Positions 1 through 54,661 of a stretch of DNA of 54,661 nucleotides are shown piece by piece (position 1 is the first letter of the stretch; each line of letters begins with the position of its first letter). The translations under genes and the position numbers were made by a program. The notes below the pieces were generated by a model. That model was not told the DNA's origin. It made no database searches and was given only the letters and a program-made list of their open reading frames with translations. Source of the DNA: an uncultured Bacteroidales bacterium (lineage in GTDB: Bacteria; Bacteroidota; Bacteroidia; Bacteroidales; Bacteroidaceae); assembly GCA_902774335.1 (NCBI GenBank), contig CACYHW010000015.1:1-54661 (forward strand), written 5' to 3'.

Positions 1-24
1 GAATCAAACTGAGGTTAGACGGAA

Positions 25-49
25 AGAGCCCGGCACAATACCGAGCTCT
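25..49. terminator. Imperfect hairpin at left edge, possible terminator
   Basis: The arms AGAGCCCGG (25-33) and CCGAGCTCT (41-49) pair over 9 positions with one C-A mismatch around a 7-nt loop. No clear T-run follows. It may end a transcript entering from the left, outside the window, or lie in the 3' part of an insertion sequence (see 76-94). Confidence 0.3.
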
Positions 50-75
50 CCAAATATCAAATCATTAATTAATCC

Positions 76-94
76 GTCCAACTTTTGGGGTTCA
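76..94. mobile_element. Candidate IS3-family terminal sequence (remnant or element outside window)
   Basis: GTCCAACTTTTGGGGTTCA reads on the minus strand as TGAACCCCAAAAGTTGGAC. That resembles, from memory, the terminal inverted repeats of IS3-family elements, which start with TG. If correct, the right end of an IS lies at about position 94 and its transposase is to the left of the window. No transposase frame is visible in bases 1-100, so a solo end or chance similarity is equally possible. Confidence 0.3.
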
Positions 95-122
95 CTTCAA
101 CTTCGCGAGCCAAACAGAACCG

Positions 123-149
123 TCCCCTTTGTCACCTCCCCTTTGTCAC
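123..149. repeat. REP-like tandem repeat at the end of the P-type ATPase gene
   Basis: The 13-mer TCCCCTTTGTCAC occurs twice in tandem (123-135 and 137-149, period 14), preceded by AACAGAACCG. The second copy overlaps the ATPase stop codon (146-148). The motif resembles short interspersed REP-type sequences found in many bacterial genomes (recalled, not searched), and the repeat at 54316-54372 in this window (CCCCTTTGCGTCAC). No REP-associated transposase is present in the window. Confidence 0.5.
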
Positions 150-2041
150 TTCAGCGCGCGCATCGCGTTCAGGACGGCAAGGACAGTCACGCCTACATCG
201 GCAAAGACCGCCATCCACATGGTGGCCAGGCCGGGGATGGCCAGCAGGAGTACCAGGATTTTGATTCCTATTGCAAACCAGATGTTTTCCTTAGCTATCC
301 GGATTGTGCGGCGGGCAATCTTTACGGCCAGTGCAATCTTGGAGGGTTTGTCATCCATCAGGACTACGTCGGCAGCCTCAATAGCGGCGTCGGAGCCCAG
401 GGCTCCCATTGCTATGCCGATGTCGGCGCGGGTAAGCACGGGGGCGTCGTTGATGCCGTCACCCACGAATGCAAGCGTGCCTTGGGCAAGCAGATCCTCC
501 ACACGGTTCACCTTATCGGCCGGAAGCAGTTGGGCATGGTACTCGTCGACACCCACCTTCCCGGCTACGGCAGCGGCTACGGTCTCCTGGTCGCCCGTAA
601 GCATGACAGTGCGCTTTACGCCCAAATCCCTGAGGCTTGCTATTGCGTAGGACGAATCCTCCTTGATGCGGTCCGATATCACTATGTGACCGGCATACAC
701 ACCGTCTATTGCCACATGGATTATTGTGCCTGTATGATGGCAGGTACGCCAGCCGGCACCCTCTTTTTCCATAAGTTTGCTGTTGCCCACGGCCACGCGC
801 TTTCCGTTTACATTGGCTATTATTCCATGACCTGCGGTCTCCTCGACATCGGATATCACGCAGTCATCCTGCTCATCGGGATAAGCGTTTCGGAGTGCCA
901 TTGCTATGGGGTGTGTGGAGTGACGCTCCACATGGGCAGCCAGGTGCAGAAGCTCATTCTCATTGATCTCCTGCGGATGTACGGCGGTTACCTCAAACAC
1001 GCCCTCAGTGAGTGTACCGGTCTTATCAAAAACTACAGTCTTAACGCCGGACAGCTTGTCCAGAAGGTTGGAACCCTTGATAAGGATACCCTTGCGTGAT
1101 GCGCCGCCCAGTCCGCCAAAGAATGTCAGGGGGACCGATATAACCAGAGCGCACGGGCAGGATACTACCAGGAACAGCAGTCCGCGGTATATCCACGATG
1201 CCCAGTCACCTGTAATCAGACCGGGGATAACGGCCACCAGCACTGCCAGGCCTACTACGATAGGAGTATATACGCGGGCGAACCTGGTAATGAAGCTCTC
1301 GCTGCGGCTCTTGCTCTCGGCTGCATTCTCAACAAGGTCCAGTATCTTTGAAACGGTTGACTCCGCGAAAGCCTTGGTGGTCTTTACCCTGAGCAGGCCG
1401 TTCAGATTCACGCAGCCCGAAAGGATCTCATCGCCCTTATTGACGCTGCGGGGCATGCTCTCGCCCGTAAGTGCCACGGTATCGAGGCTTGAGGTACCCT
1501 CTACAATCACGCCGTCCATGGGCACCTTCTCACCCGGACGGACAACGATTATCTCGCCTACCTTCACCGTATCGGGTGCAACTGCAAGAATCTTTCCGTC
1601 ACGCTCAACATTGGCCGTATCTGGACGTATATCCATAAGATGAGAGATTGACTTGCGGCTCCTACCCTCGGCAATCTCCTCGAACATCTCGCCTATCTGG
1701 AAAAAGAGCATTACGAATACAGCCTCGGCAAACTGCGTCTCGGCTCCGGGAAGGAATCCTATTACCAGTGCGCCGATGGTGGCAATGCTCATAAGGAAAT
1801 CCTCGCTCAGGGCCTCACCCTCAAGCACTCCTTCGGCAGCCTCCTTAAGCGTATCCCAGCCCACAATCAGATAAGGTACCAGGAAGAGCAGCAGATACTG
1901 CCAGTCCTGCCATGCGGTCTTGTGTTCGATGACCGATGCCGCAAAAAGCAGTACGGCCGATGAGATTACCTTTACTATACGGCCTTTACCCTCCTCCTCT
2001 TCGTGATGGTGATGGTGCTCATGATGATGTTCGTGTATCAT
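146..2041 (-). CDS. Zn2+/Cd2+-type P1B heavy-metal ATPase
   Basis: Predicted inner-membrane pump exporting divalent soft metals (Zn, Cd, possibly Co or Pb), 631 aa. The motifs are in the expected order: the TGES actuator loop, the SCPCALVIS metal motif in the sixth transmembrane helix (the P1B-2 Zn/Cd form), DKTGTLTEG with the phosphorylated Asp, STHP for nucleotide binding, and GDGINDAP. The N-terminus has no CxxC metal-binding domain. It carries a His-rich stretch (MIHEHHHEHHHHH), a common substitute in Bacteroidota. A longer frame opens at 2092, but TACCTTTG at 2068-2075 is a good promoter and lies inside that extension, so the ATG at 2041 is preferred. The stop codon sits in a REP-like repeat. 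Confidence 0.9.
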   Translation of the reverse strand: MIHEHHHEHHHHHEEEEGKGRIVKVISSAVLLFAASVIEHKTAWQDWQYLLLFLVPYLIVGWDTLKEAAEGVLEGEALSEDFLMSIATIGALVIGFLPGAETQFAEAVFVMLFFQIGEMFEEIAEGRSRKSISHLMDIRPDTANVERDGKILAVAPDTVKVGEIIVVRPGEKVPMDGVIVEGTSSLDTVALTGESMPRSVNKGDEILSGCVNLNGLLRVKTTKAFAESTVSKILDLVENAAESKSRSESFITRFARVYTPIVVGLAVLVAVIPGLITGDWASWIYRGLLFLVVSCPCALVISVPLTFFGGLGGASRKGILIKGSNLLDKLSGVKTVVFDKTGTLTEGVFEVTAVHPQEINENELLHLAAHVERHSTHPIAMALRNAYPDEQDDCVISDVEETAGHGIIANVNGKRVAVGNSKLMEKEGAGWRTCHHTGTIIHVAIDGVYAGHIVISDRIKEDSSYAIASLRDLGVKRTVMLTGDQETVAAAVAGKVGVDEYHAQLLPADKVNRVEDLLAQGTLAFVGDGINDAPVLTRADIGIAMGALGSDAAIEAADVVLMDDKPSKIALAVKIARRTIRIAKENIWFAIGIKILVLLLAIPGLATMWMAVFADVGVTVLAVLNAMRALK

Positions 2042-2067
2042 ATGCAGTGTTTTTTTGTTTTCCGCTG

Positions 2068-2075
2068 CAAAGGTA
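2068..2075 (-). promoter_or_regulatory. Promoter box of the metal ATPase gene
   Basis: TACCTTTG followed by CA on the minus strand matches the Bacteroidota -7 consensus TAnnTTTG. It would start transcription about 23 nt before the ATG at 2041. Confidence 0.65.
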
Positions 2076-2101
2076 CGCACCTGGGGATGCAACCGGGTTG
2101 C

Positions 2102-2134
2102 AAAAAAAGACAGCAGGATTTGCTCCTGCTGTCC
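2102..2134 (-). terminator. Rho-independent terminator after the aldo/keto reductase gene
   Basis: GACAGCAGGA (2109-2118) and TCCTGCTGTC (2124-2133) form a perfect 10-bp stem with a 5-nt loop. On the minus strand the stem is followed by a run of seven T. It separates the reductase transcript from the ATPase gene downstream. Confidence 0.85.
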
Positions 2135-2141
2135 TGTATTG

Positions 2142-3488
2142 TCAAAGCGTCTCCCGCTTGAGGCTCTCGATGTAGCGGTCTATGCGCCGCAGCTCATCCG
2201 GAATGCGGATATTCTGCGGACATTCCCTCTCGCAGCGGCGGCAGGCAATGCAGTGATCGGCCTGACGGACTGTCGGGATGGCCTCGTTGTAGGCCAGCAG
2301 ATATTTGCGGCGGGCACGGGCGTAGTGCTCCTGCTCCTTGCTCTTGACATAGGTACCGGCGGTGATGTTGTCATTGTAGAACTTGAATATGCCGGGTATG
2401 TTGATGCCGTAGGGACAGGGCATGCAGTAGTTGCAGGCGGTGCACTTGACCAGCGGATAGTTCTCCATCTGATCGGCCACCTCAAGCAGGAACTTCTTTT
2501 CACCCTCGTCCAGAGGCTGGAAATCCAGGAATGACTCCAGGTTGTCCTGCAGGTGCTCCATATAGGTCATACCGCTCAGGGCGCACATCACGCGCGGGAA
2601 ACTGCCCACATATCGGAAGGCCCAGCTGGCTATTGAGCGCTCGGGCTCACGTTCCTTAAGCTTATCGGCTATCTGTGCGGGTACATCGGACAATGATCCG
2701 CCGCGAAGAGGCTCCATAATCACGATGGGAATCTCGCGTTTGTCAAGCTCCTCGTACAGATAATCGGCACGGGTGTTTCGGCCGTTGGGGTGTTCCCAGT
2801 CTATGTAGTTCATCTGTATCTGGACAAAATCCCAATGGTACTTGTCGTGCAGCTCCATCATCTGGTCAAATCCGTCCTTATGGCCGTGGAACGAGAATCC
2901 CAGTTTGCGTATGTGTCCGGCCTCACGCTCTGCTACCAGGAACTCCATGATTCCGGTTTTCTCAAATCGGTTGCGGAAATCGTTGCCGTCCTGGATGGAG
3001 TGAAGCAGATAATAATCTATGTGGTCGGTCTTGAATATCTCGAGTGAGTTCTGATACATGGTCTTGCAACCCTCAAACGTTGAGTTGCCGAAAACAGACA
3101 ACTTAGTGGCCAGTATCCAACTCTCGCGCGGATGGCGGTTAAGAGCCTCGGCTGTAGCGCGCTCGCTGTCTCCGCCCAGATATACGGGCGATGTGTCAAA
3201 GTAGTTAACGCCATGTTCAAGGGCATAGTCCACAAGGCGGTTCACCTCCTCCTGATCTATTACCTGTCGGCCCTGCTCGTTACGTTTCTGCGGCCAGCGC
3301 ATGCAACCGTAACCCAGCACGCCGATGCCGGGATAGTGCTGCAGCATCTCACCGTGCAGGTCCTTGTTTGAAGTCGAAGCCTTGCCGGCTTTCTTAACTG
3401 CATCAGGGGTGCAGGAATCCAGGGCAACAGATGCCGCACCTGCTCCCATATATTTAAGGAAATCTCTTCTGTCCATAGTTTCAGGCAT
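2142..3488 (-). CDS. Aldo/keto reductase with C-terminal 2x[4Fe-4S] domain and Tat-type signal
   Basis: Predicted NAD(P)H- or ferredoxin-linked oxidoreductase of unknown substrate, 448 aa. The N-terminus MDRRDFLKYMGAGAAS fits a twin-arginine signal, so export to the periplasm is likely. The barrel keeps the expected catalytic residues: Asp and Tyr in DTSPVYLGG, Lys in LATKLS, and His in YLLHS. The C-terminus holds ferredoxin clusters in CTACNYCMPCP and CIACRRCERECP. The start at 3488 overlaps the upstream polyferredoxin gene by 8 nt; a second ATG at 3476 begins exactly at the RR segment. Coupling to the neighbouring NapH-like polyferredoxin suggests that it supplies electrons to this enzyme (inference). 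Confidence 0.85.
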   Translation of the reverse strand: MPETMDRRDFLKYMGAGAASVALDSCTPDAVKKAGKASTSNKDLHGEMLQHYPGIGVLGYGCMRWPQKRNEQGRQVIDQEEVNRLVDYALEHGVNYFDTSPVYLGGDSERATAEALNRHPRESWILATKLSVFGNSTFEGCKTMYQNSLEIFKTDHIDYYLLHSIQDGNDFRNRFEKTGIMEFLVAEREAGHIRKLGFSFHGHKDGFDQMMELHDKYHWDFVQIQMNYIDWEHPNGRNTRADYLYEELDKREIPIVIMEPLRGGSLSDVPAQIADKLKEREPERSIASWAFRYVGSFPRVMCALSGMTYMEHLQDNLESFLDFQPLDEGEKKFLLEVADQMENYPLVKCTACNYCMPCPYGINIPGIFKFYNDNITAGTYVKSKEQEHYARARRKYLLAYNEAIPTVRQADHCIACRRCERECPQNIRIPDELRRIDRYIESLKRETL

Positions 3489-4899
3489 TATGATGAATAG
3501 AAAGGCCGTCTACGGTGATGGCGCTGATGGGGCGTGACGGGCACAGGTTCTCGCACGCGCCGCAGCCTATGCAACGGTCCTCGGACACTGTTGGAATCTG
3601 GTTTCTTGAACCCGGCCTGCGTACCATGCGGATGGCACCCGACGGGCAGTGATATGAGCAGTTACCGCAGCTGTCCTTACCCTGAGCCGGGAGGCACAGG
3701 TCAAGGTTCACATGGGCAACGCCTATTCGGATGGTCTGTTTCTGCTCCACGCTTACCGGCTTGATGGCACCGGCAGGGCAAACCTGGCTGCAGGCTGTGC
3801 ATTCCGGACGGCAGTAGCCGTTCTCATAGCTCATGTAGGGCTGCATGAAATGCTCCAGGTCCGATGAGGGACGCAGCACACCGTTCTTGCAGGCACTCAC
3901 ACATAGCTGGCATGCGGTGCAGTGGTCATAGAAAGACTTGACGCTTCCGGAGCCGAAAGGCACCAGACGCTCCGAACGCTCGGGATCCTGCTTGGGAGTG
4001 ACCTCGGCAAAACCTCCGTGCATATGGTCCTGTGCATGTGCGGCTGCTCCGGCGGCGAGCATGGTTCCTGTCACCAGGAATGCGCGTCGGCCCTGATCAA
4101 CCTTATCAGGCTCTGAATCTTTTGAGGAGCACTTGCAGGAACAGCCTGCAACCTTGAAGTTAACAGCACCCTCCTGACATGTCTCAATGCAGTCAAAGCA
4201 GTCCACACAACGGCTGTAGTCAATCTTATGGGCCTTGAAGTCGATGCAGCCCGACTTGCATCCGCGGGCGCACTTGCCGCAGTTGATGCACTTGCTCTCG
4301 TCAATGACGGGACGCATCAGCGAGAATCGGCTCAGCAGACTCAGCGTAGTACCTACAGGACAGACCGTGTTGCAGTATTCGCGTCCCCACATCCATGCGC
4401 AGGCACATATCACAACCAGTGTGAGCAGGCCTGTTATGAGCAGCGACAGAGTGACCGATCCCGAACATGCGGCAGCAAATGAACGTACCATACGTCCGTA
4501 TGCGCTGTAAGGGGCAATCAGTGCAATGAGCATCTGTCCGCTCGCTATTATGGAGACGATTGAAAGCACCAACACTCCGTAACGCACCCATTTGTGCTCA
4601 GGACGGTACTTGAACTTGAAACTCTTTTTCTTTTTGAACAGTTTCTCACCCTTGCGGCGGATCCAGATCACAAGATCCTGGAAAATGCCCAGCGGGCAGA
4701 TAACCGAGCAGTAGATTCGGCCCACAAGCAGCGTAAGCACCACTATTGCGGCTATGACACCCACATTAAGGGCAAGCAGTGAAGGCAGGAACTGGAGCTT
4801 AGCCATCCATCCCCACCAGTTGTGCCCTATTCCCACGAACAACAGCGTGATTCCTATCAGAAACAACGCAGCTATAACAATCCTTATCTTTTTAAGCAT
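3481..4899 (-). CDS. NapH/CcoG-like membrane polyferredoxin with an internal Tat-like segment
   Basis: Integral membrane iron-sulfur protein for electron transfer, about 472 aa from this start (481 aa from 4926). The first 200 residues hold several hydrophobic helices with two CxxxCP motifs (YCSVICP and YCNTVCP), typical of NapH/NosR/CcoG-type quinol-ferredoxin proteins. A ferredoxin pair follows (CINCGKCARGC and CVDCFDCIETC). Near residue 280 (4926 numbering) comes RRAFLVTG plus a hydrophobic stretch ending AHAQ, then further clusters (CTACQLC, CTACSQVCP, CGNCSYHCP, CIGCGACENLCP). The layout suggests a NapH-like domain fused to an exported NapG-like domain. A TATATTTG box (4927-4934) touches the ATG at 4926, so the ATG at 4899 is the likelier start. 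Confidence 0.8.
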   Translation of the reverse strand: MLKKIRIVIAALFLIGITLLFVGIGHNWWGWMAKLQFLPSLLALNVGVIAAIVVLTLLVGRIYCSVICPLGIFQDLVIWIRRKGEKLFKKKKSFKFKYRPEHKWVRYGVLVLSIVSIIASGQMLIALIAPYSAYGRMVRSFAAACSGSVTLSLLITGLLTLVVICACAWMWGREYCNTVCPVGTTLSLLSRFSLMRPVIDESKCINCGKCARGCKSGCIDFKAHKIDYSRCVDCFDCIETCQEGAVNFKVAGCSCKCSSKDSEPDKVDQGRRAFLVTGTMLAAGAAAHAQDHMHGGFAEVTPKQDPERSERLVPFGSGSVKSFYDHCTACQLCVSACKNGVLRPSSDLEHFMQPYMSYENGYCRPECTACSQVCPAGAIKPVSVEQKQTIRIGVAHVNLDLCLPAQGKDSCGNCSYHCPSGAIRMVRRPGSRNQIPTVSEDRCIGCGACENLCPSRPISAITVDGLSIHHNA

Positions 4900-4926
4900 G
4901 GTCAATAAGGTTGACTTTAGTGACAT

Positions 4927-4934
4927 GCAAATAT
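4927..4934 (-). promoter_or_regulatory. Promoter box of the polyferredoxin-reductase operon
   Basis: TATATTTG on the minus strand directly abuts the upstream-most ATG (4926). Transcription would begin near 4923, inside the longer frame, which argues for the start at 4899. It lies 14 bp from the divergent box at 4949-4956. Confidence 0.6.
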
Positions 4935-4948
4935 AAGGAATTAATAAT

Positions 4949-4956
4949 TAATTTTG
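4949..4956 (+). promoter_or_regulatory. Promoter box upstream of the FecE-like ATPase
   Basis: TAATTTTG followed by CA matches TAnnTTTG and would give a leader of about 18 nt before the ATG at 4978. Confidence 0.6.
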
Positions 4957-4977
4957 CAACACTACTGACTGATTACA

Positions 4978-5769
4978 ATGGCAGAACCCACTATAGAGAT
5001 AAGGTCACTCACCACAGGATACCGCGGCAAGAACAACGTCACCGTCGTGGCGCGTGATATCAGTGCCCGATTGTTCGGAGGTGAACTGACCTGTCTGCTG
5101 GGACCGAACGGAGCCGGCAAATCCACTCTGCTCCGCACCCTGTCTGCCTTCCTGCCCCCCGTAAGCGGCGACATCACCGTCATGGGACGCAACCTGCGAG
5201 ATTACACCGACAAGGAACTCTCCAAACTCATAGGCGTGGTACTGACCGAAAAAACCGACCTCAGGAACATGAGCGTTGAGGATCTGGTAGGTCTGGGCCG
5301 AAGCCCGTACACCGGGTTCTGGGGAACACTTCAGGAACATGACCGCCTTATTGTAGAAAACGCCATCGCAATGGTGGGCATTACCGGACTCCGGGACCGC
5401 ATGATCCAGACCCTGAGCGACGGCGAGCGCCAGAAGGTGATGATTGCCAAGGCACTTGCACAGGAGACCCCTGTCATATTCCTGGACGAGCCCACCGCAT
5501 TTCTGGATTACCCCAGCAAGGTGGAGATAATGCAGTTGCTGCACCGTCTGTCGCGTACCACCGGAAAGACCATCTTCATGTCCACCCACGATCTGGACAT
5601 GGCACTTCAGATAGCCGATACCATCTGGCTCATGGACCGCGAAAAAGGGGTATCCACAGGCACTCCCAGGGAGTTGGCCGATAAGGGCACTCTGGCCCGT
5701 TTCTTTGTCCGTAAAGGAATATCCTTTGACAGTGAGAACTGCATGTTCCGCATAGAAAGGAGCGAATAA
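4978..5769 (+). CDS. FecE/BtuD-type ABC transporter ATPase without a nearby permease
   Basis: ATPase subunit of the iron-siderophore/haem/cobalamin importer family, 263 aa. It has Walker A GPNGAGKST (about residues 40-48), the signature LSDGERQ, Walker B VIFLDEPT and the switch His in STHDLD. FecE-type ATPases normally sit with a BtuC-like permease and a binding protein; neither is in this window. It lies 66 nt upstream of the porin-imelysin-cytochrome cluster, consistent with an iron-linked role, but its membrane partner must be encoded elsewhere or the gene was separated from its operon (inference). Confidence 0.85.
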   Translation: MAEPTIEIRSLTTGYRGKNNVTVVARDISARLFGGELTCLLGPNGAGKSTLLRTLSAFLPPVSGDITVMGRNLRDYTDKELSKLIGVVLTEKTDLRNMSVEDLVGLGRSPYTGFWGTLQEHDRLIVENAIAMVGITGLRDRMIQTLSDGERQKVMIAKALAQETPVIFLDEPTAFLDYPSKVEIMQLLHRLSRTTGKTIFMSTHDLDMALQIADTIWLMDREKGVSTGTPRELADKGTLARFFVRKGISFDSENCMFRIERSE

Positions 5770-5835
5770 TCACAACAAATGAGTATTGCCGCCTGACCTG
5801 AAAAGCATGACTTTTGCAGCGTCAAAACGTGGCAT

Positions 5836-7101
5836 ATGAACAAGACAGCTATTACAATCCTGTGCGGCCTGCTTACCATGGGCATGGCATCGGCTCAGGA
5901 ATCCGGAAGAACAACAGGCCTCACCGTCGGCGGATACGGCGAGGTTGTGATGAGCCGCAATTTCTACAGCGACAACGTATACCGCTACTCCAACCCCACC
6001 AAATACAAGGACGATCCCAGTCACGGACGCTTTGACGTACCTCATGCCGTGATTTACCTGGGATATGACTTCGGTCACGGCTGGACCATGCAGACCGAGA
6101 TCGAGTTTGAGCATACAGGCACCGGCGGTGCAGTGGAGAAAGAGTTCACCGAGGCCGGCGAATGGGAGCAGGAGACCGAGAAAGGCGGCGAGGTGGCACT
6201 TGAGCAGTTCTGGCTCCAGAAATCCCTCAAGCCCTGGCTCAACCTGCGCATCGGCCATTTCGTAGTACCCGTAGGAGCACTCAACAACGCTCACGAGCCG
6301 CTCAACTTCTTTACCGTTTACCGTCCCGAGGGCGAGAGCACCATTCTGCCCTCCACATGGCACGACACCGGCATCAGTCTGTGGGGCCAGGCCGGACAGT
6401 GGACATACGAGATGCAGTTCATATCAGGACTGGATGCATTCATGTTTGACCGTGACAACTTTATCAAATACGGTGCCGCCTCACCCTATGAGTTCAAAGT
6501 GGCCAACAACTACGGCTTTGCCGCCAGGATAGACAACCGCTCCATAAGCAACCTGCGACTGAGCGTGAGCGGCTACTACGGCCACAGCATGCACAACTCG
6601 TTCCCCAACGACCTGCGTGACACCCGTTTCAAGAACGTCAAGGGCCGCACCTGGATAGGCAGTTTTGACTTCAGCTACAAGGGAGAGAACCTGATTGTGC
6701 GCGGCAACGCCGACTACGGTCACGTGGACGATGCCGTAACCATAAGCACCATCAAGCGCAACATGACATCAAACAACGCACCATATAAGAAGACACCTGT
6801 AGGAGAGTCGGCCGTGACATACGGAGCCGAGGCCGGATACAACATTCTTGGGCATAGCCAAAGGATTCACGACAAGCTCTACCTGTTTGGCCGGTACGAG
6901 TATTACGACTCCTACATGCCGGCATCCGACCAGCAGGACTACACCTTTACCGATGTGAACCGCATAGCCGCAGGCATCAACTGGATGCCCATACCTGAGA
7001 TTGCCGTCAAGGCCGAATACTCCAACCGTTTCAGAAGCAGCCGTTACAACAACGAGCCGTCGGTATCCATAGGAATAGCATACATGGGATTTTTCAAATA
7101 A
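5836..7101 (+). CDS. Outer-membrane beta-barrel porin of the iron/haem locus
   Basis: 421 aa with a signal peptide MNKTAITILCGLLTMGMASA and a body of alternating aromatic/polar strands typical of phosphate-selective-porin (OprO/OprP)-like 16-18-stranded barrels; it ends in a strand with terminal Phe-Lys. It probably forms a diffusion channel in the outer membrane. The next gene starts 11 nt downstream, so porin, imelysin and di-haem protein are likely co-transcribed. The substrate cannot be read from the sequence; context suggests a metal or metal chelate. Just upstream, GACTTTTG at about 5809-5816 is a one-mismatch promoter box. Confidence 0.75.
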   Translation: MNKTAITILCGLLTMGMASAQESGRTTGLTVGGYGEVVMSRNFYSDNVYRYSNPTKYKDDPSHGRFDVPHAVIYLGYDFGHGWTMQTEIEFEHTGTGGAVEKEFTEAGEWEQETEKGGEVALEQFWLQKSLKPWLNLRIGHFVVPVGALNNAHEPLNFFTVYRPEGESTILPSTWHDTGISLWGQAGQWTYEMQFISGLDAFMFDRDNFIKYGAASPYEFKVANNYGFAARIDNRSISNLRLSVSGYYGHSMHNSFPNDLRDTRFKNVKGRTWIGSFDFSYKGENLIVRGNADYGHVDDAVTISTIKRNMTSNNAPYKKTPVGESAVTYGAEAGYNILGHSQRIHDKLYLFGRYEYYDSYMPASDQQDYTFTDVNRIAAGINWMPIPEIAVKAEYSNRFRSSRYNNEPSVSIGIAYMGFFK

Positions 7102-7112
7102 AACAACTCAAT

Positions 7113-8330
7113 ATGAACAAGAAACTGATTTTGGGAATGGCAGCAGTTGCCGTAGCACTTACTGCCTGTGACAATGACAAGGAGGAGAACAGCTCACTCT
7201 CATCACTTGAGAATGACATCAAAGGTGCTGTGGAGCAGTATGTCCCCGGTGTAATCTATTCAACCTATAACGATCTGGCCACCGAGTCGGCCCAGCTCTA
7301 TGACCTCTTGGCCGATGCCTGCCAGAAGGGTGTGGATAACCTTGAGCAGAGTGAGATTGACGCCATCTGCGCCAAGTTCCTGCAGGCCCGCCAGTCATGG
7401 GAGGAGTCCGAAGCATTCCTCTTTGGAGCAGCCACCGATTTCGGCATCGACCCGCACATTGACACATGGCCTCTTGACGTGGAGGCTCTGGCAACCGCTC
7501 TGAGCAACGCCGAGCAGGTAGACGCTCTCCATGGCGAGGACGGCATAGCATACGCATCGGCCAAACTGGGTGCCGAGCTGCTGGGATTCCACGGCATTGA
7601 GTTCATCCTGTTCCGTGACGGTGCCAACCGCAGCGTTCAGGCACTTCGCGGCAACGAGGACAATGAGGCTTTCAGCGGCAAGACAGTGACAGGAGCCCAG
7701 GAGCTTGTATATGCTGCCGCAGTAGCCGGTGACCTTCGCGACAACTGCTACCGTCTGAGCGTATCGTGGAACCCCGATGCACCCCAGGTATGGCAGAAGC
7801 GCTGCGAGGAACTCGAGGTACCCGTCACCATGACCGGATCGGACAAGACCTACGGCGAGAACATGCTCCAGGCCGCAAAGGCAGGCAGCACATACGCCAC
7901 ATGGCAGGAGACAATGGCCTCCATACTGGTGGCCGGATGCTCCAACATCTGCAATGAGGTTGCCAACGTCAAGATGGGTAACGCCCACGGCGGTGAGGAT
8001 GTCAACTACATCGAGTCGCCCTACAGCAAGAAATCATTCCAGGACTTCATTGACAACATACTCAGCATCCAGTATTCACTCTACGGCAAGGCCGGCGCAA
8101 CCGCACCTCAGGCCAAGTCACTCATCAACGTGCTCAAGAGCTACAAGTATGACGGTGCCGATGCGCTCCAGAACAAGCTCAGCGCATCAATCGCAGCACT
8201 CAAGGTATGCCAGGACAAGGGTGCCTTTGTCGATATCTATCAGGATGACTCCGTACAGGATGCCATGGATGTGATCAACGATCTGGACGACGAACTCAAC
8301 AAAGCAGCCGATTGGATTGTCAAACAGTAA
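7113..8330 (+). CDS. Imelysin-family (M75) lipoprotein
   Basis: 405-aa exported protein with lipobox LTAC (Cys19), so anchored to a membrane, probably the outer one. The core shows the family hallmark GxHxxE as GFHGIE (Gly158, His160, Glu163), and FGIDPHIDTWP upstream matches the imelysin family too. Imelysins (IrpA, EfeO M75 domain, ICMP) are iron-regulated proteins thought to bind iron or haem; peptidase activity has not been shown for most. It sits between a porin and a DUF1111 di-haem protein, a neighbourhood known for imelysins. Confidence 0.88.
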   Translation: MNKKLILGMAAVAVALTACDNDKEENSSLSSLENDIKGAVEQYVPGVIYSTYNDLATESAQLYDLLADACQKGVDNLEQSEIDAICAKFLQARQSWEESEAFLFGAATDFGIDPHIDTWPLDVEALATALSNAEQVDALHGEDGIAYASAKLGAELLGFHGIEFILFRDGANRSVQALRGNEDNEAFSGKTVTGAQELVYAAAVAGDLRDNCYRLSVSWNPDAPQVWQKRCEELEVPVTMTGSDKTYGENMLQAAKAGSTYATWQETMASILVAGCSNICNEVANVKMGNAHGGEDVNYIESPYSKKSFQDFIDNILSIQYSLYGKAGATAPQAKSLINVLKSYKYDGADALQNKLSASIAALKVCQDKGAFVDIYQDDSVQDAMDVINDLDDELNKAADWIVKQ

Positions 8331-8336
8331 GATGAT

Positions 8337-10058
8337 ATGAAAATAAAAGGATTAACTACAGCCCTTTTAGGGTTGGCCGTTGCCGTCGCTTCCTGCGACG
8401 GCAATAGCAGTTTAAACAAGAGTGTAAGTAACCGTGAGCCCGATGCCAAGTACGTAGGTCAGGCTATAGGCAATTTCAGTGCATCCGAATGGTACCCCGG
8501 CGGCCTGCTGGGCACCACCTTGAACGTTACCGCCGGATGCTACGAGGACGAGACCCCTGCCGTCTCAGAGCAGGGACTTACCGCAGCATTCAATCTGGGT
8601 GAAGCCGCCTTTGAGCGCAAGTATACTACCGCCACAGCACCCTTCAAGGGACTCGGCCCCGCCTATCTGCGCTCATCATGTCTGGACTGCCATCCCGGCT
8701 ACGGTCACGGCAAGCGTCAAAGCGAGTACAAGTCCGAGTTCGGCAACGGATACCTGCTGGTAATCTACCACCCCGTTGACGGTCAGAACAGCGATGACGG
8801 TCCATATGTGGCCGAAGTGACAGGTATGCCCCAGACCAGGGCCACATACCCCTTCCTGCCCCCTGTTGACGAGAGCAAGATCAACATCATGTGGAAGAAT
8901 GTGACTGCCATGGAGAGCGGACTGCCCATGACCTTCCCCGACGGCGAGGAGTACAATCTTATCTACCCCGAGGTAACCATCCCCGAGGAGGCTTTCAACA
9001 CCAGCCCCACCCCCTATCAGACCGGCGCGGTTGCAATACGTCTGGAGTCAACCATCGGAATTATAGGCTCCGGACTGCTGGATGCCATACCTCAGGACAG
9101 CATCCGCGATCAGTACCGCAAGGAGGCAGCCCACGCCACCCTCAACCCCGCCTTCTGGGATAAGGATGCCAACGACTTTGCCGCCGGAGCATGGTACGGT
9201 TATGACCGTCTGGGACCCGGCCGTTTTGCCGACGGCACACCGGCAGAGGCCGGAACTAAGCTGCTCAAGCGATTCACTTACGCAATGACACGCGCTTCGC
9301 TTCAGGACGGAGCGGGAGCCAATGCCATATGGAACATCACCAATGTGAGCCGTAGCGACCGTCCCTACCTGTACACCACCAAGGCATGGGCCAAGGCCAT
9401 GTCCCAGAATCCCGATGTCATAGCAGCCATCAAGCAGGATCCTTCCTCACCCTACTATGCCGACGGTACCGACCAGGGCATACAGGAGGCTGTCCTGAAC
9501 CTGCTCGACCCCTCCACCAACCAGTTTGACAACCAGTGGCACAACTTCCAGCCCGAGATGAGCGACAACCAGTACTACAACTTCATGGTATGGCACCGCG
9601 GACTCTCCATACCGCGTGCACGCAACCTGAACCGCGAGGAGGTTCAGAAGGGAAAGGAGGTGTTCAACCGCATTGGATGCGCCAGTTGTCACCGTGCTTC
9701 GTGGACTACCACCGATGACAACTACTGGAAGCCGGAAGTTTATGCCGACAAGGAACTGCCCCAGTACAAGGAACAGACCATCTGGCCCTATACCGACATG
9801 ATCCAACACCGCCTCTACATGATCAACGGTATCCACGGAAGCTGGTGCCGCACTACCCCGCTCTGGGGCCGCGGCCTTTCACGCTCAAACACCGGAGCCG
9901 AGGACCGTCTGCACGACAATCGTGCGCGCAACGTAATCGAGGCCATCATGTGGCACGGTTACAGCCGTGAGAGCGATGCTTACTGGTGCACCGAGAAATT
10001 CTACAACCTGTCCAAGGAGGAGCGTGACGCTGTTGTGGAATTCATTAATTCAATCTAA
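8337..10058 (+). CDS. DUF1111 di-haem cytochrome/putative peroxidase lipoprotein
   Basis: 573 aa with a lipobox-like VASC (Cys20). Two c-type haem sites are visible: CLDCH (Cys115-His119) and CASCH (Cys448-His452). The C-terminal block TPLWGRGL, LHDNRARNVIEAIMWHG and the trailing KEERDAVVEFINSI match the DUF1111 (COG3488) di-haem family, distantly related to cytochrome c peroxidases. It is predicted to act outside the cytoplasm, passing electrons to or from the imelysin or a metal substrate (inference). It starts 6 nt after the imelysin gene and is followed by two cytochrome c maturation genes, which would attach its haems. Confidence 0.88.
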   Translation: MKIKGLTTALLGLAVAVASCDGNSSLNKSVSNREPDAKYVGQAIGNFSASEWYPGGLLGTTLNVTAGCYEDETPAVSEQGLTAAFNLGEAAFERKYTTATAPFKGLGPAYLRSSCLDCHPGYGHGKRQSEYKSEFGNGYLLVIYHPVDGQNSDDGPYVAEVTGMPQTRATYPFLPPVDESKINIMWKNVTAMESGLPMTFPDGEEYNLIYPEVTIPEEAFNTSPTPYQTGAVAIRLESTIGIIGSGLLDAIPQDSIRDQYRKEAAHATLNPAFWDKDANDFAAGAWYGYDRLGPGRFADGTPAEAGTKLLKRFTYAMTRASLQDGAGANAIWNITNVSRSDRPYLYTTKAWAKAMSQNPDVIAAIKQDPSSPYYADGTDQGIQEAVLNLLDPSTNQFDNQWHNFQPEMSDNQYYNFMVWHRGLSIPRARNLNREEVQKGKEVFNRIGCASCHRASWTTTDDNYWKPEVYADKELPQYKEQTIWPYTDMIQHRLYMINGIHGSWCRTTPLWGRGLSRSNTGAEDRLHDNRARNVIEAIMWHGYSRESDAYWCTEKFYNLSKEERDAVVEFINSI

Positions 10059-10067
10059 TTTTGAAAC

Positions 10068-10781
10068 GTGAAAAAAGAAAAGGTTTTAAAATACATAATA
10101 ATAGGTAGTACGGCAGCCGTCATTATTATGATGGCCGCCGCTACTGTTATTGAAAAGCTGTACGGCAGTGCCCAGGCTCTCAGCCTGGTTTACCACAGCC
10201 CCGTTTTCATTGCCTTATGGGCTGTAGCCGCAATATCGGGAGTGGCACTCATGTTACTCCGCCACACCTTCCGCAAGCCGTTTACCTTCCTGCTCCACAT
10301 ATCGTTGGTTCTGATACTGGCCGGAGCACTGCTCACCATGCTCACGGGCACGAGCGGCATTATGGAACTGCGCCGCGGAGAGACATCGGCCCAGTGGATA
10401 TCGGATCAGGGTATGCGTCAGAAACTGCCCTTTAAGATCACTCTGATTGATTTCAGCATCGAGTATTACCCGGGCACCAAATCTCCGTCCGACTACATAA
10501 GCAAGGTAACACTTTCGGACAGCGGTTCCGGCATTTCCTCGGAGCACACCATCTCGATGAACAACATCCTCAAGTACCGCGGCTACAGGTTCTACCAGTC
10601 AAGCTACGACGATGACATGCGCGGCAGCGTGCTGGCAGTTAGTCACGACCCCTGGGGCGTACCGGTAACTTATTCAGGATACCTGCTACTGCTTATTTCA
10701 ATGGCCGGATTCTTTTTCCAGAAGAACTCCGGATTCCGTGCGGCAATAAAAAGACTTAAAGATCATGGAAACACTCTATAA
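10068..10781 (+). CDS. ResB-like cytochrome c biogenesis protein
   Basis: 237 aa, GTG start 9 nt after the di-haem gene. Hydrophobic helices lie near residues 9-30, 43-62 and 66-86 and near 200-220, with an extracytoplasmic domain between, the arrangement of a short ResB (CcsB) of system II cytochrome c maturation. Domain text such as MELRRGETS and YRGYRFYQSSYDDD (haem/apo-cytochrome chaperone side) fits ResB. It overlaps the CcsA gene by 17 nt. ResB and CcsA together export haem and ligate it to CxxCH, here most simply of the DUF1111 protein. A TAATTTTG string at 10056-10063 precedes the GTG but is likely fortuitous. Confidence 0.8.
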   Translation: MKKEKVLKYIIIGSTAAVIIMMAAATVIEKLYGSAQALSLVYHSPVFIALWAVAAISGVALMLLRHTFRKPFTFLLHISLVLILAGALLTMLTGTSGIMELRRGETSAQWISDQGMRQKLPFKITLIDFSIEYYPGTKSPSDYISKVTLSDSGSGISSEHTISMNNILKYRGYRFYQSSYDDDMRGSVLAVSHDPWGVPVTYSGYLLLLISMAGFFFQKNSGFRAAIKRLKDHGNTL

Positions 10782-11574
10782 CAGCATATCACGCCCCATG
10801 GTGCCCTTCATGGTATCCATTACCGTGGGCATAGTTCTCTTTATTGCCGCAGGCATACTGCTGGCTCGCGGACGCGGTTTTTCCAAGCCTGTACGGATAG
10901 CGATGCAGATACTCACCATCCTGCTGTTCGGCTATCTGACACTTGTGTTGGGACTCCAGTGGCACATATCGGGACATGCACCGTTTGCCGGTTCTTACTC
11001 GGTGATGATGCTTATGGCCTGGCTGGTTACCATAGCCATGACGGCGCTCAGGCGCAGCCTTCCCATCATACAGCCCATGGGATTCATACTGGCAGGATTC
11101 ACCATGCTTGTTGCATCGCTCTCGTATACCGAACCCGGTCATCTTGCACCGGTGCTGCGCTCACCCCTGCTGGGCGTACACGTGCTCTGCATGATGGTAT
11201 CATATACCCTGTTCGGACTATCCGCACTGATAGGAGTGATGGGACTCATTCAGAAAAAGCCGCAGGCACAGTCCATGCTTCGTGACGTAACCCTGACCAT
11301 ACTCTATCCGGCGGTATTCATACTCACCACCGGTACTTTTATCGGAGCTGTATGGGCCAACATTTCGTGGGGCAGTTACTGGACATGGGACCCCAAGGAG
11401 ACATGGGCGCTCATAACCATGCTGGTCTACTCGGCAGGCCTTCACGGAAGCACCATTTCACGGTTCAACCGCCCCAGGTTCTTCCATGCCTACACCATCC
11501 TGGCCTTCATCACCGTGCTCATTACCTACTTCGGCGTGAACCTGCTGCTGGGTGGCATGCACTCCTACTCCTGA
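10765..11574 (+). CDS. ccsA: CcsA cytochrome c assembly protein (haem handling)
   Basis: 269-aa polytopic membrane protein (about 8 helices) with the tryptophan-rich WWD signature WGSYWTWDPKETW near residues 203-215, diagnostic of the CcsA/CcmC/CcmF haem-handling family, and nearby histidines. It partners with the overlapping ResB-like gene. A dedicated pair inside the iron locus suggests that the DUF1111 cytochrome is matured by its own machinery. Confidence 0.88.
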   Translation: METLYNSISRPMVPFMVSITVGIVLFIAAGILLARGRGFSKPVRIAMQILTILLFGYLTLVLGLQWHISGHAPFAGSYSVMMLMAWLVTIAMTALRRSLPIIQPMGFILAGFTMLVASLSYTEPGHLAPVLRSPLLGVHVLCMMVSYTLFGLSALIGVMGLIQKKPQAQSMLRDVTLTILYPAVFILTTGTFIGAVWANISWGSYWTWDPKETWALITMLVYSAGLHGSTISRFNRPRFFHAYTILAFITVLITYFGVNLLLGGMHSYS

Positions 11575-11608
11575 GTGTTCAGCCAGCCGCTCCTGACCGA
11601 TTACTCAC

Positions 11609-11636
11609 TTTTAGGTATCAAGGCGTATACCTAAAA
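11609..11636. promoter_or_regulatory. Perfect 10-bp inverted repeat, candidate operator of the hemerythrin-LuxR gene
   Basis: TTTTAGGTAT (11609-11618) and ATACCTAAAA (11627-11636) are exact inverted repeats separated by 8 nt (CAAGGCGT). The dyad ends 4 bp before the -7 box at 11641 and so covers the -33 region. It lacks the T-run of a terminator. It probably binds a dimeric regulator, perhaps the LuxR product itself. Confidence 0.55.
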
Positions 11637-11640
11637 CTTG

Positions 11641-11648
11641 TATTTTTG
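11641..11648 (+). promoter_or_regulatory. Promoter box of the hemerythrin-LuxR regulator
   Basis: TATTTTTG followed by CA matches TAnnTTTG. It predicts a leader of about 25 nt to the ATG at 11677. Confidence 0.65.
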
Positions 11649-11676
11649 CAACCGGAATACCAAGTAATAGTGAGTG

Positions 11677-12618
11677 ATGAAAAGTGAATATTCCATTCAG
11701 GACAAGATGAGGGACCTGATTGACGACAACAATCTTATCCTTCTGGTATTGAGCAGGTTCGGCATACACTTCGGATTCGGCGACAGCACCATCGGAGAGG
11801 TGTGCCGTGACAACCGCGTAGACAGTTCCACCTTCCTGGCCGTGGCCAATCTCATAGCCGGCAGGAACTATTCCGGATACACCGTATCGCTGCCTGCACT
11901 GATGGAGTACCTAAAGCGTGCCCACACCTACTTCAGTGATTTCATACTTCCGGGTATCCGCCGCAAACTGATCGAGGCACTGAACTGCAACGACGTGAAT
12001 GACGTAGCGTTCCTGATACTCAAGTTCTATGACGACTATACGGTAGAGATCCAGAACCACATGAAACACGAGAACGATGTAGTGTTCACCTACGTGGAGA
12101 AGTTGCTGCACGGACAGCCTACCGGACGCTTCAACATAGCCAAATACTCGGTTGCGCACGACAACGGCTCACAGAAGCTCAAGGAACTAAAGGACATTGT
12201 GATACGTCACTACCGCCAACCCAACAACGACCAGCTCAACTCGGCCCTGTATGATATAATCAACTGCGAGAACGACCTGATTTCGCACAGCGAGATCGAG
12301 GAGCGACTGTTCGTACCGGCAGTGATGAAACTCGAAAAGACCATTCTAAACGGCAACGAACCTGTACAAAGCAACGCTCCCGAGTATACCGCCGGCACAA
12401 TGGCCATCCTGAGCGACCGCGAGAAGGATATAATCAAGTGCGTGGCCCGCGGAATGTCCAACAAGGAGATTGCCGACAAGCTCTACCTGTCCATCCACAC
12501 AGTGACAACCCACAGGCGCAATATCACGGCCAAACTGCAGATACACTCCCCTGCCGGTCTGACCATCTACGCCATCATGAACAACCTGGTGGATATTGCG
12601 GATATCAAGCTCACTTAA
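11677..12618 (+). CDS. Hemerythrin/RIC-like sensor fused to a LuxR-type DNA-binding domain
   Basis: 313-aa cytoplasmic regulator. Residues about 10-65 resemble the ScdA_N domain of iron-centre repair (RIC) proteins, but where ScdA has the CC pair this protein has GIHFGFGDS. Residues about 75-220 look like a hemerythrin-like four-helix bundle with candidate di-iron ligands His83, His128, His131/Glu132, His161, His204 and Glu208. Residues 245-305 are a LuxR/FixJ helix-turn-helix (LSDREKDIIKCVARGMSNKEIA). A role as an NO, O2 or redox sensor is inferred. It follows the iron/cytochrome operon with its own promoter and dyad. A GTG at 11674 is an alternative start. Confidence 0.8.
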   Translation: MKSEYSIQDKMRDLIDDNNLILLVLSRFGIHFGFGDSTIGEVCRDNRVDSSTFLAVANLIAGRNYSGYTVSLPALMEYLKRAHTYFSDFILPGIRRKLIEALNCNDVNDVAFLILKFYDDYTVEIQNHMKHENDVVFTYVEKLLHGQPTGRFNIAKYSVAHDNGSQKLKELKDIVIRHYRQPNNDQLNSALYDIINCENDLISHSEIEERLFVPAVMKLEKTILNGNEPVQSNAPEYTAGTMAILSDREKDIIKCVARGMSNKEIADKLYLSIHTVTTHRRNITAKLQIHSPAGLTIYAIMNNLVDIADIKLT

Positions 12619-12620
12619 AG

Positions 12621-12632
12621 GTATAATTATAC
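12621..12632. repeat. 12-bp palindrome after the LuxR gene
   Basis: GTATAATTATAC is a perfect palindrome 2 nt past the stop codon. It is AT-rich, without a T-run, so its function is unclear; it could be a protein site or chance. Confidence 0.3.
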
Positions 12633-12700
12633 ATTATCGGCAGCCCGAAAGAGACGTTTCCGGCCTCATTTCATTTATCGAAATTAATAATGTATTGAAT

Positions 12701-12724
12701 GCGGTGATTGTGGACAATTACCGC
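12701..12724. promoter_or_regulatory. Near-perfect 24-bp dyad over the -33 region of the small orphan gene
   Basis: GCGGTGATTGT (12701-12711) and ACAATTACCGC (12714-12724) are inverted repeats with one mismatch and a 2-nt centre. They directly abut the -7 box at 12725, so a bound protein should block or tune this promoter. Confidence 0.5.
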
Positions 12725-12732
12725 TACATTTG
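12725..12732 (+). promoter_or_regulatory. Promoter box of the 78-aa gene
   Basis: TACATTTG followed by CA matches TAnnTTTG. A TTG at 12708-12710 is a possible -33 element. The predicted leader is about 27 nt. Confidence 0.65.
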
Positions 12733-12762
12733 CATATTACTAATTACAAACCGGATATTTGA

Positions 12763-12999
12763 ATGATTATACCAAAACAAGTATTGGAGAGAGCCGAGAG
12801 ACTGAATGCCGAAAAGGTCTCTTTTGTACAGAACAAGGACGGTTTTGAGGTGTTCCGCCTTCTGTTCAAACAGTCCAACATACGTCAGAATAACGGCAGC
12901 GAGATAGCCCTGCAGGCCGGTCTGCCCATAGTTGTCCTCTACAAGGACGGCGCATCACTGATTGCCAAATCTACCGAACACGAATACTGGCTGGGTTAA
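12763..12999 (+). CDS. Small conserved-looking protein of unknown function (78 aa)
   Basis: I do not recognise this family. The sequence is soluble, mixed alpha/beta, with no signal peptide, Cys or membrane segment: an N-terminal amphipathic helix (PKQVLERAERLN), then FVQNKDGFEVFRLLFKQ, and a hydrophobic strand LPIVVLYKDGASLIAKS. It has a clear promoter and a dyad over the -33 region, supporting a real, regulated gene. It ends 6 nt before the convergent LysR gene and stands alone between two regulators. Confidence 0.7.
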   Translation: MIIPKQVLERAERLNAEKVSFVQNKDGFEVFRLLFKQSNIRQNNGSEIALQAGLPIVVLYKDGASLIAKSTEHEYWLG

Positions 13000-13005
13000 T
13001 ACCGG

Positions 13006-13905
13006 TCAGCTCAATTCATAGCTTCTGTTCGTGGAGTTGTTCTTCTGTAACAGCTCCACGAATTTTTGTGCCGATGTCTTATGGTACGTGCCCCTCAGGT
13101 AGTGGTAGCAGCCATCCATTCGGCCGTCCGGATGAGCAATGGGAACAGCCTCCAGGCCATGTGCATCACGGATTGACTCCTCGGAGAGCATGGTCACGAG
13201 CGAGCTGTTTGCCACCAGATCCAGAAGCGAACGCACGCTGTTTATCTCAAGACGGATATCCAGATCCACATCCTCGGTATATAGTATCGATTGCAGCGTA
13301 TCCCTTACCTGAAGGCCCTTTGAAGGCAGTGCAAGCGGGAAACGTGCCAGGTCTTGCACCGAGACCTCCCCTTTCAGGCCGCTCAGCGTACCCTTGCGTC
13401 CTATCAGGCACAGACGGCTCTGGAACAACAGGTGCGACTCTATGCGGTCATCATCCTCGGCCGACTTGTATGTGAGCGCCAGGTCCAGCTCGCGGTCCAG
13501 CATCTTCTGGCGCAGTTCTTCCTTTGACGTGATATCGATATTGAGCCGTATGTGAGGGAACTGACGGTGGAACTCCAGCACGGTCTGCTTAAGCAGCAGA
13601 CTGAACGCATAGGTGCATCCCACACTGAGCGTACCCACATTCAGATTCATGACGTCACGTATGCGGTCCTTACCGGCAGCGGCATCGTCAAGTACCTGAA
13701 CAGCACAGGGATAGAACTGCTCGCCGTAGTCGCTCAACTCCACGTGACGGGTGTCGCGGGTAAGCAGTTCCACCCCAAGTTCCTCCTCCAGTTTGCGTAT
13801 CTGCTGGGATATTGTACTCTGAGTTATGAACAGGGTTTTGGAGGCCAGAGAGTAGCTTTTGAGCCTGGCAACCTCCACAAAATACTTCAATTGGCGCAGT
13901 TCCAT
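13006..13905 (-). CDS. LysR-family transcriptional regulator
   Basis: 299 aa. The N-terminal winged helix-turn-helix begins with the family opening MELRQLKYFVEVARLKSYSLAS, continuing through TQSTISQQIRKLEEELG; an effector-binding domain follows. The frame extends to 13977, but TATATTTG at 13929-13936 lies in that extension, so the ATG at 13905 is chosen. It is divergent from the M49-like/DASS/porin genes, which it probably controls, perhaps in response to a dicarboxylate (inference from the symporter). Confidence 0.9.
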   Translation of the reverse strand: MELRQLKYFVEVARLKSYSLASKTLFITQSTISQQIRKLEEELGVELLTRDTRHVELSDYGEQFYPCAVQVLDDAAAGKDRIRDVMNLNVGTLSVGCTYAFSLLLKQTVLEFHRQFPHIRLNIDITSKEELRQKMLDRELDLALTYKSAEDDDRIESHLLFQSRLCLIGRKGTLSGLKGEVSVQDLARFPLALPSKGLQVRDTLQSILYTEDVDLDIRLEINSVRSLLDLVANSSLVTMLSEESIRDAHGLEAVPIAHPDGRMDGCYHYLRGTYHKTSAQKFVELLQKNNSTNRSYELS

Positions 13906-13928
13906 GTTTTGACCGGTTTTTGGGACAG

Positions 13929-13936
13929 CAAATATA
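13929..13936 (-). promoter_or_regulatory. Promoter box of the LysR gene
   Basis: TATATTTG on the minus strand, followed by CTG, gives a leader of about 20 nt to the ATG at 13905. Confidence 0.6.
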
Positions 13937-13942
13937 GTCAGA

Positions 13943-13954
13943 TTTATCGATAAA
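13943..13954. promoter_or_regulatory. Palindrome in the divergent LysR control region
   Basis: TTTATCGATAAA is a perfect 12-bp palindrome about 7 bp upstream of the LysR -7 box. A related CATATCGA string lies at about 13965-13972. It is a candidate site for LysR autoregulation. Confidence 0.3.
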
Positions 13955-14014
13955 AACGAATAATCATATCGAAACAAACAATAGTGCTTAATATAGTTAG
14001 GTATAGAGTATGGT

Positions 14015-14022
14015 TAACTTTG
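14015..14022 (+). promoter_or_regulatory. Promoter box of the M49-like/DASS/porin operon
   Basis: TAACTTTG followed by CG matches TAnnTTTG. The leader to the ATG at 14058 is about 32 nt and contains a run of ten A residues. Confidence 0.65.
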
Positions 14023-14057
14023 CGTCCGCAAAAAAAAAAGCTTGTTAAACAGCTCAA

Positions 14058-15653
14058 ATGAATAAAAAAATAGTCATCATCGCCATGGCGCTTCTGGCCG
14101 TGGTTTCATGCAAAAAAGCACCCAAATCCCCATTTGCAAGGAAGGTCGCCGATTACGCCGTAGTTAAGATCGAAACACCCGATCTGAGCGGTATCTCCGA
14201 CAACGGAAAGGAAGTCCTCAATCTTTACAGGTTCATAGCCGATGAGATCGACGCCATCTACTGGAAACAGTACTTCGGCAGCAAGGAGTCTTTGATGAAT
14301 GTCATATCGGACCCCTATGAGAAGACCTTTGCAGAGATCAATTACGGTCCCTGGGACCGCAGTACCGGTTACTCGTTCGTACACGGATATACCGACCGTC
14401 TGCCCGGCGTAGGCTTCTACCCCGCCGACATGACACGTCAGGAGTTCGATGCCTGGGACAACCCCGACAAGAACAGCCCCTACACCCTTATCCGCCGCGC
14501 CGCCGACGGCTCTCTTGAGACCGTATGGTATCACGACGCATACAAGGAACACATCGACAAGATTGCCAACTACCTGGCCGCAGCCGCCGACATCACCATC
14601 AAGCCCAGCGTAAAGAAATACCTGCTGGCCAAGGCCGATGCCCTGCGCTCGGACAACTACTACGAGAGCGCCATGGCATGGCTGGACATGGACGACAGCA
14701 AGATGGACCTGGTGGTAGGCCCCAACGAGGCAGCCGATGACCAGCTCCTGGGTATCAAGCGCTCCTACGAGGCTTTTGTACTGCTTAAGAACGAGGCCCG
14801 CACAAACGAGCTCATGCAGTACGTTTCACGCATCAGCGAGTTCCAGCAGGATCTTCCCGGCGACGACGCTTACAAGAGCTTCCAGCCCGGTGCAGGCTCG
14901 AACATATTCTCCTGCAATGCCCTCTACTACGCAGGCAAGGCCAACGCCGGCATCAAGGTGATTGCCCTGAACCTGCCGTTCGACAGCGACGTACAGCGTG
15001 ACCGTGGCACTCGCACCATCCTGCTCGAGAACATCATCAACGCAAAATACAACCACATCATCAACCCCACCGGCCAGGTTCTGCTGGAGTCAGACTACCA
15101 GGAGCACCTGTCATCGGACGCCTTCTTCTGGAACATCGTGTTCCGCGAGGTAGCCCACGGACTGGGTGTCAAGGAGACAGTGAACGGCAAGGGTAGTGTT
15201 GAGGATGCTCTGGGAAGCGCCGCCCTCACCTTCGAGGAGATCAAGGCCAATGCAGCCGGCGTACTGCTGGTTACCAAACTCCAGAACCACTACGACATCC
15301 GCAACCTCTTTACCAGAGAGGACGCCCTGACCACATTCTTTGTTTCACTGGTTCGTTCCGAGCGTTTTGGCGAGGGTTCGGCACTGGGCCGCGCCAACAT
15401 CATTATCTACAACTACCTGAACGAGGCCGGCGCATTCAAGCGCAAGGAGTCAGGACAGTACGCCATTGACTTTGCCAAGATGCAGGCTGCCCTCTCCGAC
15501 CTTACAGCTCTGGTTCTCAAGACACAGGCTACCGGTGACAGGGAGTTTGCAGTCGACTTCGAGAACCGCTACTCAAAGCGCAGCGACAACTACAACGCCG
15601 ACCTTATGAACCTGGGACTGGAAAAGATTCCCGCAGACATACGTTTTAAATGA
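14058..15653 (+). CDS. M49 (dipeptidyl-peptidase III)-like lipoprotein with altered zinc motif
   Basis: 531-aa lipoprotein with lipobox VVSC (Cys18). The central and C-terminal parts resemble the bacterial M49-like Zn-hydrolase family (SFVHGYTDRLPGVGFYPADMT, then a region ending in AHGLG and, downstream, FEEIKANAAG). In active relatives the first motif reads HExxHGLG and the second EEAKAD. Here the first His is Arg363 (FREVAHGLG, Arg363-His367) and the Asp of the second motif is Asn. Catalytic zinc binding is therefore doubtful; a binding or scaffold role is possible. It lies 18 nt upstream of the dicarboxylate symporter. Confidence 0.7.
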   Translation: MNKKIVIIAMALLAVVSCKKAPKSPFARKVADYAVVKIETPDLSGISDNGKEVLNLYRFIADEIDAIYWKQYFGSKESLMNVISDPYEKTFAEINYGPWDRSTGYSFVHGYTDRLPGVGFYPADMTRQEFDAWDNPDKNSPYTLIRRAADGSLETVWYHDAYKEHIDKIANYLAAAADITIKPSVKKYLLAKADALRSDNYYESAMAWLDMDDSKMDLVVGPNEAADDQLLGIKRSYEAFVLLKNEARTNELMQYVSRISEFQQDLPGDDAYKSFQPGAGSNIFSCNALYYAGKANAGIKVIALNLPFDSDVQRDRGTRTILLENIINAKYNHIINPTGQVLLESDYQEHLSSDAFFWNIVFREVAHGLGVKETVNGKGSVEDALGSAALTFEEIKANAAGVLLVTKLQNHYDIRNLFTREDALTTFFVSLVRSERFGEGSALGRANIIIYNYLNEAGAFKRKESGQYAIDFAKMQAALSDLTALVLKTQATGDREFAVDFENRYSKRSDNYNADLMNLGLEKIPADIRFK

Positions 15654-15671
15654 TAAACTGACCTGATAAAT

Positions 15672-17129
15672 ATGAGCGACAAGAAATTCAATTTCAAGAT
15701 GTGCGTGCTCCTGCCGATTGTGCTTGCAGTAACGCTTTTCCTTTGGCTTGTTCCCGTATCATTCTACGGAATCGAAGCCCTCACAGTAGTGCAGCAGCGT
15801 GTAATTGCGTTGTTTGTATTCGCCGCACTGATGTGGATGTTTGAGATCATCCCCAACTGGACCACATCCCTGCTGCTGATAGTGCTTACCCTGCTGACAA
15901 TATCCGACAAGGGCATAGGTTTCCTGTGCGATCCCAAGTTCGGTACTCTGGTCAGCTACAAGAGTCTTATGGCATCATTCGCCGATCCTGTTGTGATGCT
16001 GTTCATGGGTGGTTTCGTACTGGCTATTATGGCCGAGAAGTACGGACTTGACGTCACCCTGGCCAGAATCCTCCTCAAGCCCTTCGGCACCAAGCCCAGC
16101 ATGGTACTGCTCGGTTTCCTGGTTGTGATTGCCATCTTCTCAATGTTCATGTCCAACACCGCTACCGCAGCCATGATGCTTGCCTTCCTGGCTCCTGTGC
16201 TTCAGGTTCTGCCCAACGATGACAAGGGCCGCATCGGTCTTTCGCTGGCTATCCCCGTGGCAGCCAACATCGGCGGTATCGGCACACCCATCGGCACACC
16301 TCCTAACGCCACTGCAGTACGTTTCCTGGCTGAGTCAGGCTACGAGGTTACATTCTCCGACTGGTCCATGCGTATGATTCCCTTTGTACTCATCATGATT
16401 CTGGTTGCATGGCTACTGCTTCAGTTGCTCTTCCCCTTCAAGACCAAGCAACTGGTTCTTGACATTCCCGAGAACAAGCGTCCCGTTGACTGGAAGACCT
16501 ACGTGGTATGGGCCACATTCATCGGCACCATCCTGCTCTGGGCTACCGAGAGCCTTACCGGTATCAACTCGAACGTTGTGGCACTTATCCCGCTGGGCGT
16601 ACTCACAATGACAGGCATATTCACCAAGGAGGATATCAAGGAGATCAACTGGACAGTGCTCTGGCTGGTTGCCGGAGGATTCGCACTGGGTACAGCCCTT
16701 CAGGGCAGCGGTCTGGCCAAGACACTTATCAGCGCCATTCCGTTCGGATCAATGAGCGTGCTTTCAGTACTTATCATTGCCGGTCTGGTGTGCTACTTCC
16801 TCTCCAACTTTATCAGCAACTCGGCTACAGCAGCCCTGCTCATCCCGATCCTGATTGTAGTTGCCGAGGGTATGGCCGATCCTTCAGCCACCAACAACGC
16901 ATCGTTCCTGTCATTCGGAGGCACACACGCCATGATCTCATTCATTGCAGTCTGCGCTTCGATAGCCATGCTGTTCCCCATCTCAACACCTCCTAACGCC
17001 ATCGCATCGAGCACCGGCCTGGTCAACACCAAGGATATGGCCAAGGTGGGTATCATTATCGGCGCCATAGGCTTTGCACTTGGATTCTTCTGGCTTACCA
17101 AGATATTCCCGTTTGCCACATACATGTAA
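15672..17129 (+). CDS. DASS-family (SLC13) anion/dicarboxylate:Na+ symporter
   Basis: 485-aa polytopic inner-membrane transporter. The two family repeats each carry the SNT-type substrate/Na+ hairpin motif, SNTATAAMM and SNSATAALL, each followed downstream by a TPPNA loop. The family (VcINDY, CitT, SdcS) takes up succinate, malate, fumarate or citrate. The next gene, a porin, starts about 25 nt later, giving an outer- plus inner-membrane uptake pair. Confidence 0.9.
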   Translation: MSDKKFNFKMCVLLPIVLAVTLFLWLVPVSFYGIEALTVVQQRVIALFVFAALMWMFEIIPNWTTSLLLIVLTLLTISDKGIGFLCDPKFGTLVSYKSLMASFADPVVMLFMGGFVLAIMAEKYGLDVTLARILLKPFGTKPSMVLLGFLVVIAIFSMFMSNTATAAMMLAFLAPVLQVLPNDDKGRIGLSLAIPVAANIGGIGTPIGTPPNATAVRFLAESGYEVTFSDWSMRMIPFVLIMILVAWLLLQLLFPFKTKQLVLDIPENKRPVDWKTYVVWATFIGTILLWATESLTGINSNVVALIPLGVLTMTGIFTKEDIKEINWTVLWLVAGGFALGTALQGSGLAKTLISAIPFGSMSVLSVLIIAGLVCYFLSNFISNSATAALLIPILIVVAEGMADPSATNNASFLSFGGTHAMISFIAVCASIAMLFPISTPPNAIASSTGLVNTKDMAKVGIIIGAIGFALGFFWLTKIFPFATYM

Positions 17130-17154
17130 TTAACACAATACCAAATTGATTCTT

Positions 17155-18222
17155 ATGAAAAAGTTTTTTTTGACAGCCGTAGCATGTCTGGCTATCCTGC
17201 CCTCCATGGCACAGGACATCCAGTACGGCCGCAAGGTTACAGACAACACAACCGGTCCCAAGATTGGCGGTTACGCAATAGGCAAATACGCCTACTCCGA
17301 CAAGGACGGAGCTAATGAATTCTCACAGCGTCTGTTCCGTGTCTATGTTGACGGCACCATACAGAAGGATTTCAAGTACCGCGTACAGATCCAGGGCAAC
17401 AACGCATCTTTCCACATGAAGGATTACTTTGTTGAGTGGACACACTGGAAAGAGTTCTCAGTAAAGTTCGGTCAGTACAAGCGCGCCTTCCTTTTTGAGA
17501 ACCCCTACAATCCCTGGGATGTAGGTTTCGGTGACTATTCACAGATTACAAAGAAGTTCGCAGGCATGGGCGACTATAACGGCGAGGCCGGCTCAACCGG
17601 CGGCCGCGACCAGGGTATCCAGATCCAGGGTGACCTGTTCCCCTCAGCCGACGGATTCCGTTACCTGCACTACCAGTTGCAGCTCATGAACGGCCAGGGC
17701 ATCAACACCGGTGATGCAAACGCCAACAAGGATATCATCGGCACATTGCAGATTCAGCCCATCAAGGACCTTTACATCGGAGTATTCGGATGGAAGGGTA
17801 AATACACCGGCTCCGTAACAAAGGCTGGAGTTGCATATACTCCTACAGTTGAACGCAACCGCTGGGCTCTGGCAGCAAAATATGAGCACAACGGTTGGAG
17901 CGCACGTGCCGAGTACGTGAACTCAGAGGGTCACAAGATCAGCGACATTCAGGCTGACGGTACTTTCTCAGGCGCCGGAAAGGCCGATGGCTGGTATGCT
18001 GCAGTAGGTGCTCCCGTAAACGACTGGTTCAAGGTTTACTGCAAGTATGACGTTTACCGCGACCAGGCCTCGACCGAGACCATGAACGCCATGTACTCTA
18101 TTGCGCCTAACTTCCAGATCCACAAGAACCTGATGCTGCAGTTGCAGTACAACTACGTTGACAACCGCCCCACCTCATCACATTGGAATGAGTTCTGGGC
18201 CGAGGTCTACTTCAGATTCTGA
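17155..18222 (+). CDS. Outer-membrane porin (phosphate-selective porin O/P-like)
   Basis: 355 aa from this ATG, with signal peptide MKKFFLTAVACLAILPSMAQ and a beta-barrel ending in YFRF (C-terminal Phe, as in porins). It shows repeats of alternating strands such as FKYRVQIQGNN and SVKFGQYKRAFLFENPY. It follows the DASS symporter in the same operon, so it likely admits the same anionic substrate across the outer membrane (inference). An in-frame start at 17146 is upstream of a better signal peptide start. A terminator follows. Confidence 0.85.
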   Translation: MKKFFLTAVACLAILPSMAQDIQYGRKVTDNTTGPKIGGYAIGKYAYSDKDGANEFSQRLFRVYVDGTIQKDFKYRVQIQGNNASFHMKDYFVEWTHWKEFSVKFGQYKRAFLFENPYNPWDVGFGDYSQITKKFAGMGDYNGEAGSTGGRDQGIQIQGDLFPSADGFRYLHYQLQLMNGQGINTGDANANKDIIGTLQIQPIKDLYIGVFGWKGKYTGSVTKAGVAYTPTVERNRWALAAKYEHNGWSARAEYVNSEGHKISDIQADGTFSGAGKADGWYAAVGAPVNDWFKVYCKYDVYRDQASTETMNAMYSIAPNFQIHKNLMLQLQYNYVDNRPTSSHWNEFWAEVYFRF

Positions 18223-18240
18223 TCCGGATATCATAACACA

Positions 18241-18279
18241 ATAAAAGAGCCGTCGGGTTTTCCTGACGGCTCTTTTTGT
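18241..18279. terminator. Strong bidirectional rho-independent terminator
   Basis: AGAGCCGTC and GACGGCTCT form a perfect 9-bp stem, preceded by A-rich and followed by T-rich sequence. It ends the porin operon and can also serve the convergent metE gene. Confidence 0.9.
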
Positions 18280-18347
18280 CACACAACCTGAACGGTTCTC
18301 CCTGTATCCCCCAATACCTGGAGAACCGTTCCTGTTGTGCCAGCTGC

Positions 18348-20639
18348 TCAATTACGCATTATCCTGGCAGCCCGGACCATGTTTTGGAGAGAAGACTTGG
18401 TTTCCTCCCAACCGCGGGTCTTGAGACCGCAGTCGGGGTTAACCCACAACTGTGCCGGGTTAAGCACCTGCGCAGCCTTGCGCAGTAAAGCCACCATCTC
18501 GTCGACTGACGGAACACGCGGTGAATGGATGTCATAGACACCCGGTCCTATCTCATTGGGATATCTGAATTCGGCAAATGCGCCGAGCAAGCTCATCTGA
18601 CTGCGTGCACACTCAATAGTTATGACATCGGCATCCATCAGAGCGATATGACGGATTATGTCGTTGAACTGGCTGTAGCACATGTGAGTATGTATCTGAG
18701 TGCTGTCCTTAACGCCTGATGCCGATATGCGGAACGCCTCCACTGCCTTGTCCAGGTATTCGTCACGGTCGGCCTTGCGCAGAGGAAGTCCCTCGCGGAT
18801 AGCAGGCTCGTCTATCTGAATCACCTTGATACCGGCCTTCTCCAGGTCAACCACTTCGTCGCGAATGGCAAGGGCAATCTGCTTCATTGTCACGGCACGC
18901 GGTTGGTCATTGCGTACAAAGCTCCACTGAAGTATGGTTACAGGACCTGTAAGCATACCCTTGACAGGCTTGTCGGTGAGGCTCTGGGCATAGGTAATCC
19001 AGTCAACGGTCATGGCCTTGGGACGCGATACGTCACCGTAGATGACCGGCGGCTTTACGCAGCGGCTTCCGTAGCTCTGCACCCAGCCGTTCTGGGTAAA
19101 GGCAAAACCGCTCAGCTGCTCGCCAAAGTACTCAACCATATCATTGCGCTCCGACTCGCCGTGTACCAGAACGTCCAGTCCTATCTCCTCCTGAATGCGT
19201 ATGGTACGCTCTATCTCGCCCTTGAGCAGAGCGGTGTACTCCTCCCTGGTTATCTCTCCCTTCTTGAACTTGCTGCGCCATGAACGCACCTCGGTTGTCT
19301 GAGGGAATGAGCCGATGGTAGTGGTGGGGAACAGCGGCAGGTAAAGTTCCCTGTGCTGTGCTGCTATACGCTCACCGAATGGGCTCTTGCGCTTTGCAAA
19401 GTCGGGAGTGACTGCAGCCATTCGCTTCTTTACCTCATCATTGTTGGTCAGAGGCGATGTGCGGCGATCCTCAATATCAGCGGTATTGCACTTCAGGGCC
19501 TCCTTGGAGCACTCGCTGGGAGCACCTCCTGCCAGGTCGGCCAGGGTAACCACCTCGGCCACCTTCTGACGGGCGAAAGAGAGCCAGCGCTTAACCTGTG
19601 CGGGAAGCGACTTCCCGTTATGCTCATTCTCCAGGTCAAAGGGTGAATGGAGCAGCGAGCAGCTTGTGGCCACGATTATACGCTCCTGACCCAGCTTGCT
19701 CTTGGCATCCTCAATTATCTCAAGTGACTTTCGGAAATCATTCTTCCAGATATTACGTCCGTCAACCACGCCAAGGCTCAGTGCTGTTCCGGCAGGCAGG
19801 ACATCAATAACACCGTCAAGCGACTCAGGGGCACGTACCAGGTCGATGTGCAGCACTGCCGGCTTGAGTTCGGCAGCCAGTACGGCGTTATCGGCCAGAC
19901 CCCCAAAGTAGGTTGTCAGTATGATCTTGAGACCTGTAGCCTTGGCAATGGCTGCATAGGCCTTGCGGTAAGCCTCCTCAACCTGGGGAGTCAGGTCGGT
20001 GCAGAGAATGGGTTCGTCAATCTGAACAAACTCGGCACCAAGGCTCTCAAGTTCCTTGAGTATCTCAATATAGGCGGGGAGCAGACGGTCAAGCAGTTCA
20101 ATACGGTTGAATCCGGCCTCCTTCTCCTTACCGATGAGCAGGTAGGTAACAGGGCCCACAAGCACCGGCTTGGTCTTGATGCCCAGCTCCAGGGCCTCCT
20201 TGAACTCCTGTGCGGCCTTGTTATAGGTCAGCTTGAACTCCTGATTCTTTACAAACTCGGGAACTATATAGTGGTAATTGGTATCGAACCATTTGGTCAT
20301 CTCCATGGCGGTTACGTCAATACCGTTCTTCTGATAACCGTGAGCCATTGCAAAGTAGAGCTCCAGACGGTCATCTCTGAGCGTATTGTAGCGTTCGGGA
20401 ACAGCGTCTATGCACAGGCTCAGATCAAGAGTCTGGTCATAAAACGAGAAATCGTTGCCGGGAATAAGGTCTATCCCTGCCTCCTTCTGCAGCAGCCAGT
20501 TGCTGCGGCGTATCTGTGCGGCAGCCTGAAGCAGTTCATCCTTTGATATCCTGCCGGCCCAGTAAGCCTCTTCGGCCTTCTTGAGCTCACGGTTGGCACC
20601 CACACGGGGATATCCTAAAATACTTGTTCTTATGGACAT
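18348..20639 (-). CDS. metE: Cobalamin-independent methionine synthase
   Basis: 763 aa, the usual MetE length. It methylates homocysteine using 5-methyltetrahydropteroyl-triglutamate in the cytoplasm. The N-terminus (SILGYPRVGANRELKKA) and C-terminal zinc site (HTHMCYSQF for His/Cys, the Glu of ITIECARSQ, the Cys of WVNPDCGLKTRGW) are intact. Its promoter TAACTTTG (20695-20702) gives a leader of about 52 nt in which I see no SAM or cobalamin riboswitch. It is divergent from an Lrp-type regulator, the probable controller. Confidence 0.97.
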   Translation of the reverse strand: MSIRTSILGYPRVGANRELKKAEEAYWAGRISKDELLQAAAQIRRSNWLLQKEAGIDLIPGNDFSFYDQTLDLSLCIDAVPERYNTLRDDRLELYFAMAHGYQKNGIDVTAMEMTKWFDTNYHYIVPEFVKNQEFKLTYNKAAQEFKEALELGIKTKPVLVGPVTYLLIGKEKEAGFNRIELLDRLLPAYIEILKELESLGAEFVQIDEPILCTDLTPQVEEAYRKAYAAIAKATGLKIILTTYFGGLADNAVLAAELKPAVLHIDLVRAPESLDGVIDVLPAGTALSLGVVDGRNIWKNDFRKSLEIIEDAKSKLGQERIIVATSCSLLHSPFDLENEHNGKSLPAQVKRWLSFARQKVAEVVTLADLAGGAPSECSKEALKCNTADIEDRRTSPLTNNDEVKKRMAAVTPDFAKRKSPFGERIAAQHRELYLPLFPTTTIGSFPQTTEVRSWRSKFKKGEITREEYTALLKGEIERTIRIQEEIGLDVLVHGESERNDMVEYFGEQLSGFAFTQNGWVQSYGSRCVKPPVIYGDVSRPKAMTVDWITYAQSLTDKPVKGMLTGPVTILQWSFVRNDQPRAVTMKQIALAIRDEVVDLEKAGIKVIQIDEPAIREGLPLRKADRDEYLDKAVEAFRISASGVKDSTQIHTHMCYSQFNDIIRHIALMDADVITIECARSQMSLLGAFAEFRYPNEIGPGVYDIHSPRVPSVDEMVALLRKAAQVLNPAQLWVNPDCGLKTRGWEETKSSLQNMVRAARIMRN

Positions 20640-20694
20640 TTCTGTTAAGTCTTTAAAATCCGTTTTCTGTTTCAGTTCTCTTGCAATTGCGGCG

Positions 20695-20702
20695 CAAAGT
20701 TA
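20695..20702 (-). promoter_or_regulatory. metE promoter box
   Basis: TAACTTTG followed by CG on the minus strand, about 52 nt of leader to the metE ATG. Confidence 0.65.
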
Positions 20703-20754
20703 TGGCGCGTTTAGAAATCATAAAAATATTTTGGATAATTCAGGAAAATATGCT

Positions 20755-20762
20755 TAGATTTG
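20755..20762 (+). promoter_or_regulatory. Lrp-family gene promoter box
   Basis: TAGATTTG followed by CGG. The divergent boxes (20702 and 20755) are 52 bp apart and enclose an AT-rich segment suitable for regulator binding. Confidence 0.6.
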
Positions 20763-20817
20763 CGGAGGAATAGCAGATATTCCATAATAATATTCTGCAA
20801 TACAAAGCTTTCAAAAG

Positions 20818-21303
20818 ATGGAAAACGGATACAAACCGGATGAGACCGATATCCGGATACTGCGCGAACTGCAAAAGAACGCCCAACTCACGGTCAAGGA
20901 GCTGGCCGCCAAGGTACACCTTTCACCCTCGCCCACGTTCGAGCGCCAGAAGCGCCTGGAGCGTGAGGGATACATAACCCGTTACATGGCCGTGGTCGAT
21001 GCTCAGAAAGCCGGCAACGGCATCATGGTGCTCTGCAACATACGGCTCAAGCAGCACTCTGAGGAGATGATACAGCAGTTCATAGACGCAGTGCAGGATA
21101 TCGACGAGATAACCGAATGCTTCAACACCAGCGGCGAGTATGATTTCCTGATAAAGGTCTACGCGCGCGACATGCAGGCCTATCAGCAGTTCATGCAGCA
21201 CAGGCTGGGTGCCATGAGTTGTCTGGGCAGTCTGCACAGCGTATTCGTCATGACCGAGACCAAGAATACCCACGGAGTACCCCTGATTGCCCCTGACCGA
21301 TAA
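20818..21303 (+). CDS. Lrp/AsnC-family transcriptional regulator
   Basis: 161 aa, normal for the family. The N-terminal helix-turn-helix reads DIRILRELQKNAQLTVKELAAKV followed by HLSPSPTFERQKRLE; a C-terminal RAM ligand-binding domain contains CFNTSGEYDFLIKV. It is divergent from metE and likely senses an amino acid such as methionine (inference). Not linked by a terminator to the next gene, which has its own promoter. Confidence 0.93.
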   Translation: MENGYKPDETDIRILRELQKNAQLTVKELAAKVHLSPSPTFERQKRLEREGYITRYMAVVDAQKAGNGIMVLCNIRLKQHSEEMIQQFIDAVQDIDEITECFNTSGEYDFLIKVYARDMQAYQQFMQHRLGAMSCLGSLHSVFVMTETKNTHGVPLIAPDR

Positions 21304-21343
21304 ATCCTAACGCCATATATTTGTAGGGAATGCAATAATTGTC

Positions 21344-21351
21344 TACCTTTG
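21344..21351 (+). promoter_or_regulatory. Promoter box of the queuosine transport/QueF operon
   Basis: TACCTTTG followed by CGG. Transcription would start near 21355, giving a 60-nt structured leader before the ATG at 21415. Confidence 0.7.
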
Positions 21352-21360
21352 CGGCCGAGT

Positions 21361-21377
21361 AACGGGGTGTGCCCGTT
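21361..21377 (+). promoter_or_regulatory. Leader hairpin upstream of the preQ1-type pseudoknot
   Basis: AACGGG (21361-21366) and CCCGTT (21372-21377) make a perfect 6-bp stem with loop GTGTG. It lies at the 5' end of the predicted leader, 3 nt before the pseudoknot, and may stabilise the mRNA or stack on it. Confidence 0.5.
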
Positions 21378-21380
21378 GCA

Positions 21381-21410
21381 AGTGTGCTTGGAACCACTAT
21401 AAAAACAAGT
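21381..21410 (+). promoter_or_regulatory. Candidate preQ1 class I riboswitch
   Basis: An H-type pseudoknot can be drawn. P1 is AGTG (21381-21384) with CACT (21395-21398). P2 is CTTG (21387-21390) in the loop with CAAG (21406-21409) in the tail. An A-rich linker ATAAAAA (21399-21405) joins them. The loop ends in AACC as in preQ1-I aptamers, placing C21394 at the ligand-recognition position. P1 is one pair shorter than usual. The tail ends 5 nt before the start codon, so ligand binding could hide the translation start. The genes that follow are a queuosine-precursor transporter and queF, the expected targets. No search or folding was run. Confidence 0.65.
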
Positions 21411-21414
21411 AAAA

Positions 21415-22131
21415 ATGACAAACAACAATTCCCTTAACGGGCGGAAGGATGTATCCGCCATCTTCGTCGTATTGGCAGTAGTTTTCTGCGTCTGCCTTAT
21501 CACATCAAACCTTTTCGTGCCGCGTCTGTGGCGAGTAGGAAACACACAACTCCAGCTTTCGGCTGCAGTTATCATCTTCCCCATATCCTATATCATCAAC
21601 GACCTGCTGACCGAGGTCTACGGTTTCCGCCGTGCCATGCAGGTTATCTGGATGGGATTTGCACTGAGCGCATTCGTGGCTATAGCCGCCCACATTGTAA
21701 CCATCCTGCCCGCTCCCCTTTATGACGACAGCCAGGCAGTGGCAAACAGCTTCAACCAGCTGTTCGGACTCATACCCCGTACAACCATAGCTTCACTGAT
21801 TGCATTCATCCTGGGCTCGCACATAAACGCATGGGTGATGTCAAGCATGAAGATCGCCACCAAGGGCAAGGGATTCGGCTGGCGCGCCATTGCATCGACC
21901 ATAGCCGGTGAGTTTTCGGACTCCATCATATTCTATCCCCTGGCATTCCTGGGAACAATGCCCATCAAGACCATACTCTCAATCGTGCTCACCCAGGTAA
22001 CGGTCAAGACAGTATACGAGATAATCATACTGCCTGTAACCAGTGCCATCTCACACCGACTCAAGAAGGCCGAGGGCATTGACACCTTCGACTACGACGT
22101 CTCATACAATCCTTTCAAACTGACAGCTTAA
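21415..22131 (+). CDS. yhhQ: Queuosine precursor transporter (YhhQ/QPTR, DUF165/VUT family)
   Basis: 238-aa inner-membrane protein with about six helices, containing the family text ISYIINDLLTEVYGFRRAMQ and GSHINAWVMSSMK. The family imports preQ0, preQ1 or queuine for queuosine tRNA modification. It starts right after the candidate preQ1 riboswitch and 9 nt upstream of queF. Confidence 0.92.
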   Translation: MTNNNSLNGRKDVSAIFVVLAVVFCVCLITSNLFVPRLWRVGNTQLQLSAAVIIFPISYIINDLLTEVYGFRRAMQVIWMGFALSAFVAIAAHIVTILPAPLYDDSQAVANSFNQLFGLIPRTTIASLIAFILGSHINAWVMSSMKIATKGKGFGWRAIASTIAGEFSDSIIFYPLAFLGTMPIKTILSIVLTQVTVKTVYEIIILPVTSAISHRLKKAEGIDTFDYDVSYNPFKLTA

Positions 22132-22140
22132 ACAACCCAT

Positions 22141-22602
22141 ATGGAAGAGAACCGCAAGAACGAGGGACTGGCCGCACTGGGCCACAAGACCGAATACCCG
22201 TCAGGCTACACCGCCAGCGTGCTGGAGGCTTTCGAGAACCTGCACCCGGAGAACGACTATTGGGTACGTTTCAACTGCCCTGAGTTCACATCACTCTGCC
22301 CCATCACCGGTCAGCCTGACTTTGCCGAGATACGCATCAGCTACATCCCCGACAAGAAAATGGTCGAGAGCAAATCACTCAAGCTCTACCTGCACGGTTA
22401 CCGTAACGTAGGCAGTTTCCACGAGGACTGCGTGAACCGCATAATGAAGGACCTGATAGCCCTTATGGATCCCAAGTACATCGAGGTTACAGGCATATTC
22501 GTACCGCGCGGCGGTATCTCAATCTATCCTTACGCCAACTGGGGACGTCCCGGCACCCGTTTCGAGCAGCTGGCCCAGCAGCGTCTGGACACCCATCAGT
22601 AA
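22141..22602 (+). CDS. queF: NADPH-dependent 7-cyano-7-deazaguanine reductase
   Basis: 153-aa unimodular (B. subtilis-type) QueF that reduces preQ0 to preQ1. The catalytic Cys lies in [13 protein letters not shown] with its Asp nearby; the QueF NADPH motif reads [14 protein letters not shown] (E-S-K-S-x-K-x-Y) and the C-terminal [10 protein letters not shown] block is typical. Its product is the ligand expected for the upstream riboswitch, giving simple feedback. The next gene starts 4 nt later. Confidence 0.97.
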
Positions 22603-22606
22603 AGCC

Positions 22607-23224
22607 ATGAGCCACTCACCGTTGCAGCCCTATCTGGTTCAGGGTCGCATCGAAGCCGGATGCGATGAAGCCGGGCGCGGATGCCTGGCAGGACCCGTGT
22701 ACGCCGCAGCGGTAATACTCCCGCCCGATTTCAGCAACCCGCTCCTGAACGATTCCAAACAACTGACCGAGAAGCAGCGATACGACCTGCGTCCCGTCAT
22801 TGAGAAGGAGGCCATAGCATGGGCTGTAGGCGTGGTGGACAATCACGAGATAGACAAGATCAACATACTCAAGGCGTCGTTCACAGCCATGCACCGCGCC
22901 ATAAGCCAGCTCGAGGTCACCCCCGAGCATCTGCTTATTGACGGCAACCGTTTCATACCCTATCCGGGAATACCCCACACCACTATCGTAAAGGGCGACG
23001 GCAAGATGATGTCCATTGCGGCCGCATCGGTCCTGGCCAAAACCTACCGTGACGACTTTATGAACAAGATAGCGCAGGAGTACCCCCAGTATGACTGGCT
23101 GGACAACAAGGGTTACCCCACCGCCAAGCACCGCGAGGCCATACGCCAGTACGGCACCACACCTTACCACCGCATGTCATTCAACCTACTCGGTGACGGT
23201 CAGCTCAGTCTGGATCTGTTTTAA
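22607..23224 (+). CDS. rnhB: Ribonuclease HII
   Basis: 205 aa. Removes ribonucleotides and RNA-DNA hybrids. The acidic active-site motif [14 protein letters not shown] opens the protein, followed by the DSKQL segment, LLIDGN, and a C-terminal block [20 protein letters not shown]. Tightly packed with queF and the nitrilase gene. Confidence 0.96.
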
Positions 23225-23233
23225 TTATCAAGC

Positions 23234-23980
23234 ATGAAGATTTCAATCGTACAGAACAACCCCGTAAAGGAGGACTGGAAATCCAATCTAGCCAATCTGG
23301 ATCAGCTCATAGGCAGCGGATGCGGGGCCGATATATACGTCCTGCCCGAGATGTTCGCCACCGGACAGTTCATTGACCCCACTCCCGTAGTTCAGACCAT
23401 GGACGGTCCCATTGTTGAGTGGATGCGTGCCAAGGCTGCCGCTCTGGATGCCGCCGTCTGTGGAACACTTCCTGTTTCGGAGAACGGAAAGGTCTACAAC
23501 CGATTCTGCTTTGCCAGACCAGACGGCACGCTGGATTATTACGACAAGCATCATCTATTTACATACTCAGGCGAGAGCATGCACTTTTCACGCGGCGACA
23601 AAAGGGTTGTCATAACCTTCCGTGGCCTCAGAATCATGCTGCTCATATGCTATGACCTGCGTTTCCCCACCTTCAGCCGCAACCGCGACGACTACGACGC
23701 AGTGATCTATCCCGCCAACTGGCCCGATAAGCGCATCCTGGCCTGGGACACCCTGCTGCGAGCCCGTGCCATCGAGAACCAGTGTTTTACCATTGGTGTA
23801 AACAGGAGCGGCTCCGACGAGTTCGGCGATTACCCCGGACACAGCGCAATCATCGGTCCCTACGGCGATACGGTTGTTGAGACCGATGCACAGCCGCAGA
23901 TGGTATCCGCCACGCTGGATATGGACCGCCTGAACCGTTTCCGCGCCAAATTCCCCGTACTTCAGGACGCCGACCTATGA
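23234..23980 (+). CDS. Nitrilase-superfamily amidohydrolase (omega-amidase/YafV type)
   Basis: 248 aa. The Glu-Lys-Cys triad is visible: Glu in VLPEMF, Lys in YDKHHLF, and Cys in LLICYDLRFP. The family hydrolyses alpha-ketoglutaramate or related omega-amides in methionine salvage and repair. It overlaps the following NUDIX gene by 4 nt (ATGA), implying translational coupling. Confidence 0.9.
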   Translation: MKISIVQNNPVKEDWKSNLANLDQLIGSGCGADIYVLPEMFATGQFIDPTPVVQTMDGPIVEWMRAKAAALDAAVCGTLPVSENGKVYNRFCFARPDGTLDYYDKHHLFTYSGESMHFSRGDKRVVITFRGLRIMLLICYDLRFPTFSRNRDDYDAVIYPANWPDKRILAWDTLLRARAIENQCFTIGVNRSGSDEFGDYPGHSAIIGPYGDTVVETDAQPQMVSATLDMDRLNRFRAKFPVLQDADL

Positions 23981-24480
23981 ATCAGGATAACGACAACGAG
24001 CTGTTTCCCATAGTCGACGAGCAGGGAAACGTACTGGGCAAGATACTTCGCGGCCAGGCTCACGACGGCCGCAAGGTGCTTCATCCCGTGGTGCACCTGC
24101 ACCTGTTCAACTCACGCGGCGAGCTCTATCTGCAGCGCCGCCCCGACTGGAAGCCCATCCAGCCCGGCAAGTGGGACACCGCTGTAGGAGGCCACATATC
24201 ATACGGTGAGACCGTCAGGGAGGCCTTTGAGCGCGAGGTCATGGAGGAATTGGGAATAAGCGTGCCCGACCCCATCCCTATGGGCAGCTACGTCTTTGAG
24301 AGCAAGGTGGAGAAGGAGTTGGTCAACGTATTCCGTACCGTCTATGACGGACCCGTAAACCCCAGTGCCGACGAGCTTGCAGGCGGCCGTTTCTGGACCA
24401 TGCAAGAAATAAAGGATGCCCTTGGAAAGGACATCCTTACTCCTAATTTTGAATCCGAGTTCAAGAGATTCTTTATTTGA
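23977..24480 (+). CDS. NUDIX hydrolase (isopentenyl-diphosphate-isomerase-like subgroup)
   Basis: 167 aa with a complete Nudix box GHISYGETVREAFEREVMEE followed by LGI. The start DEQGNVLG and HPVVHLHLFNSRGELYLQRR resemble the Idi/YfcD-like subgroup, which hydrolyses nucleoside-diphosphate derivatives of unknown identity. Its last 8 nt overlap the convergent gene at 24473. Confidence 0.92.
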   Translation: MNQDNDNELFPIVDEQGNVLGKILRGQAHDGRKVLHPVVHLHLFNSRGELYLQRRPDWKPIQPGKWDTAVGGHISYGETVREAFEREVMEELGISVPDPIPMGSYVFESKVEKELVNVFRTVYDGPVNPSADELAGGRFWTMQEIKDALGKDILTPNFESEFKRFFI

Positions 24481-25678
24481 ATCTGAATTCTATCAGCACC
24501 GGGTTGCCGTTGCTCTGATTATTGATTTCATCCATGATCTGACGAGCCAGGGGTGACATGGGAACACTCTTGTCGACAATGGCTGAACCGTTGTTCACGA
24601 TGACGGCTACCTGATGGTTGCCGTTGGCTCCGGTGGGATCGATATCAATGTTCAGGCCGGGAATACGCAGATGCCTGTAGACCTTGGTTCCTTTATTGTT
24701 GTGAACCCAGTAGAGGTAGCGGCTCAGTGAGCCGAACTCACCCCCTCTGTTGTTATAGGCTGTCCTGAAACTTACGGTACCGTTGTCAACCATGATATTG
24801 TAGGTAAGGCTGATTGTGGGCGAGCCTCCAAGCATCGATACCATTCTGAGTGCAGTCTCCATCTCCTCTATATCGGCCTCCTCCTTGGCGAACACATCCA
24901 GATACTTCTGGGGAACGAAATCGCGTGCCAGCTGGAACTTGTATACCTCGGTAACCTTCTTGTCATCAAAGGTGACAATCCTGTTCACGTTGCCCGGAAG
25001 GCAGGTTGAACGGTTCTTGGGATTGACAAAGAAGAGCTCGGGATAACCCAGATTCTGCCTTTCGAATGAGCTCTCGCGGTAAAGGATCACACCTTTCTTG
25101 AGGTTACGCTCGTCCCTGTCCACAAGTATCATTGACTCCTTGGGCATGCGAACCTTGTCGTTCTGATATCTGGGAGCATAGTACTCATCGGTCAGATAGC
25201 CAAAGTAGAGCATCTTGTCACCCAGGTTCAGAACGTTCTGGATCATCATGTTAACGTTCTGTCGGCCCTTGTACCTGAAAGTGGTGGCATCGTAAGTGAC
25301 CAGACTTGAATCGTTCTCAATGTAGATGTTGTTGTTGGCTTTGTCGTAGGAAAAATCCTCAATCATATAATACTCACCCTTTCTCAGACCGTCCACAACA
25401 CCGGTCAGCCTGTAATTGTCAAAGCGCATGATCTTATCGGAAAAGCCGTTGCGGGCCAGCATCACCTTGCCGCCGTCCCAGCTCTTTATGCCTCCAATGT
25501 CGTCAATACGTTCGTTCGCTGTAAGAGGGTGAATCTTGAAATCAAATGCGATCTCAGTCAAATCGCCGATATCTGTAATATCATCGGCCGTTATTACTTC
25601 AACTCCTAAATTCTGGGCCGATACTCTGCCGGCCATAACTACTGCCAAAAGGGTCAGTACACAAAAAATCTTTCTCAT
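24473..25678 (-). CDS. Exported protein with predicted beta-propeller fold, unknown function
   Basis: 401 aa with signal peptide MRKIFCVLTLLAVVMAGRVSAQ. Repeated short blade-like segments (GGIKSWDGGKVMLARN, NNIYIENDSSLVTYD, NLGDKMLYFGYLTDEY) suggest a six-bladed propeller of the kind common in exported Bacteroidota proteins. No catalytic motif is recognisable. It may belong to a transcript with its own promoter at 25732-25739 and is convergent with the NUDIX gene. Confidence 0.7.
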   Translation of the reverse strand: MRKIFCVLTLLAVVMAGRVSAQNLGVEVITADDITDIGDLTEIAFDFKIHPLTANERIDDIGGIKSWDGGKVMLARNGFSDKIMRFDNYRLTGVVDGLRKGEYYMIEDFSYDKANNNIYIENDSSLVTYDATTFRYKGRQNVNMMIQNVLNLGDKMLYFGYLTDEYYAPRYQNDKVRMPKESMILVDRDERNLKKGVILYRESSFERQNLGYPELFFVNPKNRSTCLPGNVNRIVTFDDKKVTEVYKFQLARDFVPQKYLDVFAKEEADIEEMETALRMVSMLGGSPTISLTYNIMVDNGTVSFRTAYNNRGGEFGSLSRYLYWVHNNKGTKVYRHLRIPGLNIDIDPTGANGNHQVAVIVNNGSAIVDKSVPMSPLARQIMDEINNQSNGNPVLIEFRFK

Positions 25679-25731
25679 ACTACAAGGATAGCTAATTGGT
25701 TATTACTACTATAAATAAAATCGAGAACGGT

Positions 25732-25739
25732 CAAAGATA
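25732..25739 (-). promoter_or_regulatory. Promoter box of the propeller gene
   Basis: TATCTTTG followed by AC on the minus strand, with about 50 nt of leader to the ATG at 25678. Confidence 0.55.
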
Positions 25740-25755
25740 TGAAAAGAATTTGACA

Positions 25756-27294
25756 TTATAACGAACCCGAGGCACGAAACTCATCCAGCTTCTTGAAACA
25801 GTGTCTGTTAATGATCTCCTCAAGCTCACGGTCAAAGTTATGGCGCACCTCAGTTTCCGGGCCGAAAATAAAGCATTCGCCGTTGTCTCGGGTATACGGA
25901 CGCCACTCCTGCAGACCCTCCACGTTGGGATTTCCGGTGTGTGCAAAGTTGGCCCACGACTGCGCCATACGGTCGGCCAGACGCAGGTCGGACTCCGACG
26001 GATTGGGCAGGTCGCGGCCTGCCAGATGGAGAGTGTTGAAGCAGAAATTCAGCTCGGCGCCGTGTGCCGATATCTGCGTGGAGGGCGATTTCCAGGTAAA
26101 CATATAGTTGTACACCGGCGCTGTCTTGGAGGCCGATGCGGCATCGGCCGTAATTACGGTCTTGGCGCGGAACAGCCAGTCAATGGATGGCAGATCCTGC
26201 GGGATATAGTCCGGCCACGCCTTGGCAAGAGCCTGGGCATAGGCATCGGTCTCATCGCCGAATGTACTGCGAACGGCATCCTTGGCCTGGTCCAGAGTCA
26301 TCACGCGGTTATACTGGCCGCGCTGAAGTTCGTTGAAAGTTGTTCCTATGACAAGGGGAATATCGGCCGATATGGATGCAAAATCAGGCTGGAAAGGCTG
26401 CTGAAGCAGTACATCGCCGTCTGGTACGGGACAGAATCCCCACATGATGGGAGTACCCGGAGTACGTACCAGCCCCTTCTCGGAGAGGGCGCGCTGGCCG
26501 GCCTGATAGAGCCTGTCATACGGTACATCCTTTATGCGGTCGGGCTCGTTGTGGGGTATGCCCAACTGGTCGAGCACCGCCAGGCCAAGCTCCTCGGTCA
26601 TGGACTTATTGTTCACGTTCAGTATCGTGCCGCTCATGATGATAGACTTGTGGTACAGACCTTTGGCCGACGGCATGCACATGAGCGTGCCAACCTTACC
26701 GCCACCTACGCTTTCACCGAATATGGTCACGTTATTGGGGTCACCTCCAAACCTGGAGATATTGTCACGCACCCACTCGAGCGCCTTCACGGCATCCATC
26801 ATGCCCACGTTGCCCGAGTACTTGTACTTGGGATCACCCGTAGCCGACAGATCCAGGAAACCTATGATATTGAGACGGTGGTTGATGCTGACCACTACCA
26901 CATCCTTCTTAGCCAAACCCATTCCCGGGTTCCAGGCCGATGTGCCCGAGTCGAATCCGCCGCCGTGGCACCAAAACATAACCGGCTTCTTGCCCTTGGT
27001 ATCGGTAGTCCAGACGTTCAGCACGCAGCAATCCTCGGCGCTTCCGCGCTGAACCCTGCCGCTCTGCAGCGACTGAGGTCCCCACTCCGTGCAGTCCATC
27101 ACGGTATCCCACTTGGCCACCGGAGCCGGCGGCATGCAGCGCTCCGCATGAGCATACGGAATGCCCTTGAACGCCATAGTCCCCTCCTCGTCGAATCCGC
27201 GCACACGTCCGTTCGTGGTCCTGATTACGTAGGGATCGTTCTGGCAGCAGGCCAGGATAGGGATTATAGAGAGAAGATAGAGAATCCTTTTCAT
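25756..27294 (-). CDS. Type B carboxylesterase (lipoprotein)
   Basis: 512 aa, alpha/beta hydrolase of the carboxylesterase/para-nitrobenzyl esterase family. A lipoprotein signal ends in ILAC (Cys16). The nucleophile elbow reads FGESVGGG, with Val replacing the usual Ala of GESAGG. The oxyanion HGGGFDSG and catalytic His in AHGAELNF are present. Substrate unknown; an exported esterase may deacylate glycans or xenobiotics. No clear promoter is seen upstream. A 501-codon frame runs antisense over it (25801-27306), a by-product of codon usage. Confidence 0.9.
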   Translation of the reverse strand: MKRILYLLSIIPILACCQNDPYVIRTTNGRVRGFDEEGTMAFKGIPYAHAERCMPPAPVAKWDTVMDCTEWGPQSLQSGRVQRGSAEDCCVLNVWTTDTKGKKPVMFWCHGGGFDSGTSAWNPGMGLAKKDVVVVSINHRLNIIGFLDLSATGDPKYKYSGNVGMMDAVKALEWVRDNISRFGGDPNNVTIFGESVGGGKVGTLMCMPSAKGLYHKSIIMSGTILNVNNKSMTEELGLAVLDQLGIPHNEPDRIKDVPYDRLYQAGQRALSEKGLVRTPGTPIMWGFCPVPDGDVLLQQPFQPDFASISADIPLVIGTTFNELQRGQYNRVMTLDQAKDAVRSTFGDETDAYAQALAKAWPDYIPQDLPSIDWLFRAKTVITADAASASKTAPVYNYMFTWKSPSTQISAHGAELNFCFNTLHLAGRDLPNPSESDLRLADRMAQSWANFAHTGNPNVEGLQEWRPYTRDNGECFIFGPETEVRHNFDRELEEIINRHCFKKLDEFRASGSL

Positions 27295-27315
27295 ATTAAT
27301 AATTAATATCGCTAA

Positions 27316-27380
27316 AAATCCGAAGGATCCGGCCGGAGGCCGGCAAGCGACCTTAGGAAGCGCGTTTGCATAAGCAAACT
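27316..27380. repeat. Palindrome-rich intergenic stretch
   Basis: Between esterase and ettA the DNA carries GGCCGGAGGCCGGC (about 27331-27344) and GTTTGCATAAGCAAAC (27364-27379; 6-bp arms, 4-nt loop). No ORF is apparent. The role is unknown; possibly a small repeat insertion. Confidence 0.35.
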
Positions 27381-27390
27381 AAAATGATGT

Positions 27391-27456
27391 CGAAAAACAG
27401 GAACCGAAGGGAATACATTACTGCAACTTGCGGTAATGTATTCTTTTCGGTTCCTG
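27391..27456 (-). terminator. ettA terminator built partly from coding sequence
   Basis: CAGGAACCGAA (27398-27408) pairs with TTCGGTTCCTG (27446-27456), and AATACATTAC (27412-27421) with GTAATGTATT (27433-27442). The three positions between them pair by GU, GU and GC, giving a 24-bp stem with an 11-nt loop. On the minus strand a TTTTT run follows. The ettA stop (27418-27420) lies inside the stem, so the last codons of ettA form the 5' arm. Confidence 0.8.
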
Positions 27457-29112
27457 GTAACCAAGCTGCTTGATCTTGTAGTCCTCGTAGTCGGAGTAAG
27501 AGCCCTCATAGAAGACAACCTTGGAGTCACCCTCAAAGCTGAGGATGTGAGTGCAGATACGGTCCAGGAACCAGCGGTCGTGTGATACGACAACTGCGCA
27601 ACCGGCAAAGTCCTCCAGACCCTCCTCGAGAGCACGCAGGGTGTTCACATCGATATCGTTGGTAGGCTCATCGAGCAGGAGCACATTGCCCTCCTCCTTG
27701 AGCGCCATAGCCAGCTGCAGACGGTTACGCTCACCGCCGGACAGCACGCCGCACTTCTTCTCCTGATCGGCTCCGGTAAAGTTGAAACGGCCCAGATAGG
27801 CGCGTGCGTTCACGTCGCGTCCGCCCATACGGATTATCTCGTTGCCGCCGCTCACCACCTGATATACGCTCTTTTCAGGGTCTATATCCTTGTGCTGCTG
27901 GTCAACATATGCAATCTTGACGGTCTCACCTATCTCGAAAGTACCGGCATCCACCTTTTCGAGACCCATAATCAGGCGGAACAGAGTGGTCTTACCTGCA
28001 CCGTTGGGACCGATGACACCGACAATGCCGTTTGGCGGAAGAGCAAAGTTCAGGTCATCAAAGAGCAGCTTGTCGCCGAATGCCTTGGCTACGCCCTTTG
28101 CCTCGATAACCTTGTTACCCAGACGCGGACCGTTGGGGATGAATATCTCCAGCTTCTCCTCCTTGGCCTTTACATCCTCGTTTATAAGTTTGTCGTAAGA
28201 GTTCAGACGGGCCTTACCCTTGGCCTGACGTGCCTTGGGAGCCATGCGTACCCACTCCAGCTCGCGCTCCAGGGTCTTGCGGCGCTTGGAAGCCTGCTTC
28301 TCCTCCTGGGCCAGACGCTGTGACTTCTGCTCCAGCCATCCGGAGTAGTTGCCCTTCCATGGAATACCCTCGCCGCGGTCCAGCTCAAGAATCCAGCCGG
28401 CCACGTTATCAAGGAAGTATCGGTCGTGAGTTACTGCGATTACAGTACCTGCATACTGGTTCAGGTGTTGCTCCAGCCACTGGATACTCTCGGCATCCAG
28501 GTGGTTGGTAGGCTCGTCCAGCAGCAGGATGTCGGGCTGCTGAAGGAGCAGACGGCACAGAGCCACGCGGCGGCGCTCACCACCGGACAGCACGCCGGCC
28601 TTCTGATCCTCGGGCGGACAGCGCAGCGCATCCATGGCCTGCTCCAGACGGTTATCGATGTTCCATGCATCGGTCGCATCAATCATATCCTGAAGCTCGG
28701 CCTGACGTGCCATCAGCGCATCCATCTTGTCCTGATCCTCATAATATTCCGGGAGCTCAAACTTGTGATTTACCTCATCATACTCCTTCAGGGTATCATA
28801 AATCTGCTGAACACCCTCCATCACGATCTCCTTGACCGTCTTGTTGGGATCCAGCTCCGGCTCCTGCGGCAGATAACCCACGCTGTAACCCGGACTGAAC
28901 ACCACCTGTCCCTGGTAGCTCTTCTCAATACCTGCAATTATCTTGAGCAGAGTGGATTTACCGCTACCGTTAAGACCGATGATACCGATCTTGGCACCGT
29001 AAAAGAAACTAAGGTATATGTCCTTGAGAACCTGTTTGTTATTCTGGAAGGCCTTGCTCACGCCCACCATGGAGAAAATAATCTTCTTGTCGTCTACTGT
29101 TGTCTGTGCCAT
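27418..29112 (-). CDS. ettA: Energy-dependent translational throttle protein (ABC-F)
   Basis: 564 aa, two ABC domains on one chain with no membrane helices. Walker A sites read GLNGSGKST and GPNGAGKTT; both ABC signatures are LSGGERRR and LSGGERNR; Walker B sites DILLLDEPTN and NVLLLDEPTND. The length and the EttA-type linker (KQASKRRKTLERELEWVRM) match EttA, which binds the ribosomal E site and gates the first elongation steps by ATP/ADP level. An upstream in-frame ATG at 29133 lies in the promoter (29131-29138), so 29112 is taken. Confidence 0.95.
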   Translation of the reverse strand: MAQTTVDDKKIIFSMVGVSKAFQNNKQVLKDIYLSFFYGAKIGIIGLNGSGKSTLLKIIAGIEKSYQGQVVFSPGYSVGYLPQEPELDPNKTVKEIVMEGVQQIYDTLKEYDEVNHKFELPEYYEDQDKMDALMARQAELQDMIDATDAWNIDNRLEQAMDALRCPPEDQKAGVLSGGERRRVALCRLLLQQPDILLLDEPTNHLDAESIQWLEQHLNQYAGTVIAVTHDRYFLDNVAGWILELDRGEGIPWKGNYSGWLEQKSQRLAQEEKQASKRRKTLERELEWVRMAPKARQAKGKARLNSYDKLINEDVKAKEEKLEIFIPNGPRLGNKVIEAKGVAKAFGDKLLFDDLNFALPPNGIVGVIGPNGAGKTTLFRLIMGLEKVDAGTFEIGETVKIAYVDQQHKDIDPEKSVYQVVSGGNEIIRMGGRDVNARAYLGRFNFTGADQEKKCGVLSGGERNRLQLAMALKEEGNVLLLDEPTNDIDVNTLRALEEGLEDFAGCAVVVSHDRWFLDRICTHILSFEGDSKVVFYEGSYSDYEDYKIKQLGYQEPKRIHYRKLQ

Positions 29113-29130
29113 TTTGTGATTGTTTGTGTG

Positions 29131-29138
29131 CAAAGATA
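29131..29138 (-). promoter_or_regulatory. ettA promoter box
   Basis: TATCTTTG followed by CAC on the minus strand; leader about 15 nt. Separated by only 2 bp from the divergent box at 29141. Confidence 0.65.
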
Positions 29139-29140
29139 GT

Positions 29141-29148
29141 TATATTTG
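29141..29148 (+). promoter_or_regulatory. Potassium channel promoter box
   Basis: TATATTTG followed by CAG on the plus strand; leader about 21 nt to the ATG at 29173. Each divergent promoter needs its -33 contacts inside the other's start region, so simultaneous use seems impossible. Confidence 0.65.
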
Positions 29149-29172
29149 CAGTCACTCCCAATTCAAAACGTT

Positions 29173-29904
29173 ATGAGAAGACGTCTTTACACCATAGTTG
29201 AGCAGGGCCGCGACAACGACTGGGTCAGCTACATATACGATTTCATCATCCTTACCGCCATTACCGCCAGCATAATACCTCTTATGTTTGTCGACACCTA
29301 CCCTGTTTTCGACAAGATAGAAAAGGTAGCCGTGTCGCTCCTGATAGTGGACTATCTGCTGCGCTGGCTTACGGCCGATTACATTGTGGGCAAGGGCAAA
29401 TGGTCGTTCCTGCTCTACCCCTTCACCGGATGGGCCATCATTGATTTCCTGGCCATACTGCCCGGTCTGAACATACTGGGACAGGGATTCAAGATATTCA
29501 GGATATCACGTCTGCTCAGGATTCTCAGGCTCTTCAAGTTTATCCGTTACTCCAAGAACATAAAGATACTGGGCAATGTGATCAAGCGTGAAAAGACCAT
29601 ACTCTTGACCGTACTCGGAATAGCCATATTCTACATATTCATATCGGCCCTGATCATGTTCAACGCCGAGCCGCACATCAACCCCGAAACAGGGCAGGCT
29701 ACCTTCCAGAACTTCTTTGACGCGCTGTACTGGGCCACGGTAACCCTGACCACCGTGGGCTACGGCGACGTTACCCCCGTGACCGACATAGGCAGGCTCA
29801 TAAGTATGGTTTCATCCCTGTTCGGTGTGGCAATCATTGCACTCCCCAGCGGTGTCATAACAGCCGCCTACATAGAGGAGTTGCGCGCCCTGAAGAAGGA
29901 CTGA
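29173..29904 (+). CDS. Voltage-gated K+ channel-like protein (Kv/KvAP type)
   Basis: 243-aa six-helix membrane protein. A basic S4-like segment RISRLLRILRLFKFIRYSK precedes the pore, which has the selectivity filter TTVGYGDVTP. It is predicted to conduct K+ across the inner membrane. A frame opening at 29146 overlaps the promoter and is not used. No cytoplasmic RCK domain is present. Confidence 0.92.
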   Translation: MRRRLYTIVEQGRDNDWVSYIYDFIILTAITASIIPLMFVDTYPVFDKIEKVAVSLLIVDYLLRWLTADYIVGKGKWSFLLYPFTGWAIIDFLAILPGLNILGQGFKIFRISRLLRILRLFKFIRYSKNIKILGNVIKREKTILLTVLGIAIFYIFISALIMFNAEPHINPETGQATFQNFFDALYWATVTLTTVGYGDVTPVTDIGRLISMVSSLFGVAIIALPSGVITAAYIEELRALKKD

Positions 29905-29970
29905 GTACTCAGATCAGAGTATTTTTCAAAAAAAAGCGACTGCAACATTACAACGGAACAAAATGTTATT

Positions 29971-29978
29971 TACCTTTG
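29971..29978 (+). promoter_or_regulatory. Promoter box of the aromatic amino acid operon
   Basis: TACCTTTG followed by CGG. The predicted start near 29982 leaves only about 6 nt before the leader-peptide ATG and about 165 nt before the first structural gene. No convincing -33 TTTG is seen. Confidence 0.7.
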
Positions 29979-29987
29979 CGGCTGAAT

Positions 29988-30047
29988 ATGAAAGCAACCA
30001 GCGCATACTTTTATTACTTTTGGTTTACCAGACAGTTTGCCGGGTAA
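29988..30047 (+). CDS. Aromatic-rich leader peptide of the aro operon (19 aa)
   Basis: The ORF encodes MKATSAYFYYFWFTRQFAG and stop. Seven consecutive codons (30006-30026: TAC TTT TAT TAC TTT TGG TTT) specify Tyr, Phe or Trp, and another Phe follows at 30036-30038. The operon it precedes makes the precursors of exactly these three amino acids. The final codons GCC GGG and the stop carry CCGGG (30040-30044), complementary to the 5' arm of the terminator downstream. This is the composition and placement of an attenuator leader peptide. Translation would begin nearly at the 5' end of the RNA, with no Shine-Dalgarno sequence. Confidence 0.85.
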   Translation: MKATSAYFYYFWFTRQFAG

Positions 30048-30088
30048 TTTGTTGTATGCATACAAATAAGGAATAACAGAGAGCCCGG
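30040..30088 (+). promoter_or_regulatory. Candidate antiterminator of the aro attenuator
   Basis: CCGGG (30040-30044) is exactly complementary to CCCGG (30084-30088), plus a wobble pair T30045-G30083. Between them the palindrome TTGTATGCATACAA (30052-30065) can fold into a short hairpin and bring the partners together. Pairing would remove the 5' arm of the terminator. A ribosome stalled on the aromatic codons leaves CCGGG free; one that reaches the stop codon covers it. Confidence 0.7.
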
Positions 30089-30112
30089 ATCAATGATTCG
30101 GGTTCTTTTGTT
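30078..30112 (+). terminator. Attenuator terminator of the aro operon
   Basis: AGAGCCCGGAT (30080-30090) pairs with ATTCGGGTTCT (30096-30106): 11 bp including two G-U pairs, loop CAATG, followed by TTTTGTT. It lies 31 nt after the leader-peptide stop and 35 nt before the DAHP synthase ATG, inside the transcript from 29971, so it is positioned to attenuate rather than to end an upstream gene. Confidence 0.85.
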
Positions 30113-30146
30113 AATATACGGTTTGAAGAAATAAAAACATAACGAT

Positions 30147-31157
30147 ATGATAGCAGTACTTAAAGCAGGAGTCTCAGAGACTCAAAAGAAAAACCTTATC
30201 AACTGGATCAAAGGCCAGGGCGTAGGCGTACACATCTCGGAAGGTCAGTTCCAGACAGTAATAGGTCTTATCGGCGATACCAGCCGTATCGATCCCGACC
30301 TGCTGAGCGGCCTTGACATCATTGAGAGCGTAACCCGCATCAGCGAGCCCTTCAAGTGTGCCAACCGCCGTTTCCACCCGGCCGATACCGTAGTAGAGAT
30401 AGGTGAGGGTGAGAACAAGGTCAAGATTGGCGGCGGCAACTTTGCCATGATTGCCGGTCCCTGCTCGGTTGAGTCCGAGGAACAGATAACCGATATAGCC
30501 AAGGCCGTCAAGGCATCGGGCGCAACACTGCTTCGCGGCGGCGCATTCAAGCCCCGCACCAGCCCGTATGATTTCCAGGGAATGGGTGCCGACGGTCTGG
30601 AACTGCTGCGCAAGGCACGTAAGGCTACCGGCCTGCCAATCGTCACCGAGATCATGAGCGAGCGTCACCTGGAACTTTTTGAGGACGTAGACATGCTTCA
30701 GGTAGGCGCACGCAACATGCAGAACTTTGAGCTGCTCAAGGCACTGGGACGTACCCGCAAGCCTATCCTGCTCAAGCGCGGCATAGCCAGCACCATCAAG
30801 GAGTGGCTCATGAGCGCCGAGTATATCATGGCCGGAGGTAATGAGAACATCGTACTGTGCGAGCGCGGTATCCGCAGCTATGACACATACACCCGTAACG
30901 TGCTTGACCTCTCCGCCATACCGGTAGTAAAGGAGCTGTCTCATCTGCCCATCATAGTAGATCCCAGCCATGCCACCGGCAAGTCACGTCTGGTTCCCTC
31001 CATGTCACTCGCTGCAGTGGCTGCCGGCGCCGACGGTCTTATCATCGAGGTACACAACGACCCCATCCACGCTCTCTGCGACGGAGCCCAGTCACTTACT
31101 CCGGAGCAGTTTGATGAGGTTGCAAAGAAGGTAATGGCACTCAAGCAGATTATTTAA
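30147..31157 (+). CDS. aroF: DAHP synthase, type I-beta with N-terminal ferredoxin-like regulatory domain
   Basis: 336 aa. First step of the shikimate pathway: PEP plus erythrose 4-phosphate to DAHP. Residues 1-75 (MIAVLKAGVSETQKKN onward) form the ferredoxin-like domain known for allosteric control in the Thermotoga-type enzyme; the catalytic barrel carries AGPCSVES, LRGGAFKPRTSPYDFQG, KRGIASTIKEWL and DPSHATGK. It heads the six-gene operon behind the aromatic leader. Heptamer repeats begin at its stop codon. Confidence 0.96.
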   Translation: MIAVLKAGVSETQKKNLINWIKGQGVGVHISEGQFQTVIGLIGDTSRIDPDLLSGLDIIESVTRISEPFKCANRRFHPADTVVEIGEGENKVKIGGGNFAMIAGPCSVESEEQITDIAKAVKASGATLLRGGAFKPRTSPYDFQGMGADGLELLRKARKATGLPIVTEIMSERHLELFEDVDMLQVGARNMQNFELLKALGRTRKPILLKRGIASTIKEWLMSAEYIMAGGNENIVLCERGIRSYDTYTRNVLDLSAIPVVKELSHLPIIVDPSHATGKSRLVPSMSLAAVAAGADGLIIEVHNDPIHALCDGAQSLTPEQFDEVAKKVMALKQII

Positions 31158-31180
31158 TTGAGAATTGAAAATTGAGAATT
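31156..31180. repeat. Heptanucleotide tandem repeat (AATTGAR) after the DAHP synthase gene
   Basis: AATTGAG, AATTGAA, AATTGAG and AATT follow each other from 31156. The first unit includes part of the TAA stop (31155-31157). The same heptamer occurs at 45513-45544 and, inverted, at 45612-45643. The array sits inside the operon and does not form a terminator. Confidence 0.75.
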
Positions 31181-31199
31181 AATACTCAGAGAATTCACG

Positions 31200-32030
31200 A
31201 TGATTGTAGGAGTAGTTGGACTAGGGTTGATTGGCGGATCGCTGGCCAAGACATATCATGAGGCCGGCTGGACCGTCTACGGTTATGACCTTAACGAGTC
31301 GGTAAGCCGTTTTGCCGAGCTGGAGGGTACGCTCACCGCAGTGCTCGACAACAAGAACATAAAGAAATGTGACCTTATCCATATAGCCGTCACTCCCGAT
31401 GCCGCATGCAACTGGCTCGAGCAGCACGGCTCCGAGATTGCCAAGACCACAATGGTCATTGACGACTGCGGAACCAAGCGCAAGGTGGTGGAGTGCGGCA
31501 TGCGCGTTGCAGCGCAGTACGGATTCACCTATGCCGGCGGACACCCCATGGCAGGAACTCACCTGTCGGGCTACAAGAACTCCCGTGCCACCATGTTCCT
31601 GAACGCATCCATGATCATCGTACCCCCTACACACGATGACATCCTGCTTCTGGACCGTATCAAGAGCCTGCTGGAACCCATGCAGCTCAAGCGCGTGGTG
31701 TTTACATCGGCCAATGACCACGACAGCATGATTGCATTCACCTCGCAGCTGCCCCACGTGGTATCCAACGCCTTCATCAAGAGCCCGTCGGCCCAGCAGC
31801 ACAAGGGCTACAGCGCAGGCAGCTTCCGCGACCTTACACGCGTAGCCTGGTTAAACGAGAATATGTGGACAGAGCTGTTCCTTGAGAACAAGGACAACCT
31901 TCTGCGCGAGATACATACCCTGATAAACAACCTCACACAGTACGCCGATGCCATGGAGGCCGATGACGCCACGGCATTGTGCGCACTGTTACGTGACGGA
32001 CGCATTGCAAAGGAACTTTCAGACAAGTAA
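31200..32030 (+). CDS. tyrA: Prephenate dehydrogenase
   Basis: 276 aa. NAD-dependent oxidative decarboxylation of prephenate on the tyrosine branch. The Rossmann motif GLGLIGGSLA opens the protein; conserved catalytic text GGHPMAGTH and the later GYSAGSFRDLTRVA are present. No ACT domain follows, so feedback by tyrosine must act otherwise, possibly through the leader. The aroB gene starts 2 nt after its stop. Confidence 0.95.
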   Translation: MIVGVVGLGLIGGSLAKTYHEAGWTVYGYDLNESVSRFAELEGTLTAVLDNKNIKKCDLIHIAVTPDAACNWLEQHGSEIAKTTMVIDDCGTKRKVVECGMRVAAQYGFTYAGGHPMAGTHLSGYKNSRATMFLNASMIIVPPTHDDILLLDRIKSLLEPMQLKRVVFTSANDHDSMIAFTSQLPHVVSNAFIKSPSAQQHKGYSAGSFRDLTRVAWLNENMWTELFLENKDNLLREIHTLINNLTQYADAMEADDATALCALLRDGRIAKELSDK

Positions 32031-32032
32031 TT

Positions 32033-33082
32033 ATGACAACCCGAATCACAGTCAAGGCCTCAGGCACATACGACATACTGCTCAGCAAGGGCGGTCTCAG
32101 CCGGATAGGCCAGGCCCTCAAGGAGCGTTTCAAGCCCTGCACCATAGCCATCCTGAGCGACGACAAGGTTTTCCCGCTCTACGGCAAGACAGTAACCCAG
32201 TCGCTTGAAGCAGCCGGATTCAAGACCGTCTGCCACGTTATTCCCAACGGCGAGCAGAGCAAGACCCTTGACAGCGTGACGGGATTCATCAACTGCATGG
32301 TCCAGAGCCAGGTGACCCGCACCGACATGGCGCTGGCACTGGGCGGCGGCGTGATTGGCGACATGGCCGGATTCGCCGCAGCCATCTACCTGCGCGGCAT
32401 CCCCTACATACAGGTACCCACTACCCTGCTGGCAGCCGTCGACTCATCGGTAGGCGGCAAGACAGCCGTGGACATTAGCGCCGGCAAGAACCTGGTGGGC
32501 GCATTCCATCAGCCCGCCCTGGTATACCTTGACACCGACACCCTCTCCACACTCGATCCGTCGGTGCTGCGTGACGGCTTTGCCGAGGTAATCAAATACG
32601 GAGTCATCCTGGACCGCAAGCTCTTTGACACCGTAGCAAAACCGGGCACATTCGACCTCACCGAGGTGATAGCCCGCTGCATAGAGATCAAGCGCGATGT
32701 CGTTGAGGCCGATGAGTTCGACCGCGGAATGCGCGGACTCCTTAACTACGGCCACACATTCGGTCACGCCATCGAGAAGCTGAGCGGATTCACCATAACC
32801 CACGGAAGCGCCGTGGCCCGCGGCATGATCATAGCCGCACAGGTTGCCGCAAAATACGGATTCACAGACTATACCGGACAGATAGCTCAGGTTGTAAAGG
32901 ATTACGGTTTCGAGACCGGAAGCCCCTACTCCGCACAGGAGCTCTACAACGTAATACTGTCCGACAAGAAACGCAGCGGAGGTGACATAACCCTGGTACT
33001 GCCCAAGGAACTTGGCCAGTGCACGCTGGAAAAGATGCCCGCCACACGCGTTCTTGAACTCATGAAAGAGATAGGTTTATGA
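32033..33082 (+). CDS. aroB: 3-dehydroquinate synthase
   Basis: 349 aa. Converts DAHP to 3-dehydroquinate with NAD+ and a metal. Motifs: SDDKVFPLYG, GGGVIGDMAGFAAA, PTTLLAAVDSSVGGKTAVD, KNLVGAFHQP, and the metal ligands in HGSAVARGM and LNYGHTFGHAIE. It overlaps the aroA start by 4 nt (ATGA). Confidence 0.97.
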   Translation: MTTRITVKASGTYDILLSKGGLSRIGQALKERFKPCTIAILSDDKVFPLYGKTVTQSLEAAGFKTVCHVIPNGEQSKTLDSVTGFINCMVQSQVTRTDMALALGGGVIGDMAGFAAAIYLRGIPYIQVPTTLLAAVDSSVGGKTAVDISAGKNLVGAFHQPALVYLDTDTLSTLDPSVLRDGFAEVIKYGVILDRKLFDTVAKPGTFDLTEVIARCIEIKRDVVEADEFDRGMRGLLNYGHTFGHAIEKLSGFTITHGSAVARGMIIAAQVAAKYGFTDYTGQIAQVVKDYGFETGSPYSAQELYNVILSDKKRSGGDITLVLPKELGQCTLEKMPATRVLELMKEIGL

Positions 33083-34341
33083 TAGCAACAGTAAAGGGAA
33101 CGCTCCGGGGTGACGTACAGGTACCGCCTTCAAAATCGGTGGCACACCGCATGCTCATATGCGCAGCCCTGACCGGCACTCCCTGCTCCATAACCTGCCA
33201 CAGCATCAACAAGGACATGGAGGCAACTGCCAATTGCCTTAATGCCCTGGGTGCAAACATCACATATACGAACGGCAAGTTTAACGTAGAGCCTATATAT
33301 AACGTTCGCACCGGGTCCGTTCTGGACTGCGGAGAGAGCGGATCCACCCTGCGTTTTATGCTCCCTGTTGCCGCTGCACTGGGTGCTGACGCCGTTTTTA
33401 CAGGCCACGGCCGTCTGCCTGAGCGCCCCCTTTCACCCCTGTACGAGGAGATGACGGCGCACGGAATCCGCATGTCGGAGAACGGCCGTATGCCCCTGAC
33501 CTGTCAGGGCACGCTGCCCGCCGGAACATACACCATCGACGGTGGCGTATCGTCACAGTTCATATCGGGACTGCTCATGGCTCTGCCCCTGACGGGCAGC
33601 GAGAGCCGCATCATAATAACCGGCAAGATGGAGAGCGCCTCATACATAGGCCTTACCCTGAATGCCCTGGCCGCTTTCGGCATAACCATACAGACCGTCA
33701 AGGACGGCTATATCATTCCCGGCGGACAGAAGTTCAAGGCACCCGGCACAACCGTGGATGTCGAGGGCGACTGGTCGGCCGCAGCCTTCTGGCTGGTAGC
33801 AGGCGCCGCAGGCCCGGATGCCATACGCTGCAACGGCGTGGATTATCAGGCATCGGCACAGGGTGACCGCCGCGTAGTGGACATACTGCGCCAGATGGGG
33901 GCCGATATCGAAACGGGTTCTGGCTATGTCACAGCCCGTCCTTCGGCACTCAAGGCCGCAATTGTGGACTGCGCCGACGTACCCGATCTGGTACCCGTTC
34001 TGTCGGTTGCCGCATCACGTGCGCAGGGCGCTACCACATTTGACAACACCCGTCGCCTTCGCATCAAGGAGAGCGACCGCATTCAGTCCGTACTGGATAT
34101 GCTTCACGCCGCAGGAATAGAGGCCAACGCCACGGAAAACACTCTTTCCGTTACGGGTGGTGCCGGACATGACTGTATCTGCAATCCCGCCGGCGATCAC
34201 CGCATGGCTATGTCGGCCGCAATACTGGCTGCTGTTCATGACTGCAGCATACGTATTGAGGATGCCGAATGTACCGCCAAGTCCTATCCGGCTTTCTTTG
34301 AGCACTATTCGCAACTCGGCGCACAGGTTTCACAGGAATAA
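33079..34341 (+). CDS. aroA: 5-enolpyruvylshikimate-3-phosphate synthase
   Basis: 420 aa. Joins PEP to shikimate 3-phosphate. Typical text: PPSKSVAHRMLICAAL (shikimate/PEP contacts), LDCGESGSTLRFMLPVAAAL, GRLPERPLSPL, GGVSSQFISGLLMALPL and DHRMAMSAAILA. Translationally coupled to aroB by a 4-nt overlap. The next gene starts 16 nt downstream. Confidence 0.97.
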   Translation: MIATVKGTLRGDVQVPPSKSVAHRMLICAALTGTPCSITCHSINKDMEATANCLNALGANITYTNGKFNVEPIYNVRTGSVLDCGESGSTLRFMLPVAAALGADAVFTGHGRLPERPLSPLYEEMTAHGIRMSENGRMPLTCQGTLPAGTYTIDGGVSSQFISGLLMALPLTGSESRIIITGKMESASYIGLTLNALAAFGITIQTVKDGYIIPGGQKFKAPGTTVDVEGDWSAAAFWLVAGAAGPDAIRCNGVDYQASAQGDRRVVDILRQMGADIETGSGYVTARPSALKAAIVDCADVPDLVPVLSVAASRAQGATTFDNTRRLRIKESDRIQSVLDMLHAAGIEANATENTLSVTGGAGHDCICNPAGDHRMAMSAAILAAVHDCSIRIEDAECTAKSYPAFFEHYSQLGAQVSQE

Positions 34342-34357
34342 AAACTTTACAAACCAT

Positions 34358-35500
34358 ATGGAACTTTCAGACTACAGAAAACAGATTGACTCGATTGATG
34401 ACGACATTTGCCGCCTCTTCCAGAAGAGAATGGAAGTGGTTAACGCCATAGGCGAGTTCAAAAGAGAAAATGAGATACCGGTAAACGCAAGTTCACGCGA
34501 GCGTGAGGTTCTGGCACGCATCTCCAAACAGCTGCCCGAGAACCTTGAGGGTTTCGGACGAGTCCTCTACCGCTCCATCTTTGACGTGAGCAAGGCCTAC
34601 GAGGCTATGTACAAGGAAAAGGATTCACCCCTGTACAAGGCTCTGTCCAACCTTATCAACGCCGATCCCGCACCCTTCCCCAACCGCGCCGTGGTAGCCT
34701 GCCAGGGACGTGAGGGCGCATACTCGCAGATTGCCGCCGAAAAGCTGTTCGAGGTACCCGAGATCATGTTCAACAACACCTTTGAGGGTGTTATCCGCAT
34801 GGTCACCGACGGTCTGTGCGAATACGGCATACTTCCCATTGAGAACTCAACCGCAGGTTCGGTGAACGAGATCTACGACCTGCTCATTAAATACAACGTA
34901 CACATCGTACGAAGCACACGCGTGCGCGTAGACCATCAGCTGCTGGCTGCCAAGGGTGCCAAGCTCAAGGACATCAAGACCATCTACTCACATCCGCAGG
35001 CCATCAACCAGTGCTCACACTACCTGAGCAACCTCAAGGGTGTGGAGATTATCCCGTTCGACAATACCGCCATGGCTGCACAGCGCGTATCAAAGGACGC
35101 CACCCGTACATCGGCCTCCATATCTTCAAAGAGCTGTATTGACCTCTATAACATGGAGGTTCTGGCACAGGATATCCAGAACTTTGACAGCAACCACACA
35201 CGCTTTATCTGCATAGCCAAGGATGCCCGCATCTATCCGGGTGCCAACCGCACAAGTATCATGATGGTGGTCAGCCATAAGCCCGGTACTCTGTTCAGCG
35301 TCCTGTCCAAGTTCAACGCCACCGGCGCCAACCTGGTCAAGCTGGAGAGCCGTCCCATCCCCGGACGTGACTTTGAGTTCATGTTCTACTTTGACATCGA
35401 GCTCTCCATCTACGACAAGAAGTTCGCATCGCTCATAAGCGAGCTGGACCACTGCGGCGAGCAGTTCAAGTACTTTGGTACATATCAGGAGATTATCTAA
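34358..35500 (+). CDS. pheA: Bifunctional chorismate mutase/prephenate dehydratase (P-protein)
   Basis: 380 aa. Residues 1-90 are an AroQ-type chorismate mutase (YRKQIDSIDDDICRLFQKRM); about 110-290 a prephenate dehydratase (GREGAYSQIAAEKLF, PIENSTAGSVNEIYDLL, HTRFICIAKD with the catalytic TRF); the end is an ACT domain with the Phe-binding ESRP (KLESRPIPGRDFEF). Phe should therefore inhibit it directly. The frame is open from 34157, but that part lies inside aroA; MELSDYRK at 34358 is the natural start. Confidence 0.96.
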   Translation: MELSDYRKQIDSIDDDICRLFQKRMEVVNAIGEFKRENEIPVNASSREREVLARISKQLPENLEGFGRVLYRSIFDVSKAYEAMYKEKDSPLYKALSNLINADPAPFPNRAVVACQGREGAYSQIAAEKLFEVPEIMFNNTFEGVIRMVTDGLCEYGILPIENSTAGSVNEIYDLLIKYNVHIVRSTRVRVDHQLLAAKGAKLKDIKTIYSHPQAINQCSHYLSNLKGVEIIPFDNTAMAAQRVSKDATRTSASISSKSCIDLYNMEVLAQDIQNFDSNHTRFICIAKDARIYPGANRTSIMMVVSHKPGTLFSVLSKFNATGANLVKLESRPIPGRDFEFMFYFDIELSIYDKKFASLISELDHCGEQFKYFGTYQEII

Positions 35501-35509
35501 ATTTGGGGC

Positions 35510-35941
35510 ATGAAAAATATATTGGTAATCAACGGTCCCAACCTCAACATGCTCGGATTGCGTGAGCCTGCCATTTACGGCAGCCGCGATTTCAAGGCTC
35601 TGCTGGCGTTCATCCAGGAGAGCGCACAGCAGCTGGGTCTTGAGGTTGAATGCTTCCAGCACAACCACGAGGGCGCCATTGTGGACAAGATCCAGCAGGC
35701 ATACGGTGTTTTTGACGGCATTGTGATCAACCCCGCAGCCTACACCCACACAAGCGTAGCCATCCTGGATGCACTCAAGGCAGTCTCCATCCCCACCGTG
35801 GAGGTCCATATTAGCGACGTGGACTCACGCGAGGATTTCCGTCAGCGCTCATTCGTGTCACTCTATGCCGAAAAGGTTATCAAAGGACACGGATTTGACG
35901 GCTACAAGGAGGCTTTGGAGTATCTTGCGGCAAAAAAATAA
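35510..35941 (+). CDS. aroQ: Type II 3-dehydroquinate dehydratase
   Basis: 143 aa. Dehydrates 3-dehydroquinate in the shikimate pathway. Motifs NGPNLNMLGLREPAIYG, QHNHEGAIVDKIQ (active site lid), INPAAYTHTSVAILDAL and EVHISDVDSREDFR are complete. It is the last gene of the aro operon. The operon lacks aroE, aroK and aroC, which must be elsewhere. Confidence 0.97.
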   Translation: MKNILVINGPNLNMLGLREPAIYGSRDFKALLAFIQESAQQLGLEVECFQHNHEGAIVDKIQQAYGVFDGIVINPAAYTHTSVAILDALKAVSIPTVEVHISDVDSREDFRQRSFVSLYAEKVIKGHGFDGYKEALEYLAAKK

Positions 35942-36010
35942 AAAAAATTGCAGCTTTTGACCAACAATTCCGGACCTACTTCGTCTATAGGTAAAACAAC
36001 TATTGGAAAA

Positions 36011-36871
36011 ATGAAAAAATATCTGGTAGCGGCACTTGTTGCTTTGGTTGCAATTCCCGCATTTGCACAATCCGAGAGATACTACGAGTATGATGAATAC
36101 GGCAAGGTAGGCCGCAGCGAAGGCTGGGCACGACGTTTTGCCCACAACTTTTATGACGGCCTTGTAGGAGCCGAGTATTACGAGGTGGTCGAGAACGACG
36201 GCACCAAGTCACAGAAAAAATCCGATGACAGCAAGAACAAGAGCAATGTAAGTAAAAGTTACCGTTACTACGGTCCCGGACACACCCCCGATTTCTACTT
36301 TGGAGTCAATCTGCTCTGCACCGACCAGCCCCCCACACTTGCACCCGGACTGCCCCAGAAACCCGGCAAGGGATTCGAGTTCGGAATCTCGCTCGGACAG
36401 TGGGGTTACCACATGACCAAGAACGTAGGTATCAATACCGCATTCTACCTGACACGCTCACGTTACTGGATTGACGGCCAGCAGTACCTTAACTACGATA
36501 ACAACGGAAACCTGGTGCTGACCAAAACCCGATATGATAATCACGACGTAAAGCAGGGTTACCTGCGTTACTGGAGTTTCAAAGTGCCTTTCTGCCTTGA
36601 GATCAGCTCCTCATCCAGCCGCGGACCGTTCCTGGCCTTCGGACCTGAGTTGGAGTACCGTTTTGCCGATGTATCCAAGGTTGATTTCTACGGAGGCCAC
36701 TCCGACAAGATCAAGGGCGTGAACGTGAACCCGCTCGGTCTGAATGCCGTAGCCCGAATAGGTATCAACGATTTCGGAATACTGGCACGCTACTCATTCA
36801 CCAGCCTGTTCCTGAACGACAGCCCTGTTGAGGCCTATCCGTTCATGATCGCAATATCGACATCATTCTAA
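36011..36871 (+). CDS. Outer-membrane beta-barrel protein, unknown function
   Basis: 286 aa with signal peptide MKKYLVAALVALVAIPAFA. An N-terminal segment rich in Tyr, Asp and Lys (YYEYDEYGKVGR) precedes a barrel-like region with strands such as FKVPFCLEIS and LAFGPELEYRFADV, ending in Phe. No substrate is apparent. The frame opens at 35948, but the hydrophobic signal starts at 36011. It is followed by a terminator. Confidence 0.75.
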   Translation: MKKYLVAALVALVAIPAFAQSERYYEYDEYGKVGRSEGWARRFAHNFYDGLVGAEYYEVVENDGTKSQKKSDDSKNKSNVSKSYRYYGPGHTPDFYFGVNLLCTDQPPTLAPGLPQKPGKGFEFGISLGQWGYHMTKNVGINTAFYLTRSRYWIDGQQYLNYDNNGNLVLTKTRYDNHDVKQGYLRYWSFKVPFCLEISSSSSRGPFLAFGPELEYRFADVSKVDFYGGHSDKIKGVNVNPLGLNAVARIGINDFGILARYSFTSLFLNDSPVEAYPFMIAISTSF

Positions 36872-36898
36872 TCCTGTTTGTAAGATAAAATCCATATT

Positions 36899-36935
36899 GG
36901 CATCCTGTCCCGCCGGGCAGGATGTCATTTTTTTT
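36899..36935 (+). terminator. Rho-independent terminator after the barrel gene
   Basis: CATCCTG (36901-36907) pairs with CAGGATG (36918-36924); inner CCC and GGG extend the stem around a small bulge. A long T-run follows (36928-36935). A further palindrome-like stretch, GCGCGCTAATGCGCG, lies just downstream at about 36945-36959, with no evident function. Confidence 0.85.
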
Positions 36936-37000
36936 GCCCATCACGCGCGCTAATGCGCGAACATTTTACATCCTTCCACATCTATTTAACATTTATTTAT

Positions 37001-37008
37001 TATTTTTG
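37001..37008 (+). promoter_or_regulatory. Promoter box of the exported-protein operon
   Basis: TATTTTTG followed by CAG, about 26 nt of leader to the ATG at 37038. No further promoter box is obvious before the genes that follow, supporting one transcript to about 45518. Confidence 0.7.
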
Positions 37009-37037
37009 CAGCGAAAACAAACCTAAAGACCAATTTG

Positions 37038-38522
37038 ATGAAAAAAAGAGGCGCAATGATTATGGCAGCCATTGCATTCGTAATGCTGTCATCGGTTCCC
37101 ACACAAGTCTATTCACAGAATAAAACAGCTGCTGCCAAGAAACCCGCATGGATTACCAAGGCTCCCACTGTCAAGAATACCTACATAGGCATTGCCAGCG
37201 TTTCCAAACGCTCCATGAACCCTGACGGAGTTTCATCGGAGAACAGCGCTCAGCAGGCTTCGTCAATCATCGTGTCGCAACTGTTCTTCAACGACCGGTA
37301 CAAGGAGAGCGGACGCAGGGAGGCTGAGAAGAAGATACTGCAGTCACTCCATCTGGCAGTCGACGCAAACTCACTGCTTGGCGACCTGATTCTGAGAGGA
37401 ACCTACAACGCATCGTTCGACGACGTTTTCATTGATAAGGTATTCAACACCCCTCTGCTCAAGTTCCAGGGCGAATGGGAGGACGACGAGGAGTACTGGT
37501 GCTACTACAGCATAACCGAGAAGGACTACCAGACACGCATTGCCGCCCTTGAGGACAGCATCTGCGGACAGGCCGAGACCATGTGGAAGCTGGGTATGTC
37601 ATACCAGCAGGACGGCATGCTCTACACCGCAGCCAAGACCTACTCCGATGCTCTCAACCTGATTCACCCGCTCATCTATACACAGCACCGCATCAAGTAC
37701 GACTTTGAGAACGTAGACCTGTTCACCAGCATCTACAACAGCTACGTGCACGTGTTTGACAACATCAAGCTCACCTGCTCAGTCAGCGAGATTCCCGCCG
37801 TTGCAGGCGAGGCCGTACCCGCCACATTCAAGGTTACCGTCGACCAGAAGGGCACTCCGGTACGCAAGATAGGCGTTGTGATAGACTATCCCGGCACCAC
37901 CGACGGCTCATTCATTACCGATGAGAACGGCGTTGCCACATTCTCCATCGTAAAGGCCGCCGACGAGCCTCTGCAGGAGATCTCATTCTCAATCGACAAG
38001 GAGGGTCTCTATGACCTGCCCGATACATACGCCTTCAAGCAGCTTACCGCAGGAGCCGCCAACATCGGCACCGCACAGACATTTGTCAAGCTGTTTGATC
38101 CCACCAACTACATCTACCTGAGCGTGAACCCGTCTGACTCGGCCACCGAGAAGGCGGTCAACGAACTGGTTGCAGCCCGCAAGGATCTGGTGATAGTTGA
38201 TGACAAGAGCAAGGCCGACCTGATTCTGACAGCCGTTCCCGGCATCAAGCTTGACCAGGAGGCCGATGCCAAGGCCAAGTGGCCCATCAACAAGTTCCTG
38301 GGCACACTCAACGTGACCGTCAAGGAGGCATCCAGCGGCAACGAGCTGTTCCAGTACGGAATCAAGGATTTCCAGTACCTGGCACCCACAAGCAGGAACA
38401 ACGAGCAGGTGCTGCACTCATCGGCCAAGGAGATGTCACGCCAGCTCATGCGCGAGTTCCCCGAAAGTTTCAGGCCCTTCAGCTACGACAAGCGCGGTCT
38501 TGTGTGGTCAACCCTTAAATAA
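37038..38522 (+). CDS. Exported LPP20-like protein, unknown function (operon gene 1)
   Basis: 494 aa, signal peptide ending TQVYSQ. The first mature segment PAWITKAPTVKNTYIGIAS is like the LPP20 family. A central Ig-like beta domain (about residues 255-330, AVAGEAVPATFKVTVDQ onward) and a C-terminal domain (LNVTVKEASSGNELFQYGIKDF) follow. LPP20-type proteins assist envelope assembly in several bacteria; what this one does is unknown. TTG at 37035 is an alternative start. It is separated by 9 nt from the next gene. Confidence 0.75.
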   Translation: MKKRGAMIMAAIAFVMLSSVPTQVYSQNKTAAAKKPAWITKAPTVKNTYIGIASVSKRSMNPDGVSSENSAQQASSIIVSQLFFNDRYKESGRREAEKKILQSLHLAVDANSLLGDLILRGTYNASFDDVFIDKVFNTPLLKFQGEWEDDEEYWCYYSITEKDYQTRIAALEDSICGQAETMWKLGMSYQQDGMLYTAAKTYSDALNLIHPLIYTQHRIKYDFENVDLFTSIYNSYVHVFDNIKLTCSVSEIPAVAGEAVPATFKVTVDQKGTPVRKIGVVIDYPGTTDGSFITDENGVATFSIVKAADEPLQEISFSIDKEGLYDLPDTYAFKQLTAGAANIGTAQTFVKLFDPTNYIYLSVNPSDSATEKAVNELVAARKDLVIVDDKSKADLILTAVPGIKLDQEADAKAKWPINKFLGTLNVTVKEASSGNELFQYGIKDFQYLAPTSRNNEQVLHSSAKEMSRQLMREFPESFRPFSYDKRGLVWSTLK

Positions 38523-38531
38523 GCAGTGGCC

Positions 38532-40823
38532 ATGAAGAGGTTCATATCCATATTGACGATTACATTGCTCTTTGCGTTCAACAGCGCGTCGGCACAGATG
38601 ACACGAGGACAGCTGCTGCGCAAATACTATCAGATAACCCAGCTGCACAACAGCGGCAAGGACTCCGAGGCCATTGCACTGTGTGAGGAGATCACAGCCA
38701 TGTACCCCAAGTTGCCCGACACCTACCTGCGTATGGCACAGATATACGACGAGGGCGGCGAGCAGGAGATGGCACTGGTCATGTACCGCACCTACACGAG
38801 CCTGGAGATGGACGACAAGAAGGTTGCCGAGGTGAGCGGCCGAATGAAGGAACTCGAGAGCAAGCTGGGAGCCAAGAGCTTTGAGCAGCAGGAGGAGGAA
38901 CAGTTCCAGCAGCTCATGGCCGAGACCGCAGCCAAGGAGCAGCAGAAAGCCGCTGCGGCACCCGTCCAGCAGCCCGAAGCACCCGCAGCACCGGCCTTTA
39001 CCACAACCGCCACATCGCTCTTTGACCTGTCGGCGCTGGTAGCATCGGCCAACACCAAGGAGCCCGAGCCCGAACCGGAGCCCGAGCCCGAACCTGCGAC
39101 AGAGAACAATCCCGATGCGGCACCCGAGCCCGAGAGCGGACAGGAGGTATCGCTGTTTGACATATCGGCCGTACAGTTCAAGCCTGCCCAGCAGGAGACC
39201 GCAGCCGTTGTTCAGCCGGAACCCGAACCTGAGATAACGCAGGAGATACAGGACCAGGCACAGGATATTATGAGCCAGGCAACAGCAACAGCCGCCAAGC
39301 CCGACTGCGAGACCCCGTTTCTGTTCAGTCCGCACCCCACCCTGGTCGAGGACCTGCACATGAAGCGTGACGCGCAGTACAACGCCAAGGTCACTCCCAA
39401 GCGCAGTTTCGCATCCAAGACCGACCTGACAGGCAAATGGGTATCGTCGGTATTCAGCCCCGAGACCGGACGTGACTTCATAATACTCGAGATAGACCAG
39501 ATGGGCAACACCCTGACAGCCATGCTCAACGAGGAGTCCGGCCTGTTCCTTGACAAGAAGAACGGCATGTTCAAGACATCATGGAACGCAGTCAAGAGCA
39601 TCTGGTCCAGCGACGGCGCCGACTTTGACGCATCAGAACTCAAGGGAAGCGCATCACGCGGTGACTTCTCGGAGGAGAGCTTTGACTTTACCTTTGCGCT
39701 CCGCAAGAAGGACAAGCCCAACGTGGTTACCATAGGACGTGACGTTATGGACGGACTTTCGCTCTTTATACCGTTCGGTGCACTGGCCAGCCGCATAGGC
39801 AGCACCCTGCTCAACTACGCAGGCCGCAAGGTCTCCAACGAGAAGTTCCAGACCACCATCAACTTCTCGCTCAAGAGCGTCACCGAGAACGTTCTGGCAT
39901 GCAGCTACATTGTCAGCGAGAGGCACACCACAGCCGACGGCAGCCGCGACATGGTAATCGAGGAGCGCAGCTTCCACATGTTCCGCGTACCCGACAGCTA
40001 CAAGCCCTACGCATACACCAGCAACATTCAGGAGAACGCCCTGTACCGCGCCATGTACACCAAGCTGGAGGCCGAGGCGCAGACTGATCCCACCAAGCTC
40101 TTCCCCCTGGCATACATGAGTTACTACGGAGCCGGCTTGGGCAAGAAGGCCGATGAGACCGACCGTCTGTCAAAAGCCATAGTACAGATGCAGAAACTGG
40201 CCGATGCGGGATGCCTCAGGGCAAGCGCATGGCTCATCCCCGTATACTACAACCTCTCCATAGACGAGAAGCACTACCCCATGCGTATGCAGCGCAAGAA
40301 GTTCCGCGAGCTGTCCGACGCACAGATGAGCACCATGCTCATGGCCTACAACCCCTACGTGTACGGCCTGAACGGCGACATCCTGGCCAGCGGAAACTCC
40401 GATCCCGAGGAGATAGCCGCCGAGTACGAGAAGGGTGCCTCACAGGGCGACGCCTACTCGCTCTACCGTCTGGGAATGGCATACAAGGAGGGTGTTATCA
40501 AGAGCCGCGACCTGGACCAGTCACTCGACTGCTTCCGCAAATCGGCCGATAAGGGTTATGCCGATGCATACTGGCAGATTGCCCTGGCCTACAAGAGCGG
40601 ACTGGGTGTGCAGGCCGACTACAACCAGTACATACACTGCCTGTTCCAGGCTATCGACGCCGGTTCCATCGAGGCTGTCGACGAGCTGAGCGTGGCATTC
40701 TTCTGGGGTATTGGCGTTGACCGCGACATTGAGATGGCGCAGCAGGTAAGACGCAACTATTTCTACCTTAAGAACAACATCTGGCGAGACGTACTCACAA
40801 TGTACGGATTCCCAAGTATCTGA
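38532..40823 (+). CDS. Exported TPR/Sel1-repeat protein with Pro-Glu linker (operon gene 2)
   Basis: 763 aa from this ATG. Signal peptide MKRFISILTITLLFAFNSASA; TPR-like helices in residues 25-120; a Gln/Glu/Ala-rich coiled segment; a PEPEPEPEPEPEPA linker; a middle domain of unknown fold (about 265-500); and C-terminal Sel1-like repeats (YEKGASQGDAYSLYRLGMAY and CFRKSADKGYADAYWQIALA). The domains suggest a periplasmic scaffold binding partners at both ends. GTG at 38526 is an alternative start. The next gene begins 1 nt after its stop. Confidence 0.75.
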   Translation: MKRFISILTITLLFAFNSASAQMTRGQLLRKYYQITQLHNSGKDSEAIALCEEITAMYPKLPDTYLRMAQIYDEGGEQEMALVMYRTYTSLEMDDKKVAEVSGRMKELESKLGAKSFEQQEEEQFQQLMAETAAKEQQKAAAAPVQQPEAPAAPAFTTTATSLFDLSALVASANTKEPEPEPEPEPEPATENNPDAAPEPESGQEVSLFDISAVQFKPAQQETAAVVQPEPEPEITQEIQDQAQDIMSQATATAAKPDCETPFLFSPHPTLVEDLHMKRDAQYNAKVTPKRSFASKTDLTGKWVSSVFSPETGRDFIILEIDQMGNTLTAMLNEESGLFLDKKNGMFKTSWNAVKSIWSSDGADFDASELKGSASRGDFSEESFDFTFALRKKDKPNVVTIGRDVMDGLSLFIPFGALASRIGSTLLNYAGRKVSNEKFQTTINFSLKSVTENVLACSYIVSERHTTADGSRDMVIEERSFHMFRVPDSYKPYAYTSNIQENALYRAMYTKLEAEAQTDPTKLFPLAYMSYYGAGLGKKADETDRLSKAIVQMQKLADAGCLRASAWLIPVYYNLSIDEKHYPMRMQRKKFRELSDAQMSTMLMAYNPYVYGLNGDILASGNSDPEEIAAEYEKGASQGDAYSLYRLGMAYKEGVIKSRDLDQSLDCFRKSADKGYADAYWQIALAYKSGLGVQADYNQYIHCLFQAIDAGSIEAVDELSVAFFWGIGVDRDIEMAQQVRRNYFYLKNNIWRDVLTMYGFPSI

Positions 40824-40824
40824 T

Positions 40825-41958
40825 ATGACGATGACAAGGCTCAAATACATATTATGTCTGGCACTGCTGGCATCGGCCCCGCTTCTGAAAGCACAGAACG
40901 GGATCGAGATCAGGACGCCTGAGCGTATAGTCAGGATGCTGGATCAGATGCCCATCAAGGAGATCCCGCTGTCAGGGCAGTTCCAGTGCACGGACCTGAG
41001 CTCCACCCTGCTCTTCTACACCGAGGCGCAGGACGGCGTGACCGTACAGCTTGGAGCAAGGCTCTTCTCGGACAATGTACGCAAGGCCTACGACCCTGTC
41101 ATCATCTCCTTTGTGGAGCGTCTGTGGGTAGAGCTGCTGTTACGCAAGACCACAGCATCGCAGTCCAGTCTGCTCAAGGAGTACGGCGTCCGCATAGTAT
41201 TGGGCGGCTATCCGCTGGGATCTGGCAGCTTTACGAACCTGAGCCAGGCACTCGACGTGATCAACTCCATCAACTCGCTTACCCTGACTACGGGAGGGGC
41301 CGAGATCGATATGCTCATGCGCAGCCAGGCCGGAGCCACACTCCACATCTACATCCCCTCCAGCCGTGACCTGCTATTCCCCTTCGACAAGAAGGAGCAC
41401 GAGGAGCGTTTCATCACGGATCTGACCAGAACCGAACTCAAATATCAGCAGACCGAACCTGAGGAATCTGCCTTTACGACCAACGCCAAGGCCCTTAAGG
41501 TAAAGGGCGGCGACTGCTACATGATCGATTCACTGCGCAACGACGTGTTCTATACCTCAGCCGGCACCATCCTCCTGGACCCCGAAAAGTACCCCGAGGA
41601 GACCATGCGCAACATGCTCATAGGTGCAGTTCCGGCCAGGCAGGTGCAGAACATCATGCTGGACATCACCCCGCATGCATACAATCGCGACATAAGGAAG
41701 TTCACCATATCGCTGGATCATTTTATCGGATACGTGCAGCAGCAGGGATTCCGCTTCTACACCGGCGATCTGGGACGCGACGGAGAGCGCAGCCAGTGCC
41801 TTCTGGCCATGTTCCACCCCGTCTACAACTATCTCCACATACTGTCGGTGAGCTTTACTCCCGGACAGCTTAAGCAAGACGGTCAGGTGACCCTCAGGGC
41901 CGACCTGTCCACATTCATACCCCAGCATAACATCAAGAATCTCTTTCAGGAAAAATAA
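40825..41958 (+). CDS. Exported protein of unknown function (operon gene 3)
   Basis: 377 aa with a signal peptide ending LLKAQ. I do not recognise its family. It shows mixed strands and helices, no metal motif, and no repeat. Two ATGs (40825 and 40831) precede the signal. Its position, 1 nt after the Sel1 protein, implies translational coupling. Confidence 0.65.
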   Translation: MTMTRLKYILCLALLASAPLLKAQNGIEIRTPERIVRMLDQMPIKEIPLSGQFQCTDLSSTLLFYTEAQDGVTVQLGARLFSDNVRKAYDPVIISFVERLWVELLLRKTTASQSSLLKEYGVRIVLGGYPLGSGSFTNLSQALDVINSINSLTLTTGGAEIDMLMRSQAGATLHIYIPSSRDLLFPFDKKEHEERFITDLTRTELKYQQTEPEESAFTTNAKALKVKGGDCYMIDSLRNDVFYTSAGTILLDPEKYPEETMRNMLIGAVPARQVQNIMLDITPHAYNRDIRKFTISLDHFIGYVQQQGFRFYTGDLGRDGERSQCLLAMFHPVYNYLHILSVSFTPGQLKQDGQVTLRADLSTFIPQHNIKNLFQEK

Positions 41959-41967
41959 GATACAATT

Positions 41968-42963
41968 ATGAGAATACAACATTTCCTATTGACCGCAGCA
42001 CTTGCATTATTCGCAGTGTCAGCCCACGCACAACTGGACGTAGTACGTTTCAGCATTCAGGACGGCATCTCCGATGCCAATCTCAAGGAGGGTATTGAAA
42101 AGAGCGCATCCACCCTTTTATCGGCCCTCAACTCGACCGTTATATCCGGTAAATCAAAGGTCAAGCTCGAAAAGGAGGGCGAGCTTATGTTCACCAAGGA
42201 CGGACGAAGGTGTCTGGACGAGATGTGGGCATCGAGCGCCATGATGTGCCCCGTTTCGCAGGTTACCGAGAAGGGTATCTCCATGCAGAACGGAACCGTA
42301 CAGGTACGTAACATCCCCGTTACCCTGCTTGCGGCCGATGACGACAACTGCGAACAGGAGCTGGTGCTCTGCTTCAACCAGCAGGGTCAGATTGACAACA
42401 TCATGATTGCCCTGGAGGAACACCGTTATCTGGATGTCATCAACGCCCAGATCAGCGTCAAGGACTTCCACCGCCGCCAGGCCATCATAGACTTTGTGGA
42501 GAACTTCCGCACAGCCTATAACCGCAAGGACATTGAGTACATCAACAACGTGTTCAGCGACAACGCCCTTATCATTACCGGTAAGGTGGTCAAGATTGAC
42601 AAGAAAAAACAGGATCTGACTGCCCAGTCACTCAACAACGAGCAGATCCAGTATCAGAAGTCAACCAAGGAGGAGTACATAACCAACCTCAAGAAATGCT
42701 TCAAGAACAACAGTTACATCAACCTTATATTCGATGAGATCGAGGTTATGCGTCATCCCAAGCGCGACGACATATTCGGCGTTACCCTGAAGCAGCACTG
42801 GAACTCATCCAACTACAGCGACGTAGGCTATCTGTTCCTCATGATCAACTTTGAGGATGAGCTCAACCCCAGCATACAGGTACGCACATGGCAGCCCGAC
42901 AAGTACAACGGCAAGCCGCTGCCCCGTGACGAGGTATTCTCACTCGATATGTTCAGTATTTAA
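41968..42963 (+). CDS. Exported protein with NTF2-like domain (operon gene 4)
   Basis: 331 aa, signal peptide MRIQHFLLTAALALFAVSAHA. Residues about 170-320 contain FVENFRTAYNRKDIEYINNVF followed by SDNALIITG, the start of an NTF2/SnoaL-like cone domain, with alternating strands to the end. The N-terminal part is unfamiliar. NTF2-like folds bind small ligands or partner proteins; no active-site set is clear. Confidence 0.65.
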   Translation: MRIQHFLLTAALALFAVSAHAQLDVVRFSIQDGISDANLKEGIEKSASTLLSALNSTVISGKSKVKLEKEGELMFTKDGRRCLDEMWASSAMMCPVSQVTEKGISMQNGTVQVRNIPVTLLAADDDNCEQELVLCFNQQGQIDNIMIALEEHRYLDVINAQISVKDFHRRQAIIDFVENFRTAYNRKDIEYINNVFSDNALIITGKVVKIDKKKQDLTAQSLNNEQIQYQKSTKEEYITNLKKCFKNNSYINLIFDEIEVMRHPKRDDIFGVTLKQHWNSSNYSDVGYLFLMINFEDELNPSIQVRTWQPDKYNGKPLPRDEVFSLDMFSI

Positions 42964-42980
42964 TCCTAAAGAGAGCGCAT

Positions 42981-44387
42981 ATGACAAACAAAGCCAAACT
43001 GCTGCTGACAGTCGTCCTGGCATGGGCTTTTACCGGAATCCAGGCACAGGACCAGCTCAAGAATCTGGTTATTACCGATATTACCCCCAACCTGTCGGTC
43101 TATCCCTGCGGTGACCGTCATGAGGCGCAGGTCATTCTGCGCTGCCAGGAGCCGTTCGATCTGGACCTGTCGTCCAACGTTGACGCCAAGCTGGACCTGA
43201 GCATCACCACCGAAGGCCCCGAGAAGGTCTACAGCATAGTCTTCAAGACCCGCGAGGAGGGTACTTCGTTCAAGGGACGTCAGCTGGCCGTGGTATCCGA
43301 GGGATTCAGGAAATACTACATCCCGCTCAACCTGAGCGATAAGGAGAAGCTGGAGTTCATGGTCACCGACCCCTACTCCAAGCTGCGCAGTCTCTTTTAC
43401 ATTGCCACCGAGGAGGGTCTCTCCTTTATGTCACTGGGCATGTACGAGGCAGCCATCGACAAGTTCAACGTAGCCAAGCAGTGCCCCGAGTTCCCCGATA
43501 CCGAGAACCATCTGGACGAGTATATAGTAAAGTGTGACTCGCTTATCAAGTGGACCAGGGAGGGTGCCGCCTACACCGAAAACAAGGACTACTACAATGC
43601 CCGCTCCGTCTACCTCAAGATGCTCACCGAGAACCCCTCGAGCACCCTGGTACGTGACCTCTACCTGAATGCGAACGAGAACTTCAACCGCGTAAGCAGA
43701 CATGACATCGAGGTAGCTCAGACATACTTCGACACCAAGCGTTACGAGGAGGCCCGTGAGCTCTACGAGCATGCCATCGCCCAGAACAACCCCCAGTCTT
43801 CGCTGGCCGGCAGCAACCTGGCGTTCATCCAGCTCAAACGCTACAAGCAGGACAACCACACCCGTTCGGTATCATACATCTACAACCCCGACTGCAACAT
43901 CGGACTCATGTTTGCAGGACTCAAGCCCGATAAGTCCGGAGGCTATTTCTCATTCGGTCTGGACAAGGGTGTCATTGACCTCCTGTCAAAGAACATGGAT
44001 CCCATAACCACCGAGAATACCGTACCTGACGCACCCATGTACCAGGCTATGGCAAGCGTCGGATGGACATGGCGCCTCTACGCCCGCAACCCCAACCGGT
44101 TTGTACCTAAGGCTTGGGTGCTGTTCTCACCGTTCAGCTATGCAGGAGGCGGTTATTACACTAAACTTCCCAACCCCGATTATAATGCCCAGAAGGGTAA
44201 CGACGAGTTCGTTGAAAAGTACCATTGGATGCACGCTCTGGCTCCCGAAATCGGCCTTACCGTGCGTGTATGGCGCGTAGTGCTCAGCTACCGCTATCAG
44301 TACCGTTATGTAATGAACAAGGAGAAGCCTGTTTCGGATGAGCTTGGAAAAGCACGTAACCTGATAGGATTGGGATTCTGCTGGTAA
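42981..44387 (+). CDS. Exported TPR-containing, probably outer-membrane protein (operon gene 5)
   Basis: 468 aa with a signal peptide ending GIQAQ. An N-terminal beta domain, then TPR-like helices (SFMSLGMYEAAIDKFNVAKQC and RYEEARELYEHAIAQNN), and a C-terminal region with strands typical of an outer-membrane barrel or embedded domain, ending in LIGLGFCW. It completes the run of exported proteins and may anchor the others at the outer membrane (inference). Confidence 0.7.
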   Translation: MTNKAKLLLTVVLAWAFTGIQAQDQLKNLVITDITPNLSVYPCGDRHEAQVILRCQEPFDLDLSSNVDAKLDLSITTEGPEKVYSIVFKTREEGTSFKGRQLAVVSEGFRKYYIPLNLSDKEKLEFMVTDPYSKLRSLFYIATEEGLSFMSLGMYEAAIDKFNVAKQCPEFPDTENHLDEYIVKCDSLIKWTREGAAYTENKDYYNARSVYLKMLTENPSSTLVRDLYLNANENFNRVSRHDIEVAQTYFDTKRYEEARELYEHAIAQNNPQSSLAGSNLAFIQLKRYKQDNHTRSVSYIYNPDCNIGLMFAGLKPDKSGGYFSFGLDKGVIDLLSKNMDPITTENTVPDAPMYQAMASVGWTWRLYARNPNRFVPKAWVLFSPFSYAGGGYYTKLPNPDYNAQKGNDEFVEKYHWMHALAPEIGLTVRVWRVVLSYRYQYRYVMNKEKPVSDELGKARNLIGLGFCW

Positions 44388-44396
44388 CTAAAGACA

Positions 44397-45518
44397 ATGA
44401 TTGAAATTAAGGAAGTCCTTACCGACAAGGACAAGAAGAGACTGTTCAGGTTCCCTATTGACCTCTACAGAGACTGTGAAATGTATGTGCCCGTACTCAT
44501 CGGCGATGAGATGGACACCTTCAATCCAAAGAAAAACGGAGCGTACAGCTATGCCGAAAGCAGGCTGTGGCTTGCTCTGCGTGACGGAAAAATTGTAGGC
44601 CGCATAGGTGCCATACTTAACCGTGCCGCGAACGAGAAGGATAACGTGAAGCAACTCAGGTTCACACGTTTTGACTTTATCGATGATTACGAGGTTTCCA
44701 AGGCGCTCTTTGACACGGTCATAGGCTGGGCGCGCGAGCTTGGCATGAACGAACTGGTGGGTCCGATGGGATTCTCCAACCTGGACAAGCAGGGCATGCT
44801 GGTGGACGGCTTTGACCAGCTTGACATGTATATCACCCTCTACAACTACCCCTATTACATAGAGCACATGAAGCGTCTGGGGCTGACAAAAAAATGGGAC
44901 TGGACCGAGACCAAGGTAATTGTCCCCGATCAGGTTCCGCCCAAGATGGACCAGATTGCCGATATTTCCGAGAAGCGCTACGGCTACTCTATCAAGAAGT
45001 TCCGTAACATGAAGGAGGTACGCCCATACGTACGCCGCGCTATGGAGATCATCAACGTGGCCTTTGCCAAACTGCACGGCGTGGTTCCCCTGTCCGATAA
45101 GCAGATTGACAACATGGAGCATCTGATAGGTCTGGTCGGCCGCCCCGAGTATTCCCTTATGGTTCAGAACCAGGCGGGCGATCTGGTGGGATTCGGCTTC
45201 ATCGCCCCGTCCATCAGTCGCGGCATTCGCGCCAGCAAGGGTAAGTTGGGGCTGTTCTCGGCACTTAAGGTGCTTAGCGACCTGAACGATCATCGGCACA
45301 TAGATTTCTACATGATTGGTGTGCGTCCCGAGGACCAGAAGAAAGGCGTGGAGTGCATCATCCTGCGCGAAGGCATCAAAGCCATCCAGTCACACGGAGG
45401 CATAGACTGCCAGACCGGCCCCATGCTTGAGGACAATGCAAATGTTCAGAACATCTGGAAGCACTTTGAACATTATACTCACCGCCGCCGCCGCTGCTGG
45501 AGCTACCAGGTGAATTGA
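44397..45518 (+). CDS. GNAT-like N-acetyltransferase of unknown substrate
   Basis: 373 aa, cytoplasmic. Two acyltransferase-like lobes: an N-terminal half with LWLALRDGKIVGRIGAILN, and a C-terminal half with LVGFGFIAPS and DFYMIGVRPEDQKKGVECIIL. This two-lobed type is widespread in Bacteroidota without an assigned substrate. It starts 9 nt after the exported-protein genes and probably shares their transcript. Its stop codon lies in a heptamer array. Confidence 0.6.
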   Translation: MIEIKEVLTDKDKKRLFRFPIDLYRDCEMYVPVLIGDEMDTFNPKKNGAYSYAESRLWLALRDGKIVGRIGAILNRAANEKDNVKQLRFTRFDFIDDYEVSKALFDTVIGWARELGMNELVGPMGFSNLDKQGMLVDGFDQLDMYITLYNYPYYIEHMKRLGLTKKWDWTETKVIVPDQVPPKMDQIADISEKRYGYSIKKFRNMKEVRPYVRRAMEIINVAFAKLHGVVPLSDKQIDNMEHLIGLVGRPEYSLMVQNQAGDLVGFGFIAPSISRGIRASKGKLGLFSALKVLSDLNDHRHIDFYMIGVRPEDQKKGVECIILREGIKAIQSHGGIDCQTGPMLEDNANVQNIWKHFEHYTHRRRRCWSYQVN

Positions 45519-45544
45519 GAATTGAGAATTGAAAATTGAGAATT
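45513..45544. repeat. Heptanucleotide array (AATTGAR), plus orientation
   Basis: Four heptamers (AATTGAG, AATTGAG, AATTGAA, AATTGAG) plus AATT. The stop codon TGA (45516-45518) lies in the first unit. Confidence 0.8.
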
Positions 45545-45546
45545 AT

Positions 45547-45580
45547 AAAAAAGGTCCGGAATAACTTCCGAACCTTTTTT
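45547..45580. terminator. Bidirectional terminator between convergent genes
   Basis: AAAAAAGGTCCGGAA (45547-45561) and TTCCGAACCTTTTTT (45566-45580) pair with one mismatch around a 4-nt loop, with A and T runs on both sides. It serves both the acetyltransferase and the convergent epimerase. Confidence 0.85.
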
Positions 45581-45611
45581 AATGTCGCGGGTTTTAACGC
45601 AGGTGCTTGAA

Positions 45612-45643
45612 AATTCTCAATTCTCAATTTTCAATTCTCAATT
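45612..45643. repeat. Heptanucleotide array, inverted orientation
   Basis: AATT then CTCAATT, CTCAATT, TTCAATT, CTCAATT: the complement of the array at 45513-45544 with units in different order. It begins 2 nt after the epimerase stop codon (45645-45647, minus strand). With its partner it forms a roughly 32-bp inverted repeat around the terminator. Confidence 0.8.
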
Positions 45644-45644
45644 C

Positions 45645-46532
45645 CTAAATCGCTGAGATTCTGTAAACAAATTCACAGCTCTTTCCCGCTTCCAGCATGT
45701 TGATATAATCGCGGCCGGAGATATCGCCGTCATAGCCCTGGTAGTCGCACCGACCCATCCAGGGCTCAATGCATACAAACGGTGCGTTCTTGCCGGGAGG
45801 TGACCACAAGCCCCACACCGGAGCTTCATCGGTCTGTACCGATATATACGGGTTGCAATCCTTGTCGTAGAGTATCACCTGGTCCAACTGATACTCCTCA
45901 AGCACCAGCGCATCATTTGCAAAAAGGCCCGGAGTAAGTGGCAGCATAGCGTCGCTGTCCAGTTCCATCATGCCGGCGCTGTCACTGCGATAGCCATCCT
46001 CCGTGAGTTGGCCTATGATAAACCGGCTTATGGGTTCCTCTCCCTGTATAAGGCGGAAGTATCCGTGAATGGGATCATCCTTTTTGAAATCGCGGAAATT
46101 GAATCCGGGATGCGCACCTATCTGATAGTACATCGGCCCGTCACCGGGGTTCTTGATCCGCCACTCCACAATCAGAGCATTATCCTCCAGGCGGTATGTT
46201 GCCTCCAGGCGGAACTTATACGGATAAACCTTGAGTGACTGTTCATCGGACTCAAGACACAGTACAAGGCTCTCTTTGTCGTGACAGAGCACCTTGAACT
46301 CGCGGTCGCGGGCAAATCCGTGCTGCGGCAGGCTGTAGGTCTTGTCCCCTACCCTGTACTCTCCTTTCCACACTTTGCCCACTATGGGGAAGAGCATGGG
46401 CGCATGTCGGCCCCAATATTCCTTTTGGGCGGTCCAGATGAGTTCCTCACCACTGCCCTGTTTCTTAAGGCTGGTCAGTTCAGCGCCGTGCAGGTCTATA
46501 TCGGCACATATAAGGTCATTCTCAATAATCAT
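45645..46532 (-). CDS. Aldose 1-epimerase-family protein
   Basis: 295 aa, beta-sandwich fold of the galactose mutarotase family, LacX/YeaD-like subgroup. Signature text: ADIDLHGAELTSLKKQGSGEE, YWGRHAPMLFPIVGKV, GFARDREF and an IGAHPGFNF segment with the catalytic His; the Glu base lies in VCIEPWMG. It interconverts sugar anomers or a sugar phosphate; the exact sugar is unknown. TACCTTCG at 46553-46560 is a one-mismatch promoter box. Confidence 0.85.
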   Translation of the reverse strand: MIIENDLICADIDLHGAELTSLKKQGSGEELIWTAQKEYWGRHAPMLFPIVGKVWKGEYRVGDKTYSLPQHGFARDREFKVLCHDKESLVLCLESDEQSLKVYPYKFRLEATYRLEDNALIVEWRIKNPGDGPMYYQIGAHPGFNFRDFKKDDPIHGYFRLIQGEEPISRFIIGQLTEDGYRSDSAGMMELDSDAMLPLTPGLFANDALVLEEYQLDQVILYDKDCNPYISVQTDEAPVWGLWSPPGKNAPFVCIEPWMGRCDYQGYDGDISGRDYINMLEAGKSCEFVYRISAI

Positions 46533-46552
46533 AGGTTCAGTAATTACATATG

Positions 46553-46560
46553 CGAAGGTA
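46553..46560 (-). promoter_or_regulatory. Variant promoter box of the epimerase gene
   Basis: TACCTTCG followed by CA on the minus strand: TAnnTTTG with T to C at the seventh position. Two further starts in this window have the same TTCG variant (48988-48995 and 54389-54396). Confidence 0.4.
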
Positions 46561-46572
46561 AAGGATTTGTAT

Positions 46573-46580
46573 TATCTTTG
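46573..46580 (+). promoter_or_regulatory. Promoter box of the histidine phosphatase gene
   Basis: TATCTTTG followed by CAC, leader about 25 nt to the ATG at 46609. Confidence 0.65.
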
Positions 46581-46608
46581 CACTATCAGCTAACCAAAAA
46601 CAATCATA

Positions 46609-47862
46609 ATGAAGAGAATCCTGCTTGTTATTGCGTTATTTACATGCGCATTCACATACGCCCAGCGTATGAACGTTCTTGAGGAGATAAATGCCAATCC
46701 CCAGAAATCTTACGGAACTGATTACCCTTACACTTTCGATGCTCCGGCCCTGTCCAAGGCGCCCAAGGGCTACAAACCTTTCTACATCAGCCATTACGCA
46801 CGTCACGGTTCACGTTATTATTGGAACAACTCGCTCTACCTGGAGTTGGACACCATCTTTACCGAGGCACACGACAAGCACCTGCTCACCCCTGACGGCG
46901 AGAAGTTCTACCAGCAGTACAAGGCTCTCTACCCCGAGTTCATGGCCGGCATGGGCGAACTCACCCGCGTGGGTTGGGACCAGCATCAGGCCATTGCCCG
47001 CAAGATGTACGAGAGTTTCCCTGAAGTGTTCAAGAAGGGAGGCACCATCCGTGCCATATCCTCCACTACGGGCCGATGCATAATAAGCATGAGCGCATTC
47101 TGCCAGGCCATGGTGCAGTGCAACCCCAAGATCGATATCTACGAGCAGGCATCCAGAGCCACCCTTCACGGAGTTAAGCCCGATGCCGATGACAACCCCT
47201 ACCGCGTCAGGGCTCCGCGTGCAAGTGCACAGCTTGATATGACCAATTTCAACCCCGAGACCCCGCAGGTGGCATCGAACGATGAGATCGTGGCACGTCT
47301 GTTTACCAGCACCGAAGGCCTTTCACGCAGTTCCCGCAGAATCTACAGCAACCTTAAGAACCTGTACACCTCACTGCCCAGCATCGGCCATGAGGAACTT
47401 CTGGTAGGCCTTTTCAAGCCCGAGGAACTGACCGCCGGCTGGGAGCGCACCAACCTGAACTCATACCGCAACTGGTACAGGGACATCAACGTGATGAAAC
47501 CCATCGTTCAGGACATTCTGGATCAGGCCAAGCTGGTGATAGACGGCGAATGCAATGACATCGCATCCCTGCGTTTCGGCCATGACACCAACCTTGGCCC
47601 GCTCAACATCGTGATGGGTATCAACATGCCCAAGGGCGGCGTGACCGATGCCAGCCAGCTCAAGTACTATTTCCAGGATTTCCAGATTGGCAAGGCCGGA
47701 AACCTGCAGTTCATATTCTACAAGAGCAAGAAGAACCCCGAGATTCTGGTCAAGTGCCTCCAGAACGGCTACGAGGTCCAGCTCCCGCTCGACACTGACT
47801 GCTATCCTTACTACAAGTGGAGTGATTTTTACGCTTACTACAGCGCCATCTGCGCTGAGTGA
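46609..47862 (+). CDS. Histidine acid phosphatase, MINPP/phytase-like, exported
   Basis: 417 aa with signal peptide ending TYAQ. The phosphohistidine motif is SHYARHGSRYYW (RHGxR) and the proton donor GHDTNLGPL (HD, with the motif HDTN), both hallmarks of branch-2 histidine phosphatases. Length and motifs match multiple inositol-polyphosphate phosphatases of gut Bacteroidota, which degrade phytate in the periplasm; other phosphate esters are possible. Confidence 0.88.
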   Translation: MKRILLVIALFTCAFTYAQRMNVLEEINANPQKSYGTDYPYTFDAPALSKAPKGYKPFYISHYARHGSRYYWNNSLYLELDTIFTEAHDKHLLTPDGEKFYQQYKALYPEFMAGMGELTRVGWDQHQAIARKMYESFPEVFKKGGTIRAISSTTGRCIISMSAFCQAMVQCNPKIDIYEQASRATLHGVKPDADDNPYRVRAPRASAQLDMTNFNPETPQVASNDEIVARLFTSTEGLSRSSRRIYSNLKNLYTSLPSIGHEELLVGLFKPEELTAGWERTNLNSYRNWYRDINVMKPIVQDILDQAKLVIDGECNDIASLRFGHDTNLGPLNIVMGINMPKGGVTDASQLKYYFQDFQIGKAGNLQFIFYKSKKNPEILVKCLQNGYEVQLPLDTDCYPYYKWSDFYAYYSAICAE

Positions 47863-47887
47863 GCAATTGGGGTCAGGCCCCAATTGC
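47863..47887. repeat. Perfect REP-like palindrome between convergent genes
   Basis: GCAATTGGGG (47863-47872) and CCCCAATTGC (47878-47887) are perfect 10-bp arms around TCAGG. It starts immediately after the phosphatase stop. No T-run follows. The core GGGGTCAGGCCCC resembles widespread REP palindromes (recalled). It may act as a terminator or RNA-stabilising hairpin. Confidence 0.65.
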
Positions 47888-47896
47888 ACGCTTTGC

Positions 47897-48589
47897 TCAG
47901 AGCAGTGAGGTGAGGTCGCTGAGTGAGCGGATTGTGTGGTCGGGAGTGATTTGGGCCGATGCCTCCACGCTGCGGATGTTGAACCAGATGGTATGCAGAC
48001 CGTAGGCCTGGCCGCCGCTGATGTCGGCATTGAGGGAGTCTCCCACAATTACGGTCTGATCCGGACGGGTGCCGCCCAACTGTGAGAAACAATAGTCAAA
48101 ATACTCGCGGGACGGTTTGTTGAAGCCGATGTCCAGCGAGCCGAAAATACCGTCCACGTACTGCATGAGCCCGGCCTTGCCCAGACGTGTGGACTGCTGC
48201 AGGTTGGATGCGTTGCTCACAACATAGACCTTGTATCGGTCGTGAAGATACTTCATCACCTGATGCGCTCCGGCTACCGGGACCGATGTGTCGCGCAGTC
48301 CCGCAATGAAATCAAGCTCGAATGCGGGGCCGTCGGCCTCAATGCCCAGGTCACGGAATATGCCGGCCCAACGGGTGCGGTGCAGTTCATCTACGGTAAG
48401 CAGGCCGTCCTCGATGCGTTTCCAGAGTATGATGTTACGGCTCAGGAAGAACTCAAACATGCTGTCCGAGTACTCAATGCCGTTCTTTAGGCAGCACCCG
48501 CGCACATTCTCCCTGGCGCACTCCTTGAAATCCAGGAGTGTGTCATCGACATCCATCAGGACGGTGGTTATATCTGCCTTATTGAACAT
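47897..48589 (-). CDS. HAD-superfamily hydrolase (YjjG/pyrimidine-nucleotidase-like)
   Basis: 230 aa from this start. Motif I MDVDDTLLDF has the Asp nucleophile and general acid; VSNASNLQQS is motif II, the Lys of NKPSREYFD motif III, and VIVGDSLNADISGG motif IV. The YjjG group dephosphorylates (often non-canonical) pyrimidine nucleotides; other small phosphates are possible. The ATG at 48589 overlaps the thioesterase stop by 11 nt; an in-frame ATG at 48616 would overlap more. Confidence 0.88.
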   Translation of the reverse strand: MFNKADITTVLMDVDDTLLDFKECARENVRGCCLKNGIEYSDSMFEFFLSRNIILWKRIEDGLLTVDELHRTRWAGIFRDLGIEADGPAFELDFIAGLRDTSVPVAGAHQVMKYLHDRYKVYVVSNASNLQQSTRLGKAGLMQYVDGIFGSLDIGFNKPSREYFDYCFSQLGGTRPDQTVIVGDSLNADISGGQAYGLHTIWFNIRSVEASAQITPDHTIRSLSDLTSLL

Positions 48590-48980
48590 CCTCAAGAAGG
48601 AACGCAATCTCGTCACCCTTGCTCAGACGGCCGTTCACCACGCTGACAACGGTAACCGTAGCCTGGATACACAGTTTCATATCGGCCTTGCGGTATATAT
48701 CCTGCTCAAAAATGAAACGGGCGCCCTCGCGGTGCAGGTTAAGGCATGACAGGAACTCCTCCTGGCCGTGCAGCGGACTCTTGTATTTGATGTTGATTTC
48801 TGACACCATTGCATCGATGCCCTTCTCATGCCACTGCTGGAAAGACTGTCCACGGCTCTGCAGCCATTTGTGGCGGGTATATTCCAGATAGTGCTGGTAA
48901 TTGGCGTTGTTGACTACGCCCTGAAGGTCGCATTCGTAGTCTCGGGTCTCAAGACTGGTTGTAAAAAGATACTCTTTCAT
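48579..48980 (-). CDS. Acyl-CoA thioesterase (YbgC/4HBT hotdog type)
   Basis: 133-aa single hotdog domain. RDYECDLQGVVNNANYQHYLEYTR contains the catalytic-Asp-region motif of the family with Gln-Gly in place of the common Met-Gly (D-x-x-G-x-V-x-N). It hydrolyses acyl- or hydroxybenzoyl-CoA; the physiological substrate is not evident. It is the first gene of a two-gene operon with the HAD gene. TAACTTCG (48988-48995) is a near-consensus promoter. Confidence 0.88.
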   Translation of the reverse strand: MKEYLFTTSLETRDYECDLQGVVNNANYQHYLEYTRHKWLQSRGQSFQQWHEKGIDAMVSEINIKYKSPLHGQEEFLSCLNLHREGARFIFEQDIYRKADMKLCIQATVTVVSVVNGRLSKGDEIAFLLEDVQ

Positions 48981-48987
48981 AGCACCG

Positions 48988-48995
48988 CGAAGTTA
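48988..48995 (-). promoter_or_regulatory. Variant promoter box of the thioesterase-HAD operon
   Basis: TAACTTCG followed by CG on the minus strand, a one-mismatch match, very close to the ATG at 48980 (about 4 nt of leader). Confidence 0.4.
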
Positions 48996-49006
48996 ATGCT
49001 TTTTGC

Positions 49007-49014
49007 TATATTTG
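49007..49014 (+). promoter_or_regulatory. Promoter box of the GH43-nitroreductase operon
   Basis: TATATTTG followed by CCA; leader about 20 nt to the ATG at 49038. Confidence 0.65.
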
Positions 49015-49037
49015 CCATACACCGAAAGTTCAATCAT

Positions 49038-50600
49038 ATGGTCCAATCAATGATTAGGAAGGCTATTCTGGCCATATCAGCACTGGTGGCAGTTTCCGCT
49101 ACAGCACAAAACCCTGTCCAGTATCTGTGGGGCGACCAAGGCAACGACACATACATCAACCCTGTTCTGAACGCCGATTATTCCGATCCCGACGTAATCC
49201 GCGTAGGTAAGAAATATTACATGGTGGCGTCCGATTTCCATTTCCTGGGAATGCAGATACTGGAGTCCGATGACCTGGTAAACTGGACTGTCCTGACACA
49301 GATCTACAGCCGTTTTGACCTGCCCGGATGGGACGATAACCGACACTACTCGGGCGGCTCATGGGCACCCTCCATCCGCTACCACGGCGGCCGGTTCTGG
49401 GTCTATTTCTGCACACCCGATGAGGGCCTGTTCATGACATCGGCCAAGAAACCGGAAGGTCCCTGGGAACCCCTATACCAAGTAAAGGACGTACCCAAAT
49501 GGGAGGACCCCTGTCCTGTATGGGATGACAAGGGCAACGCCTATCTGGGCCGAAGCGCCCACGGAGCCGGACCCATCATACTTCACCGCATGAGTGCCGA
49601 CGGACGTGAACTCCTGGATGACGGCGACACCATCTACACCGGACCGGTGGCCGAGGGCACCAAATTCCTGCGCAAGGATGGCTGGTATTACCTTATCATA
49701 CCAGAAGGCGGTGTTGGCCAGGGCTGGCAGACAGTTCTCCGCTCCAAGGACCTGTACGGCCCGTATGAGCGCAAGGTGGTGCTGGAGCAAGGCCCCACAA
49801 ACATTAACGGCCCGCATCAGGGTGCGCTGGTAGATACCCCCGAGGGCGAATGGTGGTTCTACCATTTCCAGGAGACCAACCCCATGGGCCGCGTGGTACA
49901 TCTGCAGCCCGTGCGCTGGGAGGACGGCTGGCCGCTTATGGGCGTTGACCTGGACGGCAACGGCATAGGCAATCCGGTAACCTCATGGACAGTCCCCAAG
50001 GTCAAGAAATCCAAAGGTCCGCACGTGCCGCAGACATCGGACTCCTTTGAAAGCAGCACCCTGAGCCCGCAGTGGCAATTCTGCCATAACCCGCACAATG
50101 ACTACTGGAGTCTTACCGAGAATCCGGGACGGCTCACTATCAAGGCACAGCGCTCCACCAGCCTTATGATGGCTCACAACATCATCACCCAGAAGATTAT
50201 GGGCTGGAAGAGCCTTATATCGGTAACTCTCGATGTAAGCCGTCTGGCCGATGCCCGCGCCGGCCTGACATCGATGGGCCAGTCATTCTACGCCATCGGA
50301 GTGACTGAGCGTGACGGCAAGCTCTGCCTGTACCAGGACGGTGGCTACCGCACCACCTATATTGATGACTTTGAGGTGGGCAGCACCATCTGCCTGGCTC
50401 TTGAATACGATGCACAGACCAACAAGTTCCGCTTCATGGCCGGAGCCGACCGCAAATCACTGAAGCCGGTAGGCACGGAGTTCAGCCAGCGAAGCGGGTT
50501 CTGGAAAGGCACCCGCGTAGGCCTGTTCTGCTACAACACCCATGCCGATGGCGGTATGGCCCTGTTTGATGACTTTGATTATCCGATAAATAACAGATAA
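49038..50600 (+). CDS. Glycoside hydrolase family 43, exported
   Basis: 520 aa from this ATG (516 from 49050). Signal peptide MIRKAILAISALVAVSATAQ. The five-bladed propeller has the GH43 triad: Asp in NADYSDPDVI (base), Asp in DPCPVWDD (modulator) and Glu in AEGTKFLR (acid). A C-terminal beta-sandwich domain follows (SFESSTLSPQWQF to the end), as in xylosidases/arabinofuranosidases of the GH43_12-like group. It acts on hemicellulose or arabinan side chains. A frame open from 48828 includes the promoter and is not used. Confidence 0.93.
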   Translation: MVQSMIRKAILAISALVAVSATAQNPVQYLWGDQGNDTYINPVLNADYSDPDVIRVGKKYYMVASDFHFLGMQILESDDLVNWTVLTQIYSRFDLPGWDDNRHYSGGSWAPSIRYHGGRFWVYFCTPDEGLFMTSAKKPEGPWEPLYQVKDVPKWEDPCPVWDDKGNAYLGRSAHGAGPIILHRMSADGRELLDDGDTIYTGPVAEGTKFLRKDGWYYLIIPEGGVGQGWQTVLRSKDLYGPYERKVVLEQGPTNINGPHQGALVDTPEGEWWFYHFQETNPMGRVVHLQPVRWEDGWPLMGVDLDGNGIGNPVTSWTVPKVKKSKGPHVPQTSDSFESSTLSPQWQFCHNPHNDYWSLTENPGRLTIKAQRSTSLMMAHNIITQKIMGWKSLISVTLDVSRLADARAGLTSMGQSFYAIGVTERDGKLCLYQDGGYRTTYIDDFEVGSTICLALEYDAQTNKFRFMAGADRKSLKPVGTEFSQRSGFWKGTRVGLFCYNTHADGGMALFDDFDYPINNR

Positions 50601-50604
50601 CAAT

Positions 50605-51129
50605 ATGACAGACTTTCTTGAACTATGCAAGGCGCGCTACTCGGTGCGCTCGTTCTCGGACCGCAAGGTGGAGCCTGAGAAACTTGAAAAGATACTGGAG
50701 GCAGGCCGCGTGGCACCTACTGCCGTGAACTTTCAGCCGCAGGTGATTTATGTACTGCAGAGTCCCGATGCAGTGGCTAAGATGGCCAGCGTCACTCCGT
50801 ATATGTTCCATGCTCCGCAGGCTCTGCTGGTATGCTATGACGAGAACATCTGCTGGAAAAACCACAAGCATGAGGAGGACGGACACTCCGCCGGCGAGAT
50901 GGATGCCACCATCGTGCTCACCCACATGATGCTGCAGGCATGGGAGCTGGGCATAGGCTCCTGCTGGGTATGCAGCTTTGACTTCAAGGCCACCCGCCAG
51001 CTGTTCAACCTGCCACCCAACATCAAGCCCGTAGCCCTGATGCCCATCGGTTATGCCGCCCCGGATGGTGTGGCATCGGACCGCCACCCCAAGCGCAAGC
51101 CGCTGTCTGAGACCGTTCACTACCTCTAA
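50605..51129 (+). CDS. Nitroreductase-family flavoprotein
   Basis: 174 aa. FMN-binding family text: KARYSVRSFSDRKVEPEKLE (RxSxRxF), APTAVNFQPQ, and a C-terminal WVCSFDFKATRQLFNLPPNI followed by LMPIGYAA. It may reduce nitro compounds, quinones or FMN analogues; the substrate is unknown. It starts 4 nt after the GH43 gene and ends at the left repeat of a 155-bp element. Confidence 0.9.
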   Translation: MTDFLELCKARYSVRSFSDRKVEPEKLEKILEAGRVAPTAVNFQPQVIYVLQSPDAVAKMASVTPYMFHAPQALLVCYDENICWKNHKHEEDGHSAGEMDATIVLTHMMLQAWELGIGSCWVCSFDFKATRQLFNLPPNIKPVALMPIGYAAPDGVASDRHPKRKPLSETVHYL

Positions 51130-51281
51130 TCCCGCCAAAGTGTCCCACAGTCACCCCCGCCAGAATGCTCTCTGGGGCCGATGAGCGTGGGACACACCCC
51201 CTAAAATGATGGTATGTAACACAGTGAACCCCGCTACAAGCTCTGTGGCGGGGTTCGTTGTGGGACACTTTGGCGGGATTA
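51127..51281. mobile_element. 155-bp MITE-like element with perfect 23-bp terminal inverted repeats
   Basis: The left repeat (51127-51149, beginning TAATCCCGCCAAAGTGTCCC) and right repeat (51259-51281) are perfectly complementary over 23 bp. The interior holds another GTGGGACAC (51187-51195) and the inverted repeat GAACCCCGC...GCGGGGTTC. It has no coding capacity. It fits exactly between the nitroreductase stop (TAA is the first triplet of the left repeat) and the tiny Arc gene. It can be a non-autonomous transposon or a REP-type double hairpin; no transposase was found. Confidence 0.7.
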
Positions 51282-51283
51282 TG

Positions 51284-51445
51284 TCACTTTGGTTTACGGC
51301 CGGCGCGGCGCAGGGCATCGGCAATGATCCATTGCAGCTGGCCGTTCACGCTGCGGAACTCGCTGGCGGCCCATTCTTCAAGGGCCGTCATCGTAGCAGA
51401 GTCCACTCTCAGCAGAAAGCTTTTTGAATCAGCGTCTTTAGCCAT
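51284..51445 (-). CDS. Small Arc-like DNA-binding protein (53 aa)
   Basis: Translated by eye: MAKDADSKSFLLRVDSATMT, continuing ALEEWAASEFRSVNGQLQWI and IADALRRAGRKPK. A beta strand (SFLLRVD) followed by two helices is the ribbon-helix-helix pattern of Arc/MetJ. The segment FRSVNGQLQWIIADALR matches Arc-type proteins found beside SPFH genes. It starts 12 nt after the SPFH gene and is probably co-transcribed with it; the target is unknown. Confidence 0.8.
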   Translation of the reverse strand: MAKDADSKSFLLRVDSATMTALEEWAASEFRSVNGQLQWIIADALRRAGRKPK

Positions 51446-51457
51446 CTGTCAGTCATT

Positions 51458-52390
51458 TTAGTTATAAAGTGTACCGGCGTTTACCACAGGTGCTGCAGGC
51501 TCATCGCCGCAGAGCACTACAAGCAGGTTGCTTACCATTGCAGCCTTACGCTCCTCGTCAAGGTCTACAACACCGTCTTTCTTAAGGTTGTCAAGAGCCA
51601 TCTTGACCATTGATACTGCACCCTCAACTATCTTCTCGCGGGCGGCGATGATGGCATCAGCCTGCTGGCGGCGAAGCATTACGGCTGCAATCTCGGGAGC
51701 GTATGCCAGGTAGTTGATACGGGCCTCGACAGCCTCGATACCGGCTATTGCCAGACGGTCGTTCAGGGTCTGCTTCAGGGCCTCGTTAATCTCATCGGCA
51801 CCTGAGCGCAGGGTTACATCATCGGCCGGATTGCTGTTCTCATCGTAGTTGTATCGGCCTGCAACCTGACGCAGGGCTGCATCGGACTGAACCGATACAA
51901 AGTTCTCAAACGCCCTCATTGTAGAATTAAGAGTCGTTACACCGCCGGCAGTCTGACCGATGGTCTGTGAATCAATCTCAAACAGAGCCTTGTAAACGTC
52001 CTTGATCTTCCAAACCATTACCAGGCCGATCATGATGGGGTTGCCGCTCTTGTCGTTAACCTTGATGGCCTCGGCGTTGAGGTTGCGGGCGCGCAGGGAG
52101 ATCTTTTTCTTGGTGTAGAACGGGTTTACGATCCACCAGAAACCGTTCTCGCGCAGGGTACCTTTATATTTACCAAAGAACACCATCGCGCGGGCTACGT
52201 TGGGCTCCAGCTGGACAAGTCCACATGAGATAAGAATAATTGCCAAAAACAGGACAGGAGTGATGATTCCTGAATAAGAGAGCAGATAAATGTTTGTAAG
52301 AGCAATACCTGCAATACAAGCAAGAAGCAAAAGCAGTCCTATAAAACCGCTTACCTTAGTTCCATTGAATTCAAATTCCTTTGTTTCCAT
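51458..52390 (-). CDS. SPFH/Band 7 (stomatin-like) membrane protein
   Basis: 310 aa. Two closely spaced hydrophobic segments (about residues 16-60) anchor the protein; the SPFH domain follows ([24 protein letters not shown] and [17 protein letters not shown]) and ends in a helical region with [25 protein letters not shown]. Such proteins form membrane microdomains. In a two-gene unit with the Arc protein. Confidence 0.92.
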
Positions 52391-52435
52391 AATCCTTTAT
52401 TGTTTTAATGTTGTTTTGATATCATTTTGATATCG

Positions 52436-52443
52436 CAAATGTA
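52436..52443 (-). promoter_or_regulatory. SPFH gene promoter box
   Basis: TACATTTG followed by CG on the minus strand, about 42 nt of leader. Within it two copies of TTTTGATATC (52414-52434 region) lie in tandem. Confidence 0.6.
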
Positions 52444-52485
52444 AACGACATTTTTGAACGCGCCAAGCGTTTTGTAAATTTTAAC

Positions 52486-52507
52486 AAACGACGCAAAGGG
52501 GTCGTTT
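52486..52507. repeat. Copy of the GACGCAAAGGGGTCGTTT repeat upstream of uup
   Basis: AAACGAC (52486-52492) and GTCGTTT (52501-52507) form a 7-bp hairpin. The 18-mer GACGCAAAGGGGTCGTTT starting at 52491 recurs at 54318-54335 and, inverted, at 54353-54370, so copies lie on both sides of uup. It is in the intergenic stretch between divergent genes, upstream of the uup promoter. Confidence 0.7.
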
Positions 52508-52527
52508 AAGAATGCGTCACTTTTGAC

Positions 52528-52535
52528 TACTTTTG
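52528..52535 (+). promoter_or_regulatory. uup promoter box
   Basis: TACTTTTG followed by CAC. It lies 8 nt before the ATG at 52544, so the leader is only about 5 nt or the transcript is leaderless. Confidence 0.6.
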
Positions 52536-52543
52536 CACCCGAA

Positions 52544-54319
52544 ATGGAGAGTTTTCTGCAGATAGACGGACTAAGCAAGTCATTCGGCGACCGCGTGATT
52601 TTTGACGGCCTCTCGCTCAACATCAACCAGGGCGAGAAAGTGGGCCTGATAGCTCGCAACGGCCAGGGTAAGAGCACCCTGCTGGACGTGATAGCCGGTA
52701 AGGCCGATTACCGCAACGGCACCATCACGTTCCGCCGCGACATCCGCACCGCCTATCTGGTGCAGACCCCCGTATTCCCCAAGGGTGCCAACGTTTTGAA
52801 TGCCTGTTGCCCGGAGTCCGATGAGGACAAACTCCTCCGTGCCCGCCAGCTGCTCACCAAACTGGGTGTAGCCGATTTTGACAAACCCATCGAGCAGCTC
52901 TCCGGAGGTCAGGCCAAGCGTGTGGCATTGGCCCAGGCACTTATGCAGGAGCCCGATTTCCTGATACTTGACGAGCCTACCAACCACCTGGACGTGGAGG
53001 TTACGGAGTGGCTTGAGGATTATCTCACCGCCAGCCGTCTGACCCTGTTCATGGTCACTCATGACCGATACCTGCTGGACCGCGTGTGTAACCGCATCAT
53101 AGAGATTGATGATTTCCGCGCCTACTCATACTCCGGCAATTACAGCTACTATCTGGAAAAGCGTCAGGAGCGACTGGATGCCGAGTCGTCACAGCGTGAG
53201 AGCGACCAGAACCTCTACCGCCGCGAGCTGGACTGGATGCGCCGCATGCCCTGCGCACGCGGAGGCAAGGCCCGATACCGCAAGGAGTCATTCCATCAGC
53301 TTGAGGAGCGCCTGCAGCACCGGCGTGACGAGCAGAGCGTGGCCCTTGACGTCAAGGCGTCGTACATCGGCAAAAAGATATTTGATATTGAGCACCTGAG
53401 CAAGGCGTTCGATGACAAGATAATACTCAAGGATTTCAGCTACATCTTTACCCGCTACGAGAAACTGGGCATTATAGGTGAGAACGGCGTGGGCAAATCC
53501 ACTTTCCTGAAACTCCTGCTGGGCATAGAGCAGCCCGACAGCGGTGTCATCGGCCGCGGAACAACATTAAAAATAGGATACTACTCGCAGGAGGGACTCA
53601 AATTCCCCGAAGATGCCAAGGTGATTGACGTGGTGACTGCCATTGCCGATCACATAGTCCTGGATGACGGACGCCGCATGTCGGCCGGACAGTTCCTGCA
53701 GAAATTCCTCTTTACGCCCAAGACGCAGTACAGCTATGTGAGCAAGCTGAGCGGAGGCGAGCGCCGCAGATTATATCTCTGCACCATCCTGATGCAGAGC
53801 CCCAACTTTCTGATTCTGGACGAGCCCACCAATGACCTGGACATTATGACTCTGCAGGTGCTCGAGGAGTATATTGCACAGTTCAAGGGATGCGTGATCG
53901 TAGTGTCACATGACCGATACTTCATGGACAAGATTGCCGAGCATCTGCTGGTGTTTGAGGGCGACGGCAAGGTCACCAACTTCCCATCGTCGTACAGCGA
54001 CTATATGGAGTACAAGGTGCTCAAGGAAGATGAGGAGAAAGCCGCCGCAGCCGCCAAGAGCAAACCCGCCGTCCCCGCGCAGCAACCCGCAGCAACCGCC
54101 AATCGGCCCGTAAAACTCACATTCAAGGAAAAACGCGAGATGGAGCAGATAGAACAGGAACTCCAGCAACTTGAAGAGGAGAAAGCCCTGCTTGAACAGG
54201 AACTGAACAGCGGCACCCTGCCCTACGACCAACTCCAGCAGAAATCCGCCCGCATCGGCCAAATCATAGAGCGCACCGACACCATCACCATGCGCTGGCT
54301 CGAACTGAGCGAGAAGTGA
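52544..54319 (+). CDS. uup: ABC-F ATPase, Uup type
   Basis: 591 aa, two ABC domains, no membrane helices. Walker A motifs ARNGQGKST and GENGVGKST; signatures LSGGQAKRVAL and LSGGERRRLYL; Walker B FLILDEPTNHLD and FLILDEPTNDLD. The C-terminal coiled-coil (FKEKREMEQIEQELQQLEEE) is the Uup-type DNA/ribosome-binding tail. Uup affects ribosome function and transposon precise excision. The upstream frame from 52523 precedes the promoter box. The stop codon lies in a perfect hairpin. Confidence 0.93.
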   Translation: MESFLQIDGLSKSFGDRVIFDGLSLNINQGEKVGLIARNGQGKSTLLDVIAGKADYRNGTITFRRDIRTAYLVQTPVFPKGANVLNACCPESDEDKLLRARQLLTKLGVADFDKPIEQLSGGQAKRVALAQALMQEPDFLILDEPTNHLDVEVTEWLEDYLTASRLTLFMVTHDRYLLDRVCNRIIEIDDFRAYSYSGNYSYYLEKRQERLDAESSQRESDQNLYRRELDWMRRMPCARGGKARYRKESFHQLEERLQHRRDEQSVALDVKASYIGKKIFDIEHLSKAFDDKIILKDFSYIFTRYEKLGIIGENGVGKSTFLKLLLGIEQPDSGVIGRGTTLKIGYYSQEGLKFPEDAKVIDVVTAIADHIVLDDGRRMSAGQFLQKFLFTPKTQYSYVSKLSGGERRRLYLCTILMQSPNFLILDEPTNDLDIMTLQVLEEYIAQFKGCVIVVSHDRYFMDKIAEHLLVFEGDGKVTNFPSSYSDYMEYKVLKEDEEKAAAAAKSKPAVPAQQPAATANRPVKLTFKEKREMEQIEQELQQLEEEKALLEQELNSGTLPYDQLQQKSARIGQIIERTDTITMRWLELSEK

Positions 54320-54372
54320 CGCAAAGGGGTCGTTTCGTTTTGCGTCAAAACGAAACGACCCCTTTGCGTCAC
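54316..54372. repeat. Perfect 26-bp-stem hairpin overlapping the uup stop codon
   Basis: The arms 54316-54341 (starting GTGACGCAAAGGGGTCGTTT) and 54347-54372 are perfectly complementary over 26 bp, with loop GCGTC (54342-54346). TGA (54317-54319) lies inside the left arm. It shares its core with 52491-52508. A T-rich tract after it (ATTTTTC) could make it a terminator. Confidence 0.85.
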
Positions 54373-54388
54373 TTTGCATCATTTTTCA

Positions 54389-54396
54389 TATATTCG
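54389..54396 (+). promoter_or_regulatory. Variant promoter box of the final gene
   Basis: TATATTCG followed by CAG, one mismatch from TAnnTTTG; about 5 nt from the ATG at 54401. Confidence 0.4.
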
Positions 54397-54400
54397 CAGT

Positions 54401-54661
54401 ATGAGAAAGAGCCTTATATTACTGACCATCATGCTGGTATCCTGCACAGGAGCACAGCAGAGCGTGAATAATGATGTGGCCGATGGCCGCAGGTACTGCA
54501 ATCCGCTGCCTATGGTGATAGGTCCGGGCGGCAACGCATCAGGCGACGTATCGGTGTTCCGAGACGATGACGGCCGATACTACATGTTCTGCACCGGAGG
54601 CGGCGCCTGGCACAGCGACAACATGCTGGACTGGGAATTCACACCCGTGCAGCGCGTGCCC
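54401..54661 (+). CDS. Lipoprotein glycosidase, five-bladed propeller type (partial, N-terminus)
   Basis: 87 codons are visible, cut by the window end. The signal MRKSLILLTIMLVSC has a lipobox LVSC. The mature start (YCNPLPMVIGPGGNASGDVS then VFRDDDGRYYMFCTGGGAWHSDNMLDW) looks like the first blade of a GH43/GH32-type propeller (WHSDNMLDW). Family assignment is tentative because the catalytic residues are mostly outside. Confidence 0.65.
   Translation, partial: MRKSLILLTIMLVSCTGAQQSVNNDVADGRRYCNPLPMVIGPGGNASGDVSVFRDDDGRYYMFCTGGGAWHSDNMLDWEFTPVQRVP

Follow-up and report, generated by a model that had tools for sequence, protein, structure and literature searches.

A probable Tyr/Phe-sensing attenuator ahead of a Clostridia-like aro operon in a genus of Bacteroidales

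What controls a six-gene aro operon whose first gene resembles those of Clostridia, in a genome that belongs to the Bacteroidota? The question is raised by a window of 54,661 nt (the whole stretch of DNA analysed) from an uncultured Bacteroidales bacterium, in which a 19-codon ORF lies ~100 nt upstream of such an operon (Table 1). Attenuation is textbook biology in Proteobacteria; in Bacteroidota it has so far rested on a few computational notes. Our analysis indicates that the ORF very probably belongs to a ribosome-mediated attenuator sensing charged Tyr- and Phe-tRNA, a leader that we infer to be of the native pheA type and to have come to stand before an operon acquired from a Clostridia-like donor.

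Table 1. Leader, promoter and operon features, with positions in the window.
Feature	Position	Strand	Basis
Predicted -7 promoter box TACCTTTG (TAnnTTTG)	29971..29978	+	sequence; 22/22 genus loci
Leader peptide ORF MKATSAYFYYFWFTRQFAG and stop	29988..30047	+	sequence read directly; kept in 22/22 genus loci
Segment 1 outer arm GCATAC, pairing with 30054-30059	30003..30008	+	MFE fold, consensus fold
Sensing codons Y F Y Y F W F	30006..30026	+	sequence; Trp codon in 18/22 genus leaders
Segment 1 inner arm TTTACC, pairing with GGGTAA 30042-30047	30024..30029	+	consensus fold of 22 leaders
Segment 2, antiterminator 5' arm CCGGGT, overlapping leader stop codon	30040..30045	+	duplex against shuffles
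Segment 2 outer arm GTATGC	30054..30059	+	MFE fold, consensus fold of 22 leaders
Terminator 5' arm (segment 3) GAGCCCGGA	30081..30089	+	folds, consensus fold, sequence
Antiterminator 3' arm GCCCGG (core of segment 3)	30083..30088	+	duplex, folds
Terminator 3' arm (segment 4) TTCGGGTTC	30097..30105	+	folds, consensus fold, sequence
U-rich terminator tail TCTTTTGTT	30104..30112	+	sequence
DAHP synthase, first structural gene, clostridial-type	30147..31157	+	NCBIfam NF006421 and TIGR01361 above cut-off; relatives; tree
Prephenate dehydrogenase (tyrA)	31200..32030	+	best NCBIfam matches, below curated cut-off
3-Dehydroquinate synthase (aroB)	32033..33082	+	TIGR01357 above cut-off
EPSP synthase (aroA)	33079..34341	+	TIGR01356 above cut-off
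Chorismate mutase/prephenate dehydratase (pheA), non-native type	34358..35500	+	start taken at MELSDY; best NCBIfam match prephenate dehydratase, 210 bits against a cut-off of 219
Type II 3-dehydroquinate dehydratase (aroQ)	35510..35941	+	TIGR01088 above cut-off

Leader, terminator and competing helices

Codons 7-13 of the leader read TAC TTT TAT TAC TTT TGG TTT, and this direct reading bears out the initial annotation of a 19-codon ORF in which Tyr, Phe or Trp codons occupy seven adjacent positions. Among 3,000 dinucleotide shuffles of positions 29905-30146, none contained an ATG ORF of 8-45 aa with at least 7 aromatics per 9 residues and 5 reached 6 per 9, while in the window, both strands included, the leader is the sole ATG ORF of that length with at least 6/9. 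The terminator lies within the 99 nt that separate the leader stop from the DAHP synthase start, at the coordinates already annotated. Both the terminator region (30060-30115; -22.4 kcal/mol, z = -6.21) and the entire leader (29985-30115; -39 kcal/mol, z = -4.59) were predicted to fold stably.

The earlier description lacked the antiterminator (30040-30045/30083-30088) that competes with the terminator at 30081-30105. Its CCGGGT arm, contained in GCC GGG TAA at the end of the ORF (two sense codons, then the stop), is complementary to GCCCGG in the terminator 5' arm, and the predicted duplex (-17.9 kcal/mol) was equalled in stability by 0 of 200 shuffles. Counting identical sequences once, here as in the segment-swap and local-similarity comparisons, we found the segment 2:3 duplex matched or beaten by 0 of 100 shuffles in the window and by at most 5 of 100 in 18 of 19 distinct genus leaders; for leader L021 the figure was 20 of 100. 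Pairing between sets was specific, with genus segment 2 binding its own segment 3 at -12.7 kcal/mol versus -7.2 kcal/mol for segment 3 of the family. Segments swapped within one set paired nearly as well as their own (family, -13.9 versus -15.1), and the own pairing was among the best 10% of swaps in 33 of 95 leaders.

A protector hairpin, the least tested part of the anatomy, can form in the models from GCATAC/GTATGC and TTTACC/GGGTAA, which vary little in the genus. The outer pairs are retained in the consensus fold of 22 leaders, with two of six changed on both sides in one sequence, and are not clearly paired in the family alignment. The evidence for this arm is weaker than for segments 2-4. 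The inner arm is almost invariant among the 22 leaders, which means that covariation is no test of it, and the single-sequence fold pairs the TTTACC stretch partly otherwise than the consensus fold. On sequence grounds, the marks of a trp-type attenuator are present: a codon-enriched short ORF, a terminator before the first structural gene and an antiterminator that uses the terminator 5' arm and reaches back into the end of the ORF.

In the mechanism that we propose, a ribosome would load at once on a transcript that would begin only a few nucleotides ahead of the leader AUG. With Tyr/Phe scarce, the ribosome would stall in codons 7-13 and mask segment 1, leaving CCGGGU (30040-30045) free to pair with GCCCGG (30083-30088), and RNA polymerase would read into the aro operon. 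With Tyr/Phe plentiful, the ribosome would reach the stop codon inside segment 2 and cover that segment, segment 3 would pair with segment 4 and transcription would end near 30110. We prefer this classical mechanism because a ribosome in codons 7-13 frees CCGGGT and one at the stop covers it.

To our knowledge, Bacteroidota ribosomes make no use of Shine-Dalgarno sites, and a Shine-Dalgarno-like tetramer was found within 20 nt upstream of 0 of 22 genus leaders. From the TTTG of the promoter box to the leader ATG there are 8 nt at 20 genus loci and 9 nt in the window; at L019 (genome G015) the distance is 39 nt and includes an inverted repeat (GGTGCCTGAA/TTCAGGCACC). A passage of PMC9723704 places TAnnTTTG at -12 to -5, from which we predict a start near 29983 and a 5' UTR of about 4-5 nt. 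This makes it testable how ribosomes can load fast enough for attenuation without Shine-Dalgarno initiation. The gap in family pheA leaders spans 19-34 nt in a first set (30/30) and 8-48 nt in a second (25 of 27 with a box); the 8-nt gap recurs in L293, L245 and L261 and is thus characteristic of the genus without being confined to it.

Sensing of all three aromatic amino acids, as initially annotated, did not hold up. Four of 22 genus leaders (L019, L021, L022 and L023) have another codon in place of the single TGG, Trp occurs in 2 of 57 family pheA leaders versus 15 of 27 from other families, and the window genome (G000) has a separate FWWWR leader. We propose that most genus leaders would also read Trp-tRNA, at one codon. 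The FWWWR leader ORF (MIMTANFWWWRNSGFKKS; L324, G000:C1:99694-99826) scores 42.8 bits against the Bacteroid-trp model (cut-off, 49) and precedes a 402-aa ORF that we take to be trpB.

Related leaders in the genus and before pheA

The window DAHP synthase is present at 80-100% identity in 22 of 37 genomes of the genus, that of the window included (two of the 22 have a second copy, and the operon of G019 ends at a contig end), and leader and hairpin occur at all 22 loci having the gene and its upstream DNA. Alignment of related leaders had been suggested as a check, and it came out as anticipated: all 22 loci retain the aromatic run and the hairpin, and the N-terminus of the peptide varies (KATS, KAIN, RSFN, RTVN, NNNS, TAEV).

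Using model R1, built on the 22 genus leaders, we obtained weak matches elsewhere in the family. Aromatic leaders accounted for 14 of the 19 best, and in 13 cases the leader stood before native pheA. Four others were plain terminators and were rejected (L124, L131, L134 and L139), and L133 was left out as a short locus. When pheA loci were picked regardless of leader, a leader with at least 6/9 aromatics was found in 30/30 and 27/30 family loci and in 27/30 from other families, as against 0, 0 and 1 of 90 shuffled loci, and the antiterminator beat 95 of 100 shuffles in 28/28, 25/25 and 21/24 leaders, respectively. The family loci are 60 of 65 native-type matches from 71 of the 91 genomes with a match, and the other five were already known via their leaders; the other-family set is the best-scoring 30 of 107 genomes with a match, which places the far end of the phylum outside the sample. 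Of the three family misses, G087 and G105 have an aminotransferase-DAHP synthase operon that begins with the leader, and G073 has a match to model R2 (built on family pheA leaders) with the ATG start absent.

Compensatory changes were found in both competing helices. Across 44 family pheA leaders, 20 cells of the antiterminator changed on both sides (8.8 in shuffles) and 21 of the terminator (10.8 in shuffles), with 0 of 500 shuffles as high in either case, and one segment-3 base (column 154) co-varies with the bases that it pairs with in segment 2 and in segment 4 (AU/GC 21/15, UA/CG 19/14). Judged by these comparisons, the window leader is a member of a conserved Bacteroidota family of putative Tyr/Phe attenuators, and the initial reading of a ribosome-stalling attenuator of the aro operon gains comparative support, with aromatic run and hairpin conserved and a competing antiterminator present. 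With such a putative attenuator recurring upstream of pheA throughout the phylum sample, and its competing helices changing in pairs, Tyr/Phe attenuation can be put to the test in genetically tractable species.

Origin of the operon and of its leader

Clostridia proteins (best 80 of 574) share 65-78% identity with the window DAHP synthase, same-phylum homologues 47-61%. In a tree of 137 rows, the genus (22 rows) and its sister genus g21 (7 rows) fall inside a Clostridia-dominated clade (108 rows, support 100), apart from 29 same-phylum homologues. They adjoin clostridial rows L033 and L061 with a support of 88-94, below the 95 mark, in a quick tree with long branches flagged. The six-gene order is identical in g21 (one genome examined), and an aromatic leader of at least 5/9 precedes 0 of its 7 DAHP synthase copies; a search of six g21 loci with R2 gave no match. 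In one g21 genome (G212) the imported DAHP synthase gene occurs twice, side by side (L316/L317). The pheA product of the operon is 32% identical to native Bacteroidota PheA, and native-type PheA was found in 0 of 37 genus genomes (best identity, 33%). Because DAHP synthase clusters with Clostridia, g21 is without the leader and native-type pheA is missing, a native attenuator was probably placed before the imported Clostridia-like operon, and the genus leader seems to control an operon acquired from such bacteria. Leader loss in g21 is equally as parsimonious as gain in the window genus.

That equality leaves room for an alternative, which we consider unlikely, in which the attenuator is real but arrived with the clostridial operon, converged on or merely resembles Bacteroidota leaders and was lost in g21. 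Clostridial operon relatives do have such leaders: at least 5/9 aromatics occur in 64 of 78 (13 of 390 shuffles), and a terminator is present in 66 of 78 and located after the leader in 60 of 61. This clostridial set comprises 78 of 79 loci, L089 having been dropped with <150 nt upstream, and includes one Treponema MAG (L036). Row L032 was also left out, as a duplicate of G027. Model R2 fails to separate the two origins, giving 49.9, 43.6, 43.2 and 41.2 bits for clostridial leaders L067, L051, L059 and L033 and 26.0-44.7 for 20 window-genus leaders (loci compared: 20/22 genus, 6/7 g21, 33/78 clostridial and 22/30 other-family), and the L033 leader aligns with the window leader at a score of 36.

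Other comparisons favour the native set. The segment 2:3 helix is strong (at most 5 of 100 shuffles as good) in only 11 of 62 clostridial leaders, versus 18 of 19 in the genus. Model R1 reaches at least 25 bits in 40 of 87 pheA loci (of 90; 87 were compared) versus 4 of 78 clostridial-set loci. Local similarity of leader L002 after the aromatic run averages 25.5 to family pheA leaders (shuffled, 17.8), with 29 of 52 above the shuffled 95th percentile, and 20.1 to clostridial leaders (shuffled, 16.8), with 12 of 62 above it; genus leader L021 has no strong likeness to either set. Shine-Dalgarno-like tetramers stand ahead of 45 of 64 clostridial leaders, unlike those of the genus, although they would be lost anyway after a transfer. 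We clearly favour re-use of a native leader over co-transfer. If true, the window would illustrate how a horizontally gained operon is brought under an amino-acid sensor already resident in its host, with the leaderless sister genus as a natural control.

The clostridial leaders (L033-L111) are of interest in themselves. These Tyr/Phe-rich ORFs (aromatic residues: F 293, Y 267, W 5), accompanied by terminators, lie about 150-270 nt before DAHP synthase, and the 20 loci scanned gave no Rfam match. They are possibly an undescribed attenuator group with an antiterminator that is weaker or built differently.

Explanations that dispense with attenuation by a leader peptide are far less probable. 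A metabolite or tRNA riboswitch, T-box-like or new, might account for the conserved nucleotides inside the leader (for example, TTTACCAGAC), but these fall in the predicted pairing arms, and Tyr/Phe codon identity is retained while leader nucleotides and lengths differ. The window has no Rfam family at gathering score, a search up to E 1 around the leader (locus L116) gave no relevant match, T-box or other, and T-box RF00230 was absent at gathering score from the window and from the 20 of 79 clostridial-set loci scanned; we regard this explanation as very improbable. A potassium-channel-like gene on the same strand ends at 29904, and the hairpin could in principle be its ordinary 3' terminator and the aromatic ORF a product of chance. 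The channel gene was found at none of the 21 other genus loci within the 0.5-1.5 kb of upstream DNA covered, so leader and hairpin go with the operon and not with the preceding gene; with the shuffled sequences falling short of the aromatic run and the antiterminator conserved, we reject this account. It is scarcely credible, finally, that the leader chiefly boosts DAHP synthase translation by reinitiation, a role proposed in a passage of PMC4833913 for short leader genes near a structural gene, or that its peptide is itself functional, since the 99-nt spacing includes a terminator and lies outside the 11-14 bp Bacteroidetes peak given there, and the N-terminal residues drift.

Known attenuators and further aromatic leaders

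The initial annotation knew of no established attenuator of this type in Bacteroidota, a statement that cannot stand: Rfam contains Bacteroid-trp (RF01692), and passages of PMC9723704 name a pheA 5' element. This 2021 study of Flavobacterium psychrophilum describes, in those passages, a structured 5' element upstream of pheA that is expressed and conserved in other Flavobacteriaceae genera, and strong signs that leader peptides act in attenuation ahead of amino-acid operons. The element, known by description only, belongs to another operon and family than the window, and is probably of the same kind as the pheA leaders found here. Bacteroid-trp appears in Table 1 of Weinberg 2010 (PMC2864571). 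Like the window leader it combines a leader ORF with a terminator in Bacteroidota, with Trp codons in place of Tyr/Phe; it had no match in the window, nor at E up to 1 in L116. We take it to be a Trp leader, in agreement with the FWWWR ORFs found here.

The E. coli trp and pheA leaders (RF00513 and RF01859) likewise have a short ORF of regulatory codons, a terminator and a mutually exclusive antiterminator, whereas the window has a very short predicted 5' UTR and no Shine-Dalgarno-like site. Against Phe_leader (RF01859), the best native relative was family pheA leader L129 (37.8 bits, E = 0.0081, below the gathering score of 55), and Phe_leader had no match in L116 at E up to 1. In Acholeplasma, the uORFC-13-1 motif upstream of aroF has a leader with Phe codon(s) and a terminator, according to a passage of PMC8632094; likened by description only, it precedes a DAHP synthase gene as here, in another phylum. 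Short ORFs reminiscent of leader peptides are mentioned for B. thetaiotaomicron in a passage of PMC7366714. A full-text search of open PubMed Central gave, among the matches listed, no paper on the leader of the window operon; a 2010 attenuation survey (Lopatovskaya) fell outside its scope. The kind of attenuator is thus already known in the phylum, and what looks new is its evolutionary setting, an imported operon. Leaderless polycysteine short-ORF attenuators have reportedly been described in mycobacteria (by Canestrari, in 2020); there the ORF is at or near the transcript 5' end, as predicted here, with Cys codons and in another phylum.

Other matches to model R2 were poly-Tyr leaders such as SYYYYYYRT, which together with terminators lie ahead of paaK, of genes for an ACT protein and an SSF symporter, and of a gene that we presume to be iorA-like. 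Such loci (L332-L343) were seen in G001, G008, G018, G024, G022, G021, G023, G020, G004, G014, G010 and G016. A poly-Tyr leader is present in 11 of 30 paaK loci, namely in 8 of 9 genomes without the imported operon versus 3 of 21 with it, a contrast that, the genomes being related, is a pattern and no independent test. Three further operon-less genomes with a poly-Tyr paaK leader were found via the leader itself. G000 (L360) is among the operon-bearing genomes, in which paaK is mostly without this leader. The idea that aro-operon and paaK genomes form two metabolic groups proved wrong, as paaK occurs in 37 of 37 genus genomes and only the leader differs. Nor did we retain the idea that native DAHP synthase regulation is missing in operon-less genomes: a 36-40% identical DAHP synthase in 20 genus genomes is without an aromatic leader (0 of 20, in 2-6 kb of sequence).

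Taken with the preferred reading of leader re-use, these patterns allow a more tentative scenario, which we hold to be possible though somewhat doubtful. In this rumen-associated Bacteroidales genus, a native pheA-type attenuator would have been re-used on the six genes of a clostridial aro operon, which would have taken the place of the native Phe/Tyr genes, the paaK arylacetate salvage operon would have given up its poly-Tyr attenuator, and initiation would be near-leaderless. The whole would amount to a regulator swap after horizontal operon replacement.

Two further leaders were observed. In G023:C2 (L319), a Tyr-rich leader (MFDARYYRYYYYRCFENGRS) with a terminator precedes a different, 28-29% identical chorismate mutase/prephenate dehydratase gene. 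At L318 (G232:C51:20700-29500), a Phe/Tyr leader (MYTIFFSFFFFYFSNKVKREFVCVQE) stands before four genes whose products we take to be porin-like, thioesterase-like, PaaK-like and ACT-like.
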